Below are positions 1 through 64,000 of a stretch of DNA of 64,000 nt, one piece after another. Made by a program: the position numbers and the translations under genes. Position 1 is the stretch's first letter, and each line of letters opens with the position of its first letter. The notes beneath the pieces are model-generated. The model had not been told where the DNA came from. It did no database searches and saw only the letters and a program-made list of their open reading frames with translations. The DNA is taken from the NCBI RefSeq assembly GCF_023716925.1, contig NZ_JAMQQG010000003.1:1-64000 (forward strand), given 5' to 3'. The stretch comes from Frankia sp. R82. GTDB lineage: Bacteria; Actinomycetota; Actinomycetes; Frankiales; Frankiaceae.

Positions 1-531
1 GCGCTGCGGGTCGCGGCCGCGGCCGGGCAGGCGGCGATCGCGGCGCTGGCCGTGGCCCCGGGAGATGAGCCGTCCTGCACGTTTGCCGCGGCGCTGTACG
101 CGGACCGGACGCTGACCGTCGGCTGGCTCGGCGACAGCCGGGTCTACCTGCTCGACCAAGCCGGCGCGCGGGTGCTGACCGTCGATGACACGGTCGCGGC
201 GGCGGCGGCCCGCAAGGGACTCATCCCACCCGAGGTCGCTGGGACCGCGCCGGGCGCACACACGATCACGACCTGGCTGGGCTGGGGCAGTCCCCGGACC
301 ATCCCGCACATCCGCACCGCTCACCTGGCGCCCCCGGGACGGGTCGTGGTCTGCACGGACGGACTGTGGAACAGCTTCTCGGCGGTCGGGCCACTGGCCG
401 CCCGGGTTGCCGAGCTGCCCGGCGAGGCCGCCGCGGTCGAGATCGCCCGCCATCTGGTCGCCGTCGCCCTGCGCGCCGGCGGTCGGGACAACATCACTGT
501 CGTCGTCATGGACATCCCCGGGAGAGCCTGA
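1..531 (+). CDS. PP2C-family Ser/Thr protein phosphatase, 3' part
   Basis: This is the C-terminal 176 residues of a metal-dependent protein phosphatase; the reading frame is already open at base 1. Visible PP2C signatures are GWLGDSRVYL, the metal-binding CTDGLWN and the closing GGRDNITVVV. The usual N-terminal ED and DG(V/M)GG motifs must lie upstream of the window. The stop overlaps the ATG of the VWA gene (TGATG), so the two are translationally coupled. With the VWA, zinc-ribbon/FHA and FHA-ABC genes downstream, it probably removes phosphates set by a Ser/Thr kinase encoded upstream (inference). Family call is secure; substrate unknown. Confidence 0.9.
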   Translation, partial: ALRVAAAAGQAAIAALAVAPGDEPSCTFAAALYADRTLTVGWLGDSRVYLLDQAGARVLTVDDTVAAAAARKGLIPPEVAGTAPGAHTITTWLGWGSPRTIPHIRTAHLAPPGRVVVCTDGLWNSFSAVGPLAARVAELPGEAAAVEIARHLVAVALRAGGRDNITVVVMDIPGRA

Positions 532-1853
532 TGGTGTCGTTCACCTGCGCGGTACACCAGAACCCCTACCTGCCCGCGGACGGGACACAGGTCGACGCGG
601 TCGTCACCGTCACCGCCGACGTCGACGTCGCGGGCCCAGGCGGGGCCGCCGGGGCCGCCGGGGCCGCCGGGGCCGAAACCAGGCCGGACGCGGTGGAGGT
701 CATCCTGCTCGACTGTTCCGGGTCGATGTTCAACGACAACCGGATCGGCCAGGCCCGCCGGGCGGCGGCGGTAGCGGTCGACACATTGCGCGACGGCATC
801 GCGTTCGCCGTGGTGCAGGGGACGTCCACGGCGAAGCTCGTCTACCCGGACCGGGGCCTGGCCATCGTGTCCGACCGGACCCGTGCGGAGGCGAAGGCCA
901 GGATCGGACGGCTGGCGGCCCATGGCGGCACCGCCATCGGCGCCTGGCTGCTGGCCGCCCGCGAGCTGATGCTGAGTGCCCGCGAGCTGGGGTTGACCGC
1001 GCCGGATGCCATTCACCATGCGCTGCTGCTCACCGACGGGGAGAACTTCGAACCACCGGGGACACTCGAGCATGCGCTGTCCGCCTGCGAGGGCGTCTTC
1101 CAGTGCGATGCCCGGGGCGTCGGCGACGGCTGGAAGGTCGACGAACTGCGCAAGGTTGCCACGGTGCTGCTCGGCGGGGTCGCCCTGCTGCGCCAGCCCG
1201 CGGACCTGGCGGCCGACTTCGAGGCGGTGATCTCCACGGTGATGGCCCGTCGGGTCCCGGACGTCCGGCTGCGGATCTGGGTGCCCCGTGGCGCGCGGAT
1301 CCGCTTCGTCCGGCAGGTGTCGCCGCAGCTCGACGAACTGACCGACCGGGCGGTGGCCGTCAGCGATCTGATCGCCGACTATCCGACCGGCGCATGGGGA
1401 TCGCAGACCCGCGACTACCACGTGTGCGTCGATGTGCCGCCTGCCCCGGTCGGCGGCCGGCGCCTGGCGGCCCGCATCACCCTGCTCGACGGCGAGGAGA
1501 CCCTTTCCACGGCGAAGGTCGAGGTGCTCTGGACCGACGACACCGACGAGGCCACCCGGATCGACGAGGTCGTCGCCCATTACACCGGGCAGGCGGAGCT
1601 GGCCCGGGCCATTCAGGACGGGCTCCGGGCCCGTCAGGCCGGAGACGAGACCAGCGCCGTCACCGCCCTCGGCCGGGCCGCCCAGCTCGCCTTCGAGGCC
1701 GAGGACGAGCTGACCCTGCGCCGCCTGGCGAAGGTGGTCGACATCCTCGATGCGCGGACCGGGCAGGTCCAGCCGCGCCACGGCGTCGAGCGGCTCGACG
1801 AGATGGACCTGGACGCCTCGTCCACGCGGACCGTCACCCCGAAGCTTCCGTGA
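531..1853 (+). CDS. VWA-domain protein with intact MIDAS
   Basis: A 440-residue cytosolic protein with a von Willebrand A fold starting near residue 55. The MIDAS residues are visible: DCSGS (about 61-65), the Thr in HGGTAIGAW, and the Asp in LLLTDGENFE, so metal-dependent ligand binding is expected. Residues 35-50 form a Gly/Ala linker encoded by three copies of a 9-bp unit (ggggccgcc), a likely site of copy-number change. The C-terminal third is helical with no signature I recognise. The start is the ATG that overlaps the phosphatase stop. Genes of this layout (PP2C, VWA, FHA) occur beside actinobacterial Ser/Thr kinases, so a scaffold or effector in phospho-signalling is inferred. Confidence 0.85.
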   Translation: MVSFTCAVHQNPYLPADGTQVDAVVTVTADVDVAGPGGAAGAAGAAGAETRPDAVEVILLDCSGSMFNDNRIGQARRAAAVAVDTLRDGIAFAVVQGTSTAKLVYPDRGLAIVSDRTRAEAKARIGRLAAHGGTAIGAWLLAARELMLSARELGLTAPDAIHHALLLTDGENFEPPGTLEHALSACEGVFQCDARGVGDGWKVDELRKVATVLLGGVALLRQPADLAADFEAVISTVMARRVPDVRLRIWVPRGARIRFVRQVSPQLDELTDRAVAVSDLIADYPTGAWGSQTRDYHVCVDVPPAPVGGRRLAARITLLDGEETLSTAKVEVLWTDDTDEATRIDEVVAHYTGQAELARAIQDGLRARQAGDETSAVTALGRAAQLAFEAEDELTLRRLAKVVDILDARTGQVQPRHGVERLDEMDLDASSTRTVTPKLP

Positions 1854-2548
1854 GCGCAGTCTGCCCGGAAGGACACCACTCCGTCACCGAGGACTGGTGC
1901 GACAGCTGCGGTTCCCCGATCTCACCCGGCCCCATGATCCCCAGCCCCCTTGTCGTGCCCGTTCCTGTAACGCGTGGCCCCGAGGGGGGCGACCTGTCGT
2001 CGACGACCCGGCCGGACTGGCCACCGGCCGACCCTCCCCCGCCCGCACCGAACTGCCCGATCTGCGCCGAGCCCCGGGCGCGCCGACGGTACTGCGAGAA
2101 CTGCGGCTACGACTTCGACACGGGAACCGCGCTGGACCACCTCGTCCGGACGGGGGTGGTGGTCGGCTGGGTGGCCGAGATCCGCCCCGACCGGGAGTTC
2201 TTCGACCGCAACGACGATGACGTCGTGTTTCCCACCGTCCTCACGCGCCGCCAGGTCGCCCTGGCCGGCGACCGCACCCTGATCGGACGGTGCAGCCCCC
2301 GCCGCAACATCCACCCGGACATCGATCTGTCCCTGGCCCCGGAGGACCGCGGCGTGTCGCGCGTGCACGCGTTTCTCGATCACACCGCAGACGGACGACT
2401 CACCGTCACCGACGAGGGATCCGCCAACGGCACCTGGGTCGGGGACGACCCCGATCCGATCGTGGCGGGACGCACCGTTCCTCTCGCCGACGGTGATCAC
2501 ATCTATGTCGGCTCCTTCACCCGGATCACCATCCGTCGACGTCGCTGA
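1850..2548 (+). CDS. Double zinc-ribbon / FHA-domain protein
   Basis: A 232-residue protein starting at a GTG that overlaps the VWA stop by four bases (GTGA). Two CxxC-type zinc-ribbon knuckles occur near the N terminus (CPEGHHSVTEDWCDSCG and CPICAEPRARRRYCENCG, about 60 residues apart) separated by a Pro-rich linker. The C-terminal half is an FHA domain with the phosphothreonine-binding pattern: GRCSP, SRVHAF and SANGTW. It should read Thr phosphorylation on a partner and is coupled to the phosphatase and VWA genes. The long open frame that extends upstream to about base 185 is antisense-like shadow coding inside the first two genes and is not part of this protein. Confidence 0.85.
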   Translation: MSAVCPEGHHSVTEDWCDSCGSPISPGPMIPSPLVVPVPVTRGPEGGDLSSTTRPDWPPADPPPPAPNCPICAEPRARRRYCENCGYDFDTGTALDHLVRTGVVVGWVAEIRPDREFFDRNDDDVVFPTVLTRRQVALAGDRTLIGRCSPRRNIHPDIDLSLAPEDRGVSRVHAFLDHTADGRLTVTDEGSANGTWVGDDPDPIVAGRTVPLADGDHIYVGSFTRITIRRRR

Positions 2549-2760
2549 CACCGGCCGTCAGGCAACATCGTCGCGCCGCCGGGCTGCCGGTCCGTCCCCG
2601 TCCGCCTCGGACAAGCCCGCCGTCCTACCGTGTGGTCCGGCACAGTCGCGGTGTTTCGTCGGCTTTCGGTCAATGGACGCTCATGGGTGGTGCGACCGAT
2701 TATGCTCGCGGCGAATCGGCCGGCCTGACCAGCCGGTTCTTCATCGCGAGGGGGAGATGC

Positions 2761-5385
2761 ATGTCCACGGCCGTTCTGAAAGTGACGAGCATGGCCGGCG
2801 AGGTGACGGTGCCGTCAGGACAGCCACGCTTCATCATCGGTCGGGCTCGCAACTCGGACCACGTGATCGCGGACGGCCAGGTCTCCCGGCAACACCTGAT
2901 GATCGAACAGATCGGTCCCGGCTGGGCGGTACGCGACGTCAGCACCAACGGCACCTGGTTCGGTGGCAGCAAGATGCTGACCGTGATCGAGGTCCGCGGC
3001 GAGACCCGGTTCCGGCTGGGCACGCCGAGCGGCCCGGAGGTCATCATCCGCGCCGAGGCCCTCGGCCGGCCCGGCGCCGGTTACGGTGACACCGGCGGCG
3101 CCTACGGCGACCAGTACGCCGACCAGTACGGTGCCGCGTTCGGCGGGGACGCCGATCAGCACACCATGCTGCCCGGCCAGGCGGACTACCTGCCGCCGCG
3201 GGCGCCGCAGCGGTCCGCGGTCCCCCCGGCGCGGGAGCTGGCCCGCTCGGGAGCCGCGGCCGGTGGATCCGGCTCCGGTCGGAGTGGCCCCGGCAGCGCC
3301 CCCCGCCAGCCGGCCGGTCACGCCCGGCTGGACCGTGAGCACGAGCGCAGCACCACCTATCCGCTGCGCCAGGGCAGCATGACGATCGGCCGGGCCCGCG
3401 GCAACGACATCGTCATCGCCGACCTGCTCGCCTCGCGCCACCACGCCACGCTGACCATCCGCGGCGGCAACATCGATCTCGTCGACCACGATTCGGCGAA
3501 CGGCACGTTCGTCGACGGTCGCCGCATCCAGCGCGCGCAGGTCGCCCAGGGCAGCATCATCGCGATCGGCCACCACGTCCTGCAGCTCGAGGGCGATCAG
3601 CTCGTCGAGTACATCGACTCCGGTGACGTCAGCTTCGAGGCCGAGCATCTCAACGTGTGGGCCGGCGACAAGCAGCTCATGCACGACATGACGTTCCGCC
3701 TGCCCGGCCAGGCGCTGCTCGGCGTCGTCGGCCCGTCCGGCGCCGGCAAGTCGACCCTGCTCGGCGCGCTGACCGGCTTCCGTCCCGCCAACGAGGGCAC
3801 CGTCCGCTATGCGGGCCGGGACCTCTACGACGAGTACGACGAGCTCCGTCGCCGGATCGGCTACGTGCCGCAGGACGACATCCTGCACACCTCGCTCACC
3901 GTGCGCCGCGCCCTGGAATACGGCGCCAAGCTGCGCTTCCCCCCGGACGTGACCGAGGCCGAGCGGGCCCGGCGGATCGACGAGGTCCTCGCCGAGCTGA
4001 ACCTCACCCCGCATGCCGGGACCGTGGTCGCCCGGCTGTCCGGCGGCCAGCGCAAGCGCGTGTCGGTGGCACTCGAACTGCTCACCCGGCCCACCCTGCT
4101 GTACTTGGACGAGCCCACCTCCGGCCTCGACCCGGGCATGGACCTGCAGGTCATGCAGTCGCTGCGGGCGCTCGCCGACGACGGTCGCACGGTCATCGTC
4201 GTCACCCACTCGGTGGCCCAGCTCGACCTGTGCGACTACGTCCTGGTGCTTGCCCCCGGCGGCCACGTGGCCTACTTCGGGCCGCCCGGGGACGCGCTGC
4301 CGTTCTTCGGTGAGCAGGGCTATCCGTGGGTGTTCCTGCGCCTGCAGGAGGACCCGGGAGCCGAGTCGGCGGCGCGTTTCCGCCAGTCCCGCCATTACGT
4401 CCCGGCGTCGGTGACGGCCCCGTCCGCGCGGCCGGAACCGGAGGAGCTGCCCAGCATCCGGCAGCAGACGGTGCTGTCCCAGCTGGTCTCGCTCAGCAAA
4501 CGAACGATGTCGGTCATCGCGTCCGACAAGGGCTATCTGCGGCTGGCCGTCGCGTTCCCGTTCGTCCTCGGGACGATTCCACGGTTCATCGGCGGCGACT
4601 TCGCCGACACCAACGACAAGTTCACGCCGAACTCGAACGGCCCCACGATCTTCCTGATCATGGTGCTGTGTGCCTGCTTCATGGGCATGTCGAACTCGGT
4701 GCGGGAAATCGTCAAGGAACGGGCGATCTACCAACGAGAACGCGCGATCGGCCTGTCCCGGGCCGCCTACGTCGGGTCCAAGGTGCTGGTGCTGCTCATC
4801 ATCACCGCCCTGCAGATCATTCCCTTCACGCTCATCGGTCTGGCCGGCCGGCAGCCACCCGGCGGGCTGCTGCTCGGCAACTCCCTGCTGGACTGCATGC
4901 TCGCCATCTTCATCGTGACCTTCGCCTCCGGCATGATCGGCCTGGTGATCTCGGCGCTGGTCGACAACGCCGACAAGACGATGCCGCTGCTCGTCATCGT
5001 CACGATGATCCAGCTGGTGTTCTCCGCCGGCATCGTGCCGGTCTCCGGGCAGGTGGGCCTGCAGCAGGTCTCGGTCATCTCCCCGGCCCGCTGGGGTTAC
5101 GCCGCCCTGGCCGCCGACGCCGACTTCAACGTCATCACCCGGGCCGGCGTCCAGCGTCCGAAGACGGTCAACGGCCAGCCCGTCGCCAGCGGCGAGACCA
5201 TTCCGATCAACCCGAACGCCCCGGAACGCGACGCCCTGTTCGACCACACCAAGAAGCAGTTCGCCATGGACATCGGCGGCGGCGTCGTGGTCACCGTCGT
5301 CTTCATCGGCATCACCGCCGTCCTGCTGCGCCGCCTCGACCCCAAGACCAACCGCAAGAAGAAGCCGGCCCCGGCGACGCAGTAG
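2761..5385 (+). CDS. FHA-FHA-ABC exporter, ATPase fused to membrane domain (Rv1747-like)
   Basis: An 874-residue half-transporter. Two FHA domains come first (GRARNSDH with SRQH and STNGTW, about 20-75; GRARGNDI with SRHH and SANGTF, about 205-265). An ABCG-type ATPase follows with Walker A GPSGAGKST (about 324-332), signature LSGGQRKR (about 426) and Walker B LLYLDEPTSG. A C-terminal ABC2-type membrane domain with about six helices covers residues 600-865. The order matches M. tuberculosis Rv1747, whose FHA domains bind phosphothreonines set by PknF. The ATG at 2761 is preceded by GGGGGAG; an in-frame upstream extension lacks a ribosome site. Substrate unknown; a cell-envelope lipid is plausible by analogy. 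Confidence 0.9.
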   Translation: MSTAVLKVTSMAGEVTVPSGQPRFIIGRARNSDHVIADGQVSRQHLMIEQIGPGWAVRDVSTNGTWFGGSKMLTVIEVRGETRFRLGTPSGPEVIIRAEALGRPGAGYGDTGGAYGDQYADQYGAAFGGDADQHTMLPGQADYLPPRAPQRSAVPPARELARSGAAAGGSGSGRSGPGSAPRQPAGHARLDREHERSTTYPLRQGSMTIGRARGNDIVIADLLASRHHATLTIRGGNIDLVDHDSANGTFVDGRRIQRAQVAQGSIIAIGHHVLQLEGDQLVEYIDSGDVSFEAEHLNVWAGDKQLMHDMTFRLPGQALLGVVGPSGAGKSTLLGALTGFRPANEGTVRYAGRDLYDEYDELRRRIGYVPQDDILHTSLTVRRALEYGAKLRFPPDVTEAERARRIDEVLAELNLTPHAGTVVARLSGGQRKRVSVALELLTRPTLLYLDEPTSGLDPGMDLQVMQSLRALADDGRTVIVVTHSVAQLDLCDYVLVLAPGGHVAYFGPPGDALPFFGEQGYPWVFLRLQEDPGAESAARFRQSRHYVPASVTAPSARPEPEELPSIRQQTVLSQLVSLSKRTMSVIASDKGYLRLAVAFPFVLGTIPRFIGGDFADTNDKFTPNSNGPTIFLIMVLCACFMGMSNSVREIVKERAIYQRERAIGLSRAAYVGSKVLVLLIITALQIIPFTLIGLAGRQPPGGLLLGNSLLDCMLAIFIVTFASGMIGLVISALVDNADKTMPLLVIVTMIQLVFSAGIVPVSGQVGLQQVSVISPARWGYAALAADADFNVITRAGVQRPKTVNGQPVASGETIPINPNAPERDALFDHTKKQFAMDIGGGVVVTVVFIGITAVLLRRLDPKTNRKKKPAPATQ

Positions 5386-5406
5386 CTGGCCGGGCTGCAC
5401 CGGGCA

Positions 5407-5450
5407 GTTCCCCGACCAGCCGGTCGAGCCGGTCCGGCTGGTCGGGGAAC
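5407..5450. terminator. Perfect 17-bp hairpin between convergent genes
   Basis: Arms gttccccgaccagccgg (5407-5423) and ccggctggtcggggaac (5434-5450) are exact reverse complements around a 10-nt loop. The hairpin lies 22 bp after the exporter stop and 45 bp from the 3' end of the opposing OmpA-domain gene, so it can end transcription from both sides. There is no T-tract, as is common for high-GC actinobacterial terminators. Confidence 0.8.
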
Positions 5451-5494
5451 GCGGATGGACGTGGCCCGCGACCACCTGCGCGGGTCTGCACCAC

Positions 5495-7069
5495 TCAGGA
5501 GGCGATCCGGGCGGACAGGGCCGCGCGGTAACCGCCGACGACGACGTCCACCGCGCGCTGATCGGCAGGCAGCGCCGCGAACAGAGCCCACTGCACGAGG
5601 GTGCCGCCGGCGGGGACCGTGTCGGCGCCGGTGCCGTTGGCCAGCAGTCCCCACCACGACGGGGTGAACACGCACGGTCGTAGTCGGCCACCGGTCGACG
5701 AGACCAGGCTCAGCTCGCCACCGGTGTCGGCGCGGATACCGTCCGGGCTGGTACGGCTCGGGTTGTTGAGATAGCCGAGCTCGCGGTCGGTGCTGCCGGA
5801 GTTGTGGATCGCCACCTCGGCGAGGGTGAATCCGGCGAGGCCGGAGACGCTGCGTACCGCAGGGACGAGCGGGCTGCCGTCGAGAGCGGTGTTCGGCGCC
5901 TCGCTGGTCGGCGGAGGCTGGCCCGAGGCGTCCGGTTCCGGGTCGACGGTCAGCTCCACCCGCCGGTTGCGGGCCCGGCCGTCGGGATCGTCGCTGCCGT
6001 CCGGACGGGTGTTGGGGGCGACGGGGTCGGCCGCGCCGAACCCGACGGTCCGGTAGGTGAAGGTCGCGCCGAGCCGGGCGGCGAGTGCCTGTTGCACGGT
6101 GGCCGCCCGCGCCTCGGACAGCCGCTGGTTGTCGGCGTCGCCGCCGACGGAGTCGGTGTGGCCGGCCACCGTCACGGTGCCGCCGGTCACCGTGAGCTGA
6201 CTGGCGAGCGCGTCGATGGCCTTCGCCGCGGCCGCGGTCGGTATGGCACTGCCGAAGTCGAACAGGACATCGCTGGGCAGCCGAAACGAGGCCCTCGCCG
6301 GGCGACCCGCGGCCGGGGTGGCCTCGGTCGGGCAGACCAGTGGCGCTACCGGTGGGTCCAGCTCGTCGGGCGGCGAGCTGGCGACGTGCAGCACAGGATC
6401 GTCACGCAGCGCGGGCGCGCCCTCGGCCTGGATCGGCACCTCGACCGGGACGAAGCCGTCGACGAGCACCAGCATCGAGCGGGCCGCCGCCGGTGGCGCC
6501 GGGAAGACCAGGGTGACCGTCGCGGAGTGGCCGGGCGCGACGTCGTGCTCGGCGGAGGCGCTGACGCGGGCCTCGCCGGGAGCGGACAGGTCGATGTCCG
6601 GACTGGCCTGCGGTGTGCGCTGCGTCGCGTAGCCGGTGCCACGGGGCAGATCCACCAGGAACGCGATCACATGGGTGAGCGGATCCAGGCCGAGGTCGGC
6701 AGGCCTGAGATCGGCCGGGCCCGCGTTGGCGAACTCGAACTGCAAGGCCAGGTCGGACCGGCCGAGCCGAACCAGCCGCAGGTCACGCGCCGTGACCTGC
6801 ACCCCGCTGGACACCGAGAGGTCCCTGGCCCCGGTGCTAGCAGGGACGTCCGGGCTGCCGGTTGCGCTCCTGTCACCAGGGACGGCGGAGGCCGCGGAGG
6901 TGGTCGGGCGCGTGGCCGGTGGCGCGCCGCCGACTGACGCGGCACCGGTGCATCCGGCGGACATCAGCACGAGCGCCGCCGCGACGCCGACGACCGTCCT
7001 CGGCAACCGGCCGGGCGTGCGCCGCACCGCCCGGCGCCCGACCGCCAGCCCGTGGGAATCGACCGCCAT
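5495..7069 (-). CDS. OmpA-family C-terminal-domain lipoprotein
   Basis: A 524-residue secreted lipoprotein. A basic N terminus and hydrophobic stretch end in the lipobox LMSAGC, followed by a Ser/Thr/Pro linker. After an Ig-like or beta-rich region, an OmpA peptidoglycan-binding domain is clear (FDFGSAIP, VAGHTDSVGG, NQRLSEARA, RARNRRVELTV), which should contact the cell wall. About 130 residues with no known signature follow it, which is unusual because this domain is normally C-terminal. The ATG at 7069 sits four bases after the stop of the upstream small gene; an in-frame GTG region further up would overlap that gene and lose the clean signal peptide. Role: envelope anchoring, partner unknown. 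Confidence 0.85.
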   Translation of the reverse strand: MAVDSHGLAVGRRAVRRTPGRLPRTVVGVAAALVLMSAGCTGAASVGGAPPATRPTTSAASAVPGDRSATGSPDVPASTGARDLSVSSGVQVTARDLRLVRLGRSDLALQFEFANAGPADLRPADLGLDPLTHVIAFLVDLPRGTGYATQRTPQASPDIDLSAPGEARVSASAEHDVAPGHSATVTLVFPAPPAAARSMLVLVDGFVPVEVPIQAEGAPALRDDPVLHVASSPPDELDPPVAPLVCPTEATPAAGRPARASFRLPSDVLFDFGSAIPTAAAAKAIDALASQLTVTGGTVTVAGHTDSVGGDADNQRLSEARAATVQQALAARLGATFTYRTVGFGAADPVAPNTRPDGSDDPDGRARNRRVELTVDPEPDASGQPPPTSEAPNTALDGSPLVPAVRSVSGLAGFTLAEVAIHNSGSTDRELGYLNNPSRTSPDGIRADTGGELSLVSSTGGRLRPCVFTPSWWGLLANGTGADTVPAGGTLVQWALFAALPADQRAVDVVVGGYRAALSARIAS

Positions 7070-7073
7070 CGAC

Positions 7074-7436
7074 TCAGCCGCCGCTGAGGGACCGCAGCAC
7101 ACGGACCTCGACCGAGCTGGCCCGCACCCCGGCCGCGGCGATCTGCTGCCGCACGCCGAGACGGCCACGCCAGGCCGTGGCGGCCTCGGCGGACTCGAAC
7201 GGAATGATGACCATCACCCGGCCGGCCCGCTCGTCCTCGACCAGCACCACCGGTTCGCCGCCGCCGGCGGCCCGGCGGGCGGGCGTGCTCGCCGTGAAGT
7301 TCGCGAACCACACCGGGATGTCCGCCACGACCTGGCGCACCACCAGACAGCTGGCCGAACTGTTCGCGGCGCCGCCGCGGTGCGCCGCCGTGCTCGCCGT
7401 TACGGGCCGGACGATCGCGTCGCCGAAGGTGCTCAT
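7074..7436 (-). CDS. Small alpha/beta protein of unknown function
   Basis: A 120-residue protein, first gene of a two-gene operon with the OmpA-domain lipoprotein (4-bp gap). The middle reads like a dimeric alpha-beta-barrel or ABM-type fold: VVRQVVADIPVWFANF, a strand VMVIIPFESAEAATAW and a closing EVRVLRSL. That resemblance is weak and no catalytic residues are evident. There is no signal peptide, so it is probably cytosolic although its partner is exported. Coupling with the lipoprotein suggests a linked role that I cannot name. Confidence 0.7.
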   Translation of the reverse strand: MSTFGDAIVRPVTASTAAHRGGAANSSASCLVVRQVVADIPVWFANFTASTPARRAAGGGEPVVLVEDERAGRVMVIIPFESAEAATAWRGRLGVRQQIAAAGVRASSVEVRVLRSLSGG

Positions 7437-7500
7437 GACACGTCCTCTCCTGATGTCGGTGGCCGTCCCGAGGTCGACGGCCGGTCGAGTGCACCCCAGA

Positions 7501-7557
7501 GTGTCACACGTGTGTCATTATGGCAAAGGTGAGTCACAGAGGCACAGATGAGTCATC
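7501..7557. promoter_or_regulatory. TetR operator region with TGAGTCA dyads
   Basis: The gap between the small-protein gene (-) and the tetR-like gene (+) holds two short palindromes, gtgagtcac (7529-7537) and gatgagtcatc (7547-7557), with centres 19 bp apart, and a third related element tgtcacacgtgtgtca (7502-7517). Half-sites TGA/TCA are shared. The layout suits a TetR-family autorepressor covering both divergent promoters. Assignment rests on position and symmetry only. Confidence 0.55.
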
Positions 7558-7569
7558 GTGGCAGACATG

Positions 7570-7575
7570 TAACCT
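7570..7575 (+). promoter_or_regulatory. -10 hexamer of a leaderless tetR transcript
   Basis: TAACCT fits the actinobacterial TANNNT -10 and ends six bases before the ATG at 7582. No Shine-Dalgarno sequence lies between. Transcription would start at or next to the start codon. Confidence 0.5.
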
Positions 7576-7581
7576 CGCGCC

Positions 7582-8211
7582 ATGGGAACCGACGGCCCAA
7601 CCCTGTCCAACCAGCGCCAACGCACCCGCTCGGCGCTACTCCAGGCCGCCGGCCACCTGCTCGCCCAGGGAGCCACCCCGACCGTGGCCCAGGTGGCCGA
7701 CGCGGCACTGGTCAGTCGACGCACGGCCTACCGTTACTTCCCGACCGCCGACCAGCTGCTCGCCGACGCGGTGCTGGAGCAGACGACCGACGAGATCAGC
7801 AACCGGATCACGGCGGTCGACCCGATCGACCGCACCGACGAGTTCGTCGCGGCACTCAACGAGATGACACTGCGTCAGGAGCAGGCGCTGCGGACCCTGG
7901 TGCGGACCACACTCGACTCCCCGCGGGATCCCGCCGGCGCGCGTCGTGGCCGGCGGCGGATGGCCTGGATCGAGCAGGTCCTCGAGCCGGTGCGGGACGA
8001 GCTCACCCCGGCGCAGTGGCAGCGGGTCACGGCGGCTCTCGCCCTGACGGTGGGCATCGAGGCGCGGCTCGTCCTGGTCGACGTGGCCGGGCTGACCGAC
8101 GACGAGGTCGACGAGGTCACCCGCTGGGTTGCCCGGATCATCGTCCGGTCAGCGCTCGACGAGGCCCGTCCGGCCAGCCCCGCCGGCCGCCAGTCGCGCG
8201 ACGACCGCTAG
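7582..8211 (+). CDS. TetR/AcrR-family transcriptional regulator
   Basis: A 209-residue regulator with the N-terminal TetR helix-turn-helix (about residues 10-55; ALLQAAGHLLAQG, then VSRRTAYRYFPTADQLL). The C-terminal helical ligand domain is not diagnostic. Palindromes upstream make autoregulation and control of the divergent OmpA-domain operon likely. The last four bases overlap the 3' end of the opposing HxlR gene at a CTAG that serves as stop codon for both strands. Confidence 0.9.
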   Translation: MGTDGPTLSNQRQRTRSALLQAAGHLLAQGATPTVAQVADAALVSRRTAYRYFPTADQLLADAVLEQTTDEISNRITAVDPIDRTDEFVAALNEMTLRQEQALRTLVRTTLDSPRDPAGARRGRRRMAWIEQVLEPVRDELTPAQWQRVTAALALTVGIEARLVLVDVAGLTDDEVDEVTRWVARIIVRSALDEARPASPAGRQSRDDR

Positions 8212-8933
8212 TCCACCAGGCCGCCGGTCTGCTGTCCCGCGGTCGCGTGGGAGGCGGGTCCGGTCGACAGCGGCGGGAACACCGCAAGTGCGTCGAGGAA
8301 CCTGCCGATCTCCCGCTCGTCGCCCCGCATGGTCACCCCCGGATGCCCCGCGGCGCGGGCCTGAGGCCGGGTGGCCAGGTAGAGAGCCAGGTCACGCCGG
8401 GTGCCGAGCAGTTCGACGTCCGGGTCGGACGCCGCCTGCGCCACCAGCGACCATCGGCCGTCCCGGCCGCGCAGGGTGAACGCGTCGTCGCGGTCGAGCG
8501 TGCGGACCACCCAGGTGGCCGGGCCGACATCGATCCCGGCCCGGTCCAGCACGAGCCGCACGGAGCGAAGCAGGTGCTCGGGGTGAGCCGGCTCGCTCGG
8601 CGCGGGTGGCGCCGCGAGGTGGCGCAGGCCCCACAGCGCCAGCTCGTCCAGCGCCGGCGCCAGATCGAGGCCGGCCGGGGTAAGGCGGTACCACACCTCG
8701 CGGCGGCCCGGTTCCCGGTCGACCTGGACGAGCCCGTCCGCCTCGAGATCGCGCAACCGCTGCGTCAGGGTCCGCGGGGTGATCCCACCAAGCCGGTCCA
8801 TCAGGTCGGTGAAACGCTTCGGACCGGTCAGCAGATCGCGCACGACGAGCAGCGCCCATCGGTCGCCGAGGCGCTCCAGCGCCTTGGCCAGCATGCAGAA
8901 ATGCGCATACGCGGTGCGCGGCGTGGTCGGCAC
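8208..8933 (-). CDS. HxlR-family winged-helix regulator
   Basis: A 241-residue protein. Residues 10-105 form an HxlR winged helix (LGDRWALLVVRDLLTGPKRF, PRTLTQRLRDLEADGLV). The remaining 130 residues form a second domain that resembles an SCP2-like lipid or cofactor pocket, longer than the typical 110-residue HxlR protein. It is divergent from the 4Fe-4S gene, and the intergenic region contains a clear dyad, so it probably represses that gene and itself in response to a ligand or redox state. Start is the GTG at 8933; TAGGCT seven bases upstream suggests a leaderless transcript. Confidence 0.88.
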   Translation of the reverse strand: MPTTPRTAYAHFCMLAKALERLGDRWALLVVRDLLTGPKRFTDLMDRLGGITPRTLTQRLRDLEADGLVQVDREPGRREVWYRLTPAGLDLAPALDELALWGLRHLAAPPAPSEPAHPEHLLRSVRLVLDRAGIDVGPATWVVRTLDRDDAFTLRGRDGRWSLVAQAASDPDVELLGTRRDLALYLATRPQARAAGHPGVTMRGDEREIGRFLDALAVFPPLSTGPASHATAGQQTGGLVD

Positions 8934-8955
8934 CTCTCACAGCCTATCCCTTCAC

Positions 8956-8980
8956 GTAGATACTATATCTACGATACTAT
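8956..8980. promoter_or_regulatory. HxlR-type operator
   Basis: GTAGATA-CTA-TATCTAC (8956-8972) is a perfect inverted repeat, and the octamer gatactat occurs twice (8959-8966 and 8973-8980). TACTAT at 8975-8980 also fits a -10 hexamer seven bases before the ATG of the 4Fe-4S gene, so a bound repressor would block the promoter. HxlR/YodB-type regulators recognise TACT/AGTA-like dyads, which agrees with this site. Confidence 0.7.
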
Positions 8981-8987
8981 CACCGCC

Positions 8988-10337
8988 ATGTCGAACGAGA
9001 CCAGAGGGATCTTCCGTGGCACGGCCGAGGCCGAGGCGACCCGTCGTGCCCACGAGGCGGCACTGCCGACCCCGTCACGCCCCGACCGCGTCACGGCCGC
9101 CTGGCTGCGGGAGGTGTGCCTGGCCGCCGGTGCCGACGACGTCGGCTTCGTGGAGGTGGACCGGGCCGGCCTGGGCGCGGAGGGCGACAACGCCCGCCGG
9201 GTCTTCCCGGCCGTGCGGGCGCTGGTCTGCCTGGTCGGGATCTCCAATCGGGACGCGATCCGGTCGACCTCCCACGCCACCGCCAACAACGCCTGGCACC
9301 ACACCGGCAGCCGGCTCGACAGCGCCGCCGCGCAGCTGTGCGCCCGGCTGGGCGCGGCCGGCATCCGCGCGGTGCCCACCACGATGGGCTTTCCGATGGA
9401 CGTTCAGGTGCCCCCCGGCCAGTCCAGTTGGGCCATCGCGCACAAGATCGTGGCTGTCGAGGCGGGCCTGGGCCACATGGGCGTCAACCGCAACGTCATC
9501 CACCCCCGATTCGGGAACTTCGTCCTGCTCGAGACCGTCCTGATCGACACCGAGATCGACACCTACGATCAGCCGCTGGACTACAACCCGTGCCTGGGTT
9601 GCAATCTCTGCGTCGCGGCCTGCCCGGTGGGTGCCATCAGCACCGTGGCGGACTTCGATTTCTTCGCCTGCCTCGGACACAACTACCGCGAGTTCCCGTT
9701 CAGCGCCGTGGACTGGGTCGACGCCGTCGCCGCCGGCGACGCCAGCGCCTACCGCGCGAAGTTCCGCGATGACGAGACCCTGTCGATGCTGCAGTCCCTG
9801 CTGTTCGAACCCACCTACAAGTCCGCCTACTGCATGGCGGTGTGCCCGGCGGGTGAGGATGTGATCGGCCCCTACCTGGCCGACCGGGCACGCTACCGCG
9901 ACGAGGTACTGCTACCGCTGCGCCGGCACCCCGAGCCGATCTACGTACGGTCCGGCAGCCAGGCCGAGAAGGCGGCGGCGCGCAACCCGGCCAAGCGGGT
10001 GCGTTACCTCGACTTCCGGCCGGACGTCTCCACGGTCGCCAACTTCGCCCTCGGCCTGCGGCACATGTTCACTCCGGACACGGCACCGGCCGACGGGCTG
10101 CGCGTCGCGTTCCGTCTTCCCGACGGCGCGCTGCTCGCCACGGTCGCGGACCGGCAGCTGACGACGGCGCCGGTCGACGACCTGCCCGTGGACGCGACCG
10201 TGGCCTGTGATGCGCCCGACTACATCAGGATCCTGCACCGCCCGACCACCGGCCGGGCCGCCTCCGTCGAGGTCGGGCAGTGCACCGTCACCGGCGATCC
10301 GACCGCCTTCGCACGCCTGCTGGCCTGCCTGGACTGA
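8988..10337 (+). CDS. 4Fe-4S oxidoreductase-like protein with C-terminal SCP2-like domain
   Basis: A 449-residue cytosolic protein. The N-terminal two thirds resembles the iron-sulfur region of epoxyqueuosine reductase and reductive-dehalogenase-like proteins, with a cluster motif CLGCNLCVAACPVGA (near residue 205) and further Cys pairs in SAYCMAVCPAGED (about 285). This could support two 4Fe-4S clusters. No corrinoid-binding motif or Tat signal is seen. The last 110 residues (DGLRVAFRLPDG through ATVACDAPDYIRIL) look like an SCP2 sterol-binding fold. The upstream open frame from 7548 is shadow coding. Its dedicated HxlR regulator suggests induction by a small reactive or lipophilic molecule; reaction unknown. 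Confidence 0.8.
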   Translation: MSNETRGIFRGTAEAEATRRAHEAALPTPSRPDRVTAAWLREVCLAAGADDVGFVEVDRAGLGAEGDNARRVFPAVRALVCLVGISNRDAIRSTSHATANNAWHHTGSRLDSAAAQLCARLGAAGIRAVPTTMGFPMDVQVPPGQSSWAIAHKIVAVEAGLGHMGVNRNVIHPRFGNFVLLETVLIDTEIDTYDQPLDYNPCLGCNLCVAACPVGAISTVADFDFFACLGHNYREFPFSAVDWVDAVAAGDASAYRAKFRDDETLSMLQSLLFEPTYKSAYCMAVCPAGEDVIGPYLADRARYRDEVLLPLRRHPEPIYVRSGSQAEKAAARNPAKRVRYLDFRPDVSTVANFALGLRHMFTPDTAPADGLRVAFRLPDGALLATVADRQLTTAPVDDLPVDATVACDAPDYIRILHRPTTGRAASVEVGQCTVTGDPTAFARLLACLD

Positions 10338-10350
10338 TGCGGACCGACAG

Positions 10351-10410
10351 CGAGTGGCGGCGATCGGCAGCGAGCGACGGCGAGCGACGGCGAGCGACGG
10401 CGAGCGCAGC
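10351..10410. repeat. Decamer tandem repeat cgagcgacgg
   Basis: Three exact copies of cgagcgacgg (10371-10400) are flanked by degenerate copies (cgagtggcgg, cgatcggcag, cgagcgcagc), six units in all. It lies between the 4Fe-4S gene stop and the rsbR-like start, in the probable promoter region of the stressosome operon. Confidence 0.8.
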
Positions 10411-10459
10411 ATCCGCACTCAACTCTGCTGGAGGTGCACAAAGGTTATATGGTCGGCCC

Positions 10460-11326
10460 GTGACCGACCGGGTTGACCCGCCAGACGAGGGTGACAGCAC
10501 GTGGATCTCGGCGTTGCTCGGCGAGCAGGCGGAAATCCTCTCCCACTGGATCGAGCGGGCCGGTGAGATGTTGCGCGCGCGGTTGACCGCCGCGGAGCTG
10601 GCCCGCGAGCTGGGTGACCTGTACGGGTCGCTGGCCCAGGCGCTGCCCGTGGCCGGCGCCGACCTGCGGGCGGGGGCGTTCGGTGAGCTGCGGGCGCTGC
10701 TGGCCGAGCTGTCGGCCAGCCGGGCGCGGCAGGGTTTCACCCCCCGGGAGACCGCGATCACGGTGTTCGCCCTCAAGGACGCGGCCGCCACCATCCTGGA
10801 GAAGAAAAGCGTCAGTTTCCGCGCCTACCGGCGTTTCTCCGACTTTGTCGACGAACTGGGCCTGTTCACGCTGGAAAGTTATATCGAGGTCCGGGATCAG
10901 GCGGTACTCGAGCAGAGCAATCAGCTACTCGAACTGTCCACGCCGGTGATCAAACTCTGGGACGGGATTCTCGCCGTGCCACTGATCGGCACGCTGGACT
11001 CCGCTCGCACGCAGCTGGTGATGGAAAACCTGCTGGAGAGCCTGATCTCGACCGGCTCCAAGCACGCGATCATCGACATCACCGGAGTCGGCGCCGTCGA
11101 TACGCAGGTGGCGCAGCATCTGCTGAAGACGGTACGGGCGGCCCAGCTGATGGGCGCGGACTGCGTGATCTCGGGTATCCGCCCACAGATCGCGCAGACG
11201 GTGGTGAGCCTCGGGATCGAGTTCGGTGAGATCGCGACGAAGGCGACCCTCGCCGAGGCGCTGGCGGTGGCGCTGCGCCGGGAGGGTTTCGCGGTGTCGC
11301 GGTCGGCCACCGGCGGGGTCCGTTGA
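10460..11326 (+). CDS. rsbR: RsbR-like stressosome protein (STAS domain)
   Basis: A 288-residue protein with an N-terminal helical sensor region (about 1-165) and a C-terminal STAS domain (about 170-285; VPLIGTLDSARTQLVMENLL, IIDITGVGAVDTQVAQHLL). In Bacillus, RsbR paralogues build the stressosome core with RsbS and are phosphorylated on STAS threonines by RsbT; Thr residues at the equivalent DITG and VDT positions are present. The GTG at 10460 is the only usable start near the upstream AAAGG; the more upstream ATG is out of frame. It heads an operon whose next start overlaps its stop (TGATG). Confidence 0.9.
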   Translation: MTDRVDPPDEGDSTWISALLGEQAEILSHWIERAGEMLRARLTAAELARELGDLYGSLAQALPVAGADLRAGAFGELRALLAELSASRARQGFTPRETAITVFALKDAAATILEKKSVSFRAYRRFSDFVDELGLFTLESYIEVRDQAVLEQSNQLLELSTPVIKLWDGILAVPLIGTLDSARTQLVMENLLESLISTGSKHAIIDITGVGAVDTQVAQHLLKTVRAAQLMGADCVISGIRPQIAQTVVSLGIEFGEIATKATLAEALAVALRREGFAVSRSATGGVR

Positions 11327-11790
11327 TGGAGCGGATTCCCGTTCTGAAGCTGGGGAACCTGCTCCTGGTGTCCATCCAGGTGGACCTTGAGGACCGGTTG
11401 GCCCTGAACCTGCAGGACGACCTGGCCGAACGCATTGTGGCGACCGGTGCCCGTGGCGTGCTCATCGACATCTCCGCGCTCGACATCGTCGACAGCTTCG
11501 TGGGCCGGATGCTGTCGACGATCGCCGCCATGTCGAAGCTGTTGGACGCCGAGACGGTGGTCGTCGGGATGCGCCCGGCGGTGGCCATCACCCTGGTCGA
11601 GCTGGGCCTGGACATGCCCGGTGTGCGCACCGCGCTCACCCTGGAGCACGGTCTTGCGCTGCTCGGCGCCGAGGTGCGGGTCAGGCGGTCCGACGACACC
11701 GACAGCGCCGACCGTGCCGACCTGCCCGGCAGCATCGAGGAACCGACGGGCCCAAGCGGTACGGCCGTTGCCGGGACCGTCGTCGGGTGA
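11326..11790 (+). CDS. rsbS: RsbS-like STAS stressosome scaffold
   Basis: A 154-residue single STAS-domain protein (about 1-120). The phosphoacceptor Ser of the RsbS family is present in DISALDIVDSFVG (about residue 57). The last 30 residues are a low-complexity Asp/Ser/Thr tail absent from the 120-residue Bacillus protein. It should bind RsbR in the stressosome and hold RsbT until phosphorylated. The ATG overlaps the rsbR stop and the 3' end overlaps the rsbT GTG. Confidence 0.9.
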   Translation: MERIPVLKLGNLLLVSIQVDLEDRLALNLQDDLAERIVATGARGVLIDISALDIVDSFVGRMLSTIAAMSKLLDAETVVVGMRPAVAITLVELGLDMPGVRTALTLEHGLALLGAEVRVRRSDDTDSADRADLPGSIEEPTGPSGTAVAGTVVG

Positions 11791-12239
11791 CCATCGGTGG
11801 GCTCGGACCGCAGGGTGGTGGCGCTGCCAGCAGTTCGGCCGGGTCACCGCAACGCCACGCGATCGTGGTGGAGTCCGACGTCGTCCGGGTCCGTCAGGTG
11901 GTCCGCAGCGCGGCCGTGGCCGCCAGACTCTCCCTGGTCGACCAGACCAAGATGGTCACCGCTGCCAGCGAGCTGGCCCGCAACACCCTGGTCTACGGCG
12001 GTGGTGGCGCGGTGACGATCGACATCGTGGACAACGGTCGGCGGCGCGGGGTCCGGGCGGTGTTCACCGATTCCGGTCCGGGCATCGCCGACCTCGACCT
12101 GGCGCTGACCGACGGATGGACGAGTGGATCGGGCCTGGGCCTGGGGCTGTCCGGCAGTCGCCGGCTGGTGGACGAGTTCGAGCTGGAGAGCAGCCCGGAG
12201 ACGGGCACCACCGTGCGGGTCGTGAAGTGGTCGCGCTGA
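11787..12239 (+). CDS. rsbT: RsbT-like switch kinase (HATPase_c)
   Basis: A 150-residue GHKL kinase. The N-box SELARNTLVYGGGG, G1 box DSGPGIAD and G2 box GSGLGLGLSG are intact, so ATP binding and Ser/Thr kinase activity on RsbR/RsbS are expected. In the known pathway RsbT is freed from the stressosome under stress and activates an RsbU-type phosphatase; an RsbU-like gene lies at the end of this operon. It starts at a GTG overlapping the rsbS stop (GTGA). Confidence 0.9.
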   Translation: MTIGGLGPQGGGAASSSAGSPQRHAIVVESDVVRVRQVVRSAAVAARLSLVDQTKMVTAASELARNTLVYGGGGAVTIDIVDNGRRRGVRAVFTDSGPGIADLDLALTDGWTSGSGLGLGLSGSRRLVDEFELESSPETGTTVRVVKWSR

Positions 12240-13390
12240 GCACCACCTCGCCCGTTCCCGGGTTTCCCGGTGCCCGCCTCCCCCTTGTGGAGGACGTGGC
12301 CTGGTTCACCGCCGAGGAGGATTCGGCGGCCGGGGCGGCGCGGCGCGCCGCGATGAAGCTGGCCGACACCCTCGGCTTCGCCGCACAGCGCCGGGACGAG
12401 ATCGGCATCGCGGTGACGGAGGTGGCGACCAACCTCGTCCGGCACGCCCAGGGCGGCCGACTGCTGCTGCGTGCCCTGCGCTGGGTCGATCCGGCCCCGC
12501 CCGCCTCGGTGACGCGCCCCGCGCCGTCATCCGCCGTGCAGGTGGTGGCGTTGGACAGCGGCCCCGGCATCGTCGATGTCGCGGCGGCGATGCGCGACGG
12601 GACCTCTTCGGCGGGCACTCTCGGGGTCGGGCTCGGGGCCATCGCCCGTCTGTCGGACGGGTTGGACCTGCACTCCACCCCAGGCCTGGGCACGGTGATG
12701 GCGGTGACGTTCCTGCCCACGCGCAGGCCCACCGCGGGAGGACAGCCGGCCGGGGTACGCGGTGCCGAGCCGTTCGTCACCTCCCGCATCGCGGGACTGA
12801 CCCGTCCGATCACCGGCGAGCTGGTCTGTGGGGACGCCTGTGCGGTGCGACCGGCGGGCGCCGGCGTGGCCGCGCTGCTGTGCGACGGGCTGGGCCACGG
12901 CGAGCTGGCCGCCCGTGCCGCCACCGAGGCCGTACGGATCTTTCTGGACGGCCCGGAGTCGACCAGCCCGGTTGATCTGGTGCAGCGGATCCACCGCGGC
13001 CTGGCACACACCCGGGGTGCGGCGGTGACCGTCGTCGTCCTGGAACCGGCGCAGGGCACGGTCCGCATGGCGGGCGTCGGCAACATCTCCGGTGTGGTCC
13101 TCAGTGGAACCCGACGCAGCGGCCTCGCCGCGCGGCCCGGCATAGTCGGCCACCAGCTGCGCAGCCTGGTCGAGACCCACCACGATCTGGAACCCGGCTC
13201 GGTGCTGATCCTGCACAGCGACGGGGTGAGCCCCCGCTTCGACCTGGCGGCACATCCGGGGGTCACCAGCCACGGTGCCCTGCTCGTGGCGGCGACCGTG
13301 CTGCGGGACGCGGGCCTGCGCCGCGACGATGCCTCCGTGCTCGTCGCGATCACCGCGCCGGCACCGGGCGTCCACCCGGCCAGGGTCTAG
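12227..13390 (+). CDS. GHKL ATPase / SpoIIE-type PP2C fusion (RsbX-like)
   Basis: A 387-residue two-domain protein. The N-terminal 165 residues form an RsbW/RsbT-like ATPase (VTEVATNLVRHAQGG, LDSGPGI, GTLGVGLGA). The C-terminal part is a compact PP2C phosphatase of the SpoIIE/RsbX class (GDACAV, CDGLGHGELAA, GVGNIS, HSDGVSPRFD). In Bacillus RsbX dephosphorylates RsbR and RsbS to reset the stressosome; the position after rsbT supports that role here. The GTG at 12227 overlaps rsbT by 13 bases and no better start exists. Confidence 0.87.
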   Translation: MVALSTTSPVPGFPGARLPLVEDVAWFTAEEDSAAGAARRAAMKLADTLGFAAQRRDEIGIAVTEVATNLVRHAQGGRLLLRALRWVDPAPPASVTRPAPSSAVQVVALDSGPGIVDVAAAMRDGTSSAGTLGVGLGAIARLSDGLDLHSTPGLGTVMAVTFLPTRRPTAGGQPAGVRGAEPFVTSRIAGLTRPITGELVCGDACAVRPAGAGVAALLCDGLGHGELAARAATEAVRIFLDGPESTSPVDLVQRIHRGLAHTRGAAVTVVVLEPAQGTVRMAGVGNISGVVLSGTRRSGLAARPGIVGHQLRSLVETHHDLEPGSVLILHSDGVSPRFDLAAHPGVTSHGALLVAATVLRDAGLRRDDASVLVAITAPAPGVHPARV

Positions 13391-13400
13391 CGGGCACCGG

Positions 13401-15221
13401 ATGGCCAGGACCACAGGTGGACCAGACCGGGGGCAGGCGGGCGGGCCGGCCGGCGAGGAGCTGACGGACGTCGCCTCGCTGCACATCGCCGACGAGGCCG
13501 ACGTGTTCACCGCCCGCCAGATCGTCCGCGTGACCGGCGCCGAGATCGGGCTGGACAGCCAGGACCAGGTGCGCCTTGCCACCGCCGTCAGTGAGGTCGG
13601 CCGGGAGGCGCTGGCCGCGGGCGGCGCGTCGGTGACCGTCGGGCTGCGGGCCCCGGCCACGCTGACCATCACCATCGTGGCTCGCAACCCGTTTCCGGCC
13701 GAAGCCGCGGGGCTGCTCGCCGCGGCCCGCCTCGTCGACACCACCGTGGCCGCGCAGGGATCGGCCCGGACCGTGGTGCTGGCCAAGTTCCTGCCCACGG
13801 CGACCAGGCTCGAGACGGTGCACGTCGCGCGACTGCGCCGGGCGCTGGCCGCCACGGCTCCCGTGTCACGCCTCGACGAACTGCGCATCCAGAACGACGA
13901 CCTGGTCAACGCGCTCGCCGAGCTGAAGGAAAACCAGAGCGAACTGGTGCGACTCAACGCCGAGCTGGAGGAGACCAACCGCGGCGTCATGGCGCTCTAC
14001 GGCCAGCTGTCGACCGAGCTGGAGGAGACCAACCGCGGCGTCGTCGCCCTCTACGCCGAACTCGACGAACGTGGAATGGCGCTGGAACGGGCGAACGAGG
14101 CCAAGACCCGCTTCCTGCGCAACGTCAGTCACGAACTGCGCGCGCCGGTGACCTCGGTGCTGGGGCTGGCCCGGCTGCTGCTCGACCCGACCGGCGACCC
14201 GCTCAGCACGGAGCAGCGGCGCCAGGCGGACCTGATCCTGGCCAGCTCGGGCGATCTGCTGACGCTGGTCAACGACCTGCTCGATCTGGCCAAGGCGGAA
14301 TCAGGACACCTCGACACCGCCTTCGAGGAGGTGGACGTCTCCGCGATGCTCGCCACCGTCGAGGGTTCGATGCGCCCGCTGGCAACCCGGGCCGCCGTGC
14401 GACTGGTCTTCGACGTCCCGGCGGACATCGGCCCGCTGCGCACGGACGAGAGCCTGCTCTGCCGGATACTGCGCAACCTGGTCACCAACGCGCTGAAGTT
14501 CACCGAACAGGGCGAGGTGCGGGTGAGCGTCCGGGGAGGCAACCCGCTCGTATTCGCTGTGAGTGACACCGGAATCGGGATCGGCCCGGCCGACGCCGAG
14601 CGGGTGTTCGACGAGTTCTACCAGGTGCGCACCCACCTGCACGCCCAGGTCCGCGGCACGGGCCTCGGCCTGCCCTACGCCCGCCGGGTCGCCACCCTGC
14701 TCGGGGGCCGGCTTGATCTGGACAGCGCGGTGGGTGCCGGATCGACCTTCACCGTCGCCCTGCCCCGTGAACCGTCCCCGGTGCCGGAGCCGGTCGCCGC
14801 CGGGGAGGCCGACGACACCACGGCGACCTCCCCACCGCCCGCGCCGGTCCCGCTCGCCCTGATCGTCGATGACGACCCGGCGTTCCGGACCGCGCTGCGC
14901 ACCCTGCTGGTCGACCGGGCCGCGCGGGTCGTCGAGTCCGGTGACGGGGACGACGCGCTCCGGCTGATGCGCGCCGAGCGCCCCGACATCGTCTTTCTGG
15001 ATCTTCTCCTGCCCGGCCGCAGCGGCGGCGAGGTGCTCTCGGTGATGAACGACGATTCCACCCTTCGGGACGTCCCCGTCGCGGTCGTGACCTGGAGCGA
15101 TCACAGTGCGTCTGCCAGCCACGGCGCTCTGGATGCGGCCGTGGCGGTGCTGGCCAAGTCGACCCTGAGCCAGGTGACCATCGACGCCGCGCTGCGCCGG
15201 GCCGTCGGGCAGCGGCGATGA
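13401..15221 (+). CDS. Hybrid histidine kinase with RsbT-like head and C-terminal receiver
   Basis: A 606-residue protein. Residues 20-150 resemble an RsbT-type ATPase but the N-box reads SEVGREALAAGG, lacking the Asn, so it may be inactive. A helical linker repeats ELEETNRGVxALY twice (27-bp direct repeat at 13962-13988 and 14016-14042). Then follow a HisKA domain (NVSHELRAP, His about 244), HATPase (LVTNALKFTEQG, DTGIGIG, FDEFYQV, GTGLGLPYA) and a receiver from about residue 487 with DDD, LDLLLPGRSG and AKST, so Asp and Lys are present. No PAS, GAF or membrane segment is visible. It lies 10 bp after the phosphatase and overlaps the next start. Confidence 0.88.
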   Translation: MARTTGGPDRGQAGGPAGEELTDVASLHIADEADVFTARQIVRVTGAEIGLDSQDQVRLATAVSEVGREALAAGGASVTVGLRAPATLTITIVARNPFPAEAAGLLAAARLVDTTVAAQGSARTVVLAKFLPTATRLETVHVARLRRALAATAPVSRLDELRIQNDDLVNALAELKENQSELVRLNAELEETNRGVMALYGQLSTELEETNRGVVALYAELDERGMALERANEAKTRFLRNVSHELRAPVTSVLGLARLLLDPTGDPLSTEQRRQADLILASSGDLLTLVNDLLDLAKAESGHLDTAFEEVDVSAMLATVEGSMRPLATRAAVRLVFDVPADIGPLRTDESLLCRILRNLVTNALKFTEQGEVRVSVRGGNPLVFAVSDTGIGIGPADAERVFDEFYQVRTHLHAQVRGTGLGLPYARRVATLLGGRLDLDSAVGAGSTFTVALPREPSPVPEPVAAGEADDTTATSPPPAPVPLALIVDDDPAFRTALRTLLVDRAARVVESGDGDDALRLMRAERPDIVFLDLLLPGRSGGEVLSVMNDDSTLRDVPVAVVTWSDHSASASHGALDAAVAVLAKSTLSQVTIDAALRRAVGQRR

Positions 15222-16369
15222 GCGTGCCACCGGACGTCAAGCCGGCCGTCGTCCTCGTCGTGGACGACCGGGAGAGCAAGCGCTACATCCTCGGCAGCTG
15301 GCTTCGCCGGGCCGGCTACCAGGTGGTGGAGGCAGCCACCGGCGCCCAGGCGCTACGCCGGCTGACCGAGGCGCCACCGGACCTGGCCGTGCTCGACATC
15401 CACCTGCCGGACATGAGCGGCCTCGAGGTGTGCCGGCGCATCAAGGGCGACCGGGCCTCGGCCGGCATCCCCGTCCTGCACGTGTCCGCGATCGCTGTCG
15501 ACGCCGCCGACCGCAGCGCCGGACTGGACGGGGGAGCCGACGCCTACCTCGTCGACCCGATCGAACCGCGCGAGTTCCTGTCCACCGTGAAGGCCCTGCT
15601 GCGCCAGTCCCGCCGGTTCGCCACGGAACACCGGATCGCCCACACCCTCCAGCGCAGCCTGCTGCCCGCCGCCCTGCCCGACCTCGCCGGCCTGCGGGTG
15701 GCCGCGCGCTATCACGCCAGCGCCGACCAGGCGGAGATCGGCGGCGACTTCTACGACGCGTTCGAGACACCGACCGGCCACGCGGCCATCGTCATCGGGG
15801 ACGTGCAGGGCCATTCCCTCGCGGCCGCGGTCATCATGGCGCAGCTGCGGTACTCCCTGCGCGCCTATGCCTTCGACGGGCACGGCCCGCAGGCCATCGT
15901 CGAGCGCCTCAACCGACTGATGGTGGCGCACCATCCGGACTCCACCGCCACCCTGTGCATCATCACCTTCACGCCGGATCGCTCGCACGCCTCGATCGTC
16001 AACGCCGGACATCTCCCACCGCTGCTCATCGAGCCCGACGGCCTGCGCTACTGGGACGGTGGGGGCAGTGTCCTGCTCGGCATCGAGGCCCCGCCGCCAG
16101 GTCTGGAGACCATCCCGATCAGTCCCGGTACCCGCGTTCTGCTGTTCACCGACGGCCTGGTGGAACGGCGCGACCGTTCCCTCGAGGAGAGTCTGGCCGA
16201 GTTCGCCCGTCTGCTCGGGCGCGCCCGCACATTCCCGGACGAGTCCGCCGAGTCCGCCCGGCCCCGCTCCCTGACCGCACTCGCCGACCAGCTCATCGCG
16301 GTCGCGAACGAGGCCGAGGACGACGTGGCTCTCGTCATCGCCGAGGTGGACCGCCCGCGCCCCGCCTGA
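15218..16369 (+). CDS. Receiver-SpoIIE phosphatase (RsbU-like)
   Basis: A 383-residue output protein. An N-terminal receiver (about 1-135) has the acidic DD pair and phosphoacceptor Asp60 in LDIHLPDMSG. The usual switch Lys before Pro is replaced: the motif reads YLVDPIEP. A linker and PP2C domain follow (HTLQRSLLP, GGDFYDAF, GDVQGHSLAAA, VNAGHLPPL, LFTDGLVERR, DDVALVI). It probably dephosphorylates an anti-anti-sigma factor encoded elsewhere, linking the stressosome and hybrid kinase to sigma release. The ATG overlaps the kinase stop (ATGA). No sigma or anti-sigma gene lies in the window. Confidence 0.9.
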   Translation: MSVPPDVKPAVVLVVDDRESKRYILGSWLRRAGYQVVEAATGAQALRRLTEAPPDLAVLDIHLPDMSGLEVCRRIKGDRASAGIPVLHVSAIAVDAADRSAGLDGGADAYLVDPIEPREFLSTVKALLRQSRRFATEHRIAHTLQRSLLPAALPDLAGLRVAARYHASADQAEIGGDFYDAFETPTGHAAIVIGDVQGHSLAAAVIMAQLRYSLRAYAFDGHGPQAIVERLNRLMVAHHPDSTATLCIITFTPDRSHASIVNAGHLPPLLIEPDGLRYWDGGGSVLLGIEAPPPGLETIPISPGTRVLLFTDGLVERRDRSLEESLAEFARLLGRARTFPDESAESARPRSLTALADQLIAVANEAEDDVALVIAEVDRPRPA

Positions 16370-17228
16370 GGCGGTCGCGGCGCGCGCGCTGCGCTCCGCC
16401 CGCGGCGCCGGTGGCCAGCTGCCCGGTGAAGTACTCCAGGGTGACGCGGGTCTTGGTCCGCTGCGGTCCGCCCAGGTCGATACCGTGGTGGCCAAGGACG
16501 GCCGCGGTACTGGCGGCCGCTCGCAGGGCTGCCCGGGGGGCGCAGCGGGTCGACAGTTCGAGAATCTCCGAACCGTCCGGAAAAACCCACCTTTCCGCGA
16601 GAAGAAGCCCGGGGTGTCCGGTCAGATCGAGGGTGCGCCGGTAGGCCTGGACCGGGCCGAGCACCATCAGGTCCTCGACGTCGAACTTTCCCTTGACGTG
16701 AGTCCGCAGCAACCGGAGCTGCGGCCCGGTGAACAGCGCGCGCAGGGAACGGCGCCCGTTTACCGCACCTTTTGCGACCTTGGCGTCCAGCCGACTCTTC
16801 AGTGCGCCGGAGCAGACATAGCCGCCGGGCATTCCATCCACCTCGACGACGAAGTCCCGGCGCTGCCGCAGCCGCGGCGGAAGGCCCTGGGGAACCACGG
16901 GCCGAAGTTTCACCACGGAGTCGTCCGTCCCGCCGGAACCGCGCCGGACCCGCAGGATCATTCCCCTGCGGTGCAGGGCCCGGTCCGGGGTGTCAAGATA
17001 ATAGACGCGGTGGGTGGGCGTTCGAGGAAAGGTGAGATCAAGGGCGTCCCGGGCCGCCTCGTGGGCATGCGCCGGGACGGTCAGTTTCAGTTCCAGCCGG
17101 TCGACCTGAGCAGCGAGATCCAGCAGCTTCGTCAGCTGCCGTTCGGGTAACTGCCAGAACTGCTGCGCGGCCCGCGCCCCTCGTATCGGCGGGCGCGCTG
17201 ACGCGGCGGTGACAGGTGCGTTCGACAT
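16335..17228 (-). CDS. CYTH-like triphosphate-tunnel protein
   Basis: A 297-residue protein. RLELKLTV, VYYLDTPDRALHRRGMILRV and VVKLRPV are the pattern of the CYTH superfamily, with acidic and basic residues lining a triphosphate tunnel; the classic ExExK is reduced to an ELK form. Members hydrolyse triphosphates or act as class IV adenylate cyclases; no neighbour indicates which. The 3' end overlaps the tail of the RsbU-like gene by 35 bases on the opposite strand. No HD or CHAD domain follows, unlike many actinobacterial homologues. Confidence 0.7.
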   Translation of the reverse strand: MSNAPVTAASARPPIRGARAAQQFWQLPERQLTKLLDLAAQVDRLELKLTVPAHAHEAARDALDLTFPRTPTHRVYYLDTPDRALHRRGMILRVRRGSGGTDDSVVKLRPVVPQGLPPRLRQRRDFVVEVDGMPGGYVCSGALKSRLDAKVAKGAVNGRRSLRALFTGPQLRLLRTHVKGKFDVEDLMVLGPVQAYRRTLDLTGHPGLLLAERWVFPDGSEILELSTRCAPRAALRAAASTAAVLGHHGIDLGGPQRTKTRVTLEYFTGQLATGAAGGAQRARRDRLRRGAGGPPRR

Positions 17229-17514
17229 CAGCGTTCAGGCCGCCATGGATGGACGGTTTCGCTCGCCACCGGCACAGCCTGGCAGTCCGACTGTCATCAG
17301 GTTCACGTGCCGACTCCGTTTCTGACGATCCCGTTTTCCCGGCGATTCCGTCTACCGGCCGAAACCGCCATCGACCAGATTCGGTCCCGAGCCGGTAAAA
17401 AATCAGATCCGACCATGTGGGCAGATCTTCCACGGGGACTACCCCAAATCCCGACTCTAACCCCTCGATCGGCCACCGGCCGCCGGCTCTACCCGGGCGG
17501 CCACCCGACACCCG

Positions 17515-17540
17515 GCCGCCGATGATCGATCATCGGCGGC
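17515..17540. repeat. 26-bp perfect palindrome without loop
   Basis: The half-site gccgccgatgatc is followed directly by its reverse complement gatcatcggcggc. The central GATGATCGATCATC is AT-richer than the surroundings. Such a site can bind a dimeric regulator; as RNA it would fold only with a strained loop. Confidence 0.8.
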
Positions 17541-17595
17541 AGCGATGCGACACCAGCACCGAGGTTCTCCGTCGCCGACCGACAGGTGAACGTTA

Positions 17596-17625
17596 TCGGG
17601 ACCCCTCGGGACCCCGCGGGACCCG
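17596..17625. repeat. Three decamer repeats tcgggacccc
   Basis: Two exact copies of tcgggacccc and one variant gcgggacccg in tandem. They contain GGGACC cores but lack the paired GGCCC half at DosR spacing, so I treat them as a simple repeat. Confidence 0.7.
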
Positions 17626-17722
17626 TCAGCTGGGTACCGGGGGTGATCGGGTTCCGCACAGCGCGAGGTCGGTCCCGGACGCCCGTTCACGACATCAACG
17701 ACCGCACCGCTGACGGGCCGCC

Positions 17723-17759
17723 GTACCGGCTCCCGACCGAGCTGGTCGGGAGCCGGTAC
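17723..17759 (-). terminator. Terminator hairpin after the binding-protein gene
   Basis: gtaccggctcccgacc and ggtcgggagccggtac form a perfect 16-bp stem with a 5-nt loop (gagct), 50 bp beyond the stop codon of the minus-strand binding-protein gene. No T-tract follows. Confidence 0.75.
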
Positions 17760-17808
17760 ACGTCCGAGATGAACGCCCGAGGTGAACGAGCGAGGTCGAC
17801 GGGTGAGG

Positions 17809-18945
17809 TCAGGGCTGCGTCGGGTGGAGGATGCCGGTGACCTCGGCGTCGGTCAGCTTGTAGGAGTAGAAGGTCTGATAGAACTCCTTGATCTCCTGCT
17901 CGACGCTGACGTCGGTGAACTGCGCGGGGTGCAGGGTCTTGGCCACGAAGATCGGCTGCAGGGCCTCCTCGGCGCTGCGCGCGGCCCAGACGAACACGCC
18001 CCGCGGGTTGACGATGAGGTGCTTGTTGCGCACCGCGGAGACCGACGACCAGCGCGGGTCGGCCTCGATCGCCCGGCAGGACGAGGCGTCCCGACAAAAG
18101 ACGTACTCCGGGTCCCACTGGACGATCGACTCGGCCGAGACGTCCTTCATGGTGCCGGTGACGCCGTGCGCGGTGGCGACGTTGACGCCGCCGGCGAGGG
18201 TCGACCAGTTGTCGATGATGGAGCCGCCGCCCTCGGTGTTGAGCGGGCTGTTGGCGGTGTAGTAGAGCTTCGGCCGATCGGTCGACGGCAGGCTCGCAAG
18301 ACCCTTGTTGATGGTGGCGACATTGCCGTCGACGTATTCGACGTACTGCTGGGCCCGCTTGGGCGCGTCGCCACCGAGCACGTCGGCGAGAAAGGTGACG
18401 CCGTCGTCGAGCTTCTTGTAGTCCGGGAAGGAGGCGATCTGGACCACCGGCACACCCAGATCGGTGATCTTCTTCACCAGCGCCTGGTTACCGGAGGTCA
18501 ACACCACCAGGTCGGGCTTCTGCGCGAGCAGGGTCTCGGTGTTGACGGTGGTGGTGTCAGCACCGAACACCGCCTTCTTCTGCGCCAGCGGCGGGTAGAT
18601 CTTCTTGAACAACGGCAGGGTCGTCAGGTTGCTCAGCGGCACACCGACGACCCGCTCGATCCCACCGAGCATGAAGATGATCTGGGTGACGGCCGGATAG
18701 TTGGTGACGATCCGGTTCGGATGGGTCGGCACGGTGACGTGCCGACCGCCCATGTCGACGACCTCGTGCGTCGTCGGCGTGGCCGAGGTGGCCGCCGCCG
18801 TGGGCGTGGCGGAGTCGCCGTCGGAATCGCTGCCGCAGGCGGTGAGCGTGACGAGTGCGATCAGAGCCGCGACCAGGGCGGCGAGCACGGCGGCGAACGG
18901 GTTTCTGCGCTGGTGTGTGGCTGGCATGTGTTCCGTGGTCCCCAT
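17809..18945 (-). CDS. ABC transporter substrate-binding lipoprotein (iron chelate or cobalamin type)
   Basis: A 378-residue periplasmic-binding-type lipoprotein. The signal peptide ends in the lipobox LTAC, followed by an Asp/Ser/Thr linker. The Fe3+-siderophore/BtuF fold is indicated by HVTVPTHPNRIVTNYPA, LLAQKPDLVVLTSG and the closing NPRGVFVWAARSAEEAL. No permease or ATPase gene is adjacent, so it must work with a transporter encoded elsewhere. Start is uncertain: ATG 18945 is chosen, with GGGGA inside the window before a second ATG at 18927 that also gives a proper signal peptide. Ligand unknown: siderophore, haem or cobalamin. Confidence 0.85.
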   Translation of the reverse strand: MGTTEHMPATHQRRNPFAAVLAALVAALIALVTLTACGSDSDGDSATPTAAATSATPTTHEVVDMGGRHVTVPTHPNRIVTNYPAVTQIIFMLGGIERVVGVPLSNLTTLPLFKKIYPPLAQKKAVFGADTTTVNTETLLAQKPDLVVLTSGNQALVKKITDLGVPVVQIASFPDYKKLDDGVTFLADVLGGDAPKRAQQYVEYVDGNVATINKGLASLPSTDRPKLYYTANSPLNTEGGGSIIDNWSTLAGGVNVATAHGVTGTMKDVSAESIVQWDPEYVFCRDASSCRAIEADPRWSSVSAVRNKHLIVNPRGVFVWAARSAEEALQPIFVAKTLHPAQFTDVSVEQEIKEFYQTFYSYKLTDAEVTGILHPTQP

Positions 18946-19655
18946 AACAGTCGTCTGATGGAAGGGCGCGCGAACAGGCGGCGGGTGGCCGAGGCGTTCC
19001 GGGCCCACCACCGCGATCTGCGACGCGCTGAGCTGCGGCTGTCCCAAGGGCCGCACCCCGCAGGACCACACCGGGGAGTTCGGTGACAGCTTCCGTCCCG
19101 CCGGTCAACGCCGAACGGCCAAAGCCGGACGGCCGACCCCGAACAGCCGACGCCGGAGGGCAGCGCCGGACGTCCGGTTGCTTCCTGGCCGGGAGCGTCC
19201 GGAGAACACCGGTTCGGTTCTGGTCGGGTCTGGCACGGGACCGCGCGCCAACCCCGGCCACGCGGCAGAGATGGATGGAGCCACATGCACAGGAAGTGAC
19301 CGACTTCCTCGCCAGGTGACACCCGTGCACCGATCTCCGCGGATGCGGACTCAGCCGTCAAGATATTCCGCTTCCTCGGTATCTGTCCGCAAGTTTGGCA
19401 GGATCTGCGGCACATTAACCAGCTCCGCACCGTGCCTGGGGGCGCGAATCACCGTCACTCTCCGAACGGTCACCGGCCGCATCCGAAGCCCGGGCCGCCT
19501 CGACGCCTCGCCTGACGATCAACGAGTTCACGCGGACGGCCGACGACACACGGCCGGCCGATACCTGCCCGGCATCGACCGAAAACCGGGTTAATACTTT
19601 CCGTAGCCACTCGCACGCGAAGAGAAGTGGGTGGGGAACGGTGAGAGGACACAGG
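18946..19655. other. Long divergent promoter region, no gene recognised
   Basis: These 710 bases separate the binding-protein gene (-) from the lipase gene (+). No supported coding sequence or classical IdeR box is visible. TTAATAC at 19591-19597 is a possible -10 for the lipase. The palindrome ccggacgtccgg and several GGCCG-rich hairpins lie about 200-260 bp upstream of the binding-protein start and could form a structured leader. A segment there vaguely recalls a cobalamin riboswitch core, but the B12 box is missing (see rejected items). Confidence 0.5.
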
Positions 19656-20867
19656 ATGGCGAATCAGGATCTCGAGCGCGCCCGGCAGGCGATCGGGCCG
19701 ATCGGGCTGGTCACCGCGGCGGGGGAACGCCCGGCCCGGCCGGCGCAGGCTGCGGATGACGAATGGCCGCTTCCGGGCGGAACGGCACGGGTCTACTACG
19801 GCCAGGGCAACCGTGGCGTGACCCGCCCGGTGCTGCTTTCGGATGGCTTTAATTCCGGACCGACGGATTTCGATGCTTTCTGGGAGCACGTCGACGGCGC
19901 GCCGCACCGGTTCGCCAGTCGGCTGCGCGAGCGCGGTCGTGATCTGATTCTAATCGGTTTCGACGAGCGTTCCGCCTCCATTCTGAACAATGCCCGAGCG
20001 GCCACGGCCGCGATCCAGCGCGCCATCGCGGAACGTCTCGGTGACGCCCGGCTGGTGGTCGGCGGATTCAGCATGGGCGGCATCGTCACCCGCTACGCGC
20101 TGGCCAGGTCGGAGCTGGAGCGTATCGACCACCAGACCGCGGTCTACCTGTCGATCGACAGCCCGCACCTGGGCGCGTCCGTGCCGATCGCCCTGCAGGC
20201 GATCGCCCACCACCTCGCCCCCGTGAACGACGCACTGTCCCAGCAGCTCAACAGCCCGGCCGCCCGCCAGCTGCTGTGGCGCCACATCGAGGAGCCGACC
20301 GCGGTTCCCGCCCAGGACCAGGCCCGCACCGAGCTGCTGGAGCAGCTGCACCGGGTCGGTGACTGGCCCCGGATTCCGCGTCTGCTCGGGGTCGCGAACG
20401 GCGTCGGTGACGGCCGCCGCAACGGGGTGCCGCCCGGCGTCGAGGCGCTGCGCAGCAACGGCCCATACCTGACCGACACCCGGCTGCTCACCCAGGCCGG
20501 CGGGCGCGACCGCGTGGTCGCGGAGCTGCGCGGCCTGCTCGGCGAGGTCACCGTCCGCACCGACGACTTCCCCGACATCGACGGTGCGCCCGGTGGCACC
20601 CTCGACTCGTTCGGCATTCTCGCGGACACCCTGAAGGACGCCGGCGAGAACGTCGACGTCTCCCACCGCTCGATCGGTTTCGTGCCGACACCCAGCGCCG
20701 TCGCGATCCGCGGCATCGAGACCAACGACGATCTCTACGCCGACATCACCAGCCTGCCCCCCGAGGACAGCCAGCTCGACGACTTCCTCACCTCGTCCAC
20801 CCCGACGCCGCACAGCGCCCTCACCGAGGAGATCGGCGCCTGGATCCTCGACCGCCTCCCCGACTGA
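19656..20867 (+). CDS. Alpha/beta-hydrolase, lipase-like
   Basis: A 403-residue alpha/beta-hydrolase. The nucleophile elbow is GFSMGG, preceded by VVGGF, and the lid-side segment SIDSPHLGASVPIALQAI resembles triacylglycerol lipases and PGAP1-like acyl hydrolases. The start of the fold is at about residue 45 (PVLLSDGFNSGPTDF). No signal peptide is seen, so it is predicted cytosolic. The ATG at 19656 follows AGAGGACACAGG; a GTG 15 bases upstream is an alternative. Single-gene unit; substrate unknown. Confidence 0.83.
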   Translation: MANQDLERARQAIGPIGLVTAAGERPARPAQAADDEWPLPGGTARVYYGQGNRGVTRPVLLSDGFNSGPTDFDAFWEHVDGAPHRFASRLRERGRDLILIGFDERSASILNNARAATAAIQRAIAERLGDARLVVGGFSMGGIVTRYALARSELERIDHQTAVYLSIDSPHLGASVPIALQAIAHHLAPVNDALSQQLNSPAARQLLWRHIEEPTAVPAQDQARTELLEQLHRVGDWPRIPRLLGVANGVGDGRRNGVPPGVEALRSNGPYLTDTRLLTQAGGRDRVVAELRGLLGEVTVRTDDFPDIDGAPGGTLDSFGILADTLKDAGENVDVSHRSIGFVPTPSAVAIRGIETNDDLYADITSLPPEDSQLDDFLTSSTPTPHSALTEEIGAWILDRLPD

Positions 20868-21178
20868 CCCGCTGGCGCGATCAGCGGGGTGAGGGTGTCA
20901 GCCGTCACGACGACGGGGCAGGCGGTACCGATAACGGCTGCCACCACGAGGTCGACGATGTCGCCCCGCCAGTGAGGAACTGCCCGAATCCGGTCACGTC
21001 AGACGCACAGGGCGGTGGGCGCCGGGCCGGCGGCGTCCATGGGCCGAACGAACGGGCGATGCACAAGCCGCGGTGGGGCGCGTTCTTCGCCACCGGGTCG
21101 GGCATGGTCACGCCTGACCGCTGAGCCCACGGACCGGTCCGGAGAACCACGTCGGAAGATTGCCGGCGCCGCCTGGCC
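20868..21178. other. Convergent intergenic region with a small hairpin
   Basis: Immediately after the lipase stop, cccgctg (20868-20874) pairs with cagcggg (20882-20888) around a 7-nt loop, a plausible weak terminator. The remaining 290 bases up to the membrane-protein stop contain no supported gene or motif. Confidence 0.5.
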
Positions 21179-21919
21179 CTACCTCGGGTTGGGCGCGCCG
21201 GCGAGCAGGTTCTCGGCCTTCGTGCGGATGCGGACGACCAGCGGCGGTGCCGTGGCCTCCCGTTGCGCGGCCCGCGCCGCCTTCGTCGGGGACCGGCCGT
21301 AGAACCAGTGATCCCAGGGCGAGTTCGGCCGGGCGAGACGAACACTACCGATCGCGGCCAGTGGAATCAGGAAGATACCCAGCAGCGCCATTCCGTACTT
21401 GCCCTTCAGCAGCGAGACGGCCACCAGCAGCATGCCGGCCACGATGTCCGCCACCAGGAACATCCGAAATGCCAGTTCCTGCTGCCGGACATCGTCCACG
21501 CCAAGCGGAGAGAAACCCAGCAGAACACAGCCCATGATTCCGGCGGCGAGCAGCACCGCGTTGACCGACGCCCGCCCGGCCTGCTCCCAGTAGACGTCCT
21601 CCAGGTGCAGAATCAGGGCGAACTCGTCGAGCACCAACGCCGCGCCGATCCCGACCACCACTCCCGCGATCTCCCGCCAGGGCGCGTGCGCCGGAGCTCC
21701 GACTGCCAGCAGCCCCCCGCTGATCAGCGCAAGCGTGCCCGGCACGACATGGTGCACATGCATCCCCCCGGCCGAGACGTTACGGAAAGGGCCGCGCCCG
21801 GCTCTGATGAGCCGCACGATCGTCCGGGTCACCAGGAATGTCACCAGAAACGCCACCAGGCACAGCAGCAACGGTTCTTTTCCGGGCTCCGCGATGTTCC
21901 GCTCCCACCATCCGCTCAT
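21179..21919 (-). CDS. Polytopic membrane protein of unknown function
   Basis: A 246-residue protein with about six hydrophobic segments (first LLLCLVAFLVTFLVT, last MALLGIFLIPLAAIGSV) and a basic C-terminal tail. A conserved-looking motif GGMHVHHVVPG between segments 1 and 2, and DEFALILHLEDVYW between segments 3 and 4, contain His/Asp/Glu that could bind metal. I recognise the protein as a widespread actinobacterial integral membrane family without known function. The ATG at 21919 is preceded by GAGG eight bases upstream. Confidence 0.75.
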   Translation of the reverse strand: MSGWWERNIAEPGKEPLLLCLVAFLVTFLVTRTIVRLIRAGRGPFRNVSAGGMHVHHVVPGTLALISGGLLAVGAPAHAPWREIAGVVVGIGAALVLDEFALILHLEDVYWEQAGRASVNAVLLAAGIMGCVLLGFSPLGVDDVRQQELAFRMFLVADIVAGMLLVAVSLLKGKYGMALLGIFLIPLAAIGSVRLARPNSPWDHWFYGRSPTKAARAAQREATAPPLVVRIRTKAENLLAGAPNPR

Positions 21920-22027
21920 CTCGCCAGCCTCGCACCCCACCGACGGTGGTGGGGTGCGCAGCCCGACGGCGGGCCCGGCCACGCCGCCCGGGCACCCGGC
22001 CCGGGTGGTTGCGCGCGACTGGTTCGC

Positions 22028-22870
22028 TCAGTCCTTCCGGCCGAGGGCGAGCATGCCCCGCAGGGTGACTCCGGCCTTGGTGCCGCCGTCGCAGAGAATG
22101 TCGGTACCGGTGAGGTAGCCGGGGCGGGTGCCGGCGCAGAACGCCAACACCTCCGCGATCTCCTCAGGCGTACCGAACCTCTTCAACGCCGCAAAGTCGA
22201 GCATTTTCTCCGAACCGCTCTTCTTTTCCAGCCGACCCATCGCGGTGTCGAAACTGCCCGGCGAGACGGACAGGATCCGGGCCTCCTTCGCCCCGAAGCG
22301 CGCGGCCAGCTGCCGCGAGTACCAGATGACGAAGGCCTTGCTCACGGAATAGGCGAGACCAGCACGTTGCGACTTCGGGCCACGCTTGGCGGCGGCCGTG
22401 AGCTTGCTGACCAACCGAGTGGTGTCGCCGGTCAGCGCCAGCCGGTAGGCGCGGGTGGGCACGAGGAGTTTCGGCAGCGTGTGCCCGGCCAGGGAGGCGA
22501 CGTTGACCAGGGCGAACCCCGGGGAGGCGACGGCCAGCGCGGCCTCGGTCAGGTGGATGGTGCCGACGGCGTTGATCCGCACGATGAACTCGGGCGAGCC
22601 CATCTGGGGGCTGACCCCGGCGGCGTGCACGACTGCCCGCAGCTCCCCGCCCGCCTGGGCACGGGCGAACAGGGCATCGACGGAGGAGCGGTCGGTGATG
22701 TCGCACACCACCCCGTCCGCGTCGAAACCGAGCTGGGCCAGCTCGGCGACCGCGGCGTCCAGCCGCTGCTGGTCGAGGTCCGCGAGGACGACCCGATGGT
22801 CGCGGCCGAGGATCTTCGCGGTCGCCAGACCCATGCCGCCGGCTCCGCCGGTGATGATGGCCGATTGCAT
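22028..22870 (-). CDS. Short-chain dehydrogenase/reductase
   Basis: A 280-residue classical SDR: NAD(P)-binding TGGAGGMG (8-15), Asp for the adenine ribose in VVLADLD, NxxG-like HAAG, catalytic Ser in VNVASLAG and the YSVSK pair. The insertion between the Ser and Tyr (about residues 130-160) is longer than usual. GGGAGC lies six bases before the ATG. Substrate unknown; the neighbouring genes give no clear pathway. Confidence 0.88.
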   Translation of the reverse strand: MQSAIITGGAGGMGLATAKILGRDHRVVLADLDQQRLDAAVAELAQLGFDADGVVCDITDRSSVDALFARAQAGGELRAVVHAAGVSPQMGSPEFIVRINAVGTIHLTEAALAVASPGFALVNVASLAGHTLPKLLVPTRAYRLALTGDTTRLVSKLTAAAKRGPKSQRAGLAYSVSKAFVIWYSRQLAARFGAKEARILSVSPGSFDTAMGRLEKKSGSEKMLDFAALKRFGTPEEIAEVLAFCAGTRPGYLTGTDILCDGGTKAGVTLRGMLALGRKD

Positions 22871-22884
22871 ACCGCTCCCTGGTA

Positions 22885-22925
22885 GGTCGATGGTCGATGG
22901 TCGGTGGTCGATGGCCGGTGGCCGG
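22885..22925. repeat. Imperfect heptamer repeat ggtcgat
   Basis: About six units of ggtcgat/ggtcggt/ggccggt in tandem, directly upstream of the SDR start. They may affect spacing of its promoter; no other role is evident. Confidence 0.65.
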
Positions 22926-23015
22926 ACAGCGCCGGGGTCACTCGGGCCGCGGGCAACTGCCTCGACCTGCCTACTCTTTCAGCCGGTGCCGCCGAACGCG
23001 ACCGGTTCCCGGGGC

Positions 23016-23504
23016 TCAGGCGACGGGGCCCTCGTGGTCGATGAGGGCAGCGCAGAGCAGGTCGTGCAGCAGGCGCCGTTGGGTCAGGGTGAGCCGGTCG
23101 AGGACGGCGTCCTGCACGCCGCCCATGGCATGTTCGGCCGCCCGTAGCGCTTTGGTGCCCTCGACGGTGCGCTGGACGAGATGGTGGCGCCGGTCGACCG
23201 GGTCCCGCCGCCGTTCCACCCACCCGGCCCGTTCCGCCTCGTTCAGCAGTAGGACGGTGTTGTTCGCATCGATGCACAGCGCGTCCGACAGCCACCGCTG
23301 CGGGACTCCCGACTCCTCACGGACGTGGTTGAGCAGGAGAAACGCCTTCATCGTCATGCCCAGGACGCCGTCACCGGCCGCACGGTAGACCCGGCGGGAC
23401 AGTCGGGTCAGCAGGACCAGGGTGCCGGCGTCGCCCAGCAGGGCACCCGGGTCACCGCTGCTGGCCAGGTCACGGCTGTTGGTCGAGCCGGGGGTGGCGG
23501 TCAT
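23016..23504 (-). CDS. MarR-family regulator
   Basis: A 162-residue winged-helix protein (wHTH about residues 50-115; WLSDALCIDANNTVLLLNEAE, then the wing RRRDPVDRRHHLV). It is divergent from the MFS exporter with 69 bases between, and the inverted repeat there overlaps the exporter's predicted promoter. It is expected to repress the exporter until a toxic ligand binds. No ribosome site precedes its ATG. Confidence 0.9.
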   Translation of the reverse strand: MTATPGSTNSRDLASSGDPGALLGDAGTLVLLTRLSRRVYRAAGDGVLGMTMKAFLLLNHVREESGVPQRWLSDALCIDANNTVLLLNEAERAGWVERRRDPVDRRHHLVQRTVEGTKALRAAEHAMGGVQDAVLDRLTLTQRRLLHDLLCAALIDHEGPVA

Positions 23505-23547
23505 GATCGGATGACGTTACTCTCCCCTCATTTTCTACACCACCTCT

Positions 23548-23572
23548 GATAGTCACCTTTAGAGTGACTATC
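23548..23572. promoter_or_regulatory. MarR operator abutting the MFS start codon
   Basis: gatagtcac (23548-23556) and gtgactatc (23564-23572) are perfect reverse complements separated by 7 bp. The repeat ends one base before the ATG at 23574. TAGAGT at 23560-23565, inside the dyad, fits a TANNNT -10 whose start site would be the ATG itself. Repressor binding would therefore cover the promoter and start point. Confidence 0.75.
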
Positions 23573-23573
23573 C

Positions 23574-25217
23574 ATGCCTGAGGCCGAAGTAGTGCATGCC
23601 GCCCATACCCGCCGATGGCTGGCCCTGGTCGCCGTGCTCACCTCCCAACTAGTGATCATTCTGGACGGTAATGTCCTGAATGTGGCGCTGCCCGCCATTC
23701 AGGAGGATCTGGGGATCAGCCAGGCAAAGCTGACCTGGGTCGTCAACGCGTACCTCATCAGCTATGGCAGCCTGCTGCTGGTGACCGGTCGACTCGGCGA
23801 CCTGATCGGGCGCAAGGTCGTCTTTCTGGCCGGTATGGCGACCTTCACGGCAGCCTCCGCGGCCTGCGGCCTCGCGTCGAGCCAGGAGATTCTCATCGCC
23901 GCCCGTTTCACCCAGGGCATCGGCGGCGCGCTGGCGTCGGCGGCAGCACTCGCGTTCATCGTCACCGATTTCCCCGCGGGCGCGGAACGCGGCCGGGCGA
24001 TGAACTACTACATGATCATCACGGTGGGTGGCGGCTCGATCGGCCTGCTGCTCGGCGGCCTGCTCACCCAGGTGCTCAGCTGGCACTGGATCTTCGCGAT
24101 CAACATTCCGATCGGTCTCGCCTCGCTGGTCGCGGGCCTGCGGCTGATTCCGTCCCGACCCGGCACCGGTACCGGCGGGCTGGACGTACTCGGCGCCGTG
24201 ATGGTGACGGCTGCCGCGATCATCGGGATCACCGGGATCGTCGGCGCGGCCGACCACGGCTGGTTCTCCACCCGCACGCTCCTCGCCGTGGGGGTGGCCG
24301 TCGCGCTTCTCGCCGCGTTCGTCGGCTGGGAGTCACGGGTGGCCAACCCGATCGTCCCGCCGCGCATTCTGCGCCAGCGCGCCCTGGTCGGATCCGCCGT
24401 TGTACGTTCCGCCGCCATCGGCGGGGTGTTCGCGGTCTTCTTCTTCGGCACGCTGTTCCTGCAGCGGGTGCTGCACTACAACGCGATCGAGACGGGACTG
24501 GCGTTCCTCCCACAGAGCATCGTGATCATGCTTTTGTCCCTCGGCGTCACCACCGGCCTGATGACCCGCCTGGGCGCACGCGCGGTCCTCGTCATCGGGC
24601 TGATGCTGCTGATCGGCAGCCTGGTGCTGCTCGGCTGGTCCGAGGGCTACAGCAGTGGCGGCTACTTCCCCTGGCCGTTCATCGGCCTGCTCGGCGTGGG
24701 GCTCGGCGCCGGCCTGACGTTCCTCCCCCTGCTGACGATCGCCATGAAGGACGTCCCGCCCGCCGACGCGGGCCTCGCCTCCGGCATCGTGAACGTGACC
24801 ATGCAGATCTCCGGCGCGGTCGCCCTCGCGATCCTGGGCACCCTGGCCAACAACCGGACCGAAAACCTGGTCGCCAGCGGCCACGACCCTCTGTGGGCCT
24901 TCGCCTCCGGCAGTGCGTTCGGCATGTTCGTCGGAGCCGGTTTCGTGGTCTTCGCCCTGTTGCTCTCGTTCGTTCTGCTGCGTCCGGGCCGGCTGAACCC
25001 GGCGGCCAGCCCCGTTCACCGGCCCGACGAGACAGCACTCGACGGCTTGGCACTCGACGGTCTGGCGCTCGATGGCCTGGCGCTCGACGGGGTGCCCGGC
25101 ACCGAGCGGACCGTGCTCGACGGCACGGCACCCAACGAGGTGGCATCCGAGGCGCCGGTCGCCATCCCGGCCCAGCAGCCGTCCATCGCCGACCACGACC
25201 TACCCGCCAAGGACTGA
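23574..25217 (+). CDS. MFS drug exporter, 14-helix DHA2 (EmrB/QacA) family
   Basis: A 547-residue membrane protein. Motif A is visible as GRLGDLIGRKVVF and motif C as GGGSIGLLLGGLL; about 14 hydrophobic segments span residues 12-470. NVLNVALPAIQEDLG in helix 1 is typical of DHA2 transporters. The last 70 residues are a soluble tail containing four ALDGL-type pentapeptides encoded by a 15-bp tandem repeat, not part of the transport fold. No Shine-Dalgarno sequence precedes the ATG, consistent with a leaderless transcript under MarR control. Confidence 0.92.
   Translation: MPEAEVVHAAHTRRWLALVAVLTSQLVIILDGNVLNVALPAIQEDLGISQAKLTWVVNAYLISYGSLLLVTGRLGDLIGRKVVFLAGMATFTAASAACGLASSQEILIAARFTQGIGGALASAAALAFIVTDFPAGAERGRAMNYYMIITVGGGSIGLLLGGLLTQVLSWHWIFAINIPIGLASLVAGLRLIPSRPGTGTGGLDVLGAVMVTAAAIIGITGIVGAADHGWFSTRTLLAVGVAVALLAAFVGWESRVANPIVPPRILRQRALVGSAVVRSAAIGGVFAVFFFGTLFLQRVLHYNAIETGLAFLPQSIVIMLLSLGVTTGLMTRLGARAVLVIGLMLLIGSLVLLGWSEGYSSGGYFPWPFIGLLGVGLGAGLTFLPLLTIAMKDVPPADAGLASGIVNVTMQISGAVALAILGTLANNRTENLVASGHDPLWAFASGSAFGMFVGAGFVVFALLLSFVLLRPGRLNPAASPVHRPDETALDGLALDGLALDGLALDGVPGTERTVLDGTAPNEVASEAPVAIPAQQPSIADHDLPAKD
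25035..25094 (+). repeat. In-frame 15-bp minisatellite, four units
   Basis: Units start at 25035, 25050, 25065 and 25080 and encode ALDGL, ALDGL, ALDGL, ALDGV in the cytoplasmic tail of the MFS exporter. Third-position differences show that the expansion is not brand new. Confidence 0.85.
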
Positions 25218-25250
25218 GCACCGCGGTGTCCTTCCGCGACAATTGTCAGA

Positions 25251-26576
25251 ATGAGGACTGTCAGTACGTCCCTGCTCGCCAGGATGATCGCGGCTCGTCT
25301 CGCCGGCCACGGCGATGGCAGCCGCGCAGATCATCCAGGGGACCGTCGACCGGTGGTCGTGGCGTCGGGAAACTTCGCGAGTCCGGATGTCGTGCTGGGT
25401 GTCGTCGACGAGACCGTCGCCGCCTACCGGCTGTTCGTGCTGAATCCCCAGGCAGGTCTGCCCGCCCGTCCAGGGGTGTCACAGGTGACACCGTTCGTCG
25501 GTCCCGGTGCGCGGGGGCTCGCGACGCTGGAGTACGTGCCCTGTCGGCTGAGTCTGGTGCCCCGGCTGTTCGCCGGGCCGTACCGCCCCGATGTGGTGGT
25601 GGTGCACACGAGTCCGCCGGTGCACGGTCGGGTCTCGCTCGGCACGGAGGTCAACATTCTGCCGGCGGCCATCGAGGCGGCCCGCGCCAGCGGTGGCCTG
25701 GTCGTCGCCCAGCTCAATCCGGACATGCCCTACACGTTCGGCGACGGTGAGCTGTCCGTCGACGATGTGGATCTGGCCGTCGAGGCGCAGCAGCCGTTGG
25801 CGCATCCGGCCGTCCGGGCTGGCGACGCGGTGATGCAGGCGATCGGAGCGCGGGTCGCGGCGCTGGTGGGTGACGGCGCGACCCTGCAGCTGGGGATCGG
25901 GGCAGTGCCGAACGCCGTGCTCGCCGCGCTGTCCGACCGGCGTGGCCTACGGGTGTGGACGGAGACCTGCTCCGACGGCGTGCTGGCGCTCGAACACGCC
26001 GGTGCGCTCGACCCCGATACCGAGCTCGTGACGAGCTTCCTGTTCGGATCGGCGCAGCTGTATCGCTGGGTGGATCGCAATCCGCGGGTGCGGCTGCTGC
26101 GGACCGAGACCGTCAACGATCCGGGGCGGATCGCCCGCCGGCCAGCGATGACCTCCATCAACACCGCGCTGCAGGTCGATCTGCACGCCCAGGCGAACGC
26201 GTCCTATGTGCGGGGGCGGATCTGGTCGGGCTTCGGTGGCCAGCCCGACTTCGTCGCCGGCGCCCTGCACGCACCGGGCGGGCGGGCGGTGATCGCGTTG
26301 CCGAGCTGGCACGCCAAATCGGACGCCTCGACGGTCGTGGCATCCCTGCGCGAGCCGACGACCAGCTTCCAGCACAGCCACATCGTCAGCGAACACGGAA
26401 CCGCGGCGCTGTGGGGGCAGAGCCTGCAGGGGCAGGCACAGGTACTGGTGTCCCAGGTCGCCGATCCGCGAGCCCGTGAGGAGCTCACCAGCGAGGTCGA
26501 GCGCTGGTCCCCGGCTGCGCGCTCCGGTCCGCAGACCAGTCCGTCGCGGCGGGCCGTACGCGGACCGGAGGGCTGA
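25251..26576 (+). CDS. Acetyl-CoA hydrolase / 4-hydroxybutyrate CoA-transferase family protein
   Basis: A 441-residue class I CoA-transferase-like enzyme. Diagnostic segments are LQLGIGAVPNAVLAAL, the probable catalytic Glu in WTETCSDG, SGFGGQPDFVAGA, and HIVSEHGTAAL near the C terminus. The family moves CoA between acyl groups or hydrolyses acetyl-CoA. It starts 33 bp after the exporter stop, so it may be cotranscribed, though no functional link is obvious. The last 30 residues are low-complexity. Confidence 0.85.
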   Translation: MRTVSTSLLARMIAARLAGHGDGSRADHPGDRRPVVVASGNFASPDVVLGVVDETVAAYRLFVLNPQAGLPARPGVSQVTPFVGPGARGLATLEYVPCRLSLVPRLFAGPYRPDVVVVHTSPPVHGRVSLGTEVNILPAAIEAARASGGLVVAQLNPDMPYTFGDGELSVDDVDLAVEAQQPLAHPAVRAGDAVMQAIGARVAALVGDGATLQLGIGAVPNAVLAALSDRRGLRVWTETCSDGVLALEHAGALDPDTELVTSFLFGSAQLYRWVDRNPRVRLLRTETVNDPGRIARRPAMTSINTALQVDLHAQANASYVRGRIWSGFGGQPDFVAGALHAPGGRAVIALPSWHAKSDASTVVASLREPTTSFQHSHIVSEHGTAALWGQSLQGQAQVLVSQVADPRAREELTSEVERWSPAARSGPQTSPSRRAVRGPEG

Positions 26577-26604
26577 ACGCGCCACGCCGGCACACCGCTG
26601 CGGG

Positions 26605-27468
26605 CTATGCCACGGCAGGGATGACGGCGACCGGGCACGGGGTGTGGTGCAGGCACTGGTGGGTGACCGAACCGAGCAGCAGTTCGGCGAAGCCGCCGCG
26701 GCCGCGGGACCCGACGACGAGTAGTTGGGCGTCCTCGGCGGCGCTCAGCAACGCGTGGGTGGCGCCATCGGTGACCAGCATGTCCTCGACGACCAGGGAG
26801 CCGCGTTCGCCGATCCCCGCGTCCAGGCAGGCGTCGAGCACCGCGCGGGCGGCCTTCTCCGAGGCCTCGAAGTCCACCCCGACGTACACGGTGGGATAAC
26901 CCACCGGGACCGGTGCCCAGGCGTGCACCACCCGCAGCACCGCGCCCCGCAGACGGGCCTCCTGCGCGGCCCAGCGCAGCGCCTCGACCGACGTGGCCGA
27001 ACCATCCACGCCCACGACGACCGGACCGCTCGTGCGCACCTGACCGGCACGCACCACGACGACCGGCGTGGTGGCCCCGTGCACACAGGCGGCCGAGACG
27101 GAACCCATCAGGATGTGGCGCAACCGGCCCGCCCCATGCCGGCCGACCACCAGCAGGTCGGCCGCACCCGCGGCGGCCAGCAGCGCGTCCGGGGGATACT
27201 GCGGTTCCACCCGTTCGACCACCGGTACCGGGCAGCGCGGGTCGACCGTGTTACGGACGGCCGTTTCCAGCACCCGCCGGGCCGTGGTCTCGGCTTCGTG
27301 CTGACCGGAGCCGACGGTCATCCCGGCGACGGAGACCGGCGCGTCCCCGGGCGACCAGGCCAGCAGGGCGGTCACCGTGGCGCCACGCACCCGCGCCTCC
27401 TGCATGGCCCACCGCAACGCCTGCTCGGCCTCGGTCGAGCCGTCCACTCCCACTACGATTGAGCTCAT
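26605..27468 (-). CDS. Universal stress protein, tandem UspA domains
   Basis: A 287-residue protein made of two UspA domains. Both carry the ATP-binding pattern: VVGVDGS at the start, then VVGRHGAGRLRHILMGSVS in domain 1 and VVGSRGRGGFAELLLGSVTH in domain 2 (G-2x-G-9x-G-S/T). It is close in plan to M. tuberculosis Rv2623, a DosR-regulon ATP-binding protein. GGAGG lies eight bases before the ATG. A DosR-like site lies 94 bp upstream, supporting induction by the DevR-like regulator encoded nearby. Confidence 0.92.
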   Translation of the reverse strand: MSSIVVGVDGSTEAEQALRWAMQEARVRGATVTALLAWSPGDAPVSVAGMTVGSGQHEAETTARRVLETAVRNTVDPRCPVPVVERVEPQYPPDALLAAAGAADLLVVGRHGAGRLRHILMGSVSAACVHGATTPVVVVRAGQVRTSGPVVVGVDGSATSVEALRWAAQEARLRGAVLRVVHAWAPVPVGYPTVYVGVDFEASEKAARAVLDACLDAGIGERGSLVVEDMLVTDGATHALLSAAEDAQLLVVGSRGRGGFAELLLGSVTHQCLHHTPCPVAVIPAVA

Positions 27469-27561
27469 CGCCTGCCTCCGTCGCGTCGAGATCTCTGCTG
27501 TACCGGACACAGCCTCGTCTCGCGGCGACCGCAGATCGAGGGCTGTGCGGCAATGCCGGCC

Positions 27562-27575
27562 GGGCCACTGGACCC
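27562..27575 (-). promoter_or_regulatory. DosR-like box upstream of universal stress gene
   Basis: On the minus strand the 14-mer reads GGGTCCAGTGGCCC. Against the DosR core GGGAC-N4-G(T/G)CCC, as I recall it, only the fourth base differs. It is 94 bp upstream of the ATG at 27468. Confidence 0.5.
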
Positions 27576-27761
27576 GGTCCTTCCGTACCAAGGACTCGTT
27601 ACCTACCAGGCGGAGAACCGCGCGCTTCGTTTTCACCTCTTTCGACATGAACAGCCGTGTCCCGGGGTAAATATTCGCCATAGGCAGGTCTGGCCGCGGG
27701 CGCCTTGCCTCCCGGGTGGCCGTGCCGATGCTCCGGGACGGGCCGAGCGACCCGGGCAGGA

Positions 27762-27775
27762 GGGACGATCGGCCC
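27762..27775 (+). promoter_or_regulatory. DosR-like box upstream of nitroreductase gene
   Basis: GGGACGATCGGCCC fits the DosR core GGGAC-N4-G(T/G)CCC at every defined position, and is followed by CCGAA, like the flank of mycobacterial boxes. It is 130 bp upstream of the ATG at 27905. Confidence 0.65.
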
Positions 27776-27904
27776 CCGAACAGACTTCCCAAGGAAGGAA
27801 GTCCGACTGCGCCCTGATGGGAATACTGAACGTGTCCGGACAGACGACATCGGGCGGCGGGCCGACCGTAATGTGCCTGCCGAAGCAGCGATGGGAGCAC
27901 ATCC

Positions 27905-28924
27905 ATGGTCACCAGCACGACGACGCTGTCCGCGGACCTGGCCAGGTCCGCGGTGGAAACCGCCATCCTGGCGCCCTCGATCCACAATTCCCAGCCGTGG
28001 CGCTGGCGCCTTCGGGACGGCGTTCTCGAGCTCTCCGCAGACCTCGACCGCGCGACCCCGGTCGCCGACCCGGACCATCGCCAGCTGGTGATGAGCTGCG
28101 GTGCGGCACTGTTCCACGCCTGGGTGTCGCTGCGGGCGGCCGGGCTCGTGGTGCAGATCGACGAGCTGCCGGACGGTCCTGACATCTCTCGTGGACGTCT
28201 GGCCACCCTGCGGGTCGTCGGCGCGAGCGCACCCGCGCCGGGGGACCTCGCGCTTGCCACCGCGGTCCACCACCGGCACACCGACCGGCGGCCCTTCGAC
28301 CCGGCTGACCTGCCCGCCGAGGTGATCCACGGGCTGCGCCGGGCCGCCGAGGAGGAGGGCGGCTGGCTGGACTCGCTGACCAGCCGGGAGGCCCGGGTGG
28401 AGCTGTCGGTGGTGCTCGCCCACGCGGACTGGATCGAGACCCACGACCCGGCCTACCAGGCCGAGCTGCTCCACTGGAGCCGCACCGACCCGGACGCGAC
28501 CGACGGTGTCCCCCGCGGTGTGGTGGTCGACAGCGAGGAGCCACGCCAGTCGGAGTTCTCCCTGCGCGACTTCGACGTGGTCGGCAAGGCCGGCCAGCAG
28601 CTGCACGCAGCCCAGGTCGAACGTCCCGGCGTGCTCGTGCTCGGCACGGACGGGGACGGCCCGGCGAGCTGGCTGCACGCCGGTCGGGCGTTGGCCCGGG
28701 TCCTGGTCGTCGCGACCGCCGCAGGTCTGGCCGCCTCCCCCCTCGGCCAGGCGATCGACCTGGAGTCCACCCGCGCGCTGGTCCGCGAGGCCACCGGCGG
28801 GATGGGAACGGCCCAGATGATTCTTCGCATCGGCTACCCGGACCCGGCCGCGCAGCCGCTGCCGCCGACCCGGCGCCGCCCGGTCACCGAGGTTCTCGAT
28901 CTCGCCGATCAGGCACCGGCCTGA
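27905..28924 (+). CDS. Acg-family nitroreductase-like flavoprotein
   Basis: A 339-residue protein with the Acg/Rv3131 layout: two nitroreductase-like halves rather than the usual 200-residue single domain. Recognisable parts are LAPSIHNSQPWRWRL near the N terminus, HHRHTDRRPFDP, and AAGLAASPLGQAIDL. Mycobacterial Acg family members belong to the DosR regulon, bind FMN and lack clear nitroreductase activity. GGGAG eight bases before the ATG sets the start. The DosR-like box upstream and the neighbouring stress genes support hypoxia or NO control here. Confidence 0.88.
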   Translation: MVTSTTTLSADLARSAVETAILAPSIHNSQPWRWRLRDGVLELSADLDRATPVADPDHRQLVMSCGAALFHAWVSLRAAGLVVQIDELPDGPDISRGRLATLRVVGASAPAPGDLALATAVHHRHTDRRPFDPADLPAEVIHGLRRAAEEEGGWLDSLTSREARVELSVVLAHADWIETHDPAYQAELLHWSRTDPDATDGVPRGVVVDSEEPRQSEFSLRDFDVVGKAGQQLHAAQVERPGVLVLGTDGDGPASWLHAGRALARVLVVATAAGLAASPLGQAIDLESTRALVREATGGMGTAQMILRIGYPDPAAQPLPPTRRRPVTEVLDLADQAPA

Positions 28925-28965
28925 TCGGCGTACCTCATCCGGTCGCCACCGGTAGAACGAAAACG

Positions 28966-29003
28966 AAAGGCGACCAGGCCGATTATTCGGCCTGGTCGCC
29001 TTT
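28966..29003. terminator. Perfect bidirectional terminator
   Basis: aaaggcgaccaggccga (28966-28982) and tcggcctggtcgccttt (28987-29003) form a 17-bp perfect stem with a TTAT loop, bounded by A and T runs on the two strands. It is 41 bp after the nitroreductase stop and upstream of the converging CBS gene 3' end. Confidence 0.9.
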
Positions 29004-29032
29004 CTGGTTCTCCCGTCAATGTCCGTCAATGT

Positions 29033-29080
29033 CGTGCTCCCGAACGGTCATGGTCCCGAACGGTCGTGCTCCCGAACGAC
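29033..29080. repeat. 16-bp tandem repeat, three units
   Basis: Units cgtgctcccgaacggt, catggtcccgaacggt and cgtgctcccgaacgac lie between the convergent nitroreductase and CBS genes. Two copies of the decamer gtcaatgtc(c/g) precede them (29015-29034). Confidence 0.8.
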
Positions 29081-29201
29081 GAACGCCGCCGGCACCGGCG
29101 GCAGACACGTTTTCCGGACAGACCGTCCACCAGCTCCAACAGGTCGGCCGCCGGATCACCCTGACAGCCTCACCCCGAGGTGAGTCATTTTCGACTCGGT
29201 A

Positions 29202-29840
29202 CTAGCGAGGCTGAGCGGGGACGTGGACCGCGATGACGCCGGGAATCGCGCGGATGAGGGCGAGCAGCAGGTCGGGGAGGGCAGCCGCCGGCCCGGCCAG
29301 AGTCACCTCACCGTCGACCACCGAGATCGCCGGGGGGACCTCGGCACACCAGTCGACAAGCACCTGCCGCACATCGTCGGCGATGTCCGCATCGGTCCGG
29401 GCCAGCAGCCGCACCAGGTCACGGCGACTGACCAGGCCGACGAGCCGGTTGTGGTCGTCGAGGATCGGCAGCCGGGTCAGATGGCGGGACAGCATGATGC
29501 GCGCCAGATCGGCCAGGTCGGCGTCGGCCCTCGCCGTCACCACAGGCGTCGACATGATCTCGGCGACGATCCGCCGATCCTCGGACCGACCAGAGGCGTC
29601 GACATGGTCCGCCGCCATGCCCGCCACGATCAGATCACGGCGGGCATGGCGGCGCGGGTCCGGTGCACAGCCGATGGCGAGCAGGTCCGCCTCGGTGACC
29701 ATCCCCGCCAGGGTGCCGTCCGCGTTGACCACCGGAAGTCCGCGGACATGCCGGCGAAGCAGCAGCGTCGCCACCTCCTTCACCGAGGTCTCCGGGCCCA
29801 CGCAGTACACCTCGGTTGTCATGACGTCGTCGGCGCGCAT
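29202..29840 (-). CDS. Tandem-CBS protein with C-terminal BON domain
   Basis: A 212-residue protein: two CBS motifs (VKEVATLLLRRHVRGLPVV and LADLARIMLSRHLTRLPIL, about residues 10-60 and 95-145) and a C-terminal BON-like segment (VLVDWCAEVPPAISVVDG through VIAVHV). CBS pairs bind adenine nucleotides; BON domains bind phospholipid or other proteins. A tandem-CBS protein (Hrp1, Rv2626c) is a DosR-regulon member in mycobacteria, though without BON. AAGGAGC before the ATG sets the start. It overlaps the end of the upstream small gene by 22 bases and is probably translated from the same message. Confidence 0.9.
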   Translation of the reverse strand: MRADDVMTTEVYCVGPETSVKEVATLLLRRHVRGLPVVNADGTLAGMVTEADLLAIGCAPDPRRHARRDLIVAGMAADHVDASGRSEDRRIVAEIMSTPVVTARADADLADLARIMLSRHLTRLPILDDHNRLVGLVSRRDLVRLLARTDADIADDVRQVLVDWCAEVPPAISVVDGEVTLAGPAAALPDLLLALIRAIPGVIAVHVPAQPR

Positions 29841-30202
29841 GATGCTCCTTCCTTCTCGTTCCGATCGGCAGCCCCGTGCGAAGGAACAACCACGAAAATC
29901 TTCTCGGGGGTGGTCACGGGCAGCCCGAGCTCGTCGTAGATCGGCGCGCCCAGCTCCCGCAGCCGGGCGGCGCTGGCGCGCAGGTGATGGGCACACAGAA
30001 AGATCTCCTGCGCGTCACGGTCGCCCGACCGCGGCAGGACAACCCGGGCAACCGGCTGGCTCGGGCAGCAGCAGGCCCGGGTCGCCGCATCGATCGGTGT
30101 CACCTGGCCGACGGGCGGACCCCCGGCCGGTCGAGGCCGCGCGGCCTCATGCCCGGCAGCCGGAGCAACGGGATGGGTACGTCGTGCGCCACGGAAGCTC
30201 AT
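29819..30202 (-). CDS. Small protein with CCC...CAHH putative zinc site
   Basis: A 127-residue protein. The central 50 residues read CCCPSQPVARVVLP then IFLCAHHLRASAARLRELG, a spacing reminiscent of a small actinobacterial zinc-binding family (DUF7455-like) with CxxC and C-x-HH ligands; the family link is tentative. The ends are low-complexity. It precedes and overlaps the CBS/BON gene, so the two are coupled. A weak DosR-like half-site about 37 bp upstream is not convincing. Function unknown. Confidence 0.6.
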   Translation of the reverse strand: MSFRGARRTHPVAPAAGHEAARPRPAGGPPVGQVTPIDAATRACCCPSQPVARVVLPRSGDRDAQEIFLCAHHLRASAARLRELGAPIYDELGLPVTTPEKIFVVVPSHGAADRNEKEGASCAPTTS

Positions 30203-30532
30203 GGGACCAACACTGATCCTCCTCGCTGTGCACAGCGACTACCAGAGGTCCCCCCCGCCGTGGACCAACGGCACGCCGACCTGCAACGCATGACCATGCT
30301 GACCATGCGTACGCGGCGGCGACGCGGCCGGAACACGCATGAGGATCACCTGACAGTCCGCAGGCCACAGGCGGGATGGGTCGGTCGGCGTAGGCCGAAG
30401 GTCCCTTTCTCGCGGCACCCGGGATACGGAGCATGAGGCACCGACAGGCCCGGTCCGACCTCATCCGGACCCGACAAGGTGGCACGCAGGTCAGAGCCAC
30501 CACGGACCGACCCAAGCCGACGGGAGTACCGG
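30203..30532. other. Divergent promoter region with DosR-like box
   Basis: No gene is supported in these 330 bases between the small zinc-site gene (-) and the phosphatase gene (+). The only clear element is the DosR-like site at 30392-30405. Confidence 0.6.
30392..30405 (-). promoter_or_regulatory. DosR-like box upstream of PP2C gene
   Basis: On the minus strand the 14-mer reads GGGACCTTCGGCCT, matching the DosR core except for the last base. The site 10 kb away at 40730 differs from it at one position. It lies 128 bp upstream of the ATG at 30533. Confidence 0.65.
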
Positions 30533-31447
30533 ATGATCGGCGCACATGCTCACCCCGGTGCGGGACCGGCCCAGCTGCGGGCCTGGTGGCGCTGTGAACC
30601 CGTGCCCGGATGCGCTGGCGGGGACTGGGTCGACGTCGTCGCCCTGCCCCGCGGCGCTCTCGCCGTGACCATCGGCGACGCCGCCGGGCACGACGGCCAG
30701 GCACGGGCCCTGGCCGCGGTGCTGCGCTCGGCCATCCGCCGCGAACTGCTGCGCGGCCTGGACCCCGGCGACGTGCTCGCCCGTGCGCTGACCGAGATCG
30801 CCGCGCTCAGCGACATGGGCGAGATGTTCGCGACCGCGTTCGTCGCCGTCGTCGACCCGATCACCGGCCGGGTGCGGTACGCGAGCGCGGGACACCCGGC
30901 ACCCGTGTTCATGCCCGACGAGGACGGTAGGGCCAAGGGATGCGGATCGGCGCAGGTCCTGCCCGGGGGCGGACCCGTGCTGTCCGATCTGTTCGCCGGC
31001 CGGAACCTGTGGCCGACCCGGTCGACGACTCTGGCGGTCGGTGACCGGCTGGCGCTGTTCACCGACGGGATCACCGAGGCTCGCGACCAGCACGGCACCC
31101 AGTTCGGGATGTCACCGCTGCTCGCCCACCGGCTGCGCGCCCTGCCGCCCGAGCAGATCGTGCCGGCGCTGTTCGCCGAGGTGGGCGCGTACAGCCCCGG
31201 TCGGCCTCGCGACGACCAGGCCGTGATCGTACTGGCCAGGGTCGCGGCCCGGCCGGCTCGACCGACGGCGCCCGCAGTCGGTCATGCCGTCGTCGTGCCC
31301 GGGCCTGCGCGGCCGGCGGCCCGCCGTGGGGCCCAGGTTTTCGTCCCGGCCGGCGCCACGCGCCGCTACGGCATGGGTGGCGGTGGTACACCGGGCGATC
31401 CCGGCCTGGTGGCCCTGACGAACGTTCACGGGACGGTGCCGAGATGA
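30533..31447 (+). CDS. SpoIIE-type PP2C phosphatase
   Basis: A 304-residue phosphatase without an attached sensor. PP2C/SpoIIE motifs are in order: GGDWVDVV (about 25), GDAAGHDGQA, SAGHPAPVF, LFTDGITEARD and DDQAVIVLA (about 235). The last 65 residues are Ala/Pro/Gly-rich tail. Such enzymes dephosphorylate anti-anti-sigma factors, so this one could tie the dormancy block to a stress sigma factor encoded elsewhere. GGGAG seven bases before the ATG sets the start. Confidence 0.88.
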   Translation: MIGAHAHPGAGPAQLRAWWRCEPVPGCAGGDWVDVVALPRGALAVTIGDAAGHDGQARALAAVLRSAIRRELLRGLDPGDVLARALTEIAALSDMGEMFATAFVAVVDPITGRVRYASAGHPAPVFMPDEDGRAKGCGSAQVLPGGGPVLSDLFAGRNLWPTRSTTLAVGDRLALFTDGITEARDQHGTQFGMSPLLAHRLRALPPEQIVPALFAEVGAYSPGRPRDDQAVIVLARVAARPARPTAPAVGHAVVVPGPARPAARRGAQVFVPAGATRRYGMGGGGTPGDPGLVALTNVHGTVPR

Positions 31448-31538
31448 CCGGTGACCCAGGTTCGGCGGCGGATGGTCACCCGCGGATCGGACGTCCACGG
31501 GCTGTTCCGGTCGTTCATCAGCAGGGAAGGCTGGACCC

Positions 31539-33161
31539 ATGACCACGCAGATCGTGCCGAGCACAGCTTCGGCGCCCGCCGCCGCGGTGCCGGCCGGGAA
31601 CCCCGGACCGGCCGGCGGCATGAGCCTGGCGTCCGCGTCACCGCCGGCCGTGGTGGAGACGCACACCTCGGTTCTGATCTTTCTGGGCGATCGGGTTTAC
31701 AAGGTCAAGAAAGCGGCGGACCTGGGTTTCCTCGACTTCCGGACCCGCGAGGCACGGCTGGCGGCGTGCCGGGCGGAGGTGGCGCTCAACCGGCGGTTGG
31801 CACCGGACGTCTACCTGGGAGTGGCCGACGTGTCCGGGCCCGACGGCGAGCTGTGCGACCACATGGTGGTGATGCGCCGGTTGCCCGCCTCGCGTCGCCT
31901 GTCCGCGCTGGTCGCCTCGGGCGCGGACGTGACCGGTGCGCTCCGGGACACGGCGCGGGTGATCGCCTCCCTGCATGCCCGCTGTGACACGTCGCCACAG
32001 ATCAGCGCGTTCGGCGGGGTGGACACCCTGCGTGCCCTGTGGGCCGAGGGGCTGGCCGGGGTGGCCCCCTTTCTCGGGGACCAGCTACCGGCGCAGAAGG
32101 TGGCCGAGATCGGCCGTCTGGCCGGGCGGTACCTCGACGGGCGTGGCGCCCTGCTGGCCCAGCGTCAACAGGGCGGCCTGGTCCGGGACGGCCACGGTGA
32201 CCTCCTCGCCGACGACGTGTTCTGCCTGGATGACGGTCCGCGGGTCCTGGACTGTCTGGAGTTCGACCAGCGGCTGCGCGCCGGTGACGTGCTGGCCGAT
32301 GTGGCGTTTCTGGCGATGGACCTGGAACGCCTCGGCCGCCGCGACCTGGCCGACCATTTCATGTCGGCCTACCGGGAGTTCTCGGGCGAGACCCATCCCC
32401 GGTCACTGGAGGACTTCTACGTCGCCTACCGGGCCTTCGTCCGCTGCAAGGTGGCGTGCATCCGATCCGCGCAGGGAGACGCGGACGCCACCGGGCAGGC
32501 CCGGGCGCTGGCCACGCTCGCGCTGTCCCGGCTGCGGCACGGGCGCACGCGCCTCGTCCTGCTCGGCGGCCTGCCGGCATCGGGAAAGTCGACGCTGGCC
32601 GCCGGCCTGGGCGCCGCCGAGGGCTGGACGGTGCTGCGCTCCGACGTCATCCGCAAGGAGCTGGCCGGGCTGGCGGCCACCACCCCTGCCCCGGCCGCAC
32701 CCGGCGAGGGCATCTACCGGGCGAAGCTGACCGACGCCGTCTACACCGAGCTGATCCGCCGCGCCGGCGTCGCTCTCGAACGCGGCGAGTCGGTGATCCT
32801 CGACGCCTCCTGGGGAAGCCGCAGGCACCGGCGACAGGCCACGCGCTGTGCCCTCGCCGCCGCCGCCGACCTCATCGAACTGCGCTGCGCCGTGGCACCG
32901 GAGATCGCCCGCACCCGCATCGCCGCGCGCCTCGCCGCCCGCGCAGCCGGCAGCGGCACCGCCATGGACACGTTCGACGGGCTCCACGGCCCCAGCGGCG
33001 GGGACGAGGCCCGGGGTGGTGACGGCGGAGTGTCCGACGCGACCGTCCCGGTGCTGGCGGAGCTGGCCCGCAGAGCCGATCCGTGGCCCGAGGCCACCAC
33101 CGTCACCACGACCGCGCCGGTGGCGCAGACGCTGCGGACCGCACGCAGACTCCTCACCTGA
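31539..33161 (+). CDS. Two-domain kinase: aminoglycoside-phosphotransferase-like plus P-loop (Rv2004c-like)
   Basis: A 540-residue protein. The N-terminal part (about 40-320) has a kinase-like catalytic loop DGHGDLLADDVF and the metal Asp in LDCLEFDQ. The C-terminal part is a P-loop kinase with Walker A GLPASGKST (about 343-351) and an RSDVIRKEL segment. This fusion is the plan of M. tuberculosis Rv2004c, a DosR-regulon member of unknown substrate. It follows the phosphatase by 91 bp. No convincing DosR box precedes it, so it may be cotranscribed with the phosphatase. Confidence 0.88.
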   Translation: MTTQIVPSTASAPAAAVPAGNPGPAGGMSLASASPPAVVETHTSVLIFLGDRVYKVKKAADLGFLDFRTREARLAACRAEVALNRRLAPDVYLGVADVSGPDGELCDHMVVMRRLPASRRLSALVASGADVTGALRDTARVIASLHARCDTSPQISAFGGVDTLRALWAEGLAGVAPFLGDQLPAQKVAEIGRLAGRYLDGRGALLAQRQQGGLVRDGHGDLLADDVFCLDDGPRVLDCLEFDQRLRAGDVLADVAFLAMDLERLGRRDLADHFMSAYREFSGETHPRSLEDFYVAYRAFVRCKVACIRSAQGDADATGQARALATLALSRLRHGRTRLVLLGGLPASGKSTLAAGLGAAEGWTVLRSDVIRKELAGLAATTPAPAAPGEGIYRAKLTDAVYTELIRRAGVALERGESVILDASWGSRRHRRQATRCALAAAADLIELRCAVAPEIARTRIAARLAARAAGSGTAMDTFDGLHGPSGGDEARGGDGGVSDATVPVLAELARRADPWPEATTVTTTAPVAQTLRTARRLLT

Positions 33162-33164
33162 GTT

Positions 33165-33194
33165 CTCATCACCCGAGTCCTCATCACCCGAGTC
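33165..33194. repeat. 15-bp direct repeat, two exact units
   Basis: ctcatcacccgagtc occurs at 33165-33179 and 33180-33194, preceded by a degenerate copy overlapping the kinase stop. The rest of the 208-base gap to the sensor kinase holds no recognised signal. Confidence 0.8.
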
Positions 33195-33369
33195 CTCGCC
33201 TGCGGCGAGAGGACCACCGCCGGTCTCCGCGCCCCCAGCCACGCTCGGTGGACGTCGACACCGCGATGCCCGCCCGGTCCGAAGACACACAAACATGTCC
33301 TTGGGCGGCAGGCGGCCCTATCATCATCGGCGATCCGCAGTCCTGCTGCGACATGCACTCGGGGTGCCG

Positions 33370-35190
33370 GTGAGCGACCGTAACAACGATTCCGTCCGCG
33401 TCGGTGGGGTGAGCGCGTCCGCTCTCCCCACCGGGCCTGCGGCCAGAGCTCCCGGCGAGGATGTTCCCGAAGCCGGTCTGACGTTTCCCTCGGTCGCCCG
33501 GCTCGAGCTGGACGACCTGCTGACCCAGCTGGTGGAACGGGCGCAGGACGTGCTCGCCACCCAGGGCCGGCTGCGGGGCCTGTTGCGCGCCACCCGAATG
33601 ATCACTATGGATCTGCGGCTGCCGGTGCTGCTCCGGCTGATCGTGGAGGCGGCCTGCGAGCTGCTGAACGCCCACTACGGCGCCATCGGAGTACTCACCC
33701 CGGACCGCCGACGGCTGGAGGAGTTCATCCACGTCGGCATGGATCCGGGCGCACCCGAACGGATCGGGCACCTGCCCACCGGCCAGGGGCTGCTCGGCGC
33801 CCTGATCGACGACCCGCGGCCCCGCCGGGCCGAGGACATCGCCCGGGACCCGCACGCGGTCGGCTTCCCACCGGGGCATCCGACGATGCGCACGTTTCTC
33901 GGCGTGCCGATCATCGTGCGCGGCGAGGTGTTCGGCAATCTCTATCTGACCGACCGGCGCGACGGCCAGCCGTTCACCGCGGAGGACGAGGAGCTGGTCC
34001 TGGCCCTGGCCACCCATGCGGGGGTGACGATCGAGAACGCCCGTCTGTTCCAGGAGTCCCAGGCACGGCACCAGTGGATGAGCACCGCCGCCGAGCTCGT
34101 CGGGCTGTTGATAACCGGGACCGCCTCTCCCCTGGAACTGGTCGCCGACCGGATGCGCGCGGTCGGCGAGGCCCAGTACTGCGCGGTCGTGACCGCCTCG
34201 GCGGCCACCCAGGAGGGCGGCGATGATGACCGGACCGGCCGGACAGCCCGCCTTGCGGTCGCGCTCGGTGCCGGTGAGCCGAATCCGCTCGGAGCCGCCA
34301 TCGCCAGGGACGGCACGCTCGTCGGCCAGGCTCTGGCCGAACGGCGTCCGATTCTGGTCGACGACCCCCAGCTCGATGCCTCCGACCTGGAACGGGGCAG
34401 GGACACGGCCTCGCTGATGGTTCTGCCGCTGCCCGGCCCCCGGCACCAGCGGGCGATCGTGCTGCTGATGGGCCGAGACCAGGGCCGGCCGGCGTTCACC
34501 GAGTTCGACCTGGACCTGGCGGCCACCTGCGCCGGCCATATCGCGGTCGCGCTCGAACTGGCCCAGGCCCGGGCCGACCGCGAACGGCTCCTGGTCGCCG
34601 ACGACCGTGGGCGGATCGCCCGGGACCTGCACGACCACGTCATCCAGCGCATCTTCGCCATAGCGCTCGGTCTGCAGGATCTGGCCCAGTACGAGAACCC
34701 GACGAACGCCGGCCGGCTCGCCACCTACGTCGAGGACATCGACGCAACCATCAGGGACATCCGCCGGACGATCTTCGAACTGCGGCCCGGGCCGACCGGC
34801 GCCGCCCGGGGCGGCGGGGTACGCGGCGCCATCGACAAGATCGTGGACGACGCCCGGCCCGGCCTCGGGTTCGTCCCGACCGTCCGCTACACCGGGCCGA
34901 TCAACAGTGTGGTCGACGCGAACCTCGCCGAGCATGCCTATGCGGTCACGCGGGAGGCACTGTCCAACGTCACCCGCCACGCCCGGGCACGTTCGGTCGA
35001 GCTTGCCGTCCGGATCGCCGACGATCAGTTGATCATCGAGGTGATCGACGACGGTGTCGGCATGTCGGAAACAACCCGGCGCAGCGGACTGGACAACCTG
35101 CGCACCCGCGCCGAGTCCCTCGGCGGCACGTTCACCGTCACAGCGCCGGCCGGCGGCGGCACCCACCTGCGCTGGGCCGTGCCCCTGTGA
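33370..35190 (+). CDS. GAF-GAF sensor histidine kinase, DevS/DosT-like
   Basis: A 606-residue soluble sensor: GAF-A (about 80-225), GAF-B (about 245-400), HisKA_3 with ARDLHDHVIQRIFAIALGLQ (His about 421) and HATPase_c. GAF-A contains GFPPGHPTMRTFLGVP and GNLYLTDRRDGQPF, very close to DevS and DosT as I remember them. The His in GHPTM (about 170) falls where the haem-ligand His of those sensors is expected, so O2/NO/CO sensing is likely. The GTG at 33370 follows GGGG; a GTG six bases upstream is possible. It points toward, and is convergent with, its probable partner regulator. Confidence 0.9.
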   Translation: MSDRNNDSVRVGGVSASALPTGPAARAPGEDVPEAGLTFPSVARLELDDLLTQLVERAQDVLATQGRLRGLLRATRMITMDLRLPVLLRLIVEAACELLNAHYGAIGVLTPDRRRLEEFIHVGMDPGAPERIGHLPTGQGLLGALIDDPRPRRAEDIARDPHAVGFPPGHPTMRTFLGVPIIVRGEVFGNLYLTDRRDGQPFTAEDEELVLALATHAGVTIENARLFQESQARHQWMSTAAELVGLLITGTASPLELVADRMRAVGEAQYCAVVTASAATQEGGDDDRTGRTARLAVALGAGEPNPLGAAIARDGTLVGQALAERRPILVDDPQLDASDLERGRDTASLMVLPLPGPRHQRAIVLLMGRDQGRPAFTEFDLDLAATCAGHIAVALELAQARADRERLLVADDRGRIARDLHDHVIQRIFAIALGLQDLAQYENPTNAGRLATYVEDIDATIRDIRRTIFELRPGPTGAARGGGVRGAIDKIVDDARPGLGFVPTVRYTGPINSVVDANLAEHAYAVTREALSNVTRHARARSVELAVRIADDQLIIEVIDDGVGMSETTRRSGLDNLRTRAESLGGTFTVTAPAGGGTHLRWAVPL

Positions 35191-35220
35191 CGGACCGTGC
35201 CCCTGCGCGGGCTGCGCCCC

Positions 35221-35303
35221 GGAACGGCGGCCCCGGAACGGCGGCCCCCGCTAACGGCGGCCCCCGCTAACGGCGGCCCCCGCTAACGGCGGGCCCGCGC
35301 AAC
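35221..35303. repeat. Tandem repeat (ctaacggcggcccccg) between sensor and regulator genes
   Basis: Five units of 14-17 bp, two beginning ggaacggcgg and three beginning (c)taacggcgg, fill most of the 115 bases between the 3' ends of the convergent sensor and regulator genes. The TAA in the units gives stop codons to read-through frames. Confidence 0.85.
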
Positions 35304-35305
35304 GG

Positions 35306-35959
35306 CTACTGCGACGGCAGCTCGCCGCCGAGATGCTTGTAGGCGATGACGGCCGCCTGGGTACGGCTGGTCAGGCCGAGCTTGTCCAGAATGCCGGACA
35401 CGTAGTTCTTCACCGTCTTCTCGGACAGGTGAATCCGCCCCGCGATCTGCCGGTTGGTCAGCCCCTCGGCGATCAGACCGAGGATCTCGCGTTCCCGCGG
35501 GTTCAACGGTGCGAGCACCGGGTCCTCCCGCGGCCCCTCTCGCAGCCGGCTCAGCACCCGGCGCGTGACCGACGGAGACAGCAGTGACTGCCCGCTCGCG
35601 ACGGTGCGGACCGCGCCAACCAGATCATTGCCCCGGATCTCCTTCAGCACATAACCGGCCGCGCCGGCCATGATGGCGGAGAACAGGGCCTCGTCATCGT
35701 CATAGGACGTGAGGATCAGACACGCGATGTCCGGGAACTCCGACCGGATCTCCCGGCACACGTCGATCCCGCTGCCGTCCGGAAGCCGACCGTCCAGAAT
35801 CGCCACGGTCGGCCGCAACGCCGGGATACGCCGCAGTGCCTCCGCCACCAGCCCGGCCTCGCCGACAACCTCGATGTCCTCATGCCGCTCCAGCGTCTGG
35901 CGCAGCCCGTTACGGACAATCTCGTGGTCGTCGAGGAGAAAGACACTGATCACGCCCAT
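35306..35959 (-). CDS. DevR/DosR-like NarL-family response regulator
   Basis: A 217-residue regulator, the same length as mycobacterial DevR. The receiver has FLLDDHEIVRNGL at the start, phosphoacceptor Asp about 56 in ILDGRLPDGSG, the Thr in LILTSYDDDE and Lys in YVLKEI. The LuxR-type HTH reads GLTNRQIAGRIHLSEKTVKNYVS. In DevR the recognition helix carries EKTVKNYVS, with Lys and Asn contacting GGGAC boxes, and this core is identical here. The four DosR-like sites in the block are its predicted targets. Start is the ATG at 35959; an upstream in-frame extension overlaps nothing useful and lacks a ribosome site. Confidence 0.92.
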   Translation of the reverse strand: MGVISVFLLDDHEIVRNGLRQTLERHEDIEVVGEAGLVAEALRRIPALRPTVAILDGRLPDGSGIDVCREIRSEFPDIACLILTSYDDDEALFSAIMAGAAGYVLKEIRGNDLVGAVRTVASGQSLLSPSVTRRVLSRLREGPREDPVLAPLNPREREILGLIAEGLTNRQIAGRIHLSEKTVKNYVSGILDKLGLTSRTQAAVIAYKHLGGELPSQ

Positions 35960-36000
35960 GGCGCCGAGACTACGCGGTCCGCCCACCCTCGGGGTGCAGA

Positions 36001-36912
36001 TCAGTGTTGCAACAGTGCCAGGCAGTCGATGCTGGCGTGCACCGCGGCCACCACCATGACCACGACCGTCGCCACACACGTGGTCGCCGACAGAACCGGG
36101 GCGCGCGTCAGGGCAGGGGGGGTTTCGAGCAGCGCCGCCATCCGGTCGGGGACACCGCCGTGCAGGAAGGCGGGGCTCCCCCCTGACGCGGGCGTCTGCT
36201 GCTGGGCACGCGCCGCCGCGAGGGCGGCCTTGCCCAGCGCGCGGGCGAGCAGCCGCCGGTCACCGATGGCGAGCGCCGCCGCCTCGTCAGCCGCCCGTTC
36301 GCAGCTCTGCTCGACCAGTCCCGGCAGGCGATGCAGCAGGGGGCAGACGGCGCCGCACCAGGCGGCCACCATGCGGTACCAGTGGTGGCCGCCGGCCAGG
36401 TGAGCTCGTTCGTGGGCAAGGACGGCCGCCTGCTCGTCCTCGGTCAGACAGCGCCGCAGGCCGCTGGTGATCGCGATCCGGCCGCCGGTCAGCCCCCCGA
36501 CGGCGCATGCCCGCGGATCCGCGTCGGGCAGGTCGATGACGTCGCCGGCGAAGGGCAGCCGGGCGAGCCGCTCGGCGTGCACCAGTTCGCGGATGTGACG
36601 CGCACCGAGGAGACTCGTTCTGATCATGGTGACCAGCAGGACGCCGGCCGCGATGACGGTGAGCAGCAGCGGGACCGTCCGCAGGGCGGCCGGTGCGCCG
36701 ACGAGCCCACTGCTGGAGTCCAGATAGGCGAGCCGGTCGGCGAGGACCGCGGCGAGCAGGACAAGCGACCACAGCCAGCAGCTGGCGCCCAGGACCGAGA
36801 CTGTCGTGACGGCCGCGTAACCACGCCGGTGGGGCAGCTGACGGGCCAACGCGGGCAGTCCCGCAGCCATCACGATGTTGCCGAGCAGGGGCAGCCACAC
36901 CATGTACCTCAC
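36001..36912 (-). CDS. BlaR1/M56-type membrane metallopeptidase
   Basis: A 303-residue membrane protein with four hydrophobic helices and the zinc-protease motif LAHERAHLAGGHH (HExxH form), with CERAADEAAALAIG as the third-ligand helix. This is the M56 (BlaR1/HtpX-like) domain without a penicillin-binding sensor. It is in an operon with the BlaI-type repressor upstream (27-bp gap) and probably relieves repression by proteolysis. Start uncertain: GTG 36912 or ATG 36903; GAGG is 11 and 3 bases upstream respectively. Confidence 0.88.
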   Translation of the reverse strand: MRYMVWLPLLGNIVMAAGLPALARQLPHRRGYAAVTTVSVLGASCWLWSLVLLAAVLADRLAYLDSSSGLVGAPAALRTVPLLLTVIAAGVLLVTMIRTSLLGARHIRELVHAERLARLPFAGDVIDLPDADPRACAVGGLTGGRIAITSGLRRCLTEDEQAAVLAHERAHLAGGHHWYRMVAAWCGAVCPLLHRLPGLVEQSCERAADEAAALAIGDRRLLARALGKAALAAARAQQQTPASGGSPAFLHGGVPDRMAALLETPPALTRAPVLSATTCVATVVVMVVAAVHASIDCLALLQH

Positions 36913-36939
36913 TGCACGTCGTACCTCACTGCGCGTCCC

Positions 36940-37425
36940 TCATGGGTTGTCGGATCCGGAACCTGGCCGCTCGGCCTTGTCCGCACTGTGTCCGCCCGCC
37001 ACGGCTCCACCCGGTCGCGAGGGGGTCTCACCCGCCTGTCCGCCGGGATCCGCCTCCGCCCGGCGCAGAAGCTCGAGCAGCGTCGCCTCGTCGTCCGGTT
37101 CGAGGCCGTCGACGAAATGACTGAGCACCACGGCGCGGGCCCGACCGCCGCCGAGCAGGGACCGCATCCGCGCCGCGGCTTCCTGCGCCGCCCGCCCGCT
37201 GGGCGTGTAGACGTAGGTACGGCCGACCGAGGAGCGTTCGAGCAGCCCCTTCGCGTGCAGGCGGGTCAGGGTGGTCGCGACGCTGGTGTAGGCCAGGTCC
37301 AGGCCCTGCTCGCGCAGCCCCTGCTGGGCCTGGGCCGAGCTCAGCGCCGTCGGCGCCGCCCACAGAACGGCAAGCAGGGCGTTCTCGAGCTGCCCAGCCT
37401 CCCGCCGGCCGGACCCGCCCGTCAT
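36940..37425 (-). CDS. BlaI/MecI-family repressor
   Basis: A 161-residue winged-helix repressor (LENALLAVLWAAPTALSSAQ, YTSVATTLTRLHAKGLLERS, then VYTPSGRA). C-terminal helices give dimerisation; the last 25 residues are a polar tail. Paired with the M56 protease gene and facing a double palindrome of the BlaI operator type. Targets probably include its own operon and the divergent membrane-protein gene. No beta-lactamase gene is present, so the signal is unlikely to be a beta-lactam per se (inference). Confidence 0.92.
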   Translation of the reverse strand: MTGGSGRREAGQLENALLAVLWAAPTALSSAQAQQGLREQGLDLAYTSVATTLTRLHAKGLLERSSVGRTYVYTPSGRAAQEAAARMRSLLGGGRARAVVLSHFVDGLEPDDEATLLELLRRAEADPGGQAGETPSRPGGAVAGGHSADKAERPGSGSDNP

Positions 37426-37460
37426 CTGGGTTCCCCGCTCACCGGCCGATCCTATCCCGC

Positions 37461-37496
37461 CTACTACTCGAGTAGTATTACTATTCAAGTAGTAGA
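37461..37496. promoter_or_regulatory. Double BlaI-type operator
   Basis: TACTACTCGAGTAGTA (37462-37477) is a perfect 16-bp palindrome. One base later TACTATTCAAGTAGTA (37479-37494) is a near-copy with the same half-sites. The TACTA/TAGTA core matches the BlaI/MecI TACA/TGTA-like operator family. It lies 37 bp upstream of the repressor gene and 87 bp upstream of the divergent gene at 37583. Confidence 0.85.
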
Positions 37497-37582
37497 CGCC
37501 GCGCCCGGCCGGGTGCGGCGTCGTCCCGACCGGACTGGCGCGGCTCGCTGGGCGACTCCCGCGCGGAGATGGGTGGACCTTC

Positions 37583-38116
37583 GTGGGACCAACCGAGATT
37601 CGTGGGCTGCCCGCGCACGCCCTGCTGGTGCACGTGGTCGTGGTGCTGGTGCCGCTGGCCGCGGCCATGGCCGTCGGTTCGGCCGTGTGGCCGGCCGCTC
37701 GCCGTCGTCTGGGAGCGGCCACACCGGTGGCCGCCCTCGTCGCGCTCGTCAGCGTTCCGCTGACCACCCACGCCGGCGAGTGGCTTGAGGCCCGGGTGCC
37801 CTCGACCCCGCTGGTCCGCCGGCACACCGAGCTCGGCGACGCGCTGCTGCCATGGGTGCTGGTCCTGTTCGTCCTGGCAGCCGCGCTCTGGCTGCTGCAG
37901 CGTCGCGCCGCACCGGCGACCGCCAGCCCGGACGGCCAGACGCGTTCGCAGGCCGGGCGGCCGATCCACGGAGCCATCACGATCGCCATCGCCGTGCTCA
38001 CCATCGTCGCGGCGGTGGGCTCGGTGGTGCAGGTCGTCCGGATCGGTGAGAGCGGGGCGAAGGCGGTGTGGTCTGACAGCTTCAGCTCCGGGGCGCAGGA
38101 CCGACCCGGCGGTTGA
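37583..38116 (+). CDS. DUF2231-like membrane protein
   Basis: A 177-residue protein with four predicted transmembrane helices. LPAHALLVHVVVVLVPLAA resembles the conserved HPLLVH helix of DUF2231 proteins, some of which bind haem. Starts at a GTG preceded by GGTGGA. It is divergent from blaI and shares the double operator, so it is probably part of the BlaI regulon. Its stop lies one base from the stop of the converging universal stress gene. Confidence 0.75.
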   Translation: MGPTEIRGLPAHALLVHVVVVLVPLAAAMAVGSAVWPAARRRLGAATPVAALVALVSVPLTTHAGEWLEARVPSTPLVRRHTELGDALLPWVLVLFVLAAALWLLQRRAAPATASPDGQTRSQAGRPIHGAITIAIAVLTIVAAVGSVVQVVRIGESGAKAVWSDSFSSGAQDRPGG

Positions 38117-38117
38117 G

Positions 38118-39002
38118 TCAGCCGGAGCCGGTCGCATGCGCCTCGTCGGTGGCCCGGACGACGGCGACGGGGCAGGCCGCATGGTGCACACAGTGATGGC
38201 TGGCCGACCCGAGCAGCATCTCGGCAAGCGCGCCGTGTCCATGTGAGCCGACGACGAGCAGACCCGCGTTGATCGACTGGCGGATGAGGGCGCGGGCCGG
38301 ACTGTCCCTGACCAGCACCGGTTCGACGTGCAGGCCGAGCGTCTCCTCCCGGACCTGGTCGACGCAGTGCTCCAGCAGAACATTGGCGGCCTTCTCGAAC
38401 ACCGGCTCGTCGAAGCCGTTGGTGCCGGCATAGATGGCGGGGACGGGCGTCCAGGCATGCACGACCCGCAGGGCAGCCCCCCGCGCCCGGGCCCGGCCGG
38501 CGGCCAGCCGCAGTGCCTGGATCGATGCCGCGGAGCCGTCGACCCCGACCACCACCGGCCCGCTCTGGTCCAGATGGCCGGCGCGCACCACCACTGTGGT
38601 CACGGTCGCCCGGTGCAGGCAGATGTCGGCGACGTTGCCGGCCAGCAGGCGCTGCTTGCGGTTGGCGCCGTGCAGCCCCAGAACCAGCATGTCCGCTCCG
38701 GCCGTAGCCTGCAGCAGCGCTCGGGCCGCATCCGCGTGTTCGACTTTCTCGATCAGCTCCGCCGGCCGTCGCTGGCCGGCCGCACGCTCGACCGCGGTGT
38801 GCAGAACCCGGAGGACCGCTTCCTCGGTTGCCTGCTCGCCTTCCTCCTCCACCGCCCGTGCCAGGGCCGACGGCAGATGCCCGCGATCCCAGGCGAGCAG
38901 CACGGTCAGCGGTACCCGCAGCATCCAGGCCTCCCGCACCGCCCACTCCAGGGCTGCGCCGGCATCGGCCGATCCGTCATATCCGACCACAATCCCAGCC
39001 AT
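38118..39002 (-). CDS. Universal stress protein, tandem UspA domains
   Basis: A 294-residue double-UspA protein (IVVGYDGSADAG at 3-14; GPVVVGVDGSAAS near 150). Domain 2 keeps the nucleotide motif VVGSHGHGALAEMLLGSASH; domain 1 is altered to LGLHGANRKQRLLAGNVAD, so perhaps only one nucleotide site functions. GGAGA lies before the ATG at 39002. Part of the stress block; no DosR-like box was found in its upstream 100 bases. Confidence 0.9.
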   Translation of the reverse strand: MAGIVVGYDGSADAGAALEWAVREAWMLRVPLTVLLAWDRGHLPSALARAVEEEGEQATEEAVLRVLHTAVERAAGQRRPAELIEKVEHADAARALLQATAGADMLVLGLHGANRKQRLLAGNVADICLHRATVTTVVVRAGHLDQSGPVVVGVDGSAASIQALRLAAGRARARGAALRVVHAWTPVPAIYAGTNGFDEPVFEKAANVLLEHCVDQVREETLGLHVEPVLVRDSPARALIRQSINAGLLVVGSHGHGALAEMLLGSASHHCVHHAACPVAVVRATDEAHATGSG

Positions 39003-39030
39003 CACTGCTTCTCCTTCGAAGGTTCCCGAC

Positions 39031-39079
39031 GCCGTCGGACCGGGAACCGGGGAAAGTAACCAGCTCCCGGTCCGACGGC
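39031..39079. repeat. 15-bp perfect inverted repeat, 19-nt spacer
   Basis: gccgtcggaccggga (39031-39045) pairs exactly with tcccggtccgacggc (39065-39079). It lies just upstream of the universal stress gene and downstream of the Hsp20 remnant, so it may be a terminator for the lost gene or a leader structure. Confidence 0.75.
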
Positions 39080-39126
39080 TGCGACGACGCTCAGCCCGCT
39101 GCACCGCGATGCGCGGGTCGTGTTCA

Positions 39127-39274
39127 TTGCCTGGTCGGCGTCCACCCGCACACGGATCTCCAGAACGCCGTCGGGGTAGGGGGCCGTGACCTCGTCCTCA
39201 CCCGCGCCGGGGGAACGAGGAAGCGAGCGGAACAACGAGCCAGACGATCCTCCTTTGTCTCGGATATCGGTCAT
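39127..39274 (-). pseudogene. C-terminal remnant of an Hsp20/alpha-crystallin gene
   Basis: In the frame starting at 39274 the segment SLFRSLPRSPGAGEDEV followed by APYPDGVLEIRVRVDADQA matches the second half of the alpha-crystallin domain (FxRxxxLP, then A-Y-DGVL-I-V). The first half and the IxI tail are missing: after about residue 50 the frame continues into unrelated sequence, and no ribosome site precedes the ATG. HspX (Acr) is a hallmark DosR-regulon gene in mycobacteria, so this looks like a decayed acr-type gene inside the block. Confidence 0.6.
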
Positions 39275-39409
39275 CGAGATTCGGTCGGCTCCTCGCGTAC
39301 CGCCGCGACCGGGCGGCCCGCATATGCCAGACACCGCGAGACGGTGGAACCCACCGCTCCTCGATGTCGGCGTCGTCCGCCCGGACCGCAGGGAATCAAC
39401 CGCAGGGAA

Positions 39410-40063
39410 TCAGCCCGCGAGGTCGATGGCCAGCCGCGGTGGGTTCGCCAGTTCGAGCACCCGGAAACCAACCCGGTCACTGACACCCAGGCCAAGGTGG
39501 ACGTACCCCTCGTAGTCGCCGGTCATCCGGTACTGCACGACAGTGGGCAGGCCACCGCCGGACCGCGGGGTGCGCAGCGTCGAGCTGCCGGCCTGGTCGT
39601 GGGCCACGGCCCGGAACAACACCACCTCCAAACATGCCCGGCCGGGCAGCGCAACCACCTCACCCCGACCGGGCGAGCGCACCTCGGGCACGTAGCGCAC
39701 GTCGTAACCCGGAACACCGCCACGGAACTCGATCACCAACCGGTCAAAGTCGTCGCCTCCGGCGTTGTGGGCAGCACGCAGCGCGACCACCGTCGAGCTG
39801 CCCGGCAGCGTGGACCCGACATGCCGTGGCGCGACCGACCAGGCGGCGGTTGTCGGCTTCCCGGTCGGGGACGGGGTGCTCGTCCGGCCTGTGGGCCGCG
39901 ACGGCGGGTGGGTGGCCGCAACCGAGGGCGAAGCCGAGGTCGTCTGCGGTGAGGCCGGCGGGGTCTCGACCGCGACGCCACGCCCCGAGGAACCTCGGCC
40001 GCATCCAGCCAGGGCGAGCAGGAGCCCGCCGAGCACCATGACCGTCACTCGCGACCTGCTCAT
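39410..40063 (-). CDS. AMIN-like domain lipoprotein
   Basis: A 217-residue lipoprotein: signal peptide MSRSRVTVMVLGGLLLALAGC with lipobox LAGC, a Pro/Ser/Thr linker to about 75, then an AMIN-like beta domain (DRLVIEFRGGVPGYDVRYV, and GFRVLELANPPRLAIDLAG at the end). The family is common in actinobacteria and thought to sit at the cell surface; AMIN domains bind peptidoglycan in other bacteria. Its ATG overlaps the stop of the upstream gene (ATGA), so they form an operon. Confidence 0.85.
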   Translation of the reverse strand: MSRSRVTVMVLGGLLLALAGCGRGSSGRGVAVETPPASPQTTSASPSVAATHPPSRPTGRTSTPSPTGKPTTAAWSVAPRHVGSTLPGSSTVVALRAAHNAGGDDFDRLVIEFRGGVPGYDVRYVPEVRSPGRGEVVALPGRACLEVVLFRAVAHDQAGSSTLRTPRSGGGLPTVVQYRMTGDYEGYVHLGLGVSDRVGFRVLELANPPRLAIDLAG

Positions 40064-40671
40064 CTGGTCCGCCTCCCGCGCAACCAGCCGGGCACCGGGT
40101 GCCGATGGCCATGCCCGGTCCGATGCGGGCCGCCACGGGTGCGGACGCTGCCCCCACGCAGGCTCACCCAGCCGCCTGGGCCCATCCGGACGTAGGCCCG
40201 CGGTGCCGGACCGCGGCGCGCCAGCTGCCTTGCCACCGCCACGGCACCGATCGCCACCTCGGCGGCCACCATCGTCGCGGTGAGGTTCAGGGCGGGATGG
40301 CGCACCACGATGGTGATCGCCCGCACCGGGCCAGTCGGTGTCCTCGCGGGCTCGGACTGACCGGTCGCAGCCGTGACGGGGTCGGTTGCTGCCACGGCCG
40401 GCGGCCGGGCGGATTCGGCGGCTGCCGGGCCAGCCGGCACCGGCACCGGCGGCCTGCGGTGGGCAAGCGCCGACTCAACCGGGGTCTGTGGCGCGACAAA
40501 GATGGCCTTCATGACTTCCGCCTCCTCGACCATTAGGTCCACCTTTGGTGTTCCCATCCACACTTGCACCGAGATGGCCAATGGTCCCAATTCGGCAGGA
40601 AGAAGGTCCTGCCAGGGCATGCGCATCGGCCTTCCTCCCTTTTTCCCGAAATTCTTGATCTCGCCAGCCAT
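40060..40671 (-). CDS. Hypothetical protein with basic tail
   Basis: A 203-residue protein not recognised. The N-terminal 55 residues look folded (PWQDLLPAELGPLAISVQVW), a Pro/Ala linker follows, one possible membrane-proximal hydrophobic segment appears near 135-150 (ALNLTATMVAAEVAIGAVAVA), and the last 45 residues are Arg/Gly-rich. GGGAGAG seven bases before the ATG supports the start. Coupled with the lipoprotein downstream, which suggests a shared envelope role. Confidence 0.6.
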   Translation of the reverse strand: MAGEIKNFGKKGGRPMRMPWQDLLPAELGPLAISVQVWMGTPKVDLMVEEAEVMKAIFVAPQTPVESALAHRRPPVPVPAGPAAAESARPPAVAATDPVTAATGQSEPARTPTGPVRAITIVVRHPALNLTATMVAAEVAIGAVAVARQLARRGPAPRAYVRMGPGGWVSLRGGSVRTRGGPHRTGHGHRHPVPGWLRGRRTR

Positions 40672-40729
40672 CGATTACTCTCCCAGGTCATGACAGTCGA
40701 GCGGGACCAGGCAACCGACATATCGACAC

Positions 40730-40743
40730 AGGCCGAAGGACCC
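40730..40743 (-). promoter_or_regulatory. DosR-like box upstream of universal stress gene
   Basis: On the minus strand it reads GGGTCCTTCGGCCT, one base different from the site at 30392. It lies 107 bp upstream of the ATG at 40850 and 59 bp upstream of the divergent gene at 40671, so it could serve either. Confidence 0.55.
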
Positions 40744-40849
40744 GCACTGAAGGTGCCCTCTGCCATTCCGGCATCCGGCCAGCCCGCTGGATGATGAGCT
40801 GCGCCAGGTTCACCGCAACGAGCGATTGACAGAGCTGGAGGCCGCAGGC

Positions 40850-41725
40850 ATGAGCACGGAGCGCAGACAGCGCATTCTCGTCGGCATTGATGGTTCCACC
40901 GGATCCGAGGCGGCCCTGCGCTGGGCCTACACAACTGCCCAGCTCGAGCACCGACCCGTCACCGCGCTGCTGGGCTGGACCGCCGACGGCCTGCCCCGCG
41001 GGGTCTACCAGGCCGCGGTCAACGCCGACTACCTGGGCCTGACCAAGGCCGCCGAACAGACCCTGCATCGCACCGTCGCCCGGGTGCCCATGCCCGACCC
41101 ACCCGTCGAACTCCACCAGGTCGTCGTCGAGCAGGACCCCGTCGACGCCCTCGTCAACGAGGCCAAGAACGCCGCCATGACGGTGATCGGCACCCGCGGA
41201 TCAGGGTTCGTCCACCGGGTTCTGGCCGGCTCCGTCGCCCACCAGCTGCTGCACGAGCACACCGGACCAGTCGTCGTGGTCCGCGACACCAACGACCCGG
41301 CCGCGCCAGACCGGCGGCCGATCGTGGTCGGCGTCGACGGCTCGGACCCCTGCCTGGCCGCCGTCCGCTGGGCCGCCGACCAGGCAACAGAACGCAACGT
41401 CCCGCTCTACCTGATCAACGCCTATCGCGCGTACATGACCCCGTTCGCCCCGCCCGTCGACTACCTCACCTCGCTGCGCCAGAGCTCCGAACAGCTGCTC
41501 GCCGACATCATCACCGTGGACTTCGACGACGACACCGACCTCGACATCCACCCGATCGCCGTTGACGACTCCCCCAGCCGCGCCCTGCTGCTCGCCGCCC
41601 AGGACGCCCAGCTCCTCGTCGTCGGCACCCGCGGTCGCGGCGGCTTCACCGAACTCGTCCTCGGTTCCACCGCCCACCAGTGCGTCCTGCACGCCCCCTG
41701 CCCCGTCGCCGTCCTGCACGCCTAG
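40850..41725 (+). CDS. Universal stress protein, tandem UspA domains
   Basis: A 291-residue double-UspA protein. Domain 1: ILVGIDGSTGSEAALRWA and VIGTRGSGFVHRVLAGSVAH; domain 2: VVGVDGSDPCLAAVRWA and VVGTRGRGGFTELVLGSTAH. Both keep the ATP-binding pattern. GGAGG eight bases before the ATG fixes the start; an upstream TTG in frame is less likely. A DosR-like box lies upstream. Confidence 0.92.
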   Translation: MSTERRQRILVGIDGSTGSEAALRWAYTTAQLEHRPVTALLGWTADGLPRGVYQAAVNADYLGLTKAAEQTLHRTVARVPMPDPPVELHQVVVEQDPVDALVNEAKNAAMTVIGTRGSGFVHRVLAGSVAHQLLHEHTGPVVVVRDTNDPAAPDRRPIVVGVDGSDPCLAAVRWAADQATERNVPLYLINAYRAYMTPFAPPVDYLTSLRQSSEQLLADIITVDFDDDTDLDIHPIAVDDSPSRALLLAAQDAQLLVVGTRGRGGFTELVLGSTAHQCVLHAPCPVAVLHA

Positions 41726-41820
41726 TGTCATGGACCGACCCCGGACCCACCCACCCGGCGGGAGTTCCAGGATCGCCTGAAGCCGAGCAGCGGAAGTGCC
41801 CGATCCACGTACATCGCCAC

Positions 41821-43536
41821 GTGCGCGGGTCTGTTCCGTCGGCGTACTCCTGGCCACAGGTGCGCGGGGATGCCGCGAGCGGGCTGGCCGTGGCCGCGTA
41901 CCTGATTCCCCAGGTGATGGCCTACGCGTCACTGGCGGGCGTGCAGCCGGTGGCGGGCCTGTGGGCAGCCGCACCCGCCATGGTGATCTACGCGTTCCTC
42001 GGGTCGTCGAGGCTGCTCTCGGTCGGCCCCGAATCGACCACCGCGCTGATGACCGCCGCCACCGTCGCCCCCCTGGCCGGCGGTGACCCCACCCGGTACG
42101 CCCGGCTCGTCGCAGCCCTGGCCATCATGACCGGCGCCTTCGCGATCCTCGCCGGACTGGCCCGACTCGGCGTCATCGCCGAACTGCTGTCCCAGCCGAT
42201 CCTGGTCGGCTATCTTGCCGGTGTCGCCATCATCATGATCGTTGGACAGTTGGGCAAGGTCACCGGGGTACCGGTGGATGGCGACGACCTCTACGAGGAA
42301 CTGCGCTCGTTCGCTCACGGTCTCCCCCACGCGCACGGCCCGACGGTGGCGCTCGCGACTGTCTCCCTGGCCCTGCTCTTTCTGCTGGCCTGGCGGGTCC
42401 CCCACCTACCGGGACCGCTGTTCGTGGTTGCGCTGGCAACAACCGTGGTCGCGGCGGCCGGCCTCGACGCGCACGGACTGCGCGTCGTCGGAACCATCCA
42501 GGCTGGGCTACCCGGCTGGCATCCGCCCGCCCCGACGGACCTTGCGCGGGTCACGCCCGCCGCACTGGGCGTGCTGTTCGTCGGCTTCACCGACACCATG
42601 CTGACCGCCCGCGCGTTCGCCGCCCGCCACGGCCACACGGTCCGTCCCAACCGCGAGCTGCTGGCGCTGGGAGCGGCGAACATCGGCGCCGGGAGCGCCC
42701 AGGGACTTCCCGTCTCCAGCAGCGGGAGCCGCACCGCCCTCGCCGCCGCCGGTGGTGCGAACACGCAGGTCTACTCCCTCATCGCGGTCGGCGCGGTCGT
42801 CGGCACCCTGGCGTTCCTGCGCCCGGCGCTGGCGATGTTCCCCCTGGCGACCCTGGGCGCGCTCGTCATCTTCGCCGCGATCCGCCTCATCGACCTCAAG
42901 GGGTTCCGTCGGCTCGCCTCGTTCCGCCGCAGCGAGCTCCTTCTCGCGCTGCTCGCCACCGCCGGGGTACTCGTGTTCGACATCAGCTACGGGATCCTCA
43001 TCGCCATCGGCGTCTCCCTGCTCGACCTGCTCGCTCGGGTCGCCCGGCCCCACGACGCCGTTCTCGGCCGGGTCCCGGGCCTCGACGGCATGCACGACGT
43101 CGACGACTACCCGAACGCACACACCGTCCCCGGACTGTTCGCCTATCGGTACGACTCGCCGCTGTTCTTCGCCAACGCGCAGAACTTCCGGCATCGAGCC
43201 CTCGCCGCGCTGCGCAGATCCACTGACCCGGTCGACTGGTTCGTCCTCAACGTCGAAGCGATCGTCGAAGTCGACATCACCGCCCTGGACGCACTCGAGG
43301 ACCTGCGCGCCGAGCTGACCAGACGCGGCATCACCTTCGGCCTCGCGCACGTCAAACAGGATCTCCTCGACGACCTCGACGCCTACGGGCTCACCACCGC
43401 CATAGGCCCAGAAATGATCTTCCCCACCATGCGGGCCGCCGTCACCGCCCACGAGGCACGCCGGACCGATCCGGCGCACCCACCACGCCTGGCGCCGGGA
43501 GCGAAGCAGGGAAAGGACCAGCTAGGGCTGACCTGA
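41821..43536 (+). CDS. SulP-family anion transporter with STAS domain
   Basis: A 571-residue transporter: 10-14 hydrophobic segments (AVAAYLIPQVMAYASLAGV in helix 1, SVGPESTTALMT in helix 3, LPVSSSGSRTALAAAGGA) and a C-terminal STAS domain (WFVLNVEAIVEVDITALDAL). The family imports sulfate, bicarbonate or other anions. Start uncertain: GTG 41821 places helix 1 at the usual distance; GTG 41725, overlapping the stop of the preceding stress gene, would add 32 residues. Neither has a clear ribosome site, so coupling to the stress gene is possible. Confidence 0.88.
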   Translation: MRGSVPSAYSWPQVRGDAASGLAVAAYLIPQVMAYASLAGVQPVAGLWAAAPAMVIYAFLGSSRLLSVGPESTTALMTAATVAPLAGGDPTRYARLVAALAIMTGAFAILAGLARLGVIAELLSQPILVGYLAGVAIIMIVGQLGKVTGVPVDGDDLYEELRSFAHGLPHAHGPTVALATVSLALLFLLAWRVPHLPGPLFVVALATTVVAAAGLDAHGLRVVGTIQAGLPGWHPPAPTDLARVTPAALGVLFVGFTDTMLTARAFAARHGHTVRPNRELLALGAANIGAGSAQGLPVSSSGSRTALAAAGGANTQVYSLIAVGAVVGTLAFLRPALAMFPLATLGALVIFAAIRLIDLKGFRRLASFRRSELLLALLATAGVLVFDISYGILIAIGVSLLDLLARVARPHDAVLGRVPGLDGMHDVDDYPNAHTVPGLFAYRYDSPLFFANAQNFRHRALAALRRSTDPVDWFVLNVEAIVEVDITALDALEDLRAELTRRGITFGLAHVKQDLLDDLDAYGLTTAIGPEMIFPTMRAAVTAHEARRTDPAHPPRLAPGAKQGKDQLGLT

Positions 43537-43723
43537 CGGCCCCGCGGGACCTTTCCTCACAGGACTTTCCTACCATCAGTACACACCTTCCGCCAGAAGC
43601 CATTCCGCGCAGGACGGAACATGCTGGGCTCGTAATACCGCCGGTCGCCTCGCCTGGCCGCGTTCGAAGGCAAAGGCTTCCGGCCCGTCCCCGGTCCCGG
43701 CAGCCAGCAGGAAGGTGCGCATC

Positions 43724-44905
43724 ATGCACACCACCAGATTCCGTCTTGCGCTCGCGACAGCTCTGGCAGCCGCCACCGGTCTGGTGACGTTCGCCGGCGC
43801 AGCCGAAGTCGCCTTCGCCGAAGCATCGCCTACGACCGCCACCGTCATCGATATCGGCCGAGTCGTCCCGGAAGGTCATGGAGGCAGCGCAGCCGACGTG
43901 AGCGACTCGGGCATTCTCGCCGGCCACGAGTACGTTCTGCCGTACTCCGCCGCGGCCTTCGTCTGGCGCAACGGCACGGCGACCGTCATTCCGGTGTCCG
44001 GCACGGTCTCCGCGGTGAACAACGCGGGCGTGGTCGTCGGCTCGACCGAGGCGCACTACAACCACCAGGCTTTTGTGTACAGGAACGGCACGGTGACTCT
44101 GCTGAGCTACCTCGGCGGCGATTCCCGGTACCCGTCGGGCTACGACAGCCGGGCCGTCGACGTGAACGCCGCCGGCATCGTCGTCGGTTCGAGTACCACC
44201 AACGGCGGCGACGGTCATGATCACGCCTTCGTGTACTCCGCCGGCCGGATGCACGACCTGGGCACTCTCCCCGGTGGCCAGAACAGCAGCGCGTCCGCGG
44301 TGAACCTGGCCGGCGTGATCGTCGGCGCGTCCGGCACGGCCGGCGGTGCACAGCACGCCACCATGTGGATCGGCCGCCGCCCCATCGACCTCGGGACGCT
44401 CGGCGGGGCGAACAGCTACGCCGTCGACGTCAACGATGTCGGTCAGGTCGTCGGGTACAGCGAGACCCCGTCCGGTGCCATCCACGCGTTCAGCGTCCGC
44501 TCCGGTCGGATGGTGGACCTCGGCAGCGGCAACGACACCGAGAGCCGGGCGGTCGCGGTCAACGACCGTGGCCAGGTTCTCGTCGCGGGATACCGCGGGA
44601 CCGTCCCGGCACACGGCTTCGTCTGGTACGACGGCCGACGTACCGACCTGGGCGGACTCGGCGGTGGTTCCACCCGGCCCGTCGCGATCAACGGGCGCGG
44701 GCAGGTCGCCGGCATCGCCACCCTGCCAGGTGGCGATGAGCGGGCCTTCCGCTGGGACAACGGGCTGATCACGACCCTGCCGGTCCTGCCCGGTGGTCAC
44801 GACGCCAAGGCCACGAGCATCAACCTGCGCGGCGACGTCGCCGGCTCGGCCACCCTCGCCACCGGCGACAGCCACGCGGTGCTCTGGCCCGCGGCCTCCC
44901 GCTGA
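43724..44905 (+). CDS. Secreted HAF-repeat protein
   Basis: A 393-residue exported protein with an N-terminal signal peptide (ALATALAAATGLVTFAGA, cleavage near AFA-EA) and about seven repeats of 40-45 residues of the HAF type (HAFVYSAGRMHDLGTLPGG followed by SAVNLAGVIVG). The repeats probably build a beta-propeller. The role of extracellular HAF proteins is unknown. AGGAAGG eight bases before the ATG sets the start. Single-gene unit. Confidence 0.85.
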   Translation: MHTTRFRLALATALAAATGLVTFAGAAEVAFAEASPTTATVIDIGRVVPEGHGGSAADVSDSGILAGHEYVLPYSAAAFVWRNGTATVIPVSGTVSAVNNAGVVVGSTEAHYNHQAFVYRNGTVTLLSYLGGDSRYPSGYDSRAVDVNAAGIVVGSSTTNGGDGHDHAFVYSAGRMHDLGTLPGGQNSSASAVNLAGVIVGASGTAGGAQHATMWIGRRPIDLGTLGGANSYAVDVNDVGQVVGYSETPSGAIHAFSVRSGRMVDLGSGNDTESRAVAVNDRGQVLVAGYRGTVPAHGFVWYDGRRTDLGGLGGGSTRPVAINGRGQVAGIATLPGGDERAFRWDNGLITTLPVLPGGHDAKATSINLRGDVAGSATLATGDSHAVLWPAASR

Positions 44906-45098
44906 CCCGCCACGACGTACCTCGACATCACCGACGCGCTCACGCCGGCCCACCGGCCCACCGGCCTGGGACCTAGGTCACCACGGGAGCCGACGAACAG
45001 TCGGTACACCACCCATCGACACGACACGATGCTGACTCAATGACAACGACAGCTACACAACGTGACCATGGTCTTCCCCGTGAATCTGGAGCACCGGC

Positions 45099-45794
45099 AT
45101 GAAACGACGGTCAACCCGGCCGCAGTGGAACGTAGCGGCGGGATCGCTCGCAGCAGCCCTCTCGCTCGCCGCCACCTGCGGCTGTGCCACCAGAGCGACA
45201 TCGAGCAGTCCCGCTCGCCTCGCCCCGGCCGGGCCGCCCGCGTCCTCGGTATCGACGTCGACGAAAACACTCCCCACCCCGGGCCCGACGCCCACAGCAG
45301 CGGTCCCCGTCCCGCGCCCCGGGACCACCCCGACCCGGGCCAGCGGGACCGAGCCAGGGGGATGTCGCACCTCCGACCTGCGAGCGACCGTCGAGAACGG
45401 CAATGGCGCCATGTACCACACGGGCATGGACCTGGTCCTCACCAATGTCAGCGCCCGGTCCTGCGTGACAGGCGGTTTCCCCGGCGTATCGGTCGTCGAC
45501 GGCACCGGACGACAGATCGGTGCCGCCGCGGACCGGGTGGGCTCCGCACTCGGCGCGATCATGCTCAGCCCTGGGCAGCACGCCACCTCGACCGTGGTCA
45601 TCGCCCACACCGCGGCCGTGATGGGCGGCTGCCGACAGCCCGGCCAGCTGGCCGCCATCGCCGCCCTGCGCATCTACCCGCCCGCCGGCCTGGCCGCGCT
45701 GACGGTTCCCTACGCCGATACCCATGCGGTGCACAACGAGGGATGTATGGACCCCACCCAGCACGATCTGACCGTTACCGCCCTCACCCGTTAG
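45099..45794 (+). CDS. DUF4232-type secreted protein, probable lipoprotein
   Basis: A 231-residue protein with a signal peptide ending near AATCGC (lipobox-like), a long Ser/Thr/Pro linker to about 90, then a DUF4232 domain: CRTSDLRATVENGNGAMY, DLVLTNVSARSCVTGGFPGV and VVDGTGRQIG. This beta-sandwich family is frequent on the surface of Streptomyces-like bacteria; function unknown. Conserved Cys pairs suggest disulfides. Confidence 0.83.
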   Translation: MKRRSTRPQWNVAAGSLAAALSLAATCGCATRATSSSPARLAPAGPPASSVSTSTKTLPTPGPTPTAAVPVPRPGTTPTRASGTEPGGCRTSDLRATVENGNGAMYHTGMDLVLTNVSARSCVTGGFPGVSVVDGTGRQIGAAADRVGSALGAIMLSPGQHATSTVVIAHTAAVMGGCRQPGQLAAIAALRIYPPAGLAALTVPYADTHAVHNEGCMDPTQHDLTVTALTR

Positions 45795-45972
45795 CCGCCA
45801 GCATCCCCGCTCCGCCGTGCCGATACAGCACCGCGCCAGGAGCGCAGCCGGGAGCTCGCGCACCTCGCTCGGCGGGGTTGATTGCCGGGAACACGCCCTG
45901 CCCGCGGCGATGTCGGCCAGGCTGGAGGCGCGACCGGCAGGCGGTCGGCAACCGGGCAGGAGAGAGGTAGCA

Positions 45973-46383
45973 ATGCCGATCACGACGGGTTTCAACCACG
46001 TGGCCACGATCACGGCCGATGTCGACCGGGCCATCCGGTTCTACACCGATGCCTTCGGCGCGGAGGTCACGTTCGAGATGGCCGCGCGGGAGGATCATCC
46101 CCGGCTGGTGATCCTCGATCTCGGCGGGGGTGCCGCGCTCAACGTGTTCGAGGCCGCGGCCGAAGGCAGCGCCTGGGAGCGCCGACGCCCGGGCGGACGC
46201 GGGCCGATCGATCACTTCGGTCTGGCCGTCGACTCGTTGGCCACCCTGGAGAAGACCCGGGACCGGCTGCGCGAGCTGGGCGCCGACACCGGCGAGATCC
46301 AGCGGCTCGGATCCGAATGGTCCCTGTTCTTCCGCGACCCCGACGGCATGGAGCTGGAGGTCTGCTGCCACGCCGACGCGTGA
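45973..46383 (+). CDS. VOC/glyoxalase-superfamily protein
   Basis: A 136-residue single VOC module: GFNHVATITADVDRAIRFYTDAFGA, IDHFGLAVDS and FFRDPDGMELEVC. Possible metal ligands are His9, His76-region and the Glu in MELEV. Activity cannot be inferred (glyoxalase, dioxygenase or antibiotic binding). GAGAGG before the ATG sets the start; the longer open frame upstream is unsupported. Confidence 0.87.
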   Translation: MPITTGFNHVATITADVDRAIRFYTDAFGAEVTFEMAAREDHPRLVILDLGGGAALNVFEAAAEGSAWERRRPGGRGPIDHFGLAVDSLATLEKTRDRLRELGADTGEIQRLGSEWSLFFRDPDGMELEVCCHADA

Positions 46384-46488
46384 CGGCCACCCCTCCCATT
46401 CCGCGCCATATCGACAGCAGTTGATTACCTTGAGTGACTCCGGGTACACCTGGCGTGCCATGTCGTTGACATGCTTCGGAGGTGCGTC

Positions 46489-46854
46489 GTGCGAGGAGTT
46501 TCGAGGCTCAAGGCCGTTGCCCTGGTTGTCGGGATCGGAGCGCCCCTGACCATTGTTCCGATGGCAACGTCGGCGATGGCGGGCACCATCAACAACCCCC
46601 TGCAGGTCACCGGAACCGTCCGCTGCCAGGTCGGATCGGCCGAGTCGCTGTTGATCACTGGTGGCGGCGAGTCACACGGCGCGTCGACGGGCGTCGGCGG
46701 GCGCTTCTCGATCGTCTTCGGCAACCCGCAGCTCCCCGGCACCGCGACCGCCCAGGTGCGCTGCGACGTATTCGGCAAGCGCACCTACCGTACGACGAAC
46801 TTCCTGCTGTACCGCCCGCAGGCCGGCCCGCTCGTGGTCACCCTGACCGCCTGA
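46489..46854 (+). CDS. Small secreted protein, unknown
   Basis: A 121-residue exported protein: signal peptide (VALVVGIGAPLTIVPMATSAMA, cleaved near AMA-G) and a compact beta-rich domain with two Cys (VRCQVGSA and QVRCDVFG) that may form a disulfide. GGAGG lies correctly for the GTG at 46489; the ATG at 46471 has no ribosome site. Not recognised further. Confidence 0.7.
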   Translation: MRGVSRLKAVALVVGIGAPLTIVPMATSAMAGTINNPLQVTGTVRCQVGSAESLLITGGGESHGASTGVGGRFSIVFGNPQLPGTATAQVRCDVFGKRTYRTTNFLLYRPQAGPLVVTLTA

Positions 46855-46904
46855 CCGCTGACCACCTGACCGCTGACCGCCGCCCGGGGTCGCACGATGA
46901 TCCA

Positions 46905-47990
46905 TCAGGGCCCGACCGGGTGGGCTCCGGGCTGGCGGTGGCGGAGCAGGGCGAGGCAGAGGGTCAGGCCGGGGCCGAACGCCATCGCGACGACGGTCGC
47001 GTCGGGGGTGAGGTCCCGGCGGAGCTGGTCGAGGACGAGCAGGACGGTGCCCGACGAGCAGTTGCCCCGGGCGGCGAGGGTGTCCCGGGTCGCCTCGGTC
47101 TGCGCCGGCAGCAGACCCAGGCGCTGCTCGACGACGTCGATGATGCGCGGACCGCCGGGATGCACGGCCCAGCCCTCGACGTCGGTGAGCGACGCCGCGA
47201 TCGGGGCCAGCAGCGCCGCCGTCGCCGCCCCGACGTGTGCGGCGAGCAGGTCGGGCACCCGCGGGGACAGGCCCATCCGGAAGCCGTGGTCGGTGACGTG
47301 CCAGCTCATCAGGTCCTCGGTGGCGGGCGCGGTCGCGGCCGTGGTGTCGAGCACCTCCAGGCCGTGGGTGGCGTCGGGAACGATGACGATCGCCGCGGCG
47401 GCGTCGCCGAACAGGGCGTGCGCGACGACCTGTTCCAGATCGCGGTGCGCCTGCGCCGGCTGGACGTGCAGGGAGGGCAGCTCCACGCAGAGCACGAGCG
47501 CGGGCAGCCCACGGGCCCGGACGAAGTCGGCCGCCGTTCCCAGGCTCGGGATCGCGGCGTAGCAGCCCATGTGGCCGACCAGCAGCCGACGCACCGACGG
47601 CGGCATGCCGAGGTCGCGGGCTAGCTGGATGTCCAGGCCCGGTGTCGCGTAACCGGTGCAGGACACGACGACGAACAGACCCAGCTCCGCGGCGCCGATC
47701 CCGGCGTCCGCCAGGGCACCGCGCACGGCCTGGCGGCCCAGCGGCCCGGCCTCGTCCACGTAGCGGCGCATCCGGGCCGCGGTCGACCAGGCGCTGATGT
47801 CCTCCTGGCGCGGATCCACCACGCCGTGGCGGGTGCGCACGCCCGCGCCGAGGAACAGCCGGCGGGCCAGTCCGTCACCCTGGTAGCGGTGCGCGAAGAC
47901 CTCGTCCCACAGGCTCTGCTGGTCAAAAGATCCGGGGAAGGCCGCGCTCATGCCGGTGATCACTGCCGCGGAGCGGGGCCCGGCGGTCAC
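46905..47990 (-). CDS. Type III polyketide synthase
   Basis: A 361-residue chalcone-synthase-superfamily enzyme. The catalytic triad is visible: Cys143 in VGHMGCYAA, His277 in WAVHPGGPRI and Asn310 in RGNCSSGT. It condenses malonyl-CoA units on an acyl-CoA starter. The GTG at 47990 overlaps the stop of the flavoprotein gene (GTGA) and keeps the normal N terminus (AAVITGMSAAFPGSFDQQ), which the ATG at 47951 would remove. It is the last gene of a coupled operon with UbiA, methyltransferase and flavoprotein genes. Product unknown; alkylresorcinol, pyrone or naphthalene type are open options. Confidence 0.92.
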   Translation of the reverse strand: MTAGPRSAAVITGMSAAFPGSFDQQSLWDEVFAHRYQGDGLARRLFLGAGVRTRHGVVDPRQEDISAWSTAARMRRYVDEAGPLGRQAVRGALADAGIGAAELGLFVVVSCTGYATPGLDIQLARDLGMPPSVRRLLVGHMGCYAAIPSLGTAADFVRARGLPALVLCVELPSLHVQPAQAHRDLEQVVAHALFGDAAAAIVIVPDATHGLEVLDTTAATAPATEDLMSWHVTDHGFRMGLSPRVPDLLAAHVGAATAALLAPIAASLTDVEGWAVHPGGPRIIDVVEQRLGLLPAQTEATRDTLAARGNCSSGTVLLVLDQLRRDLTPDATVVAMAFGPGLTLCLALLRHRQPGAHPVGP

Positions 47991-49315
47991 CACCGGGCCA
48001 CACTCGCGTCGGCCTCCGGGTCGCCGCCGAGCGCCGCGACGCCCAGCCAGTCCGCGCAGACATCGCTCGTCGCGGGTTGCAGCGAACCGCAGCGGGCATC
48101 GCGGTAGAGCCGTTCCAGCCGATGACCACGGCGGGTGACCGCGGTCCCGCAGGCCTCGACGATCGAGGCCGCGACGTCCTGCGCCGTGCGCCCGGCGAGC
48201 AGCTTGGCCCGCCACACCCACCGGTTTGTCAGGTCGCTGCCGGGATCGGCGTCGACCCGGCGCGCGCACTCGTCGACCACGGCGTCCAGCGCGGCCAGCG
48301 CGGCGTCCGCCTGCCCGAACCGGGCCCGCACGGCAGGCAGCCCGGCGAGGCCGGGTGGCGTCCCGGTGCCACGCCGGGTGCGGATGTGCTCGACCCCGGC
48401 GTCGAACACGGCTCGGCCCACGCCGGCGTAGACGGCCGCGTAGGAGGCGACCAGCCACTGCGGCATCCCCCGCGCGACCAGCAGGCTCAGCCCGGCGACG
48501 CCACCGACCAGCGCCTGCGCCGGAACCCACACGTCGAAGCGCACGTCGTGGCTGCCGGTGCCCCGCATACCGAGCGAGTCCCAGCTCGGTTCGACGCTCA
48601 CCCCGGGACCACGAGGCACGAGAAAATGACTGACCATGGCCGGTCCAGGCGAGCCGGACGGGGTGGACGGGGTGGACGGGGTGGACGGGGTGGACGGGGT
48701 GGACGGGTCGAGCAGACCAGCCGGATCGGCCGGGCTGGCCTGCGCCGCGCGGGCGGCGACGAAGAAGACGTCCGCGTGCGACGCTCCCGAGCAGAACGCC
48801 TTGACCCCGCTGATCCGATAGCCGTCGCCCTCGTGCCGGTAGCGGGTCGTCAACGCGGACAGCCGGGAGCCCGCACCCCGCTCACTCATCGCCACGGCGA
48901 TGAAGTCCCCGGCCGCGGCGCGCGCCAGCAGCTGGTCGCGGGCCAGGAAGAACGACTCCGGAGCGCCCATCGCCCGGGCGAGTTCGTCCGGCGTCCGGGC
49001 CAGCGCGCCCACCACCGACGTGTGCATGTTCAGCACCAGAGCGGTCGCGCCGCTGGCCGAGGCGAGTACGCGGGCGGCGTCCGCCCAGTCGGCGAAGCCG
49101 CCACCGAATCCGCCGAGCCGGGTCGGCACGAGCAGGCCCAGCAGGCCGGCGTCACGCAGCTCGTCGAGATCGGCCGCGGGCAGCTCGCCGTCCCGGTCGG
49201 CGGCACCGGCCCGTGCCGCGATGGCGTCGACGACCCCGTGGGCCAGCTGCGCACCGTCGACGCCGAGGATGGCACTGGAGCCGCTGGAGCGCGGCAACGG
49301 CGTCAGGGCGCTCAC
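47987..49315 (-). CDS. Acyl-CoA-dehydrogenase-like flavoprotein
   Basis: A 442-residue protein with the acyl-CoA dehydrogenase fold: N-terminal helices, VAMSERGAGS and WDSLGMRGTGSHDV in the middle, and a C-terminal four-helix region (VEACGTAVTRRGHRLERLYRDAR). The usual catalytic Glu is not obvious. It may desaturate the starter or, like class D flavin monooxygenases of the same fold, hydroxylate the polyketide. A STP-repeat linker encoded by a 9-bp minisatellite (48656-48708) interrupts the beta domain. GTG start 49315 overlaps the methyltransferase stop (GTGA). Confidence 0.82.
   Translation of the reverse strand: MSALTPLPRSSGSSAILGVDGAQLAHGVVDAIAARAGAADRDGELPAADLDELRDAGLLGLLVPTRLGGFGGGFADWADAARVLASASGATALVLNMHTSVVGALARTPDELARAMGAPESFFLARDQLLARAAAGDFIAVAMSERGAGSRLSALTTRYRHEGDGYRISGVKAFCSGASHADVFFVAARAAQASPADPAGLLDPSTPSTPSTPSTPSTPSGSPGPAMVSHFLVPRGPGVSVEPSWDSLGMRGTGSHDVRFDVWVPAQALVGGVAGLSLLVARGMPQWLVASYAAVYAGVGRAVFDAGVEHIRTRRGTGTPPGLAGLPAVRARFGQADAALAALDAVVDECARRVDADPGSDLTNRWVWRAKLLAGRTAQDVAASIVEACGTAVTRRGHRLERLYRDARCGSLQPATSDVCADWLGVAALGGDPEADASVARW
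48656..48708. repeat. In-frame 9-bp minisatellite in the flavoprotein gene
   Basis: Five exact copies of ggacggggt and a partial sixth, encoding (STP)n on the minus strand. Because 9 is a multiple of 3, copy changes keep the frame and alter only linker length. Confidence 0.9.
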
Positions 49316-50070
49316 CGTCCGCCCCGTCCGCTCGTGGCGCGCACGCCCACCGCCTGGTAGACCCCGGCGGTGGAGCCGGTCGGCAGCATCCGGACCGAGT
49401 CGGCCCGGCGGGCGAGCCATCGGGCGTAGTCGACGAGCGACGGACGCAGCCCGCCGACCAGCGTCATCTCGATGCCGGCCCGGTCGAGCGCGCGGGCCAG
49501 CCGGTCGGGCGCGACCAGCAGCGCCGGATCGTGCACCCGCGGCGGCGGTCCGCCGGGAAGGTGTTCGGCGATGCGGACCAGCGCCAGCCGGCAGAACAGG
49601 GTGTCCGCGAGGGTGTCGATGACGAGAGTGCCGCCCGGTGCGAGCACCCGACCGATGGCCGCGCAGGCGCCGTCCAGGTCGACCAGATGCTCGAACAGCT
49701 CGCCGGCGACGACGCAGGTAAACCGTCCGTCCGGAAACGGCAGCCGGTGCACGTCGGCCCGGATCGCCGCCACACCGTGACCGGCTGCCTGGCGCAACGC
49801 CGGTGCCGACAGATCGACGCCGACATGATGCCAGCCGGCAAGCCGTCCGGTGAGTGCCACCGAGAGCAGCCCTGCGCCACAGGCCAGGTCAAGCAGCGCG
49901 GCGCCGGGGTGGGGCGGGTTCGGAATGAGCCGTCCCCTGGCCTGCGCGAGCCAGCGCAGCGCGGCGAGTCGCCCGTGCGGCTGCCACCACTCGTCGGCGA
50001 GGTCGTCGTACTGCGCGGGATCGTTCCGGGGCCGACGCGGTTCGTGCCGTGGCAGCAGGGCAACGTTCAC
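49312..50070 (-). CDS. UbiG-like SAM-dependent methyltransferase
   Basis: A 252-residue class I methyltransferase. YDDLADEWWQPHGRLAALRW at the N terminus is the UbiG/Coq3 signature; the SAM site is LLDLACGAGLLSVALTG, with motif II VAGELFEHLVDLD. UbiG enzymes O-methylate polyprenylated catechols, so this enzyme probably O-methylates the aromatic product of the type III PKS, perhaps after prenylation. The GTG at 50070 follows GGGAGA; the longer frame lacks one. Confidence 0.87.
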   Translation of the reverse strand: MNVALLPRHEPRRPRNDPAQYDDLADEWWQPHGRLAALRWLAQARGRLIPNPPHPGAALLDLACGAGLLSVALTGRLAGWHHVGVDLSAPALRQAAGHGVAAIRADVHRLPFPDGRFTCVVAGELFEHLVDLDGACAAIGRVLAPGGTLVIDTLADTLFCRLALVRIAEHLPGGPPPRVHDPALLVAPDRLARALDRAGIEMTLVGGLRPSLVDYARWLARRADSVRMLPTGSTAGVYQAVGVRATSGRGGR

Positions 50071-50203
50071 AGGTCTCCCGAGGGGGCGTCGCAGCTGTCG
50101 GCCGACGGCAGCGCCAGCCTCCCGCCTGCACACAATGTGCCTGCATCAACTCCCAGAGTAACGAATCTGTGGACGAGTTCCCATCACCGAGAACCCGCGC
50201 ACG

Positions 50204-51136
50204 TCAGTGGAGCTGCACGCCGGCGGTGACGACGAGCGCGACGTCGATCGCGGCGACGGCCATCGCGGCGCGAAACGCCGACCGATCATCGCGCCGCAGG
50301 CCGAACCCGGTCAGCACCGCGACCGGGGCCAACGCGGCCAGCCGCCAGGCACAGCGCCGTGGCGGGCCGAGCGCGGCCACCACGGAGCCGGCCGCGAGCA
50401 GCACCGCGGCGGATCGGCGCGAACCGGTCGCGCCCAGCCGCTGCGGCAGGCCGCGCACCCCGGTGCGCACGTCGACCTCAAGATCGGGCAGAACATTGGT
50501 GAAGTGAGCGCCCGCACCCAGCAACCCCGCCGCCAGCGGCAGCCACCACGGGGTCGCCGGCCGGTCGGGCCGCCCCCGCACGACGAAGACCGGCAGCAGC
50601 GCGAACGAGAGCGCATAGGGGCCGGCGGACAGTGGGGTCGCCTTCAGCCCGAGGTTGTATCCCCACGCACTGGCGACCGCGACGAGGTGGACGGGCCCGG
50701 CCGGCCCGCCCGCGACCACCGACAGTGGCACGCAGGCCGCCAGCGCCGTCCCCGTGGCCACGGCCACCGTTTTCGGCGCAAGACCGGCTCCGACCAGAGG
50801 CTTGCCCGTGCGCTCGCCGGCCGCGTCCCGGTGCCGGTCGAGCAGGTCGTTGCTCCAGCCGACCGAGAGCTGACCGGCCAGCACCGCCGAGGCCACCGCG
50901 GCCACCCCACCTGCCCTGCGACCGCTGGCAACCGCGAGCGCCGACGCGAACACCGTCACCGCAACCGTCGGCTCCGGATGGCACGCCCACACCAACGCCG
51001 TCAGCTGCCCGTGAAGCCCCGGCCAACCCGTCGCGTCGGCTTCGGCTTCGGCTTCGGCTTCGGCTTCGGAAATCTTGACCCTGGGCCGCGTCCCGATGTC
51101 CGGACCCGGCGGTTTCTCCGATATCACGCCTGCCAT
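50204..51136 (-). CDS. UbiA-family membrane prenyltransferase
   Basis: A 310-residue membrane protein with about eight helices. The first Asp-rich motif is SNDLLDRHRDAAGERTGKP (NDxxDxxxD) and the second NVLPDLEVDVRTG, both needed for Mg-diphosphate binding. It should transfer an isoprenyl chain to an aromatic acceptor. An (EA)5 run near residue 27, from a 6-bp repeat (ttcggc, 51038-51067), precedes the first helix. It heads the operon with methyltransferase, flavoprotein and type III PKS genes; the 133-bp gap before the methyltransferase is the only sizable one. Confidence 0.9.
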   Translation of the reverse strand: MAGVISEKPPGPDIGTRPRVKISEAEAEAEAEADATGWPGLHGQLTALVWACHPEPTVAVTVFASALAVASGRRAGGVAAVASAVLAGQLSVGWSNDLLDRHRDAAGERTGKPLVGAGLAPKTVAVATGTALAACVPLSVVAGGPAGPVHLVAVASAWGYNLGLKATPLSAGPYALSFALLPVFVVRGRPDRPATPWWLPLAAGLLGAGAHFTNVLPDLEVDVRTGVRGLPQRLGATGSRRSAAVLLAAGSVVAALGPPRRCAWRLAALAPVAVLTGFGLRRDDRSAFRAAMAVAAIDVALVVTAGVQLH

Positions 51137-51737
51137 GATTTCCGATCACCGCCATCTGGCCAACCCGCGCGTGAGCAGGTGTTTCGTCCGGACCCGACAG
51201 AACCGAGCCTGGCGGACACGGTGGACGCCGTGCACGGGCGACTGGGCCGTCGTGGCCACCGCCCCGAACACCATCGTTGATCTGCTCCCCCGGCGCAGCG
51301 CCCTGGTCCGCTCGTCTGCGTCCTGCCGCTCCGAAGGGCAGGTCCCGGCGGCGAACATCGACCTTGTCGTGCTGGTCGCCGCGTCGTGCTCGTCGCCGCG
51401 TCGTGACCGTCGCCGCGTCGTGCTCGTCGCCGCGTCCTCGACCGAGCCGGCTCTCGGCCGGATCGAGGGGCTGCCCGCCCCGGCCCGCGAAAGCTCGGGG
51501 GTTCGCGGCGATCCGCCTGGCGGCCTGCCCGGACCCGGCCAGCGGCGGGAAGCGACGGCCGGCGGCACGTCGCGTATTCCCGACGAAGCCGGTCTTTAGC
51601 TGATGGTAACGATCCTCACAGTCCGCCGGCAGCCCTGTTCGCCTGGCGGGTAAAGGGCGAAGGTAGCCAGAGAAAGCCCGCGGCCGAGTACCCGGCTTTT
51701 CTCCCGGATTCCGTACGCCCAAAACCAGAAGGTATTG
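51137..51737. other. Divergent promoter region of prenyltransferase operon and MFS gene
   Basis: About 600 bases without a supported gene. The 17-bp repeat at 51367-51434 is the only ordered element. The last 140 bases are less GC-rich and probably carry the MFS promoter. An open frame through the repeat (51075-51599) has repeat-driven composition and no ribosome site, so it is not called. Confidence 0.6.
51367..51434. repeat. 17-bp tandem repeat, four units
   Basis: tcgtgct(c/g)gtcgccgcg with one tcgtgaccgtcgccgcg variant, units starting at 51367, 51384, 51401 and 51418. Non-coding as far as can be judged. Confidence 0.85.
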
Positions 51738-53240
51738 ATGCGCCAAGGTCCTCTTGCTGGCAGATACGTGGCGTCCGCAGCAATGGTGATGTCCGCGATT
51801 ATTCCCTATCTGGCTCTGTCGGCCGCGCTCGATCCGTTGGCACCGATCATCGCCAGGCAGGTGCACATGAGCGCGCAGACGATGAGCCTCAGCTCGGGTC
51901 TGGGTAACGCGGCCTACGCGCTGGGGACGGTGCTCGCCGTACAGCTGGGCCTGCACCTGCCGCAACGGCGGATGCTGCTCGGCTACGCGGCCCTGCTCGT
52001 CGTCGGATCGGTACTGACGGCGGCGGCGCAGGACGCGGCCATGTTCATCATCGGCCATACGCTGCAGGGCCTGGCCACCAGCATGCTGCTGATCGCCGCC
52101 GTCCCGCCGCTGGCGATCGGCTACCCCCGCGAGCGGCTGCACACCACCGTAATGATTATGAACATGGGTATCTTCGGCGCGGTCGCGCTCGGCCCGTTCA
52201 TCGGTGGTCTGCAGGCGAACGCCGATGCCTGGCGGCCACTGTTCTGGATCGTCACCGGGATCTCGGTGCTGGCGTTGCTGCTGGTCGTGCTCACCTTCGA
52301 AGACGCTCCGGCGGCGAACCCCAACGCCCCACGCGACCTGCCGGCGATCGGGCTGGCCGCGGCCGGCAGCCTCGCGGCCTTCCTGGGCGCGTCCGAACTG
52401 ACCAGCCACAGCATTCTGGACGTCGAGGTGATCGCACCGTTGCTCGGCGGTCTGGCCCTGATCACCGCGCTCATCGTCTACCAGTTCCGGGCCGCACAAC
52501 CGCTGCTGATGGTTCGGGAGATGCTCACCAGCGCGATCCCGGTCGCGGGTGTGGTGACCGCGCTGTTCGCCGCGGCGGCCTCGGTGTCCGCGACGGTGCT
52601 GACCGCCTCGGTGTACGCGGAGAAATACGGCCCGGTGCGGGTCGGGCTGCTCTACCTGCCCGAGCTCGGCGGCGCGGTGATCGCCGCGGTCGTGTTCGGT
52701 TTCGTCATCGCCCGGCGTTCCCTGCACTACCTGCCGCTTGTGGGCATGATCCTGCTCGCCGCCGGGATCGGTGTCTTTCGGCTCGGGATGCCGGCGAACC
52801 AACCGCTGGCGCTCCTCGGTTCCGCGCTGACCGGGCTCGCGCTGGGCGCCACCGTCGCCCCCGCGTTGTTCGTGGCCGGTTTCTCCGTGCCGTCCGCGAA
52901 CCTTCCGCGGGTGTTCGCCGTGGTCGAACTGCTCCGCGCGGTCGCCGCCTTCATGATCGCGCCGATCTTCGCCCATTTCGCTGCCACGGTGACCGGCGAC
53001 CTCCACGAGGGAACGAACATCGCCCTGTGGATCGGCCTCGGTCTGGCGCTCGCCGGCGCCGCCATCGCCGTCACGATTTACGCCCTCAGCGGTGCCCGTC
53101 CGCAGACCCCCGACCTCGACACGTTCCTGGGTGGCCTGCGCCCGGCCTGGTACTCGCCGCCGTTGCTGAGCAGAATCCGCCGGTCCCACGATCTGGATGA
53201 TCTGGACGTCGCCCTCCCCGTTCCGGAAAGCGTTGACTGA
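51738..53240 (+). CDS. MFS transporter, 14-helix type
   Basis: A 500-residue membrane protein with about 14 helices, of the DHA2-like type but with weak motif A. Helix 1 begins MVMSAIIPYLALSAALDPLAP. AGAAGG-type site AGAAGG six bases before the ATG fixes the start. The stop overlaps the next ATG (TGATG), coupling it with a small universal stress protein. Lying beside the prenyltransferase operon it could export its product, but transcription is divergent and the link is only positional. Confidence 0.85.
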   Translation: MRQGPLAGRYVASAAMVMSAIIPYLALSAALDPLAPIIARQVHMSAQTMSLSSGLGNAAYALGTVLAVQLGLHLPQRRMLLGYAALLVVGSVLTAAAQDAAMFIIGHTLQGLATSMLLIAAVPPLAIGYPRERLHTTVMIMNMGIFGAVALGPFIGGLQANADAWRPLFWIVTGISVLALLLVVLTFEDAPAANPNAPRDLPAIGLAAAGSLAAFLGASELTSHSILDVEVIAPLLGGLALITALIVYQFRAAQPLLMVREMLTSAIPVAGVVTALFAAAASVSATVLTASVYAEKYGPVRVGLLYLPELGGAVIAAVVFGFVIARRSLHYLPLVGMILLAAGIGVFRLGMPANQPLALLGSALTGLALGATVAPALFVAGFSVPSANLPRVFAVVELLRAVAAFMIAPIFAHFAATVTGDLHEGTNIALWIGLGLALAGAAIAVTIYALSGARPQTPDLDTFLGGLRPAWYSPPLLSRIRRSHDLDDLDVALPVPESVD

Positions 53241-53749
53241 TGTCCACCCCCCACTCCGACGCCGCACCCCACTCCGACGCTGTGCAGCCCGGTGCTCGGA
53301 CTGGCCGCCCTACCGGCCCGGTGCTGTTCGCCTATGACGGCAGTGGCGTCGCCGGTCATGCCATCGAGTACGCCGCGACGCAGCTTTCGCCCGGACGCGA
53401 GGCGCTCGTGCTGTGCGTCTGGCAGCCGTCCGACGTCGGATTCACCCCGGTCGGCCCGCAGCATTTCGACGCGAACAACGCCGCCGAGGTCGAAAAGGCC
53501 GCGGCCGACATCGCCGCGCACGGTGCCCGGCTCGCCGAAGCCGCGGGACTGCGCGCCCACAGCATCACCGTCCAGGCGGCACCGACCTGGCAGGGCATCG
53601 TCACCACCGCCGCCGAGCGGCAGGCCGCGCTCATCGTCGTCGGCGCCCATCGGCACTCCCGACTGGCCAGCCATCTGCTCGGCAGCGTGGCCAGCTCCGT
53701 CGTCACCCACGCCGACGGCGCCGTCCTGGTCGTCCACCAGCACGACTGA
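53240..53749 (+). CDS. Universal stress protein, single UspA domain
   Basis: A 169-residue protein: a 25-residue polar N-terminal extension, then one UspA domain (VLFAYDGSGVAGHAIEYAA, LIVVGAHRHSRLASHLLGSVASSVV). The G-2x-G motif is altered to GAHRHS, which may reduce ATP binding. Translationally coupled to the MFS gene, an unusual pairing. Confidence 0.87.
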   Translation: MSTPHSDAAPHSDAVQPGARTGRPTGPVLFAYDGSGVAGHAIEYAATQLSPGREALVLCVWQPSDVGFTPVGPQHFDANNAAEVEKAAADIAAHGARLAEAAGLRAHSITVQAAPTWQGIVTTAAERQAALIVVGAHRHSRLASHLLGSVASSVVTHADGAVLVVHQHD

Positions 53750-53816
53750 TCCGAGCGGCCGTCCACCGGAGCGGGGCCGCCCGCCGTCCTACCGTTCGGG
53801 TGCCGCGCGAGGCTGG

Positions 53817-54695
53817 TCACCCGGACGGTAGTGAGGCCTTGGTGCCGGCAGGGCGCAGAAGTCGCCGCAGAATCCGGACCGACAGGTCGGGATAGTGGCG
53901 GGGCAGCAGACGCACCGCGAGGTCCACGAGCCTGGCATCGTTGCCGACCAGGATGCGCCCCCGGTTGGCCTCGACGCCCCGGAGAATGATGTCGGCCGCT
54001 CGTTCCGGGGGAAGCCGGAGAAACTTCTCGTTGTAGAGCGCGGCCCGCTGGACGCGCTCCTCGGTGATCTCCTCGCCGCGCTCGCGGGCCTGCGCCAGCG
54101 CGGCGTTGGCGATGTTGGTCCGCACTCCGCCGGGGTGGACGACGGTGACCCGGACGGGCTGGTTGGCCTGCAGCATCTCGATGCGCAGCGTCTCGGTGAA
54201 GCCCCGCACCCCGAACTTCGAGGTGCAGTAGGGGCCCAGTCCGCCCTGGGCCATGAAACCGTTGAGGCTGGAGATGTTGATGACGTGCCCGTCACCCGAG
54301 GCGATCAGATGAGGCAGGAACGCCTTCGTGCCGTGCAGCACGCCCCAGAGATTCACCGACAGCACCCGTTCGAACACGGCCCAGTCGGTCTCCAGGATCG
54401 TGTCACTGATACCGGCGATGCCGGCGTTGTTGTAGAGCTGGTGCACGACCCCGAAATGCGCGCGGACCTCGCCCGCGTATGTCTCGACCTCGGTGCGGTC
54501 GCTGACGTCGAGGTGGCGGGAGCGCACCTCGGTGCCGGTCGCCGCGACCAGGTCCACGGTCTCGGCCAGGCCGGTGGCGTTGACGTCGGCCAGCGCGAGC
54601 CGCGCGCCCCGGTCGGCAAGGCCCAGGGCAAGGGCCCGGCCGATACCCGAGGCGGCGCCGGTGACGACGGCGACCTTGTCCGCGATGGTGGTCAC
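53817..54695 (-). CDS. Short-chain dehydrogenase/reductase
   Basis: A 292-residue classical SDR: VTGAASGIGRALALGLA, ADVN for cofactor choice, NNAGIAG, ISSLNG and the catalytic YCTSK. The C-terminal 60 residues extend the fold as in SDRs associated with Baeyer-Villiger monooxygenases. GTG start overlaps the monooxygenase stop (GTGA). It probably oxidises an alcohol to the ketone used by that enzyme. Confidence 0.9.
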   Translation of the reverse strand: MTTIADKVAVVTGAASGIGRALALGLADRGARLALADVNATGLAETVDLVAATGTEVRSRHLDVSDRTEVETYAGEVRAHFGVVHQLYNNAGIAGISDTILETDWAVFERVLSVNLWGVLHGTKAFLPHLIASGDGHVINISSLNGFMAQGGLGPYCTSKFGVRGFTETLRIEMLQANQPVRVTVVHPGGVRTNIANAALAQARERGEEITEERVQRAALYNEKFLRLPPERAADIILRGVEANRGRILVGNDARLVDLAVRLLPRHYPDLSVRILRRLLRPAGTKASLPSG

Positions 54696-56188
54696 GATGC
54701 TGCTCCTGTGCGCTGACGGGAGTGGGACAGCCGCAGTTCGTCGTCCGCCACCGGCAGGTGCCGCAGGAGCCTGACGTCGCCGAGGTAGTCGAACGACGTG
54801 AGCCAGGGCTTGCGGTTGCCCTGCCGGGGCAGCTCGTCGAGGACGCGTTGGATGTAGCCGGCGCCGAAGTCGAGGAACGGACGGGTCCCCAGGTCCGGGT
54901 CGGCGACCACCGGGCAGGCCGTGTCGTAGCCGTGCGTGTCCATGTGCGTCAGCAGCCGGCAGAAGTGCTCGCACAGCAGGCCGATCTTGAGCGTCCAGGA
55001 GGAGGTGGTGTAGCCGACCATGTAGGCGAGGTTCGGCACTCCCGAAAGCATGAGGCCCTTGTAGGCGACCGTGCTTGACAGTCGCACGGGCTCGCCGTCG
55101 ACGGTCAGCGGCACACCCCCGAACGCCTGGACGTTCAGCCCGGTCGCGGTCACGATGACGTCCGCCGTCAGCTCCCGTCCGGAGGCCAGCAGCACTCCGT
55201 TCTCGGTGAAGGTGGTGACACGATCCGTGACGACCGAGACCGCGCCCCGGCGGATCGCCGTGAACAGGTCGCCGCCCGGAGCGAAACACAGTCGCTGGTC
55301 CCAGGGGTCGTACGGCGGGCGGAAGTGTTCGTCGACCGCATAGCCCGCCGGCAGCATCCGGACGTTCATCCGGCGGATGAGTCGCCGGGCGGCCTTCGGG
55401 AACCGCCGGCAGAACCGCCACATCGCCTGCTGGCGAAGGATGTAGAGAGTACGGGCGAGGGTGTGGGCACGCTTCTCGCCGAATATCCGGCGCAGACGGA
55501 TGACCAGCGCGTCCCGGGGCGGGGTGGCCAGGATGTAGGTCGGCGTCCGTTGCAGCATGGTGACGTGCGCCGCGGTGTCGGCCAACGCCGGAACCAGCGT
55601 CACCGCCGTCGCGCCACTGCCGATCACCACGATTCGCCGGCCGGTGACATCGAGATCGGCCGGCCAGTGCTGGGGGTGGATGATCTGCCCGCGGAAGCGT
55701 TCCCGCCCGTCGAAGTGCGGGGTGAAACCCTCGTCGTAGCGGTAGTAGCCGGTGGCGCACAGCAACCAGGAGCAGGTCAGCTTCGAGCGGGCACCGGACT
55801 CGGTGTTCACCACCTCGACCGTCCAGCGGGCGTCCGGCGACGACCACGACGCGCTGACGACCTTCGTGTGGTAGCGGATGTCGCGCTCGAGGTCGAACTC
55901 GCGGGCGGTCTCGCGCAGGTAGGCCAGGATCTGCTCGCCGTCGGCGAGAAACTTCTCGCCCCGCCACGGCTTGAACGCATAGCCGAAGGTGTGCAGATCG
56001 GAGTCCGACCGGATGCCCGGGTAGCGGAACAGGTCCCAGGTGCCGCCGAGCGCGCCGCGTGCCTCGAGGATCGCGTGGCTGCGCTGCGGATGCTCCCGCC
56101 GCAGGTAGTACGCGGCTCCGAGGCCGGAGATGCCCGCCCCGACGATGAGGACGTCGAGGTGTTCGAGTTGGGCGGCAGCAGACGGCAC
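54692..56188 (-). CDS. Baeyer-Villiger-type flavin monooxygenase (EthA-like)
   Basis: A 498-residue FAD/NADPH enzyme: FAD site LIVGAGISGLGAAYYL (about 14-29), the fingerprint FRGQIIHPQHWP (FxGxxxHxxxW), a second dinucleotide site IVVIGSGATAVTLVP, and ATG-containing VTATGLNVQAFGG. Length and motifs match EthA and related monooxygenases that convert ketones to esters or lactones. GTG start at 56188. Divergent from a PucR-family regulator across a short dyad-rich gap. Confidence 0.92.
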   Translation of the reverse strand: MPSAAAQLEHLDVLIVGAGISGLGAAYYLRREHPQRSHAILEARGALGGTWDLFRYPGIRSDSDLHTFGYAFKPWRGEKFLADGEQILAYLRETAREFDLERDIRYHTKVVSASWSSPDARWTVEVVNTESGARSKLTCSWLLCATGYYRYDEGFTPHFDGRERFRGQIIHPQHWPADLDVTGRRIVVIGSGATAVTLVPALADTAAHVTMLQRTPTYILATPPRDALVIRLRRIFGEKRAHTLARTLYILRQQAMWRFCRRFPKAARRLIRRMNVRMLPAGYAVDEHFRPPYDPWDQRLCFAPGGDLFTAIRRGAVSVVTDRVTTFTENGVLLASGRELTADVIVTATGLNVQAFGGVPLTVDGEPVRLSSTVAYKGLMLSGVPNLAYMVGYTTSSWTLKIGLLCEHFCRLLTHMDTHGYDTACPVVADPDLGTRPFLDFGAGYIQRVLDELPRQGNRKPWLTSFDYLGDVRLLRHLPVADDELRLSHSRQRTGAAS

Positions 56189-56262
56189 GCGGGCACCCCC
56201 AAGCGGAACTCCAGGACGGGTCAGGCTCAGATGTTGCTACGGTCCGGGACCGCCCGCCAGGT

Positions 56263-56305
56263 ACATCATGCACCTACCTGATGTTCCTGCGGTGCAGGAT
56301 GCACC
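56263..56305. promoter_or_regulatory. Operator dyads between monooxygenase and PucR genes
   Basis: Two inverted repeats: acatca-N10-tgatgt (56263-56284) and ggtgca-gga-tgcacc (56291-56305), each with perfect 6-bp arms. TGCACC also occurs between the arms of the first (56269-56274). The PucR -10 hexamer lies ten bases downstream, so binding could autoregulate. Confidence 0.65.
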
Positions 56306-56314
56306 ATCTCGCTC

Positions 56315-56320
56315 TAGACT
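56315..56320 (+). promoter_or_regulatory. -10 hexamer of a leaderless pucR-type transcript
   Basis: TAGACT fits TANNNT and ends six bases before the ATG at 56327, with no Shine-Dalgarno sequence between. Confidence 0.55.
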
Positions 56321-56326
56321 GGGCTG

Positions 56327-57565
56327 ATGGTGAGCTCCTGGGACCCGCCGTCCGGCAGGGTTCGGGAACTCATGCGGCGCGGTGCCGAGCTGGTCCTGCA
56401 TCTGCCGCCCGCCTGGCTGGACGAGCTGGACGAGGCGACCCTCTCGGGTCCACACGGCCAGCAGATCGCTGCGGATCCCGTCCTTGCCGCGGCCATCCGG
56501 CGGGCCAACCGCTCGAACCTGCTGCACTGGGCGGCGGCGAACATCCGCGCGCCGGGCCAGCGCGTGCCGGCCAACCTTGCGGAGGTGCCGCTGGGGATCG
56601 CCCGTGACCTGGTCCGCCGCGGCCTGGACGACACGATGCTGGATGCCTACCGATCGGGCCAGAGCGTCGCGCTGCGACACTGGATCGAGATCGTCTTCTC
56701 CCTCACCTCCGACCCGCAGGAACTGCGAGCCGTGCTGGACGTGTCCTGCCAGTCGATCGCCGCCTTCGTCGAGGACACGATCGTCGCGGTCGCCGCCCAG
56801 ATCACCCGGGAGCGCGCCGCCCTGACCCAGGGAACCCATGCCGAGCGTCGCGAAGCGGTCACCCTGCTGCTGGACGGGGCGCCGCTGTCCCCACGACGGG
56901 CCGAGCAGCGACTCGGCTACCGTCTCACCGGCGCGCACACCGCGGCCGTCGTCTGGAGCGACGACCCCGACACCGACCTCGGTGCGCTCGACCGTGCCGC
57001 CGACCTGCTCGCCACGGCTGCCGGGGACCCCCAACCGCTGACCGTGCTCGCCAGCGCGGCGACCCGCTGGGTCTGGGTGCACGGCACACCGGACCTGGCC
57101 CGGCTACGAGCCGAGGCCACCGATCTGCCGGCCGTACGCATCGCGATCGGCCCGTGCCGACCGGACCTCGACGGGTTCCGGCGCAGCCACCTTGATGCCC
57201 TCACCGTCCAACGGATCCTCGCCCGGCTCGCCTCGCCCCAGCAGATCGCCACCCATGCGGACATCGAACTCGTCGCCCTGTGCACCACCGACGGCGAACG
57301 CGCCGCCCGGTTCGTGGGCAGTGCCCTCGGCGATCTGGAGACCGCCGCGCCCGAACTGCGCGAGGCGGTACGCGCCTTCCTCTCCACCGGGTGCAACGCC
57401 ACTGCCGCCGCGGCTCGGCTCTACCTGCACCGCAACACCCTGCTGCGCCGCCTGGCCCGGGCCGAACGGCTGCTGCCGACACCGCTGTCCGACAGCCTCC
57501 TGCCGGTCGGTGTCGCCCTGGAGATCCACCGCTGGCGCGGCACCGCGCCCCGAGCTCCCCGGTAG
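56327..57565 (+). CDS. PucR-family transcriptional regulator
   Basis: A 412-residue regulator: N-terminal helical domain, a GGDEF-like central region without catalytic motif, and the C-terminal PucR HTH (LREAVRAFLSTGCNATAAAARLYLHRNTLLRRLARAE). It is divergent from the monooxygenase/SDR operon and probably controls it in response to the substrate. Confidence 0.9.
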   Translation: MVSSWDPPSGRVRELMRRGAELVLHLPPAWLDELDEATLSGPHGQQIAADPVLAAAIRRANRSNLLHWAAANIRAPGQRVPANLAEVPLGIARDLVRRGLDDTMLDAYRSGQSVALRHWIEIVFSLTSDPQELRAVLDVSCQSIAAFVEDTIVAVAAQITRERAALTQGTHAERREAVTLLLDGAPLSPRRAEQRLGYRLTGAHTAAVVWSDDPDTDLGALDRAADLLATAAGDPQPLTVLASAATRWVWVHGTPDLARLRAEATDLPAVRIAIGPCRPDLDGFRRSHLDALTVQRILARLASPQQIATHADIELVALCTTDGERAARFVGSALGDLETAAPELREAVRAFLSTGCNATAAAARLYLHRNTLLRRLARAERLLPTPLSDSLLPVGVALEIHRWRGTAPRAPR

Positions 57566-57694
57566 CCTCCCACCCCGCGCCGCACCCGGTCGGTTCCTGA
57601 CGGGGCCTGGTCGACGGGACCCGGTCGGGTCCGCGGCGTCCGTGCCACGCAGCGATGGCGAGGTCCGGGCAGGAGGGCACCGGGCTGCCGCGGA

Positions 57695-58678
57695 TCACTC
57701 GGTCGGGGGCTGCTCCTGGTGTCGGCCGGAGCTGAACATCCAGGCCAGGTGTGCGCCCGGGATGTCGCGGATGGTGCGCACCACGAGGCGTAGCCGGTCC
57801 GGGTCCACCGTCGGTGCCAGGTGCCGCGCGTCGGCGAGCAGGACGCGTTCGGCTTCGCGAAGGTCGTGCAACCGCCGGGTGATGTGTGCGTACACCTGGT
57901 CGAGTGCGGTGTGCTCGTCGCAGCCCGTGGCGTGTCGCAGCACGAGGACATAGTTGGTGGTCTCGCCGCGCGCGGCCTCCCGGGGCAGGGACACCACATC
58001 GTTGCACCAGGCGACGAGGTCGCTGGAAGCCGCGCACAACTCGGTCCAGCTGCTGGTGGCGACGAGGTCCGGGGGGATTTCGGTCTGGTGGACGACTTCC
58101 AGCAGATCGACCATGAACATGGCGTTGTCGTCGCGGCGCAGGGACGGATATTCGGCCGGGGTGGCCAGTGTGCCGTTGTGCCGGTGGGCGATCTGGGTGA
58201 GAAACGCATCGCGATGGTGGTGGATGTGCTCGAGGAAGCGGCGACGCCACTGCGGGGACATCTCCCGGGCCGTCCGGGGCCACAGGTCCGCCAGTGCGGT
58301 GACCGGGGCAGAGGCCGTGCTGGGATCGGACCGTCCCTCGACGATCGAGGTGATCGCGGCGTAGGTCGTGTGCACGAGCTCGGCGCGCAGGCCCATCGAC
58401 CCCTCGTCCTGCTCGTCATCGAGGTGGAACAGCCACAGCACCCACCGGGCGTAGACCTCGACGTCGCTCGGATGGGCGTCGGGCAGGATGCGCGCGGCCA
58501 ACAGGTGGAATCCGGCGGCGTCGAGCCGGGCACGCTCCCGGGCGTCGGTTACCAGACCGACCCGGGATGCCCAGGTCAGGAGATGCTCGCCGATCTGTTC
58601 GGCCTCGGGATGGATCCGCTCGGGGATGGGAATGCCGAAGTCGAGTCTGGACACGCCGGCAGCGGAGAGCTGGGTCAT
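57695..58678 (-). CDS. Class I terpene synthase
   Basis: A 327-residue cyclase. The Asp-rich motif LDDEQD (Asp87-Asp91) and NSE triad CNDVVSLPRE (Asn226, Ser230, Glu234) bind three Mg ions. The pyrophosphate-sensor Arg lies in YPSLRRD (about 181). The usual C-terminal Arg-Tyr pair reads SSGRHQ, a His in place of Tyr. Length fits a sesquiterpene synthase; product unknown. The ATG at 58678 follows GAGG nine bases upstream. No P450 or prenyl-diphosphate synthase is adjacent, only a MerR-like regulator gene upstream on the same strand. Confidence 0.9.
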   Translation of the reverse strand: MTQLSAAGVSRLDFGIPIPERIHPEAEQIGEHLLTWASRVGLVTDARERARLDAAGFHLLAARILPDAHPSDVEVYARWVLWLFHLDDEQDEGSMGLRAELVHTTYAAITSIVEGRSDPSTASAPVTALADLWPRTAREMSPQWRRRFLEHIHHHRDAFLTQIAHRHNGTLATPAEYPSLRRDDNAMFMVDLLEVVHQTEIPPDLVATSSWTELCAASSDLVAWCNDVVSLPREAARGETTNYVLVLRHATGCDEHTALDQVYAHITRRLHDLREAERVLLADARHLAPTVDPDRLRLVVRTIRDIPGAHLAWMFSSGRHQEQPPTE

Positions 58679-58730
58679 GAGCTGGCCTCGGTGACAGAGA
58701 AAGGTACGGGCGGCGGACGCGCCCGACTCC

Positions 58731-58753
58731 GGTGCCTTCACGACAAAGGCACC
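58731..58753 (-). promoter_or_regulatory. Inverted repeat in the terpene synthase leader
   Basis: GGTGCCTT (58731-58738) and AAGGCACC (58746-58753) are perfect 8-bp arms with a 7-nt spacer, 53-75 bp upstream of the ATG at 58678. It may be the operator of the adjacent MerR-like regulator or a leader hairpin; MerR sites are usually dyads of this size. Confidence 0.55.
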
Positions 58754-58857
58754 ACACTCCGTCATTATCACGCGACAAGACGCCCGGTGACTTAAGGACT
58801 ACGTCCCGAGTGGCGTGGATCCCTTTCCTGCCGTGAGTCAGGCAGACGGCCTGGCGG

Positions 58858-59190
58858 TCAGTGGCTGGCCGACGGGTTGTCGCGTAGCTGCTGGTTGATC
58901 TTCTGGGCTTCCGCGAGCTGGTCTTCAAGGATGACGATGCGGCAGGCAGCCTCGATCGCGGTGCCCTGGTCGACGAGCTCCCGGACGCGGGCGGCGATGC
59001 GCAGCTGGTAGCGGGAGTAGCGGCGATGGCCGCCCTCCGAGCGCAACGGGGTGATCAGGCGGGCTTCGCCCAGGGCCCGCAGGAAGGCGGGGGTGGTGCC
59101 GAGAAGGTCGGCTGCGCGGCCCACGGTGTAAGCGGGGTAGTCGTCGTCGTCGAGGCTGTCGGCCGGTTTGCGGGTGGTTCCAGGACTCAT
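58858..59190 (-). CDS. MerR-like helix-turn-helix regulator
   Basis: A 110-residue DNA-binding protein: MerR-type HTH and wing ([20 protein letters not shown], then [13 protein letters not shown]) followed by a coiled-coil helix ([18 protein letters not shown]). There is no effector domain, so it may act constitutively or bind a partner. AGAGG lies five bases before the ATG at 59190. It is upstream of, and codirectional with, the terpene synthase gene, 179 bp away. Confidence 0.88.
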
Positions 59191-59230
59191 TGCACCTCTT
59201 GCAGCTACGTCGAATATGGATACGTCGAAG

Positions 59231-59262
59231 GGGGCCTTGGTGTCGTCTGACACCAAGGCCCC
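59231..59262 (-). promoter_or_regulatory. Perfect 14-bp hairpin in the merR-like leader
   Basis: ggggccttggtgtc (59231-59244) and gacaccaaggcccc (59249-59262) pair exactly with a 4-nt loop. It lies 41-72 bp upstream of the ATG at 59190. It could be an attenuator or terminator in the leader, or an insulating terminator for transcripts coming from the right. No T-tract. Confidence 0.65.
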
Positions 59263-59751
59263 GAGGGCTCAACACCATCTACCGGCCAGGTGCGCCGGAT
59301 TCCTTGTTCCGCGCTGCCGCCTCAGAGGGCGGGTACGGAGACCGCGTATGCGTGACCGGGGACCACCTTCCAATCCGGGGCATGCAGTGACCGAGCGAGC
59401 CGAACCATCGCTCGGGCGATCCTGATGGCGTCTACTCCTCTCTACTCGTTGTCTGGCGGGGTACTGCCGAACTTCCGCGGTGGTGCTCGACGGTCCGTCC
59501 GACCGCCGTCCTGCTCGCGACAGTTCGTGTCTGCCGCGACCCTGGACTCTCTTGGCTACAAGAGCAAAGCTACCTGACGCGAAGCTCGATGTCTACTGTG
59601 GCGGGGACAGATTTTTCGGGTCCAGCTAGAGAGGCTTGCTGCTGTGGACGGATGCGACCGGATGCGACCGGGAGCCGGCCACCGACCCGTACGCTGTTGT
59701 CCAGGCCCTCCCGCCCGGCCTACCACGCCGGCCTTCATCACACGGACCTCG

Positions 59752-59757
59752 CATAAT
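59752..59757 (+). promoter_or_regulatory. -10 hexamer adjacent to recD2-like start
   Basis: CATAAT ends eight bases before the GTG at 59766. No ribosome site lies between, suggesting a leaderless transcript. Confidence 0.45.
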
Positions 59758-59765
59758 GGCTCGCT

Positions 59766-62081
59766 GTGACGGTTACCCGTTCTGCTGCTGAGGCCGCATG
59801 CCAGGCGGTGGTGGAGGGAGTGCTGGAGCGGATCACCTTCGTCAGTGAGGAGACCGGCTACACCATCGCCCGACTGGCCACCGAGCGGTCCGGCCCGGAC
59901 CTGCTGACGGTGGTGGGTCCTTTGCTGGGCGCGCAGATCGGGGAGAGTCTGCGGCTGACCGGGCAGTGGGGCAGTCATCCCCGGTACGGCCGGCAGTTCC
60001 AGGTGCACTCGTACACCACGGTGCTGCCCGCCACGATCCAGGGCATTCGCCGCTACCTCGGCTCGGGGCTGATCAAGGGGATCGGGCCGGCGATGGCCGA
60101 GCGGATGGTCGCGCATTTCGACACCGACATCCTGCGGATCATCGAGGAGGAGCCGGCGCGGCTGATCGAGGTGCACGGGCTGGGACCCAAGCGCACCAGG
60201 AAAATTGCCGATGCCTGGGAGGAACAGAAGGCGATCAAGGAGGTGATGGTGTTTCTGCAGGGGGTGGGGGTGTCCACCTCGCTGGCCGTGAAGATCTACA
60301 AGAAGTACGGGGACACGTCCATCGGCGTGGTCCGCACGCAGCCCTACCGGCTCGCCGCCGACGTGTGGGGCATCGGGTTTCGGACCGCCGACACCATTGC
60401 CCAGGCGGTCGGCATCCCCCACGACAGTCCCGAACGGATCAAAGCCGGGTTGCAGTACACCCTGTCGCAGGCCGCCGACAACGGGCACTGCTTCCTGCCC
60501 GCGCCGAACCTGGTCACCGAGGCGGTGAAGATCCTCGAGGTCGAGCGCGAGCTGATCGGCCCGTGTCTGGACCAGCTCGCCGCCGACGAGGGCGTGGTCC
60601 GCGAAGGTGTCCCGGCCGGGGACGCCACCGTCCCGGCGGTCTACCTGGTGCCGTTCCACCGTGCGGAAACCTCCCTCGCCGACGGGCTGCTGCGGCTGCT
60701 CCACGGCGACCAGGATCGGTTGGCGACGTTCACGGACGTGGACTGGGGCCGGGCGCTCGGCTGGCTGCGGGGCCGGACCGGTCAGGACCTGGCCGACGAA
60801 CAGGCGGCAGCGGTCCGGCTCGCGCTCACCAGCAAGGTCGCGGTGCTCACCGGCGGTCCCGGGTGCGGCAAGAGCTTCACCGTCCGTTCGGTGGTGGAGC
60901 TCGCCCGGGCCCGCAACGCCCGGGTGGTGCTGGTCGCGCCGACCGGGCGGGCCGCGAAACGGCTGGCCGAGCTCACCGGTCACGAGGCCGCCACCGTCCA
61001 CCGGTTGCTGGAACTGCAACCCGGCGGCGACCCCCGATATGACCGGGACAATCCGCTGGACGCCGATCTGGTGGTGGTGGACGAATCCTCGATGATGGAC
61101 GTCATCCTGGCCAACAAGCTGGTGAGAGCGGTCCCGCCAGGAGCACATCTACTCCTCGTCGGTGACGTCGACCAGCTTCCCTCGGTCGGCGCCGGCGAGG
61201 TCCTGCGCGACCTGCTCGCCGCCGATACCATCCCCAGGGTCCGGCTGACCAGGATCTTCCGGCAGGCACAGCAGTCCGGCATCGTGGTCAACGCCCATCG
61301 CATCAACGCCGGGACACCGCCGCGGCTGAACGGCTTCGCCGACTTCTTCTGGTTTTCCTGCGAGCCGGCCGAGGACTCCGGTCTGCATCCAGCGGAGGAG
61401 ACCGCCAAAATGGTGGTGGACATCGTCGCCCGCCGCATCCCGAAACGCTTCGGGCTCGATCCCCGCCGCGACGTTCAGGTCCTGTCACCGATGCACCGCG
61501 GACCGGCCGGGGCCGGCAATCTCAACATCCTGTTGCAGGAAACCCTCACCCCGGCGCGGGAGGGTGTACCCGAGCGGCGCTACGGGGGGCGGGTGTTCCG
61601 GGTCGGCGACAAGGTCACCCAGCTTCGCAACAACTACGAGAAGGGCACGGCCGGGGTTTTCAACGGGACCGTCGGCGTCGTCACCGCCATCAGCCCCGAG
61701 GAACAGACGCTGACCGTGCTCTCCGACGAGGACGAAAGTCTCAGGTACGACTTCTCCGAACTCGACGAGCTCGCCCATGCCTACGCTGTCAGCATCCACC
61801 GCTCCCAGGGCAGTGAATACCCTGCCGTCGTGCTTCCCCTCACCACCTCATCGTGGATGATGCTGCAACGCAACCTCCTCTACACCGGCGTCACCCGCGC
61901 CAAAAAACTTGTTGTCCTGGTCGGATCCCGTAAGGCGCTGGCGACCGCGATCCGGACCCCGGGAGCCGGACGTCGTCATACCGCCCTCACCCACCGCGTC
62001 CTCACCTCCGGATCCCGCGGGAATGCAGAACCCTGGGTTGTCGAGCCGCACCATCCGGCAGAAGCGGCTACTGCACAGTAG
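59766..62081 (+). CDS. recD2: RecD2-type ATP-dependent DNA helicase
   Basis: A 771-residue SF1B helicase. The N-terminal region has an OB-like segment and tandem helix-hairpin-helix motifs (GLIKGIGPAMAERMV, VHGLGPKRTRKIADAW) characteristic of RecD2. Helicase motifs: I TGGPGCGKSF (about 360), Ia VLVAPTGRAAKRL, II VVVDESSMMD, III LVGDVDQLPSVG, IV LTRIFRQAQQSGIV, V GDKVTQLRNNYEKGTAGVFNG, VI LLYTGVTRAKKLV. It unwinds DNA 5'-3' without RecBC and aids repair or replication. Start is the GTG at 59766. Confidence 0.93.
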   Translation: MTVTRSAAEAACQAVVEGVLERITFVSEETGYTIARLATERSGPDLLTVVGPLLGAQIGESLRLTGQWGSHPRYGRQFQVHSYTTVLPATIQGIRRYLGSGLIKGIGPAMAERMVAHFDTDILRIIEEEPARLIEVHGLGPKRTRKIADAWEEQKAIKEVMVFLQGVGVSTSLAVKIYKKYGDTSIGVVRTQPYRLAADVWGIGFRTADTIAQAVGIPHDSPERIKAGLQYTLSQAADNGHCFLPAPNLVTEAVKILEVERELIGPCLDQLAADEGVVREGVPAGDATVPAVYLVPFHRAETSLADGLLRLLHGDQDRLATFTDVDWGRALGWLRGRTGQDLADEQAAAVRLALTSKVAVLTGGPGCGKSFTVRSVVELARARNARVVLVAPTGRAAKRLAELTGHEAATVHRLLELQPGGDPRYDRDNPLDADLVVVDESSMMDVILANKLVRAVPPGAHLLLVGDVDQLPSVGAGEVLRDLLAADTIPRVRLTRIFRQAQQSGIVVNAHRINAGTPPRLNGFADFFWFSCEPAEDSGLHPAEETAKMVVDIVARRIPKRFGLDPRRDVQVLSPMHRGPAGAGNLNILLQETLTPAREGVPERRYGGRVFRVGDKVTQLRNNYEKGTAGVFNGTVGVVTAISPEEQTLTVLSDEDESLRYDFSELDELAHAYAVSIHRSQGSEYPAVVLPLTTSSWMMLQRNLLYTGVTRAKKLVVLVGSRKALATAIRTPGAGRRHTALTHRVLTSGSRGNAEPWVVEPHHPAEAATAQ

Positions 62082-62316
62082 GGCGCTCATGTGTTCGCCG
62101 GACACGGAAGCCTGGGCGGCTCGTCGCGCATGATCAAATGAGGCGTCGTCGTCGGCTTCATCCGCCAGCTCCGGCCTTGGAGTTCGCGGGGGTTTCGGTG
62201 CACTCCTGCGCAGCGTTCACCGAACTCGCCCTGGCACCTGACCAGGGCACCACCGGTGTCCGTCATGCCTCGCCCCGGCCCAGTACGACAGTGCCCCGGC
62301 CCCCGTCCGGCGATGG

Positions 62317-62799
62317 TCAGCTGTGCCGGGCGAGATCGAGCGCGGCCTGCAGCGACGTCCTCCACCCGTCGCTGGTGTAGCTGGCACCGGACACGGCGTC
62401 GATGGTCGCGCTCTGCGCGGTGAGCGTCTCCTGGCCCAGGATCGGGGCGGCTCGGGAGCTGATGCGCGACGAGCGTCCCCCCGCGGGCAGGGTCAGCGCG
62501 GTCACGGAGGTGATCCGGTCGCCAGAGACCGTGATGCGCACCTGGACCGGGCCGTAGGGGGTCGACGCGGCCGGCCCGTTGACGGTCACCGGGCCCGGTC
62601 GGCTGGGGGGACCCGCGGTGGCGGGGACGGACGGCGGCGTGGCCCGGTCGGCGGGGCCCGTCGTGGTCGACGACGGCGCGATCAGGCCGGGTGGTGCGGT
62701 CGGCGCGGCGCGGGTTGTCGACTGGCTGGCGACCAGCCCGCCGAAGGTGAGAACCAGACCGGCAACAGCGCCAGCCACCAGCAGCGACGGTTCTCGCAT
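62317..62799 (-). CDS. FMN-binding-domain protein, membrane-anchored
   Basis: A 160-residue protein with one N-terminal transmembrane helix (LLVAGAVAGLVLTFGGLVAS), a Ser/Thr/Pro linker and a C-terminal FMN_bind domain. DAVSGASYTSDG fits the flavinylation motif D-x-x-(S/T)GA-(S/T)-x-T, so ApbE should attach FMN covalently to the Thr outside the membrane. GGAGAC before the ATG at 62799 sets the start. It lies 35 bp after the reductase-like gene and probably passes electrons from it. Confidence 0.88.
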   Translation of the reverse strand: MREPSLLVAGAVAGLVLTFGGLVASQSTTRAAPTAPPGLIAPSSTTTGPADRATPPSVPATAGPPSRPGPVTVNGPAASTPYGPVQVRITVSGDRITSVTALTLPAGGRSSRISSRAAPILGQETLTAQSATIDAVSGASYTSDGWRTSLQAALDLARHS

Positions 62800-62834
62800 G
62801 AGGTCTCCAGGTGAACGCGGCGAATGCCGTTCGG

Positions 62835-64000
62835 CTAAAGCTCGAAAGATTCGTGGTGAATCTGATTGTCGGGAACAGCGAGCTGGCGGAGCACCTCGAT
62901 GGTTGCGGCGCAGAATCCCGGCGGCCCGCACAGATAGACATCTCGGCGGGCCACGTCGGGAACAAGCGCACGCACGTGGTTCGGACCCAGCGGCCGGTCG
63001 GGGTCGGCTGACTGCCCGCGGGGTCCACTGACCATCCAGGCACGGGCGCCCCGGGCATTGACCAGGGCACGCGTCTCGTCGACAAGGACAGCGTCGGAAG
63101 GATCGCTGGCCCGGTGGAGCAGCACCACGTCAACGCTCCGTGGCAGTTCCTCGAGCAGCGCGCGGATCGGGGTGATACCAACACCGGCGCCGATCAGCAG
63201 CACCCGGGATCGGGTCCGGGCGTCGGCGGTGAAGATGCCGTACGGACCTTCGAAGATCACCCGGGTGCCGGGGGTCATCCGGGCGAGTTGTCGGGTGCCG
63301 TCACCGACGGCCCTGACCGTGATGCGCAGGACATCCCCGCTCGGCGCGGCGGACAGGGAATAGGGGTGCGCCTGCCACCAGCCCCGTCGGTGGAGAAAAC
63401 GCCAGACCAAAAACTGGCCGCCCTGCGCGGGCAGCCTGTCCAGGTGCCGCCCCGTCAGATAGACCGAAGCCACATCGTCGGACTCGGCGACGACGGACAC
63501 GACGCGAAGTCGATGGCGCAGGGATCGCGCGAGCGGCAGCCCGATGCGAAACAGCAGCAGGCAGCCGGCGGCGGCAACGAGCTGACCCTTCCACCACAAC
63601 GCGATCAGTGGGGAGCCCGCCAGGTCGTGGCCGACCGCGAGCTGATGGCCGAAAGCGAGCAGGATCGCGAGGTAGGTGGTCAGGTGTACCGCGTACCAGG
63701 TCTCGTACTTCAGCCGCCGGCGCGCGGTCCGCACCGACAGCGTCGCCGTGACGACGACGAGCAGGAACCCGCCTGTCGCGGTCAGATATGTGGTCGCCAG
63801 CGTCCAGGACTGGGACAGAAAGCCGCCCACCTGCGCACCGCCGTATCCGGCCGCGAGCAGAAGCGGGTGCGCCAGGACTACCGCGAGGGTGCTCTGGCCG
63901 AGGCCGCGGTGCCAGCGCATCAGCGTGTCCTGGCCGACCGCCCGCTCCAGCGCCGGAATCCGGGCGGCGAGCAGCACCTGGGCGACTATCAGAACCTCGG
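62835..64000 (-). CDS. Ferric-reductase-like membrane flavoprotein, 5' part missing
   Basis: At least 388 residues; the frame is still open at the window end, so the N terminus is absent. About five transmembrane helices (haem-binding ferric-reductase-like domain; WHRGLGQSTLAVVLAHPLLL, YETWYAVHLTTYLAILLAFGH) are followed by an FAD domain (HPYSLSAAP, FEGPYGIFT) and an NAD(P)H domain (LLIGAGVGITPIRALLEEL, VYLCGPPGFCAATIEVL). No 2Fe-2S domain follows. Histidines in helices 1-3 can bind b haem. Likely moves electrons from NAD(P)H across the membrane to the FMN-bearing partner encoded downstream. Confidence 0.9.
   Translation of the reverse strand, partial: EVLIVAQVLLAARIPALERAVGQDTLMRWHRGLGQSTLAVVLAHPLLLAAGYGGAQVGGFLSQSWTLATTYLTATGGFLLVVVTATLSVRTARRRLKYETWYAVHLTTYLAILLAFGHQLAVGHDLAGSPLIALWWKGQLVAAAGCLLLFRIGLPLARSLRHRLRVVSVVAESDDVASVYLTGRHLDRLPAQGGQFLVWRFLHRRGWWQAHPYSLSAAPSGDVLRITVRAVGDGTRQLARMTPGTRVIFEGPYGIFTADARTRSRVLLIGAGVGITPIRALLEELPRSVDVVLLHRASDPSDAVLVDETRALVNARGARAWMVSGPRGQSADPDRPLGPNHVRALVPDVARRDVYLCGPPGFCAATIEVLRQLAVPDNQIHHESFEL

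Follow-up and report, generated by a model that had tools for sequence, protein, structure and literature searches.

The agq cluster of Actinoplanes missouriensis 431 was reportedly linked by Awakawa et al. in 2011 to alkyl-O-dihydrogeranyl-methoxyhydroquinones. The srs operon of Streptomyces griseus (srsABC) also begins from an alkylresorcinol made by a type III polyketide synthase (PKS), which is then tailored; it is not known to have a prenyltransferase, and its flavoprotein hydroxylase is of a different kind. The phenolic lipids of srs are oxidised to alkylquinones. A. missouriensis 431 is described as making 6-alkyl-4-O-dihydrogeranyl-2-methoxyhydroquinones, and a paper on a dihydroxyphenazine prenyltransferase (PMC4044012) cites the agq work for a membrane prenyltransferase which O-prenylates a small polyketide. 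A literature search for the gene set described below matched one paper, on loseolamycins (PMC7587189), in which the table for a BAC from Micromonospora endolithica lists, in order, RadA, a hypothetical protein, a UbiA family prenyltransferase, a putative methyltransferase, an acyl-CoA dehydrogenase, the losA type III PKS, two hypothetical proteins, CarD, IspD, IspF and a TPR protein. Activation of losA yielded alkylresorcinols (PMC7587189); these published products, from S. albus carrying a strong promoter before losA only, are untailored. The same antiSMASH call is reported by many genome papers, LC-MS did not show the compounds in Phytohabitans strains with orthologous clusters, and among the searchable papers none was found that names the cluster in a Frankia genome.

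The window (the whole stretch of DNA analysed, 64,000 nucleotides from the 6.9 Mb draft genome of Frankia sp. R82) contains four minus-strand genes at 51136-46905, transcribed in the order UbiA, methyltransferase, acyl-CoA-dehydrogenase-fold (ACAD-fold) flavoprotein and type III PKS. The first encodes a UbiA-family membrane prenyltransferase of 310 amino acids (50204-51136) and is followed, after a gap of 133 nt, by the gene for a SAM-dependent, UbiG-like methyltransferase of 252 amino acids (49312-50070), for which the best start was found to be the GTG at 50070, with GGGAGACCT before it, and the stop is at 49312. The ACAD-fold flavoprotein (442 amino acids, 47987-49315, GTG start at 49315) and the AgqA/LosA-like PKS (361 amino acids, 46905-47990, GTG start at 47990) complete the set, and exact GTGA overlaps were observed at both the methyltransferase/ACAD and the ACAD/PKS junctions. 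An initial annotation, made from the sequence before this analysis, had described an operon of these four gene types headed by the prenyltransferase gene and with GTGA overlaps between the last three genes; the layout agreed on each count, the 133-nt gap limiting the overlaps to those three genes, and Pfam matches for all four proteins were well above cut-off.

A promoter scan of the locus found none, and a terminator scan gave no clear excess compared to shuffled sequence. The operon neighbours in the window encode a glyoxalase, a DUF4232 protein, a sulphate permease and an MFS transporter; the transporter and the glyoxalase were considered as pathway members and dropped, as no link to the pathway was found. 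Two perfect or near-perfect tandem repeats lie within the operon, a (TCGGCT)n hexamer (51036-51069) encoding an EA repeat at the N-terminus of the UbiA-family protein and a (GGACGGGGT)n 9-mer (48656-48707) encoding STP repeats in the ACAD-fold protein, the latter in a low-confidence stretch of the predicted structure that is variable among orthologues. A 17-bp tandem repeat array, likewise perfect or near-perfect, is located upstream of the operon (51366-51444).

A search of the whole A. missouriensis 431 genome identified one PF02797 (chalcone/stilbene-synthase-family) gene, and each of the four window proteins has an orthologue at that locus (PKS 58%, ACAD-fold protein 57%, methyltransferase 49% and UbiA 45% identity), with RadA to one side and CarD, IspD, IspF and a TPR protein to the other, a context shared with los. 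The xylose isomerase of the genome used was identical over 393 residues to PDB 1xim, which is the A. missouriensis enzyme. We conclude that the sole type III PKS gene of A. missouriensis marks the agq cluster, with los as the equivalent in Micromonospora, and that the Frankia operon has orthologous content. The methyltransferase, ACAD and PKS genes have the same order and strand in agq and in Frankia; in agq, however, UbiA is transcribed divergently from its three companions, whereas in Frankia it leads the operon and is co-directional, and the position of agq between RadA and CarD-IspD-IspF has no equivalent in the Frankia window, which is without those flanks. These differences are minor. 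The los genes, compared by the published gene table, are in the same order as those of Frankia, and a locus with both the layout and the flanks of A. missouriensis, again with UbiA divergent, was found in Mangrovihabitans endophyticus (Micromonosporaceae). The statement in the initial annotation that the set could not be matched to a known pathway was not upheld, since the four-gene set is that of agq/los and is already tied to characterised metabolites. The set is thus real but a copy of an already characterised family, and an apparently orphan operon is now placed in a characterised pathway.

The pathway is widespread, with the PKS present in 338 of 355 genomes of Micromonosporaceae (the family of Actinoplanes) and in most of the Frankia sampled (9 of 12 further genomes searched within the genus). 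Among named organisms, Ca. Frankia nodulisporulans AgTrS has the PKS nearest to that of the window (93% identity), and the two grouped with full support on the PKS tree; other Frankia were at approximately 80% and Parafrankia at approximately 73%. All four genes occur in identical order in Ca. Frankia nodulisporulans (88, 95, 87 and 93% identity for UbiA, methyltransferase, ACAD and PKS, respectively) and orthologues recur in many actinobacteria, which argues that the operon is not a chance arrangement. The order UbiA, methyltransferase, ACAD, PKS on one strand was found at nine loci, each in a named Frankia or Parafrankia with sufficient flanking sequence. In the Geodermatophilaceae loci recovered the methyltransferase gene was directly beside that of the PKS and ACAD and UbiA genes were not detected nearby, while Pseudonocardia loci have UbiA, methyltransferase and PKS genes without an ACAD gene; locus counts across the actinobacteria are rough because many loci have short flanks. 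Mapping presence of ACAD on the PKS tree needed about a dozen changes, some of which probably stem from loose-threshold matches, and this suggests that hydroxylation and prenylation are accessory modules distributed patchily around a PKS-methyltransferase core. Two Blastococcus loci scored as bearing ACAD at a loose threshold were rejected, as the matches were lost at 1e-8 and are probably to unrelated dehydrogenases. One PKS that falls inside Blastococcus on the tree comes from a record marked as unverified and titled Bacillus sp. AZ43, the organism of which is probably mislabelled.

The PKS contains both expected domains (Chal_sti_synt_C, PF02797, 2.4e-21; Chal_sti_synt_N, PF00195, 1.1e-18), and its catalytic Cys and His were invariant in 111 aligned sequences, with the Asn present in 110 and one gap. 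It is the expected alkylresorcinol synthase of the pathway. The solved structures closest to it by sequence are the mycobacterial Pks18 and Pks11, and an alpha-pyrone of the kind made by those enzymes might on that basis be proposed as its product; this seems most improbable, as a nearest PDB match at such a distance tells little of the product and alkylresorcinols are the products of LosA and AgqA, the counterparts of the window PKS by gene neighbourhood. A second type III PKS gene is present in the same genome outside the window (C320:9800-10717; 32% identity to the window PKS).

The ACAD-fold protein matched Acyl-CoA_dh_M (PF02770, 4.2e-17), and the initial annotation had allowed it either to desaturate or to hydroxylate. 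It carries LQPATSD in place of the YEGTSE catalytic motif, with Pro414 where the catalytic Glu would be, and Pro occupied this MCAD/SCAD-type position in 40 of 40 aligned ACAD-fold sequences, with the motif LQPATSD or near to it. The presumed isovaleryl-CoA-dehydrogenase-type Glu site aligned to Trp (alignment with 2dvl), so that the acyl-CoA dehydrogenase catalytic Glu is absent from both the C-terminal-domain site and the isovaleryl-type site. The structure of the protein was predicted with a mean pLDDT of 74, and many of the best Foldseek matches were flavin monooxygenases (5z8t, KijD3, DszC and nitrososynthases). These ACAD-fold monooxygenases (DszC/TdsC among them) share the fold and are among the top Foldseek and sequence matches, at approximately 25% identity to the window enzyme. 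Loss of the dehydrogenase Glu favours hydroxylation over desaturation, and the better reading of the protein is a ring hydroxylase of the flavin monooxygenase type; with the PKS, methyltransferase and prenyltransferase assigned, hydroxylation would fall to it. An ACAD-fold protein without the dehydrogenase base is thereby predicted to be an alkylresorcinol ring hydroxylase.

Were the protein instead a true dehydrogenase, desaturating the acyl starter or the alkyl chain, an unlinked enzyme would have to hydroxylate the ring. The Pfam domains and fold are those of acyl-CoA dehydrogenases, and VIA-align Z scores, equally high for dehydrogenases and monooxygenases, did not separate the two classes and were no lower for the former; such a role is nevertheless unlikely given the substituted residues at both Glu sites, and the product class requires an extra ring hydroxyl for which the ACAD-fold gene is the sole unassigned gene of the four. 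No alternative hydroxylase was identified beside the PKS among the flanks tested at ACAD-less loci (Kineosporia, Blastococcus, Goekera, Pseudonocardia and a Frankia MAG). Those flanks encode unrelated proteins (nucleotidyltransferase, peptidase, glycosyltransferase, methyltransferase, MFS, histidine kinase, NUDIX and TetR), and exchange for a different hydroxylase is therefore without support in the flanks tested.

No NCBIfam equivalog scored above its own cut-off for any of the four proteins. The methyltransferase (Methyltransf_11, PF08241, 4.2e-18) scored 65.3 bits against the UbiG equivalog TIGR01983, under the cut-off of 102.95, and is consequently described as UbiG-like rather than UbiG, while the prenyltransferase likewise lies outside the curated quinone-pathway equivalogs. 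The latter matched PF01040 (2.4e-16; 60.2 bits against a cut-off of 34.2), and the Asn and Asp residues of its motifs, NDxxDxxxD and a second DxxxD, were invariant in 28 aligned orthologues; alignments indicated that catalytic residues are kept across the methyltransferase family as well as the PKS and UbiA families. The methyltransferase is the expected O-methyltransferase. By analogy with the reported A. missouriensis enzyme, the UbiA-family protein is expected to be an O-prenyltransferase, a refinement of the prenylation previously assigned to it.

Taken together, the locus is very probably a Frankia agq/los-type phenolic-lipid operon following a route of polyketide synthesis, hydroxylation, methylation and prenylation. 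The name of the A. missouriensis product fixes the chemistry: the two alkylresorcinol oxygens are meta to the alkyl group, one being methylated and the other prenylated, and the third oxygen is new, its carbon lying between the one that bears the alkyl group and the one that bears the methoxyl. In the proposed scheme the type III PKS would condense a long-chain acyl-CoA with three malonyl-CoA to a cyclised 5-alkylresorcinol, and the ACAD-fold flavin monooxygenase, drawing its reduced flavin from an unlinked reductase, would hydroxylate the ring at the carbon that lies between the alkyl chain and one of the hydroxyls. The resorcinol oxygen adjoining the new hydroxyl would then be O-methylated by the methyltransferase and the other O-prenylated by the UbiA-family enzyme, the end product being a 6-alkyl-4-O-prenyl-2-methoxyhydroquinone. 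We infer what Frankia makes, in which order the tailoring steps occur and that the ACAD-fold enzyme is the hydroxylase. The match to agq/los bears out the idea in the initial annotation that a type III PKS leads to a phenolic lipid or hydroquinone bearing prenyl and methyl groups.

At 45-58%, identity between the Frankia proteins and those of A. missouriensis is moderate, and the chain, the prenyl donor or the methylation site may therefore differ. It is possible, if doubtful, that the tailoring enzymes have drifted such that the same class of pathway leads in Frankia to another end product (such as a geranyl or farnesyl ether left unreduced, a C-prenylated ring or a quinone form): the UbiA and methyltransferase proteins share no more than 45% and 49% identity with their A. 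missouriensis orthologues, the UbiA gene differs in orientation and heads the operon, and the operon is without a reductase gene for the dihydrogeranyl group. All four orthologues are nonetheless present with their motifs kept, and identity to A. missouriensis reaches 57-58% for the PKS and the ACAD-fold enzyme. Divergence of the Frankia version towards a prenylated phenolic lipid other than the Actinoplanes compounds and with its own role, for example as a symbiont envelope lipid, is considered very unlikely, and the analysis yielded nothing in favour of a symbiotic role.

Elsewhere in the window a terpene synthase gene was identified on the minus strand (57695-58771; Terpene_syn_C_2, 8.8e-43), close to genes for an FMO-like monooxygenase (54692-56188), an SDR (53817-54710) and a PucR-type regulator (56327-57565), and the four may form a small terpene cluster.
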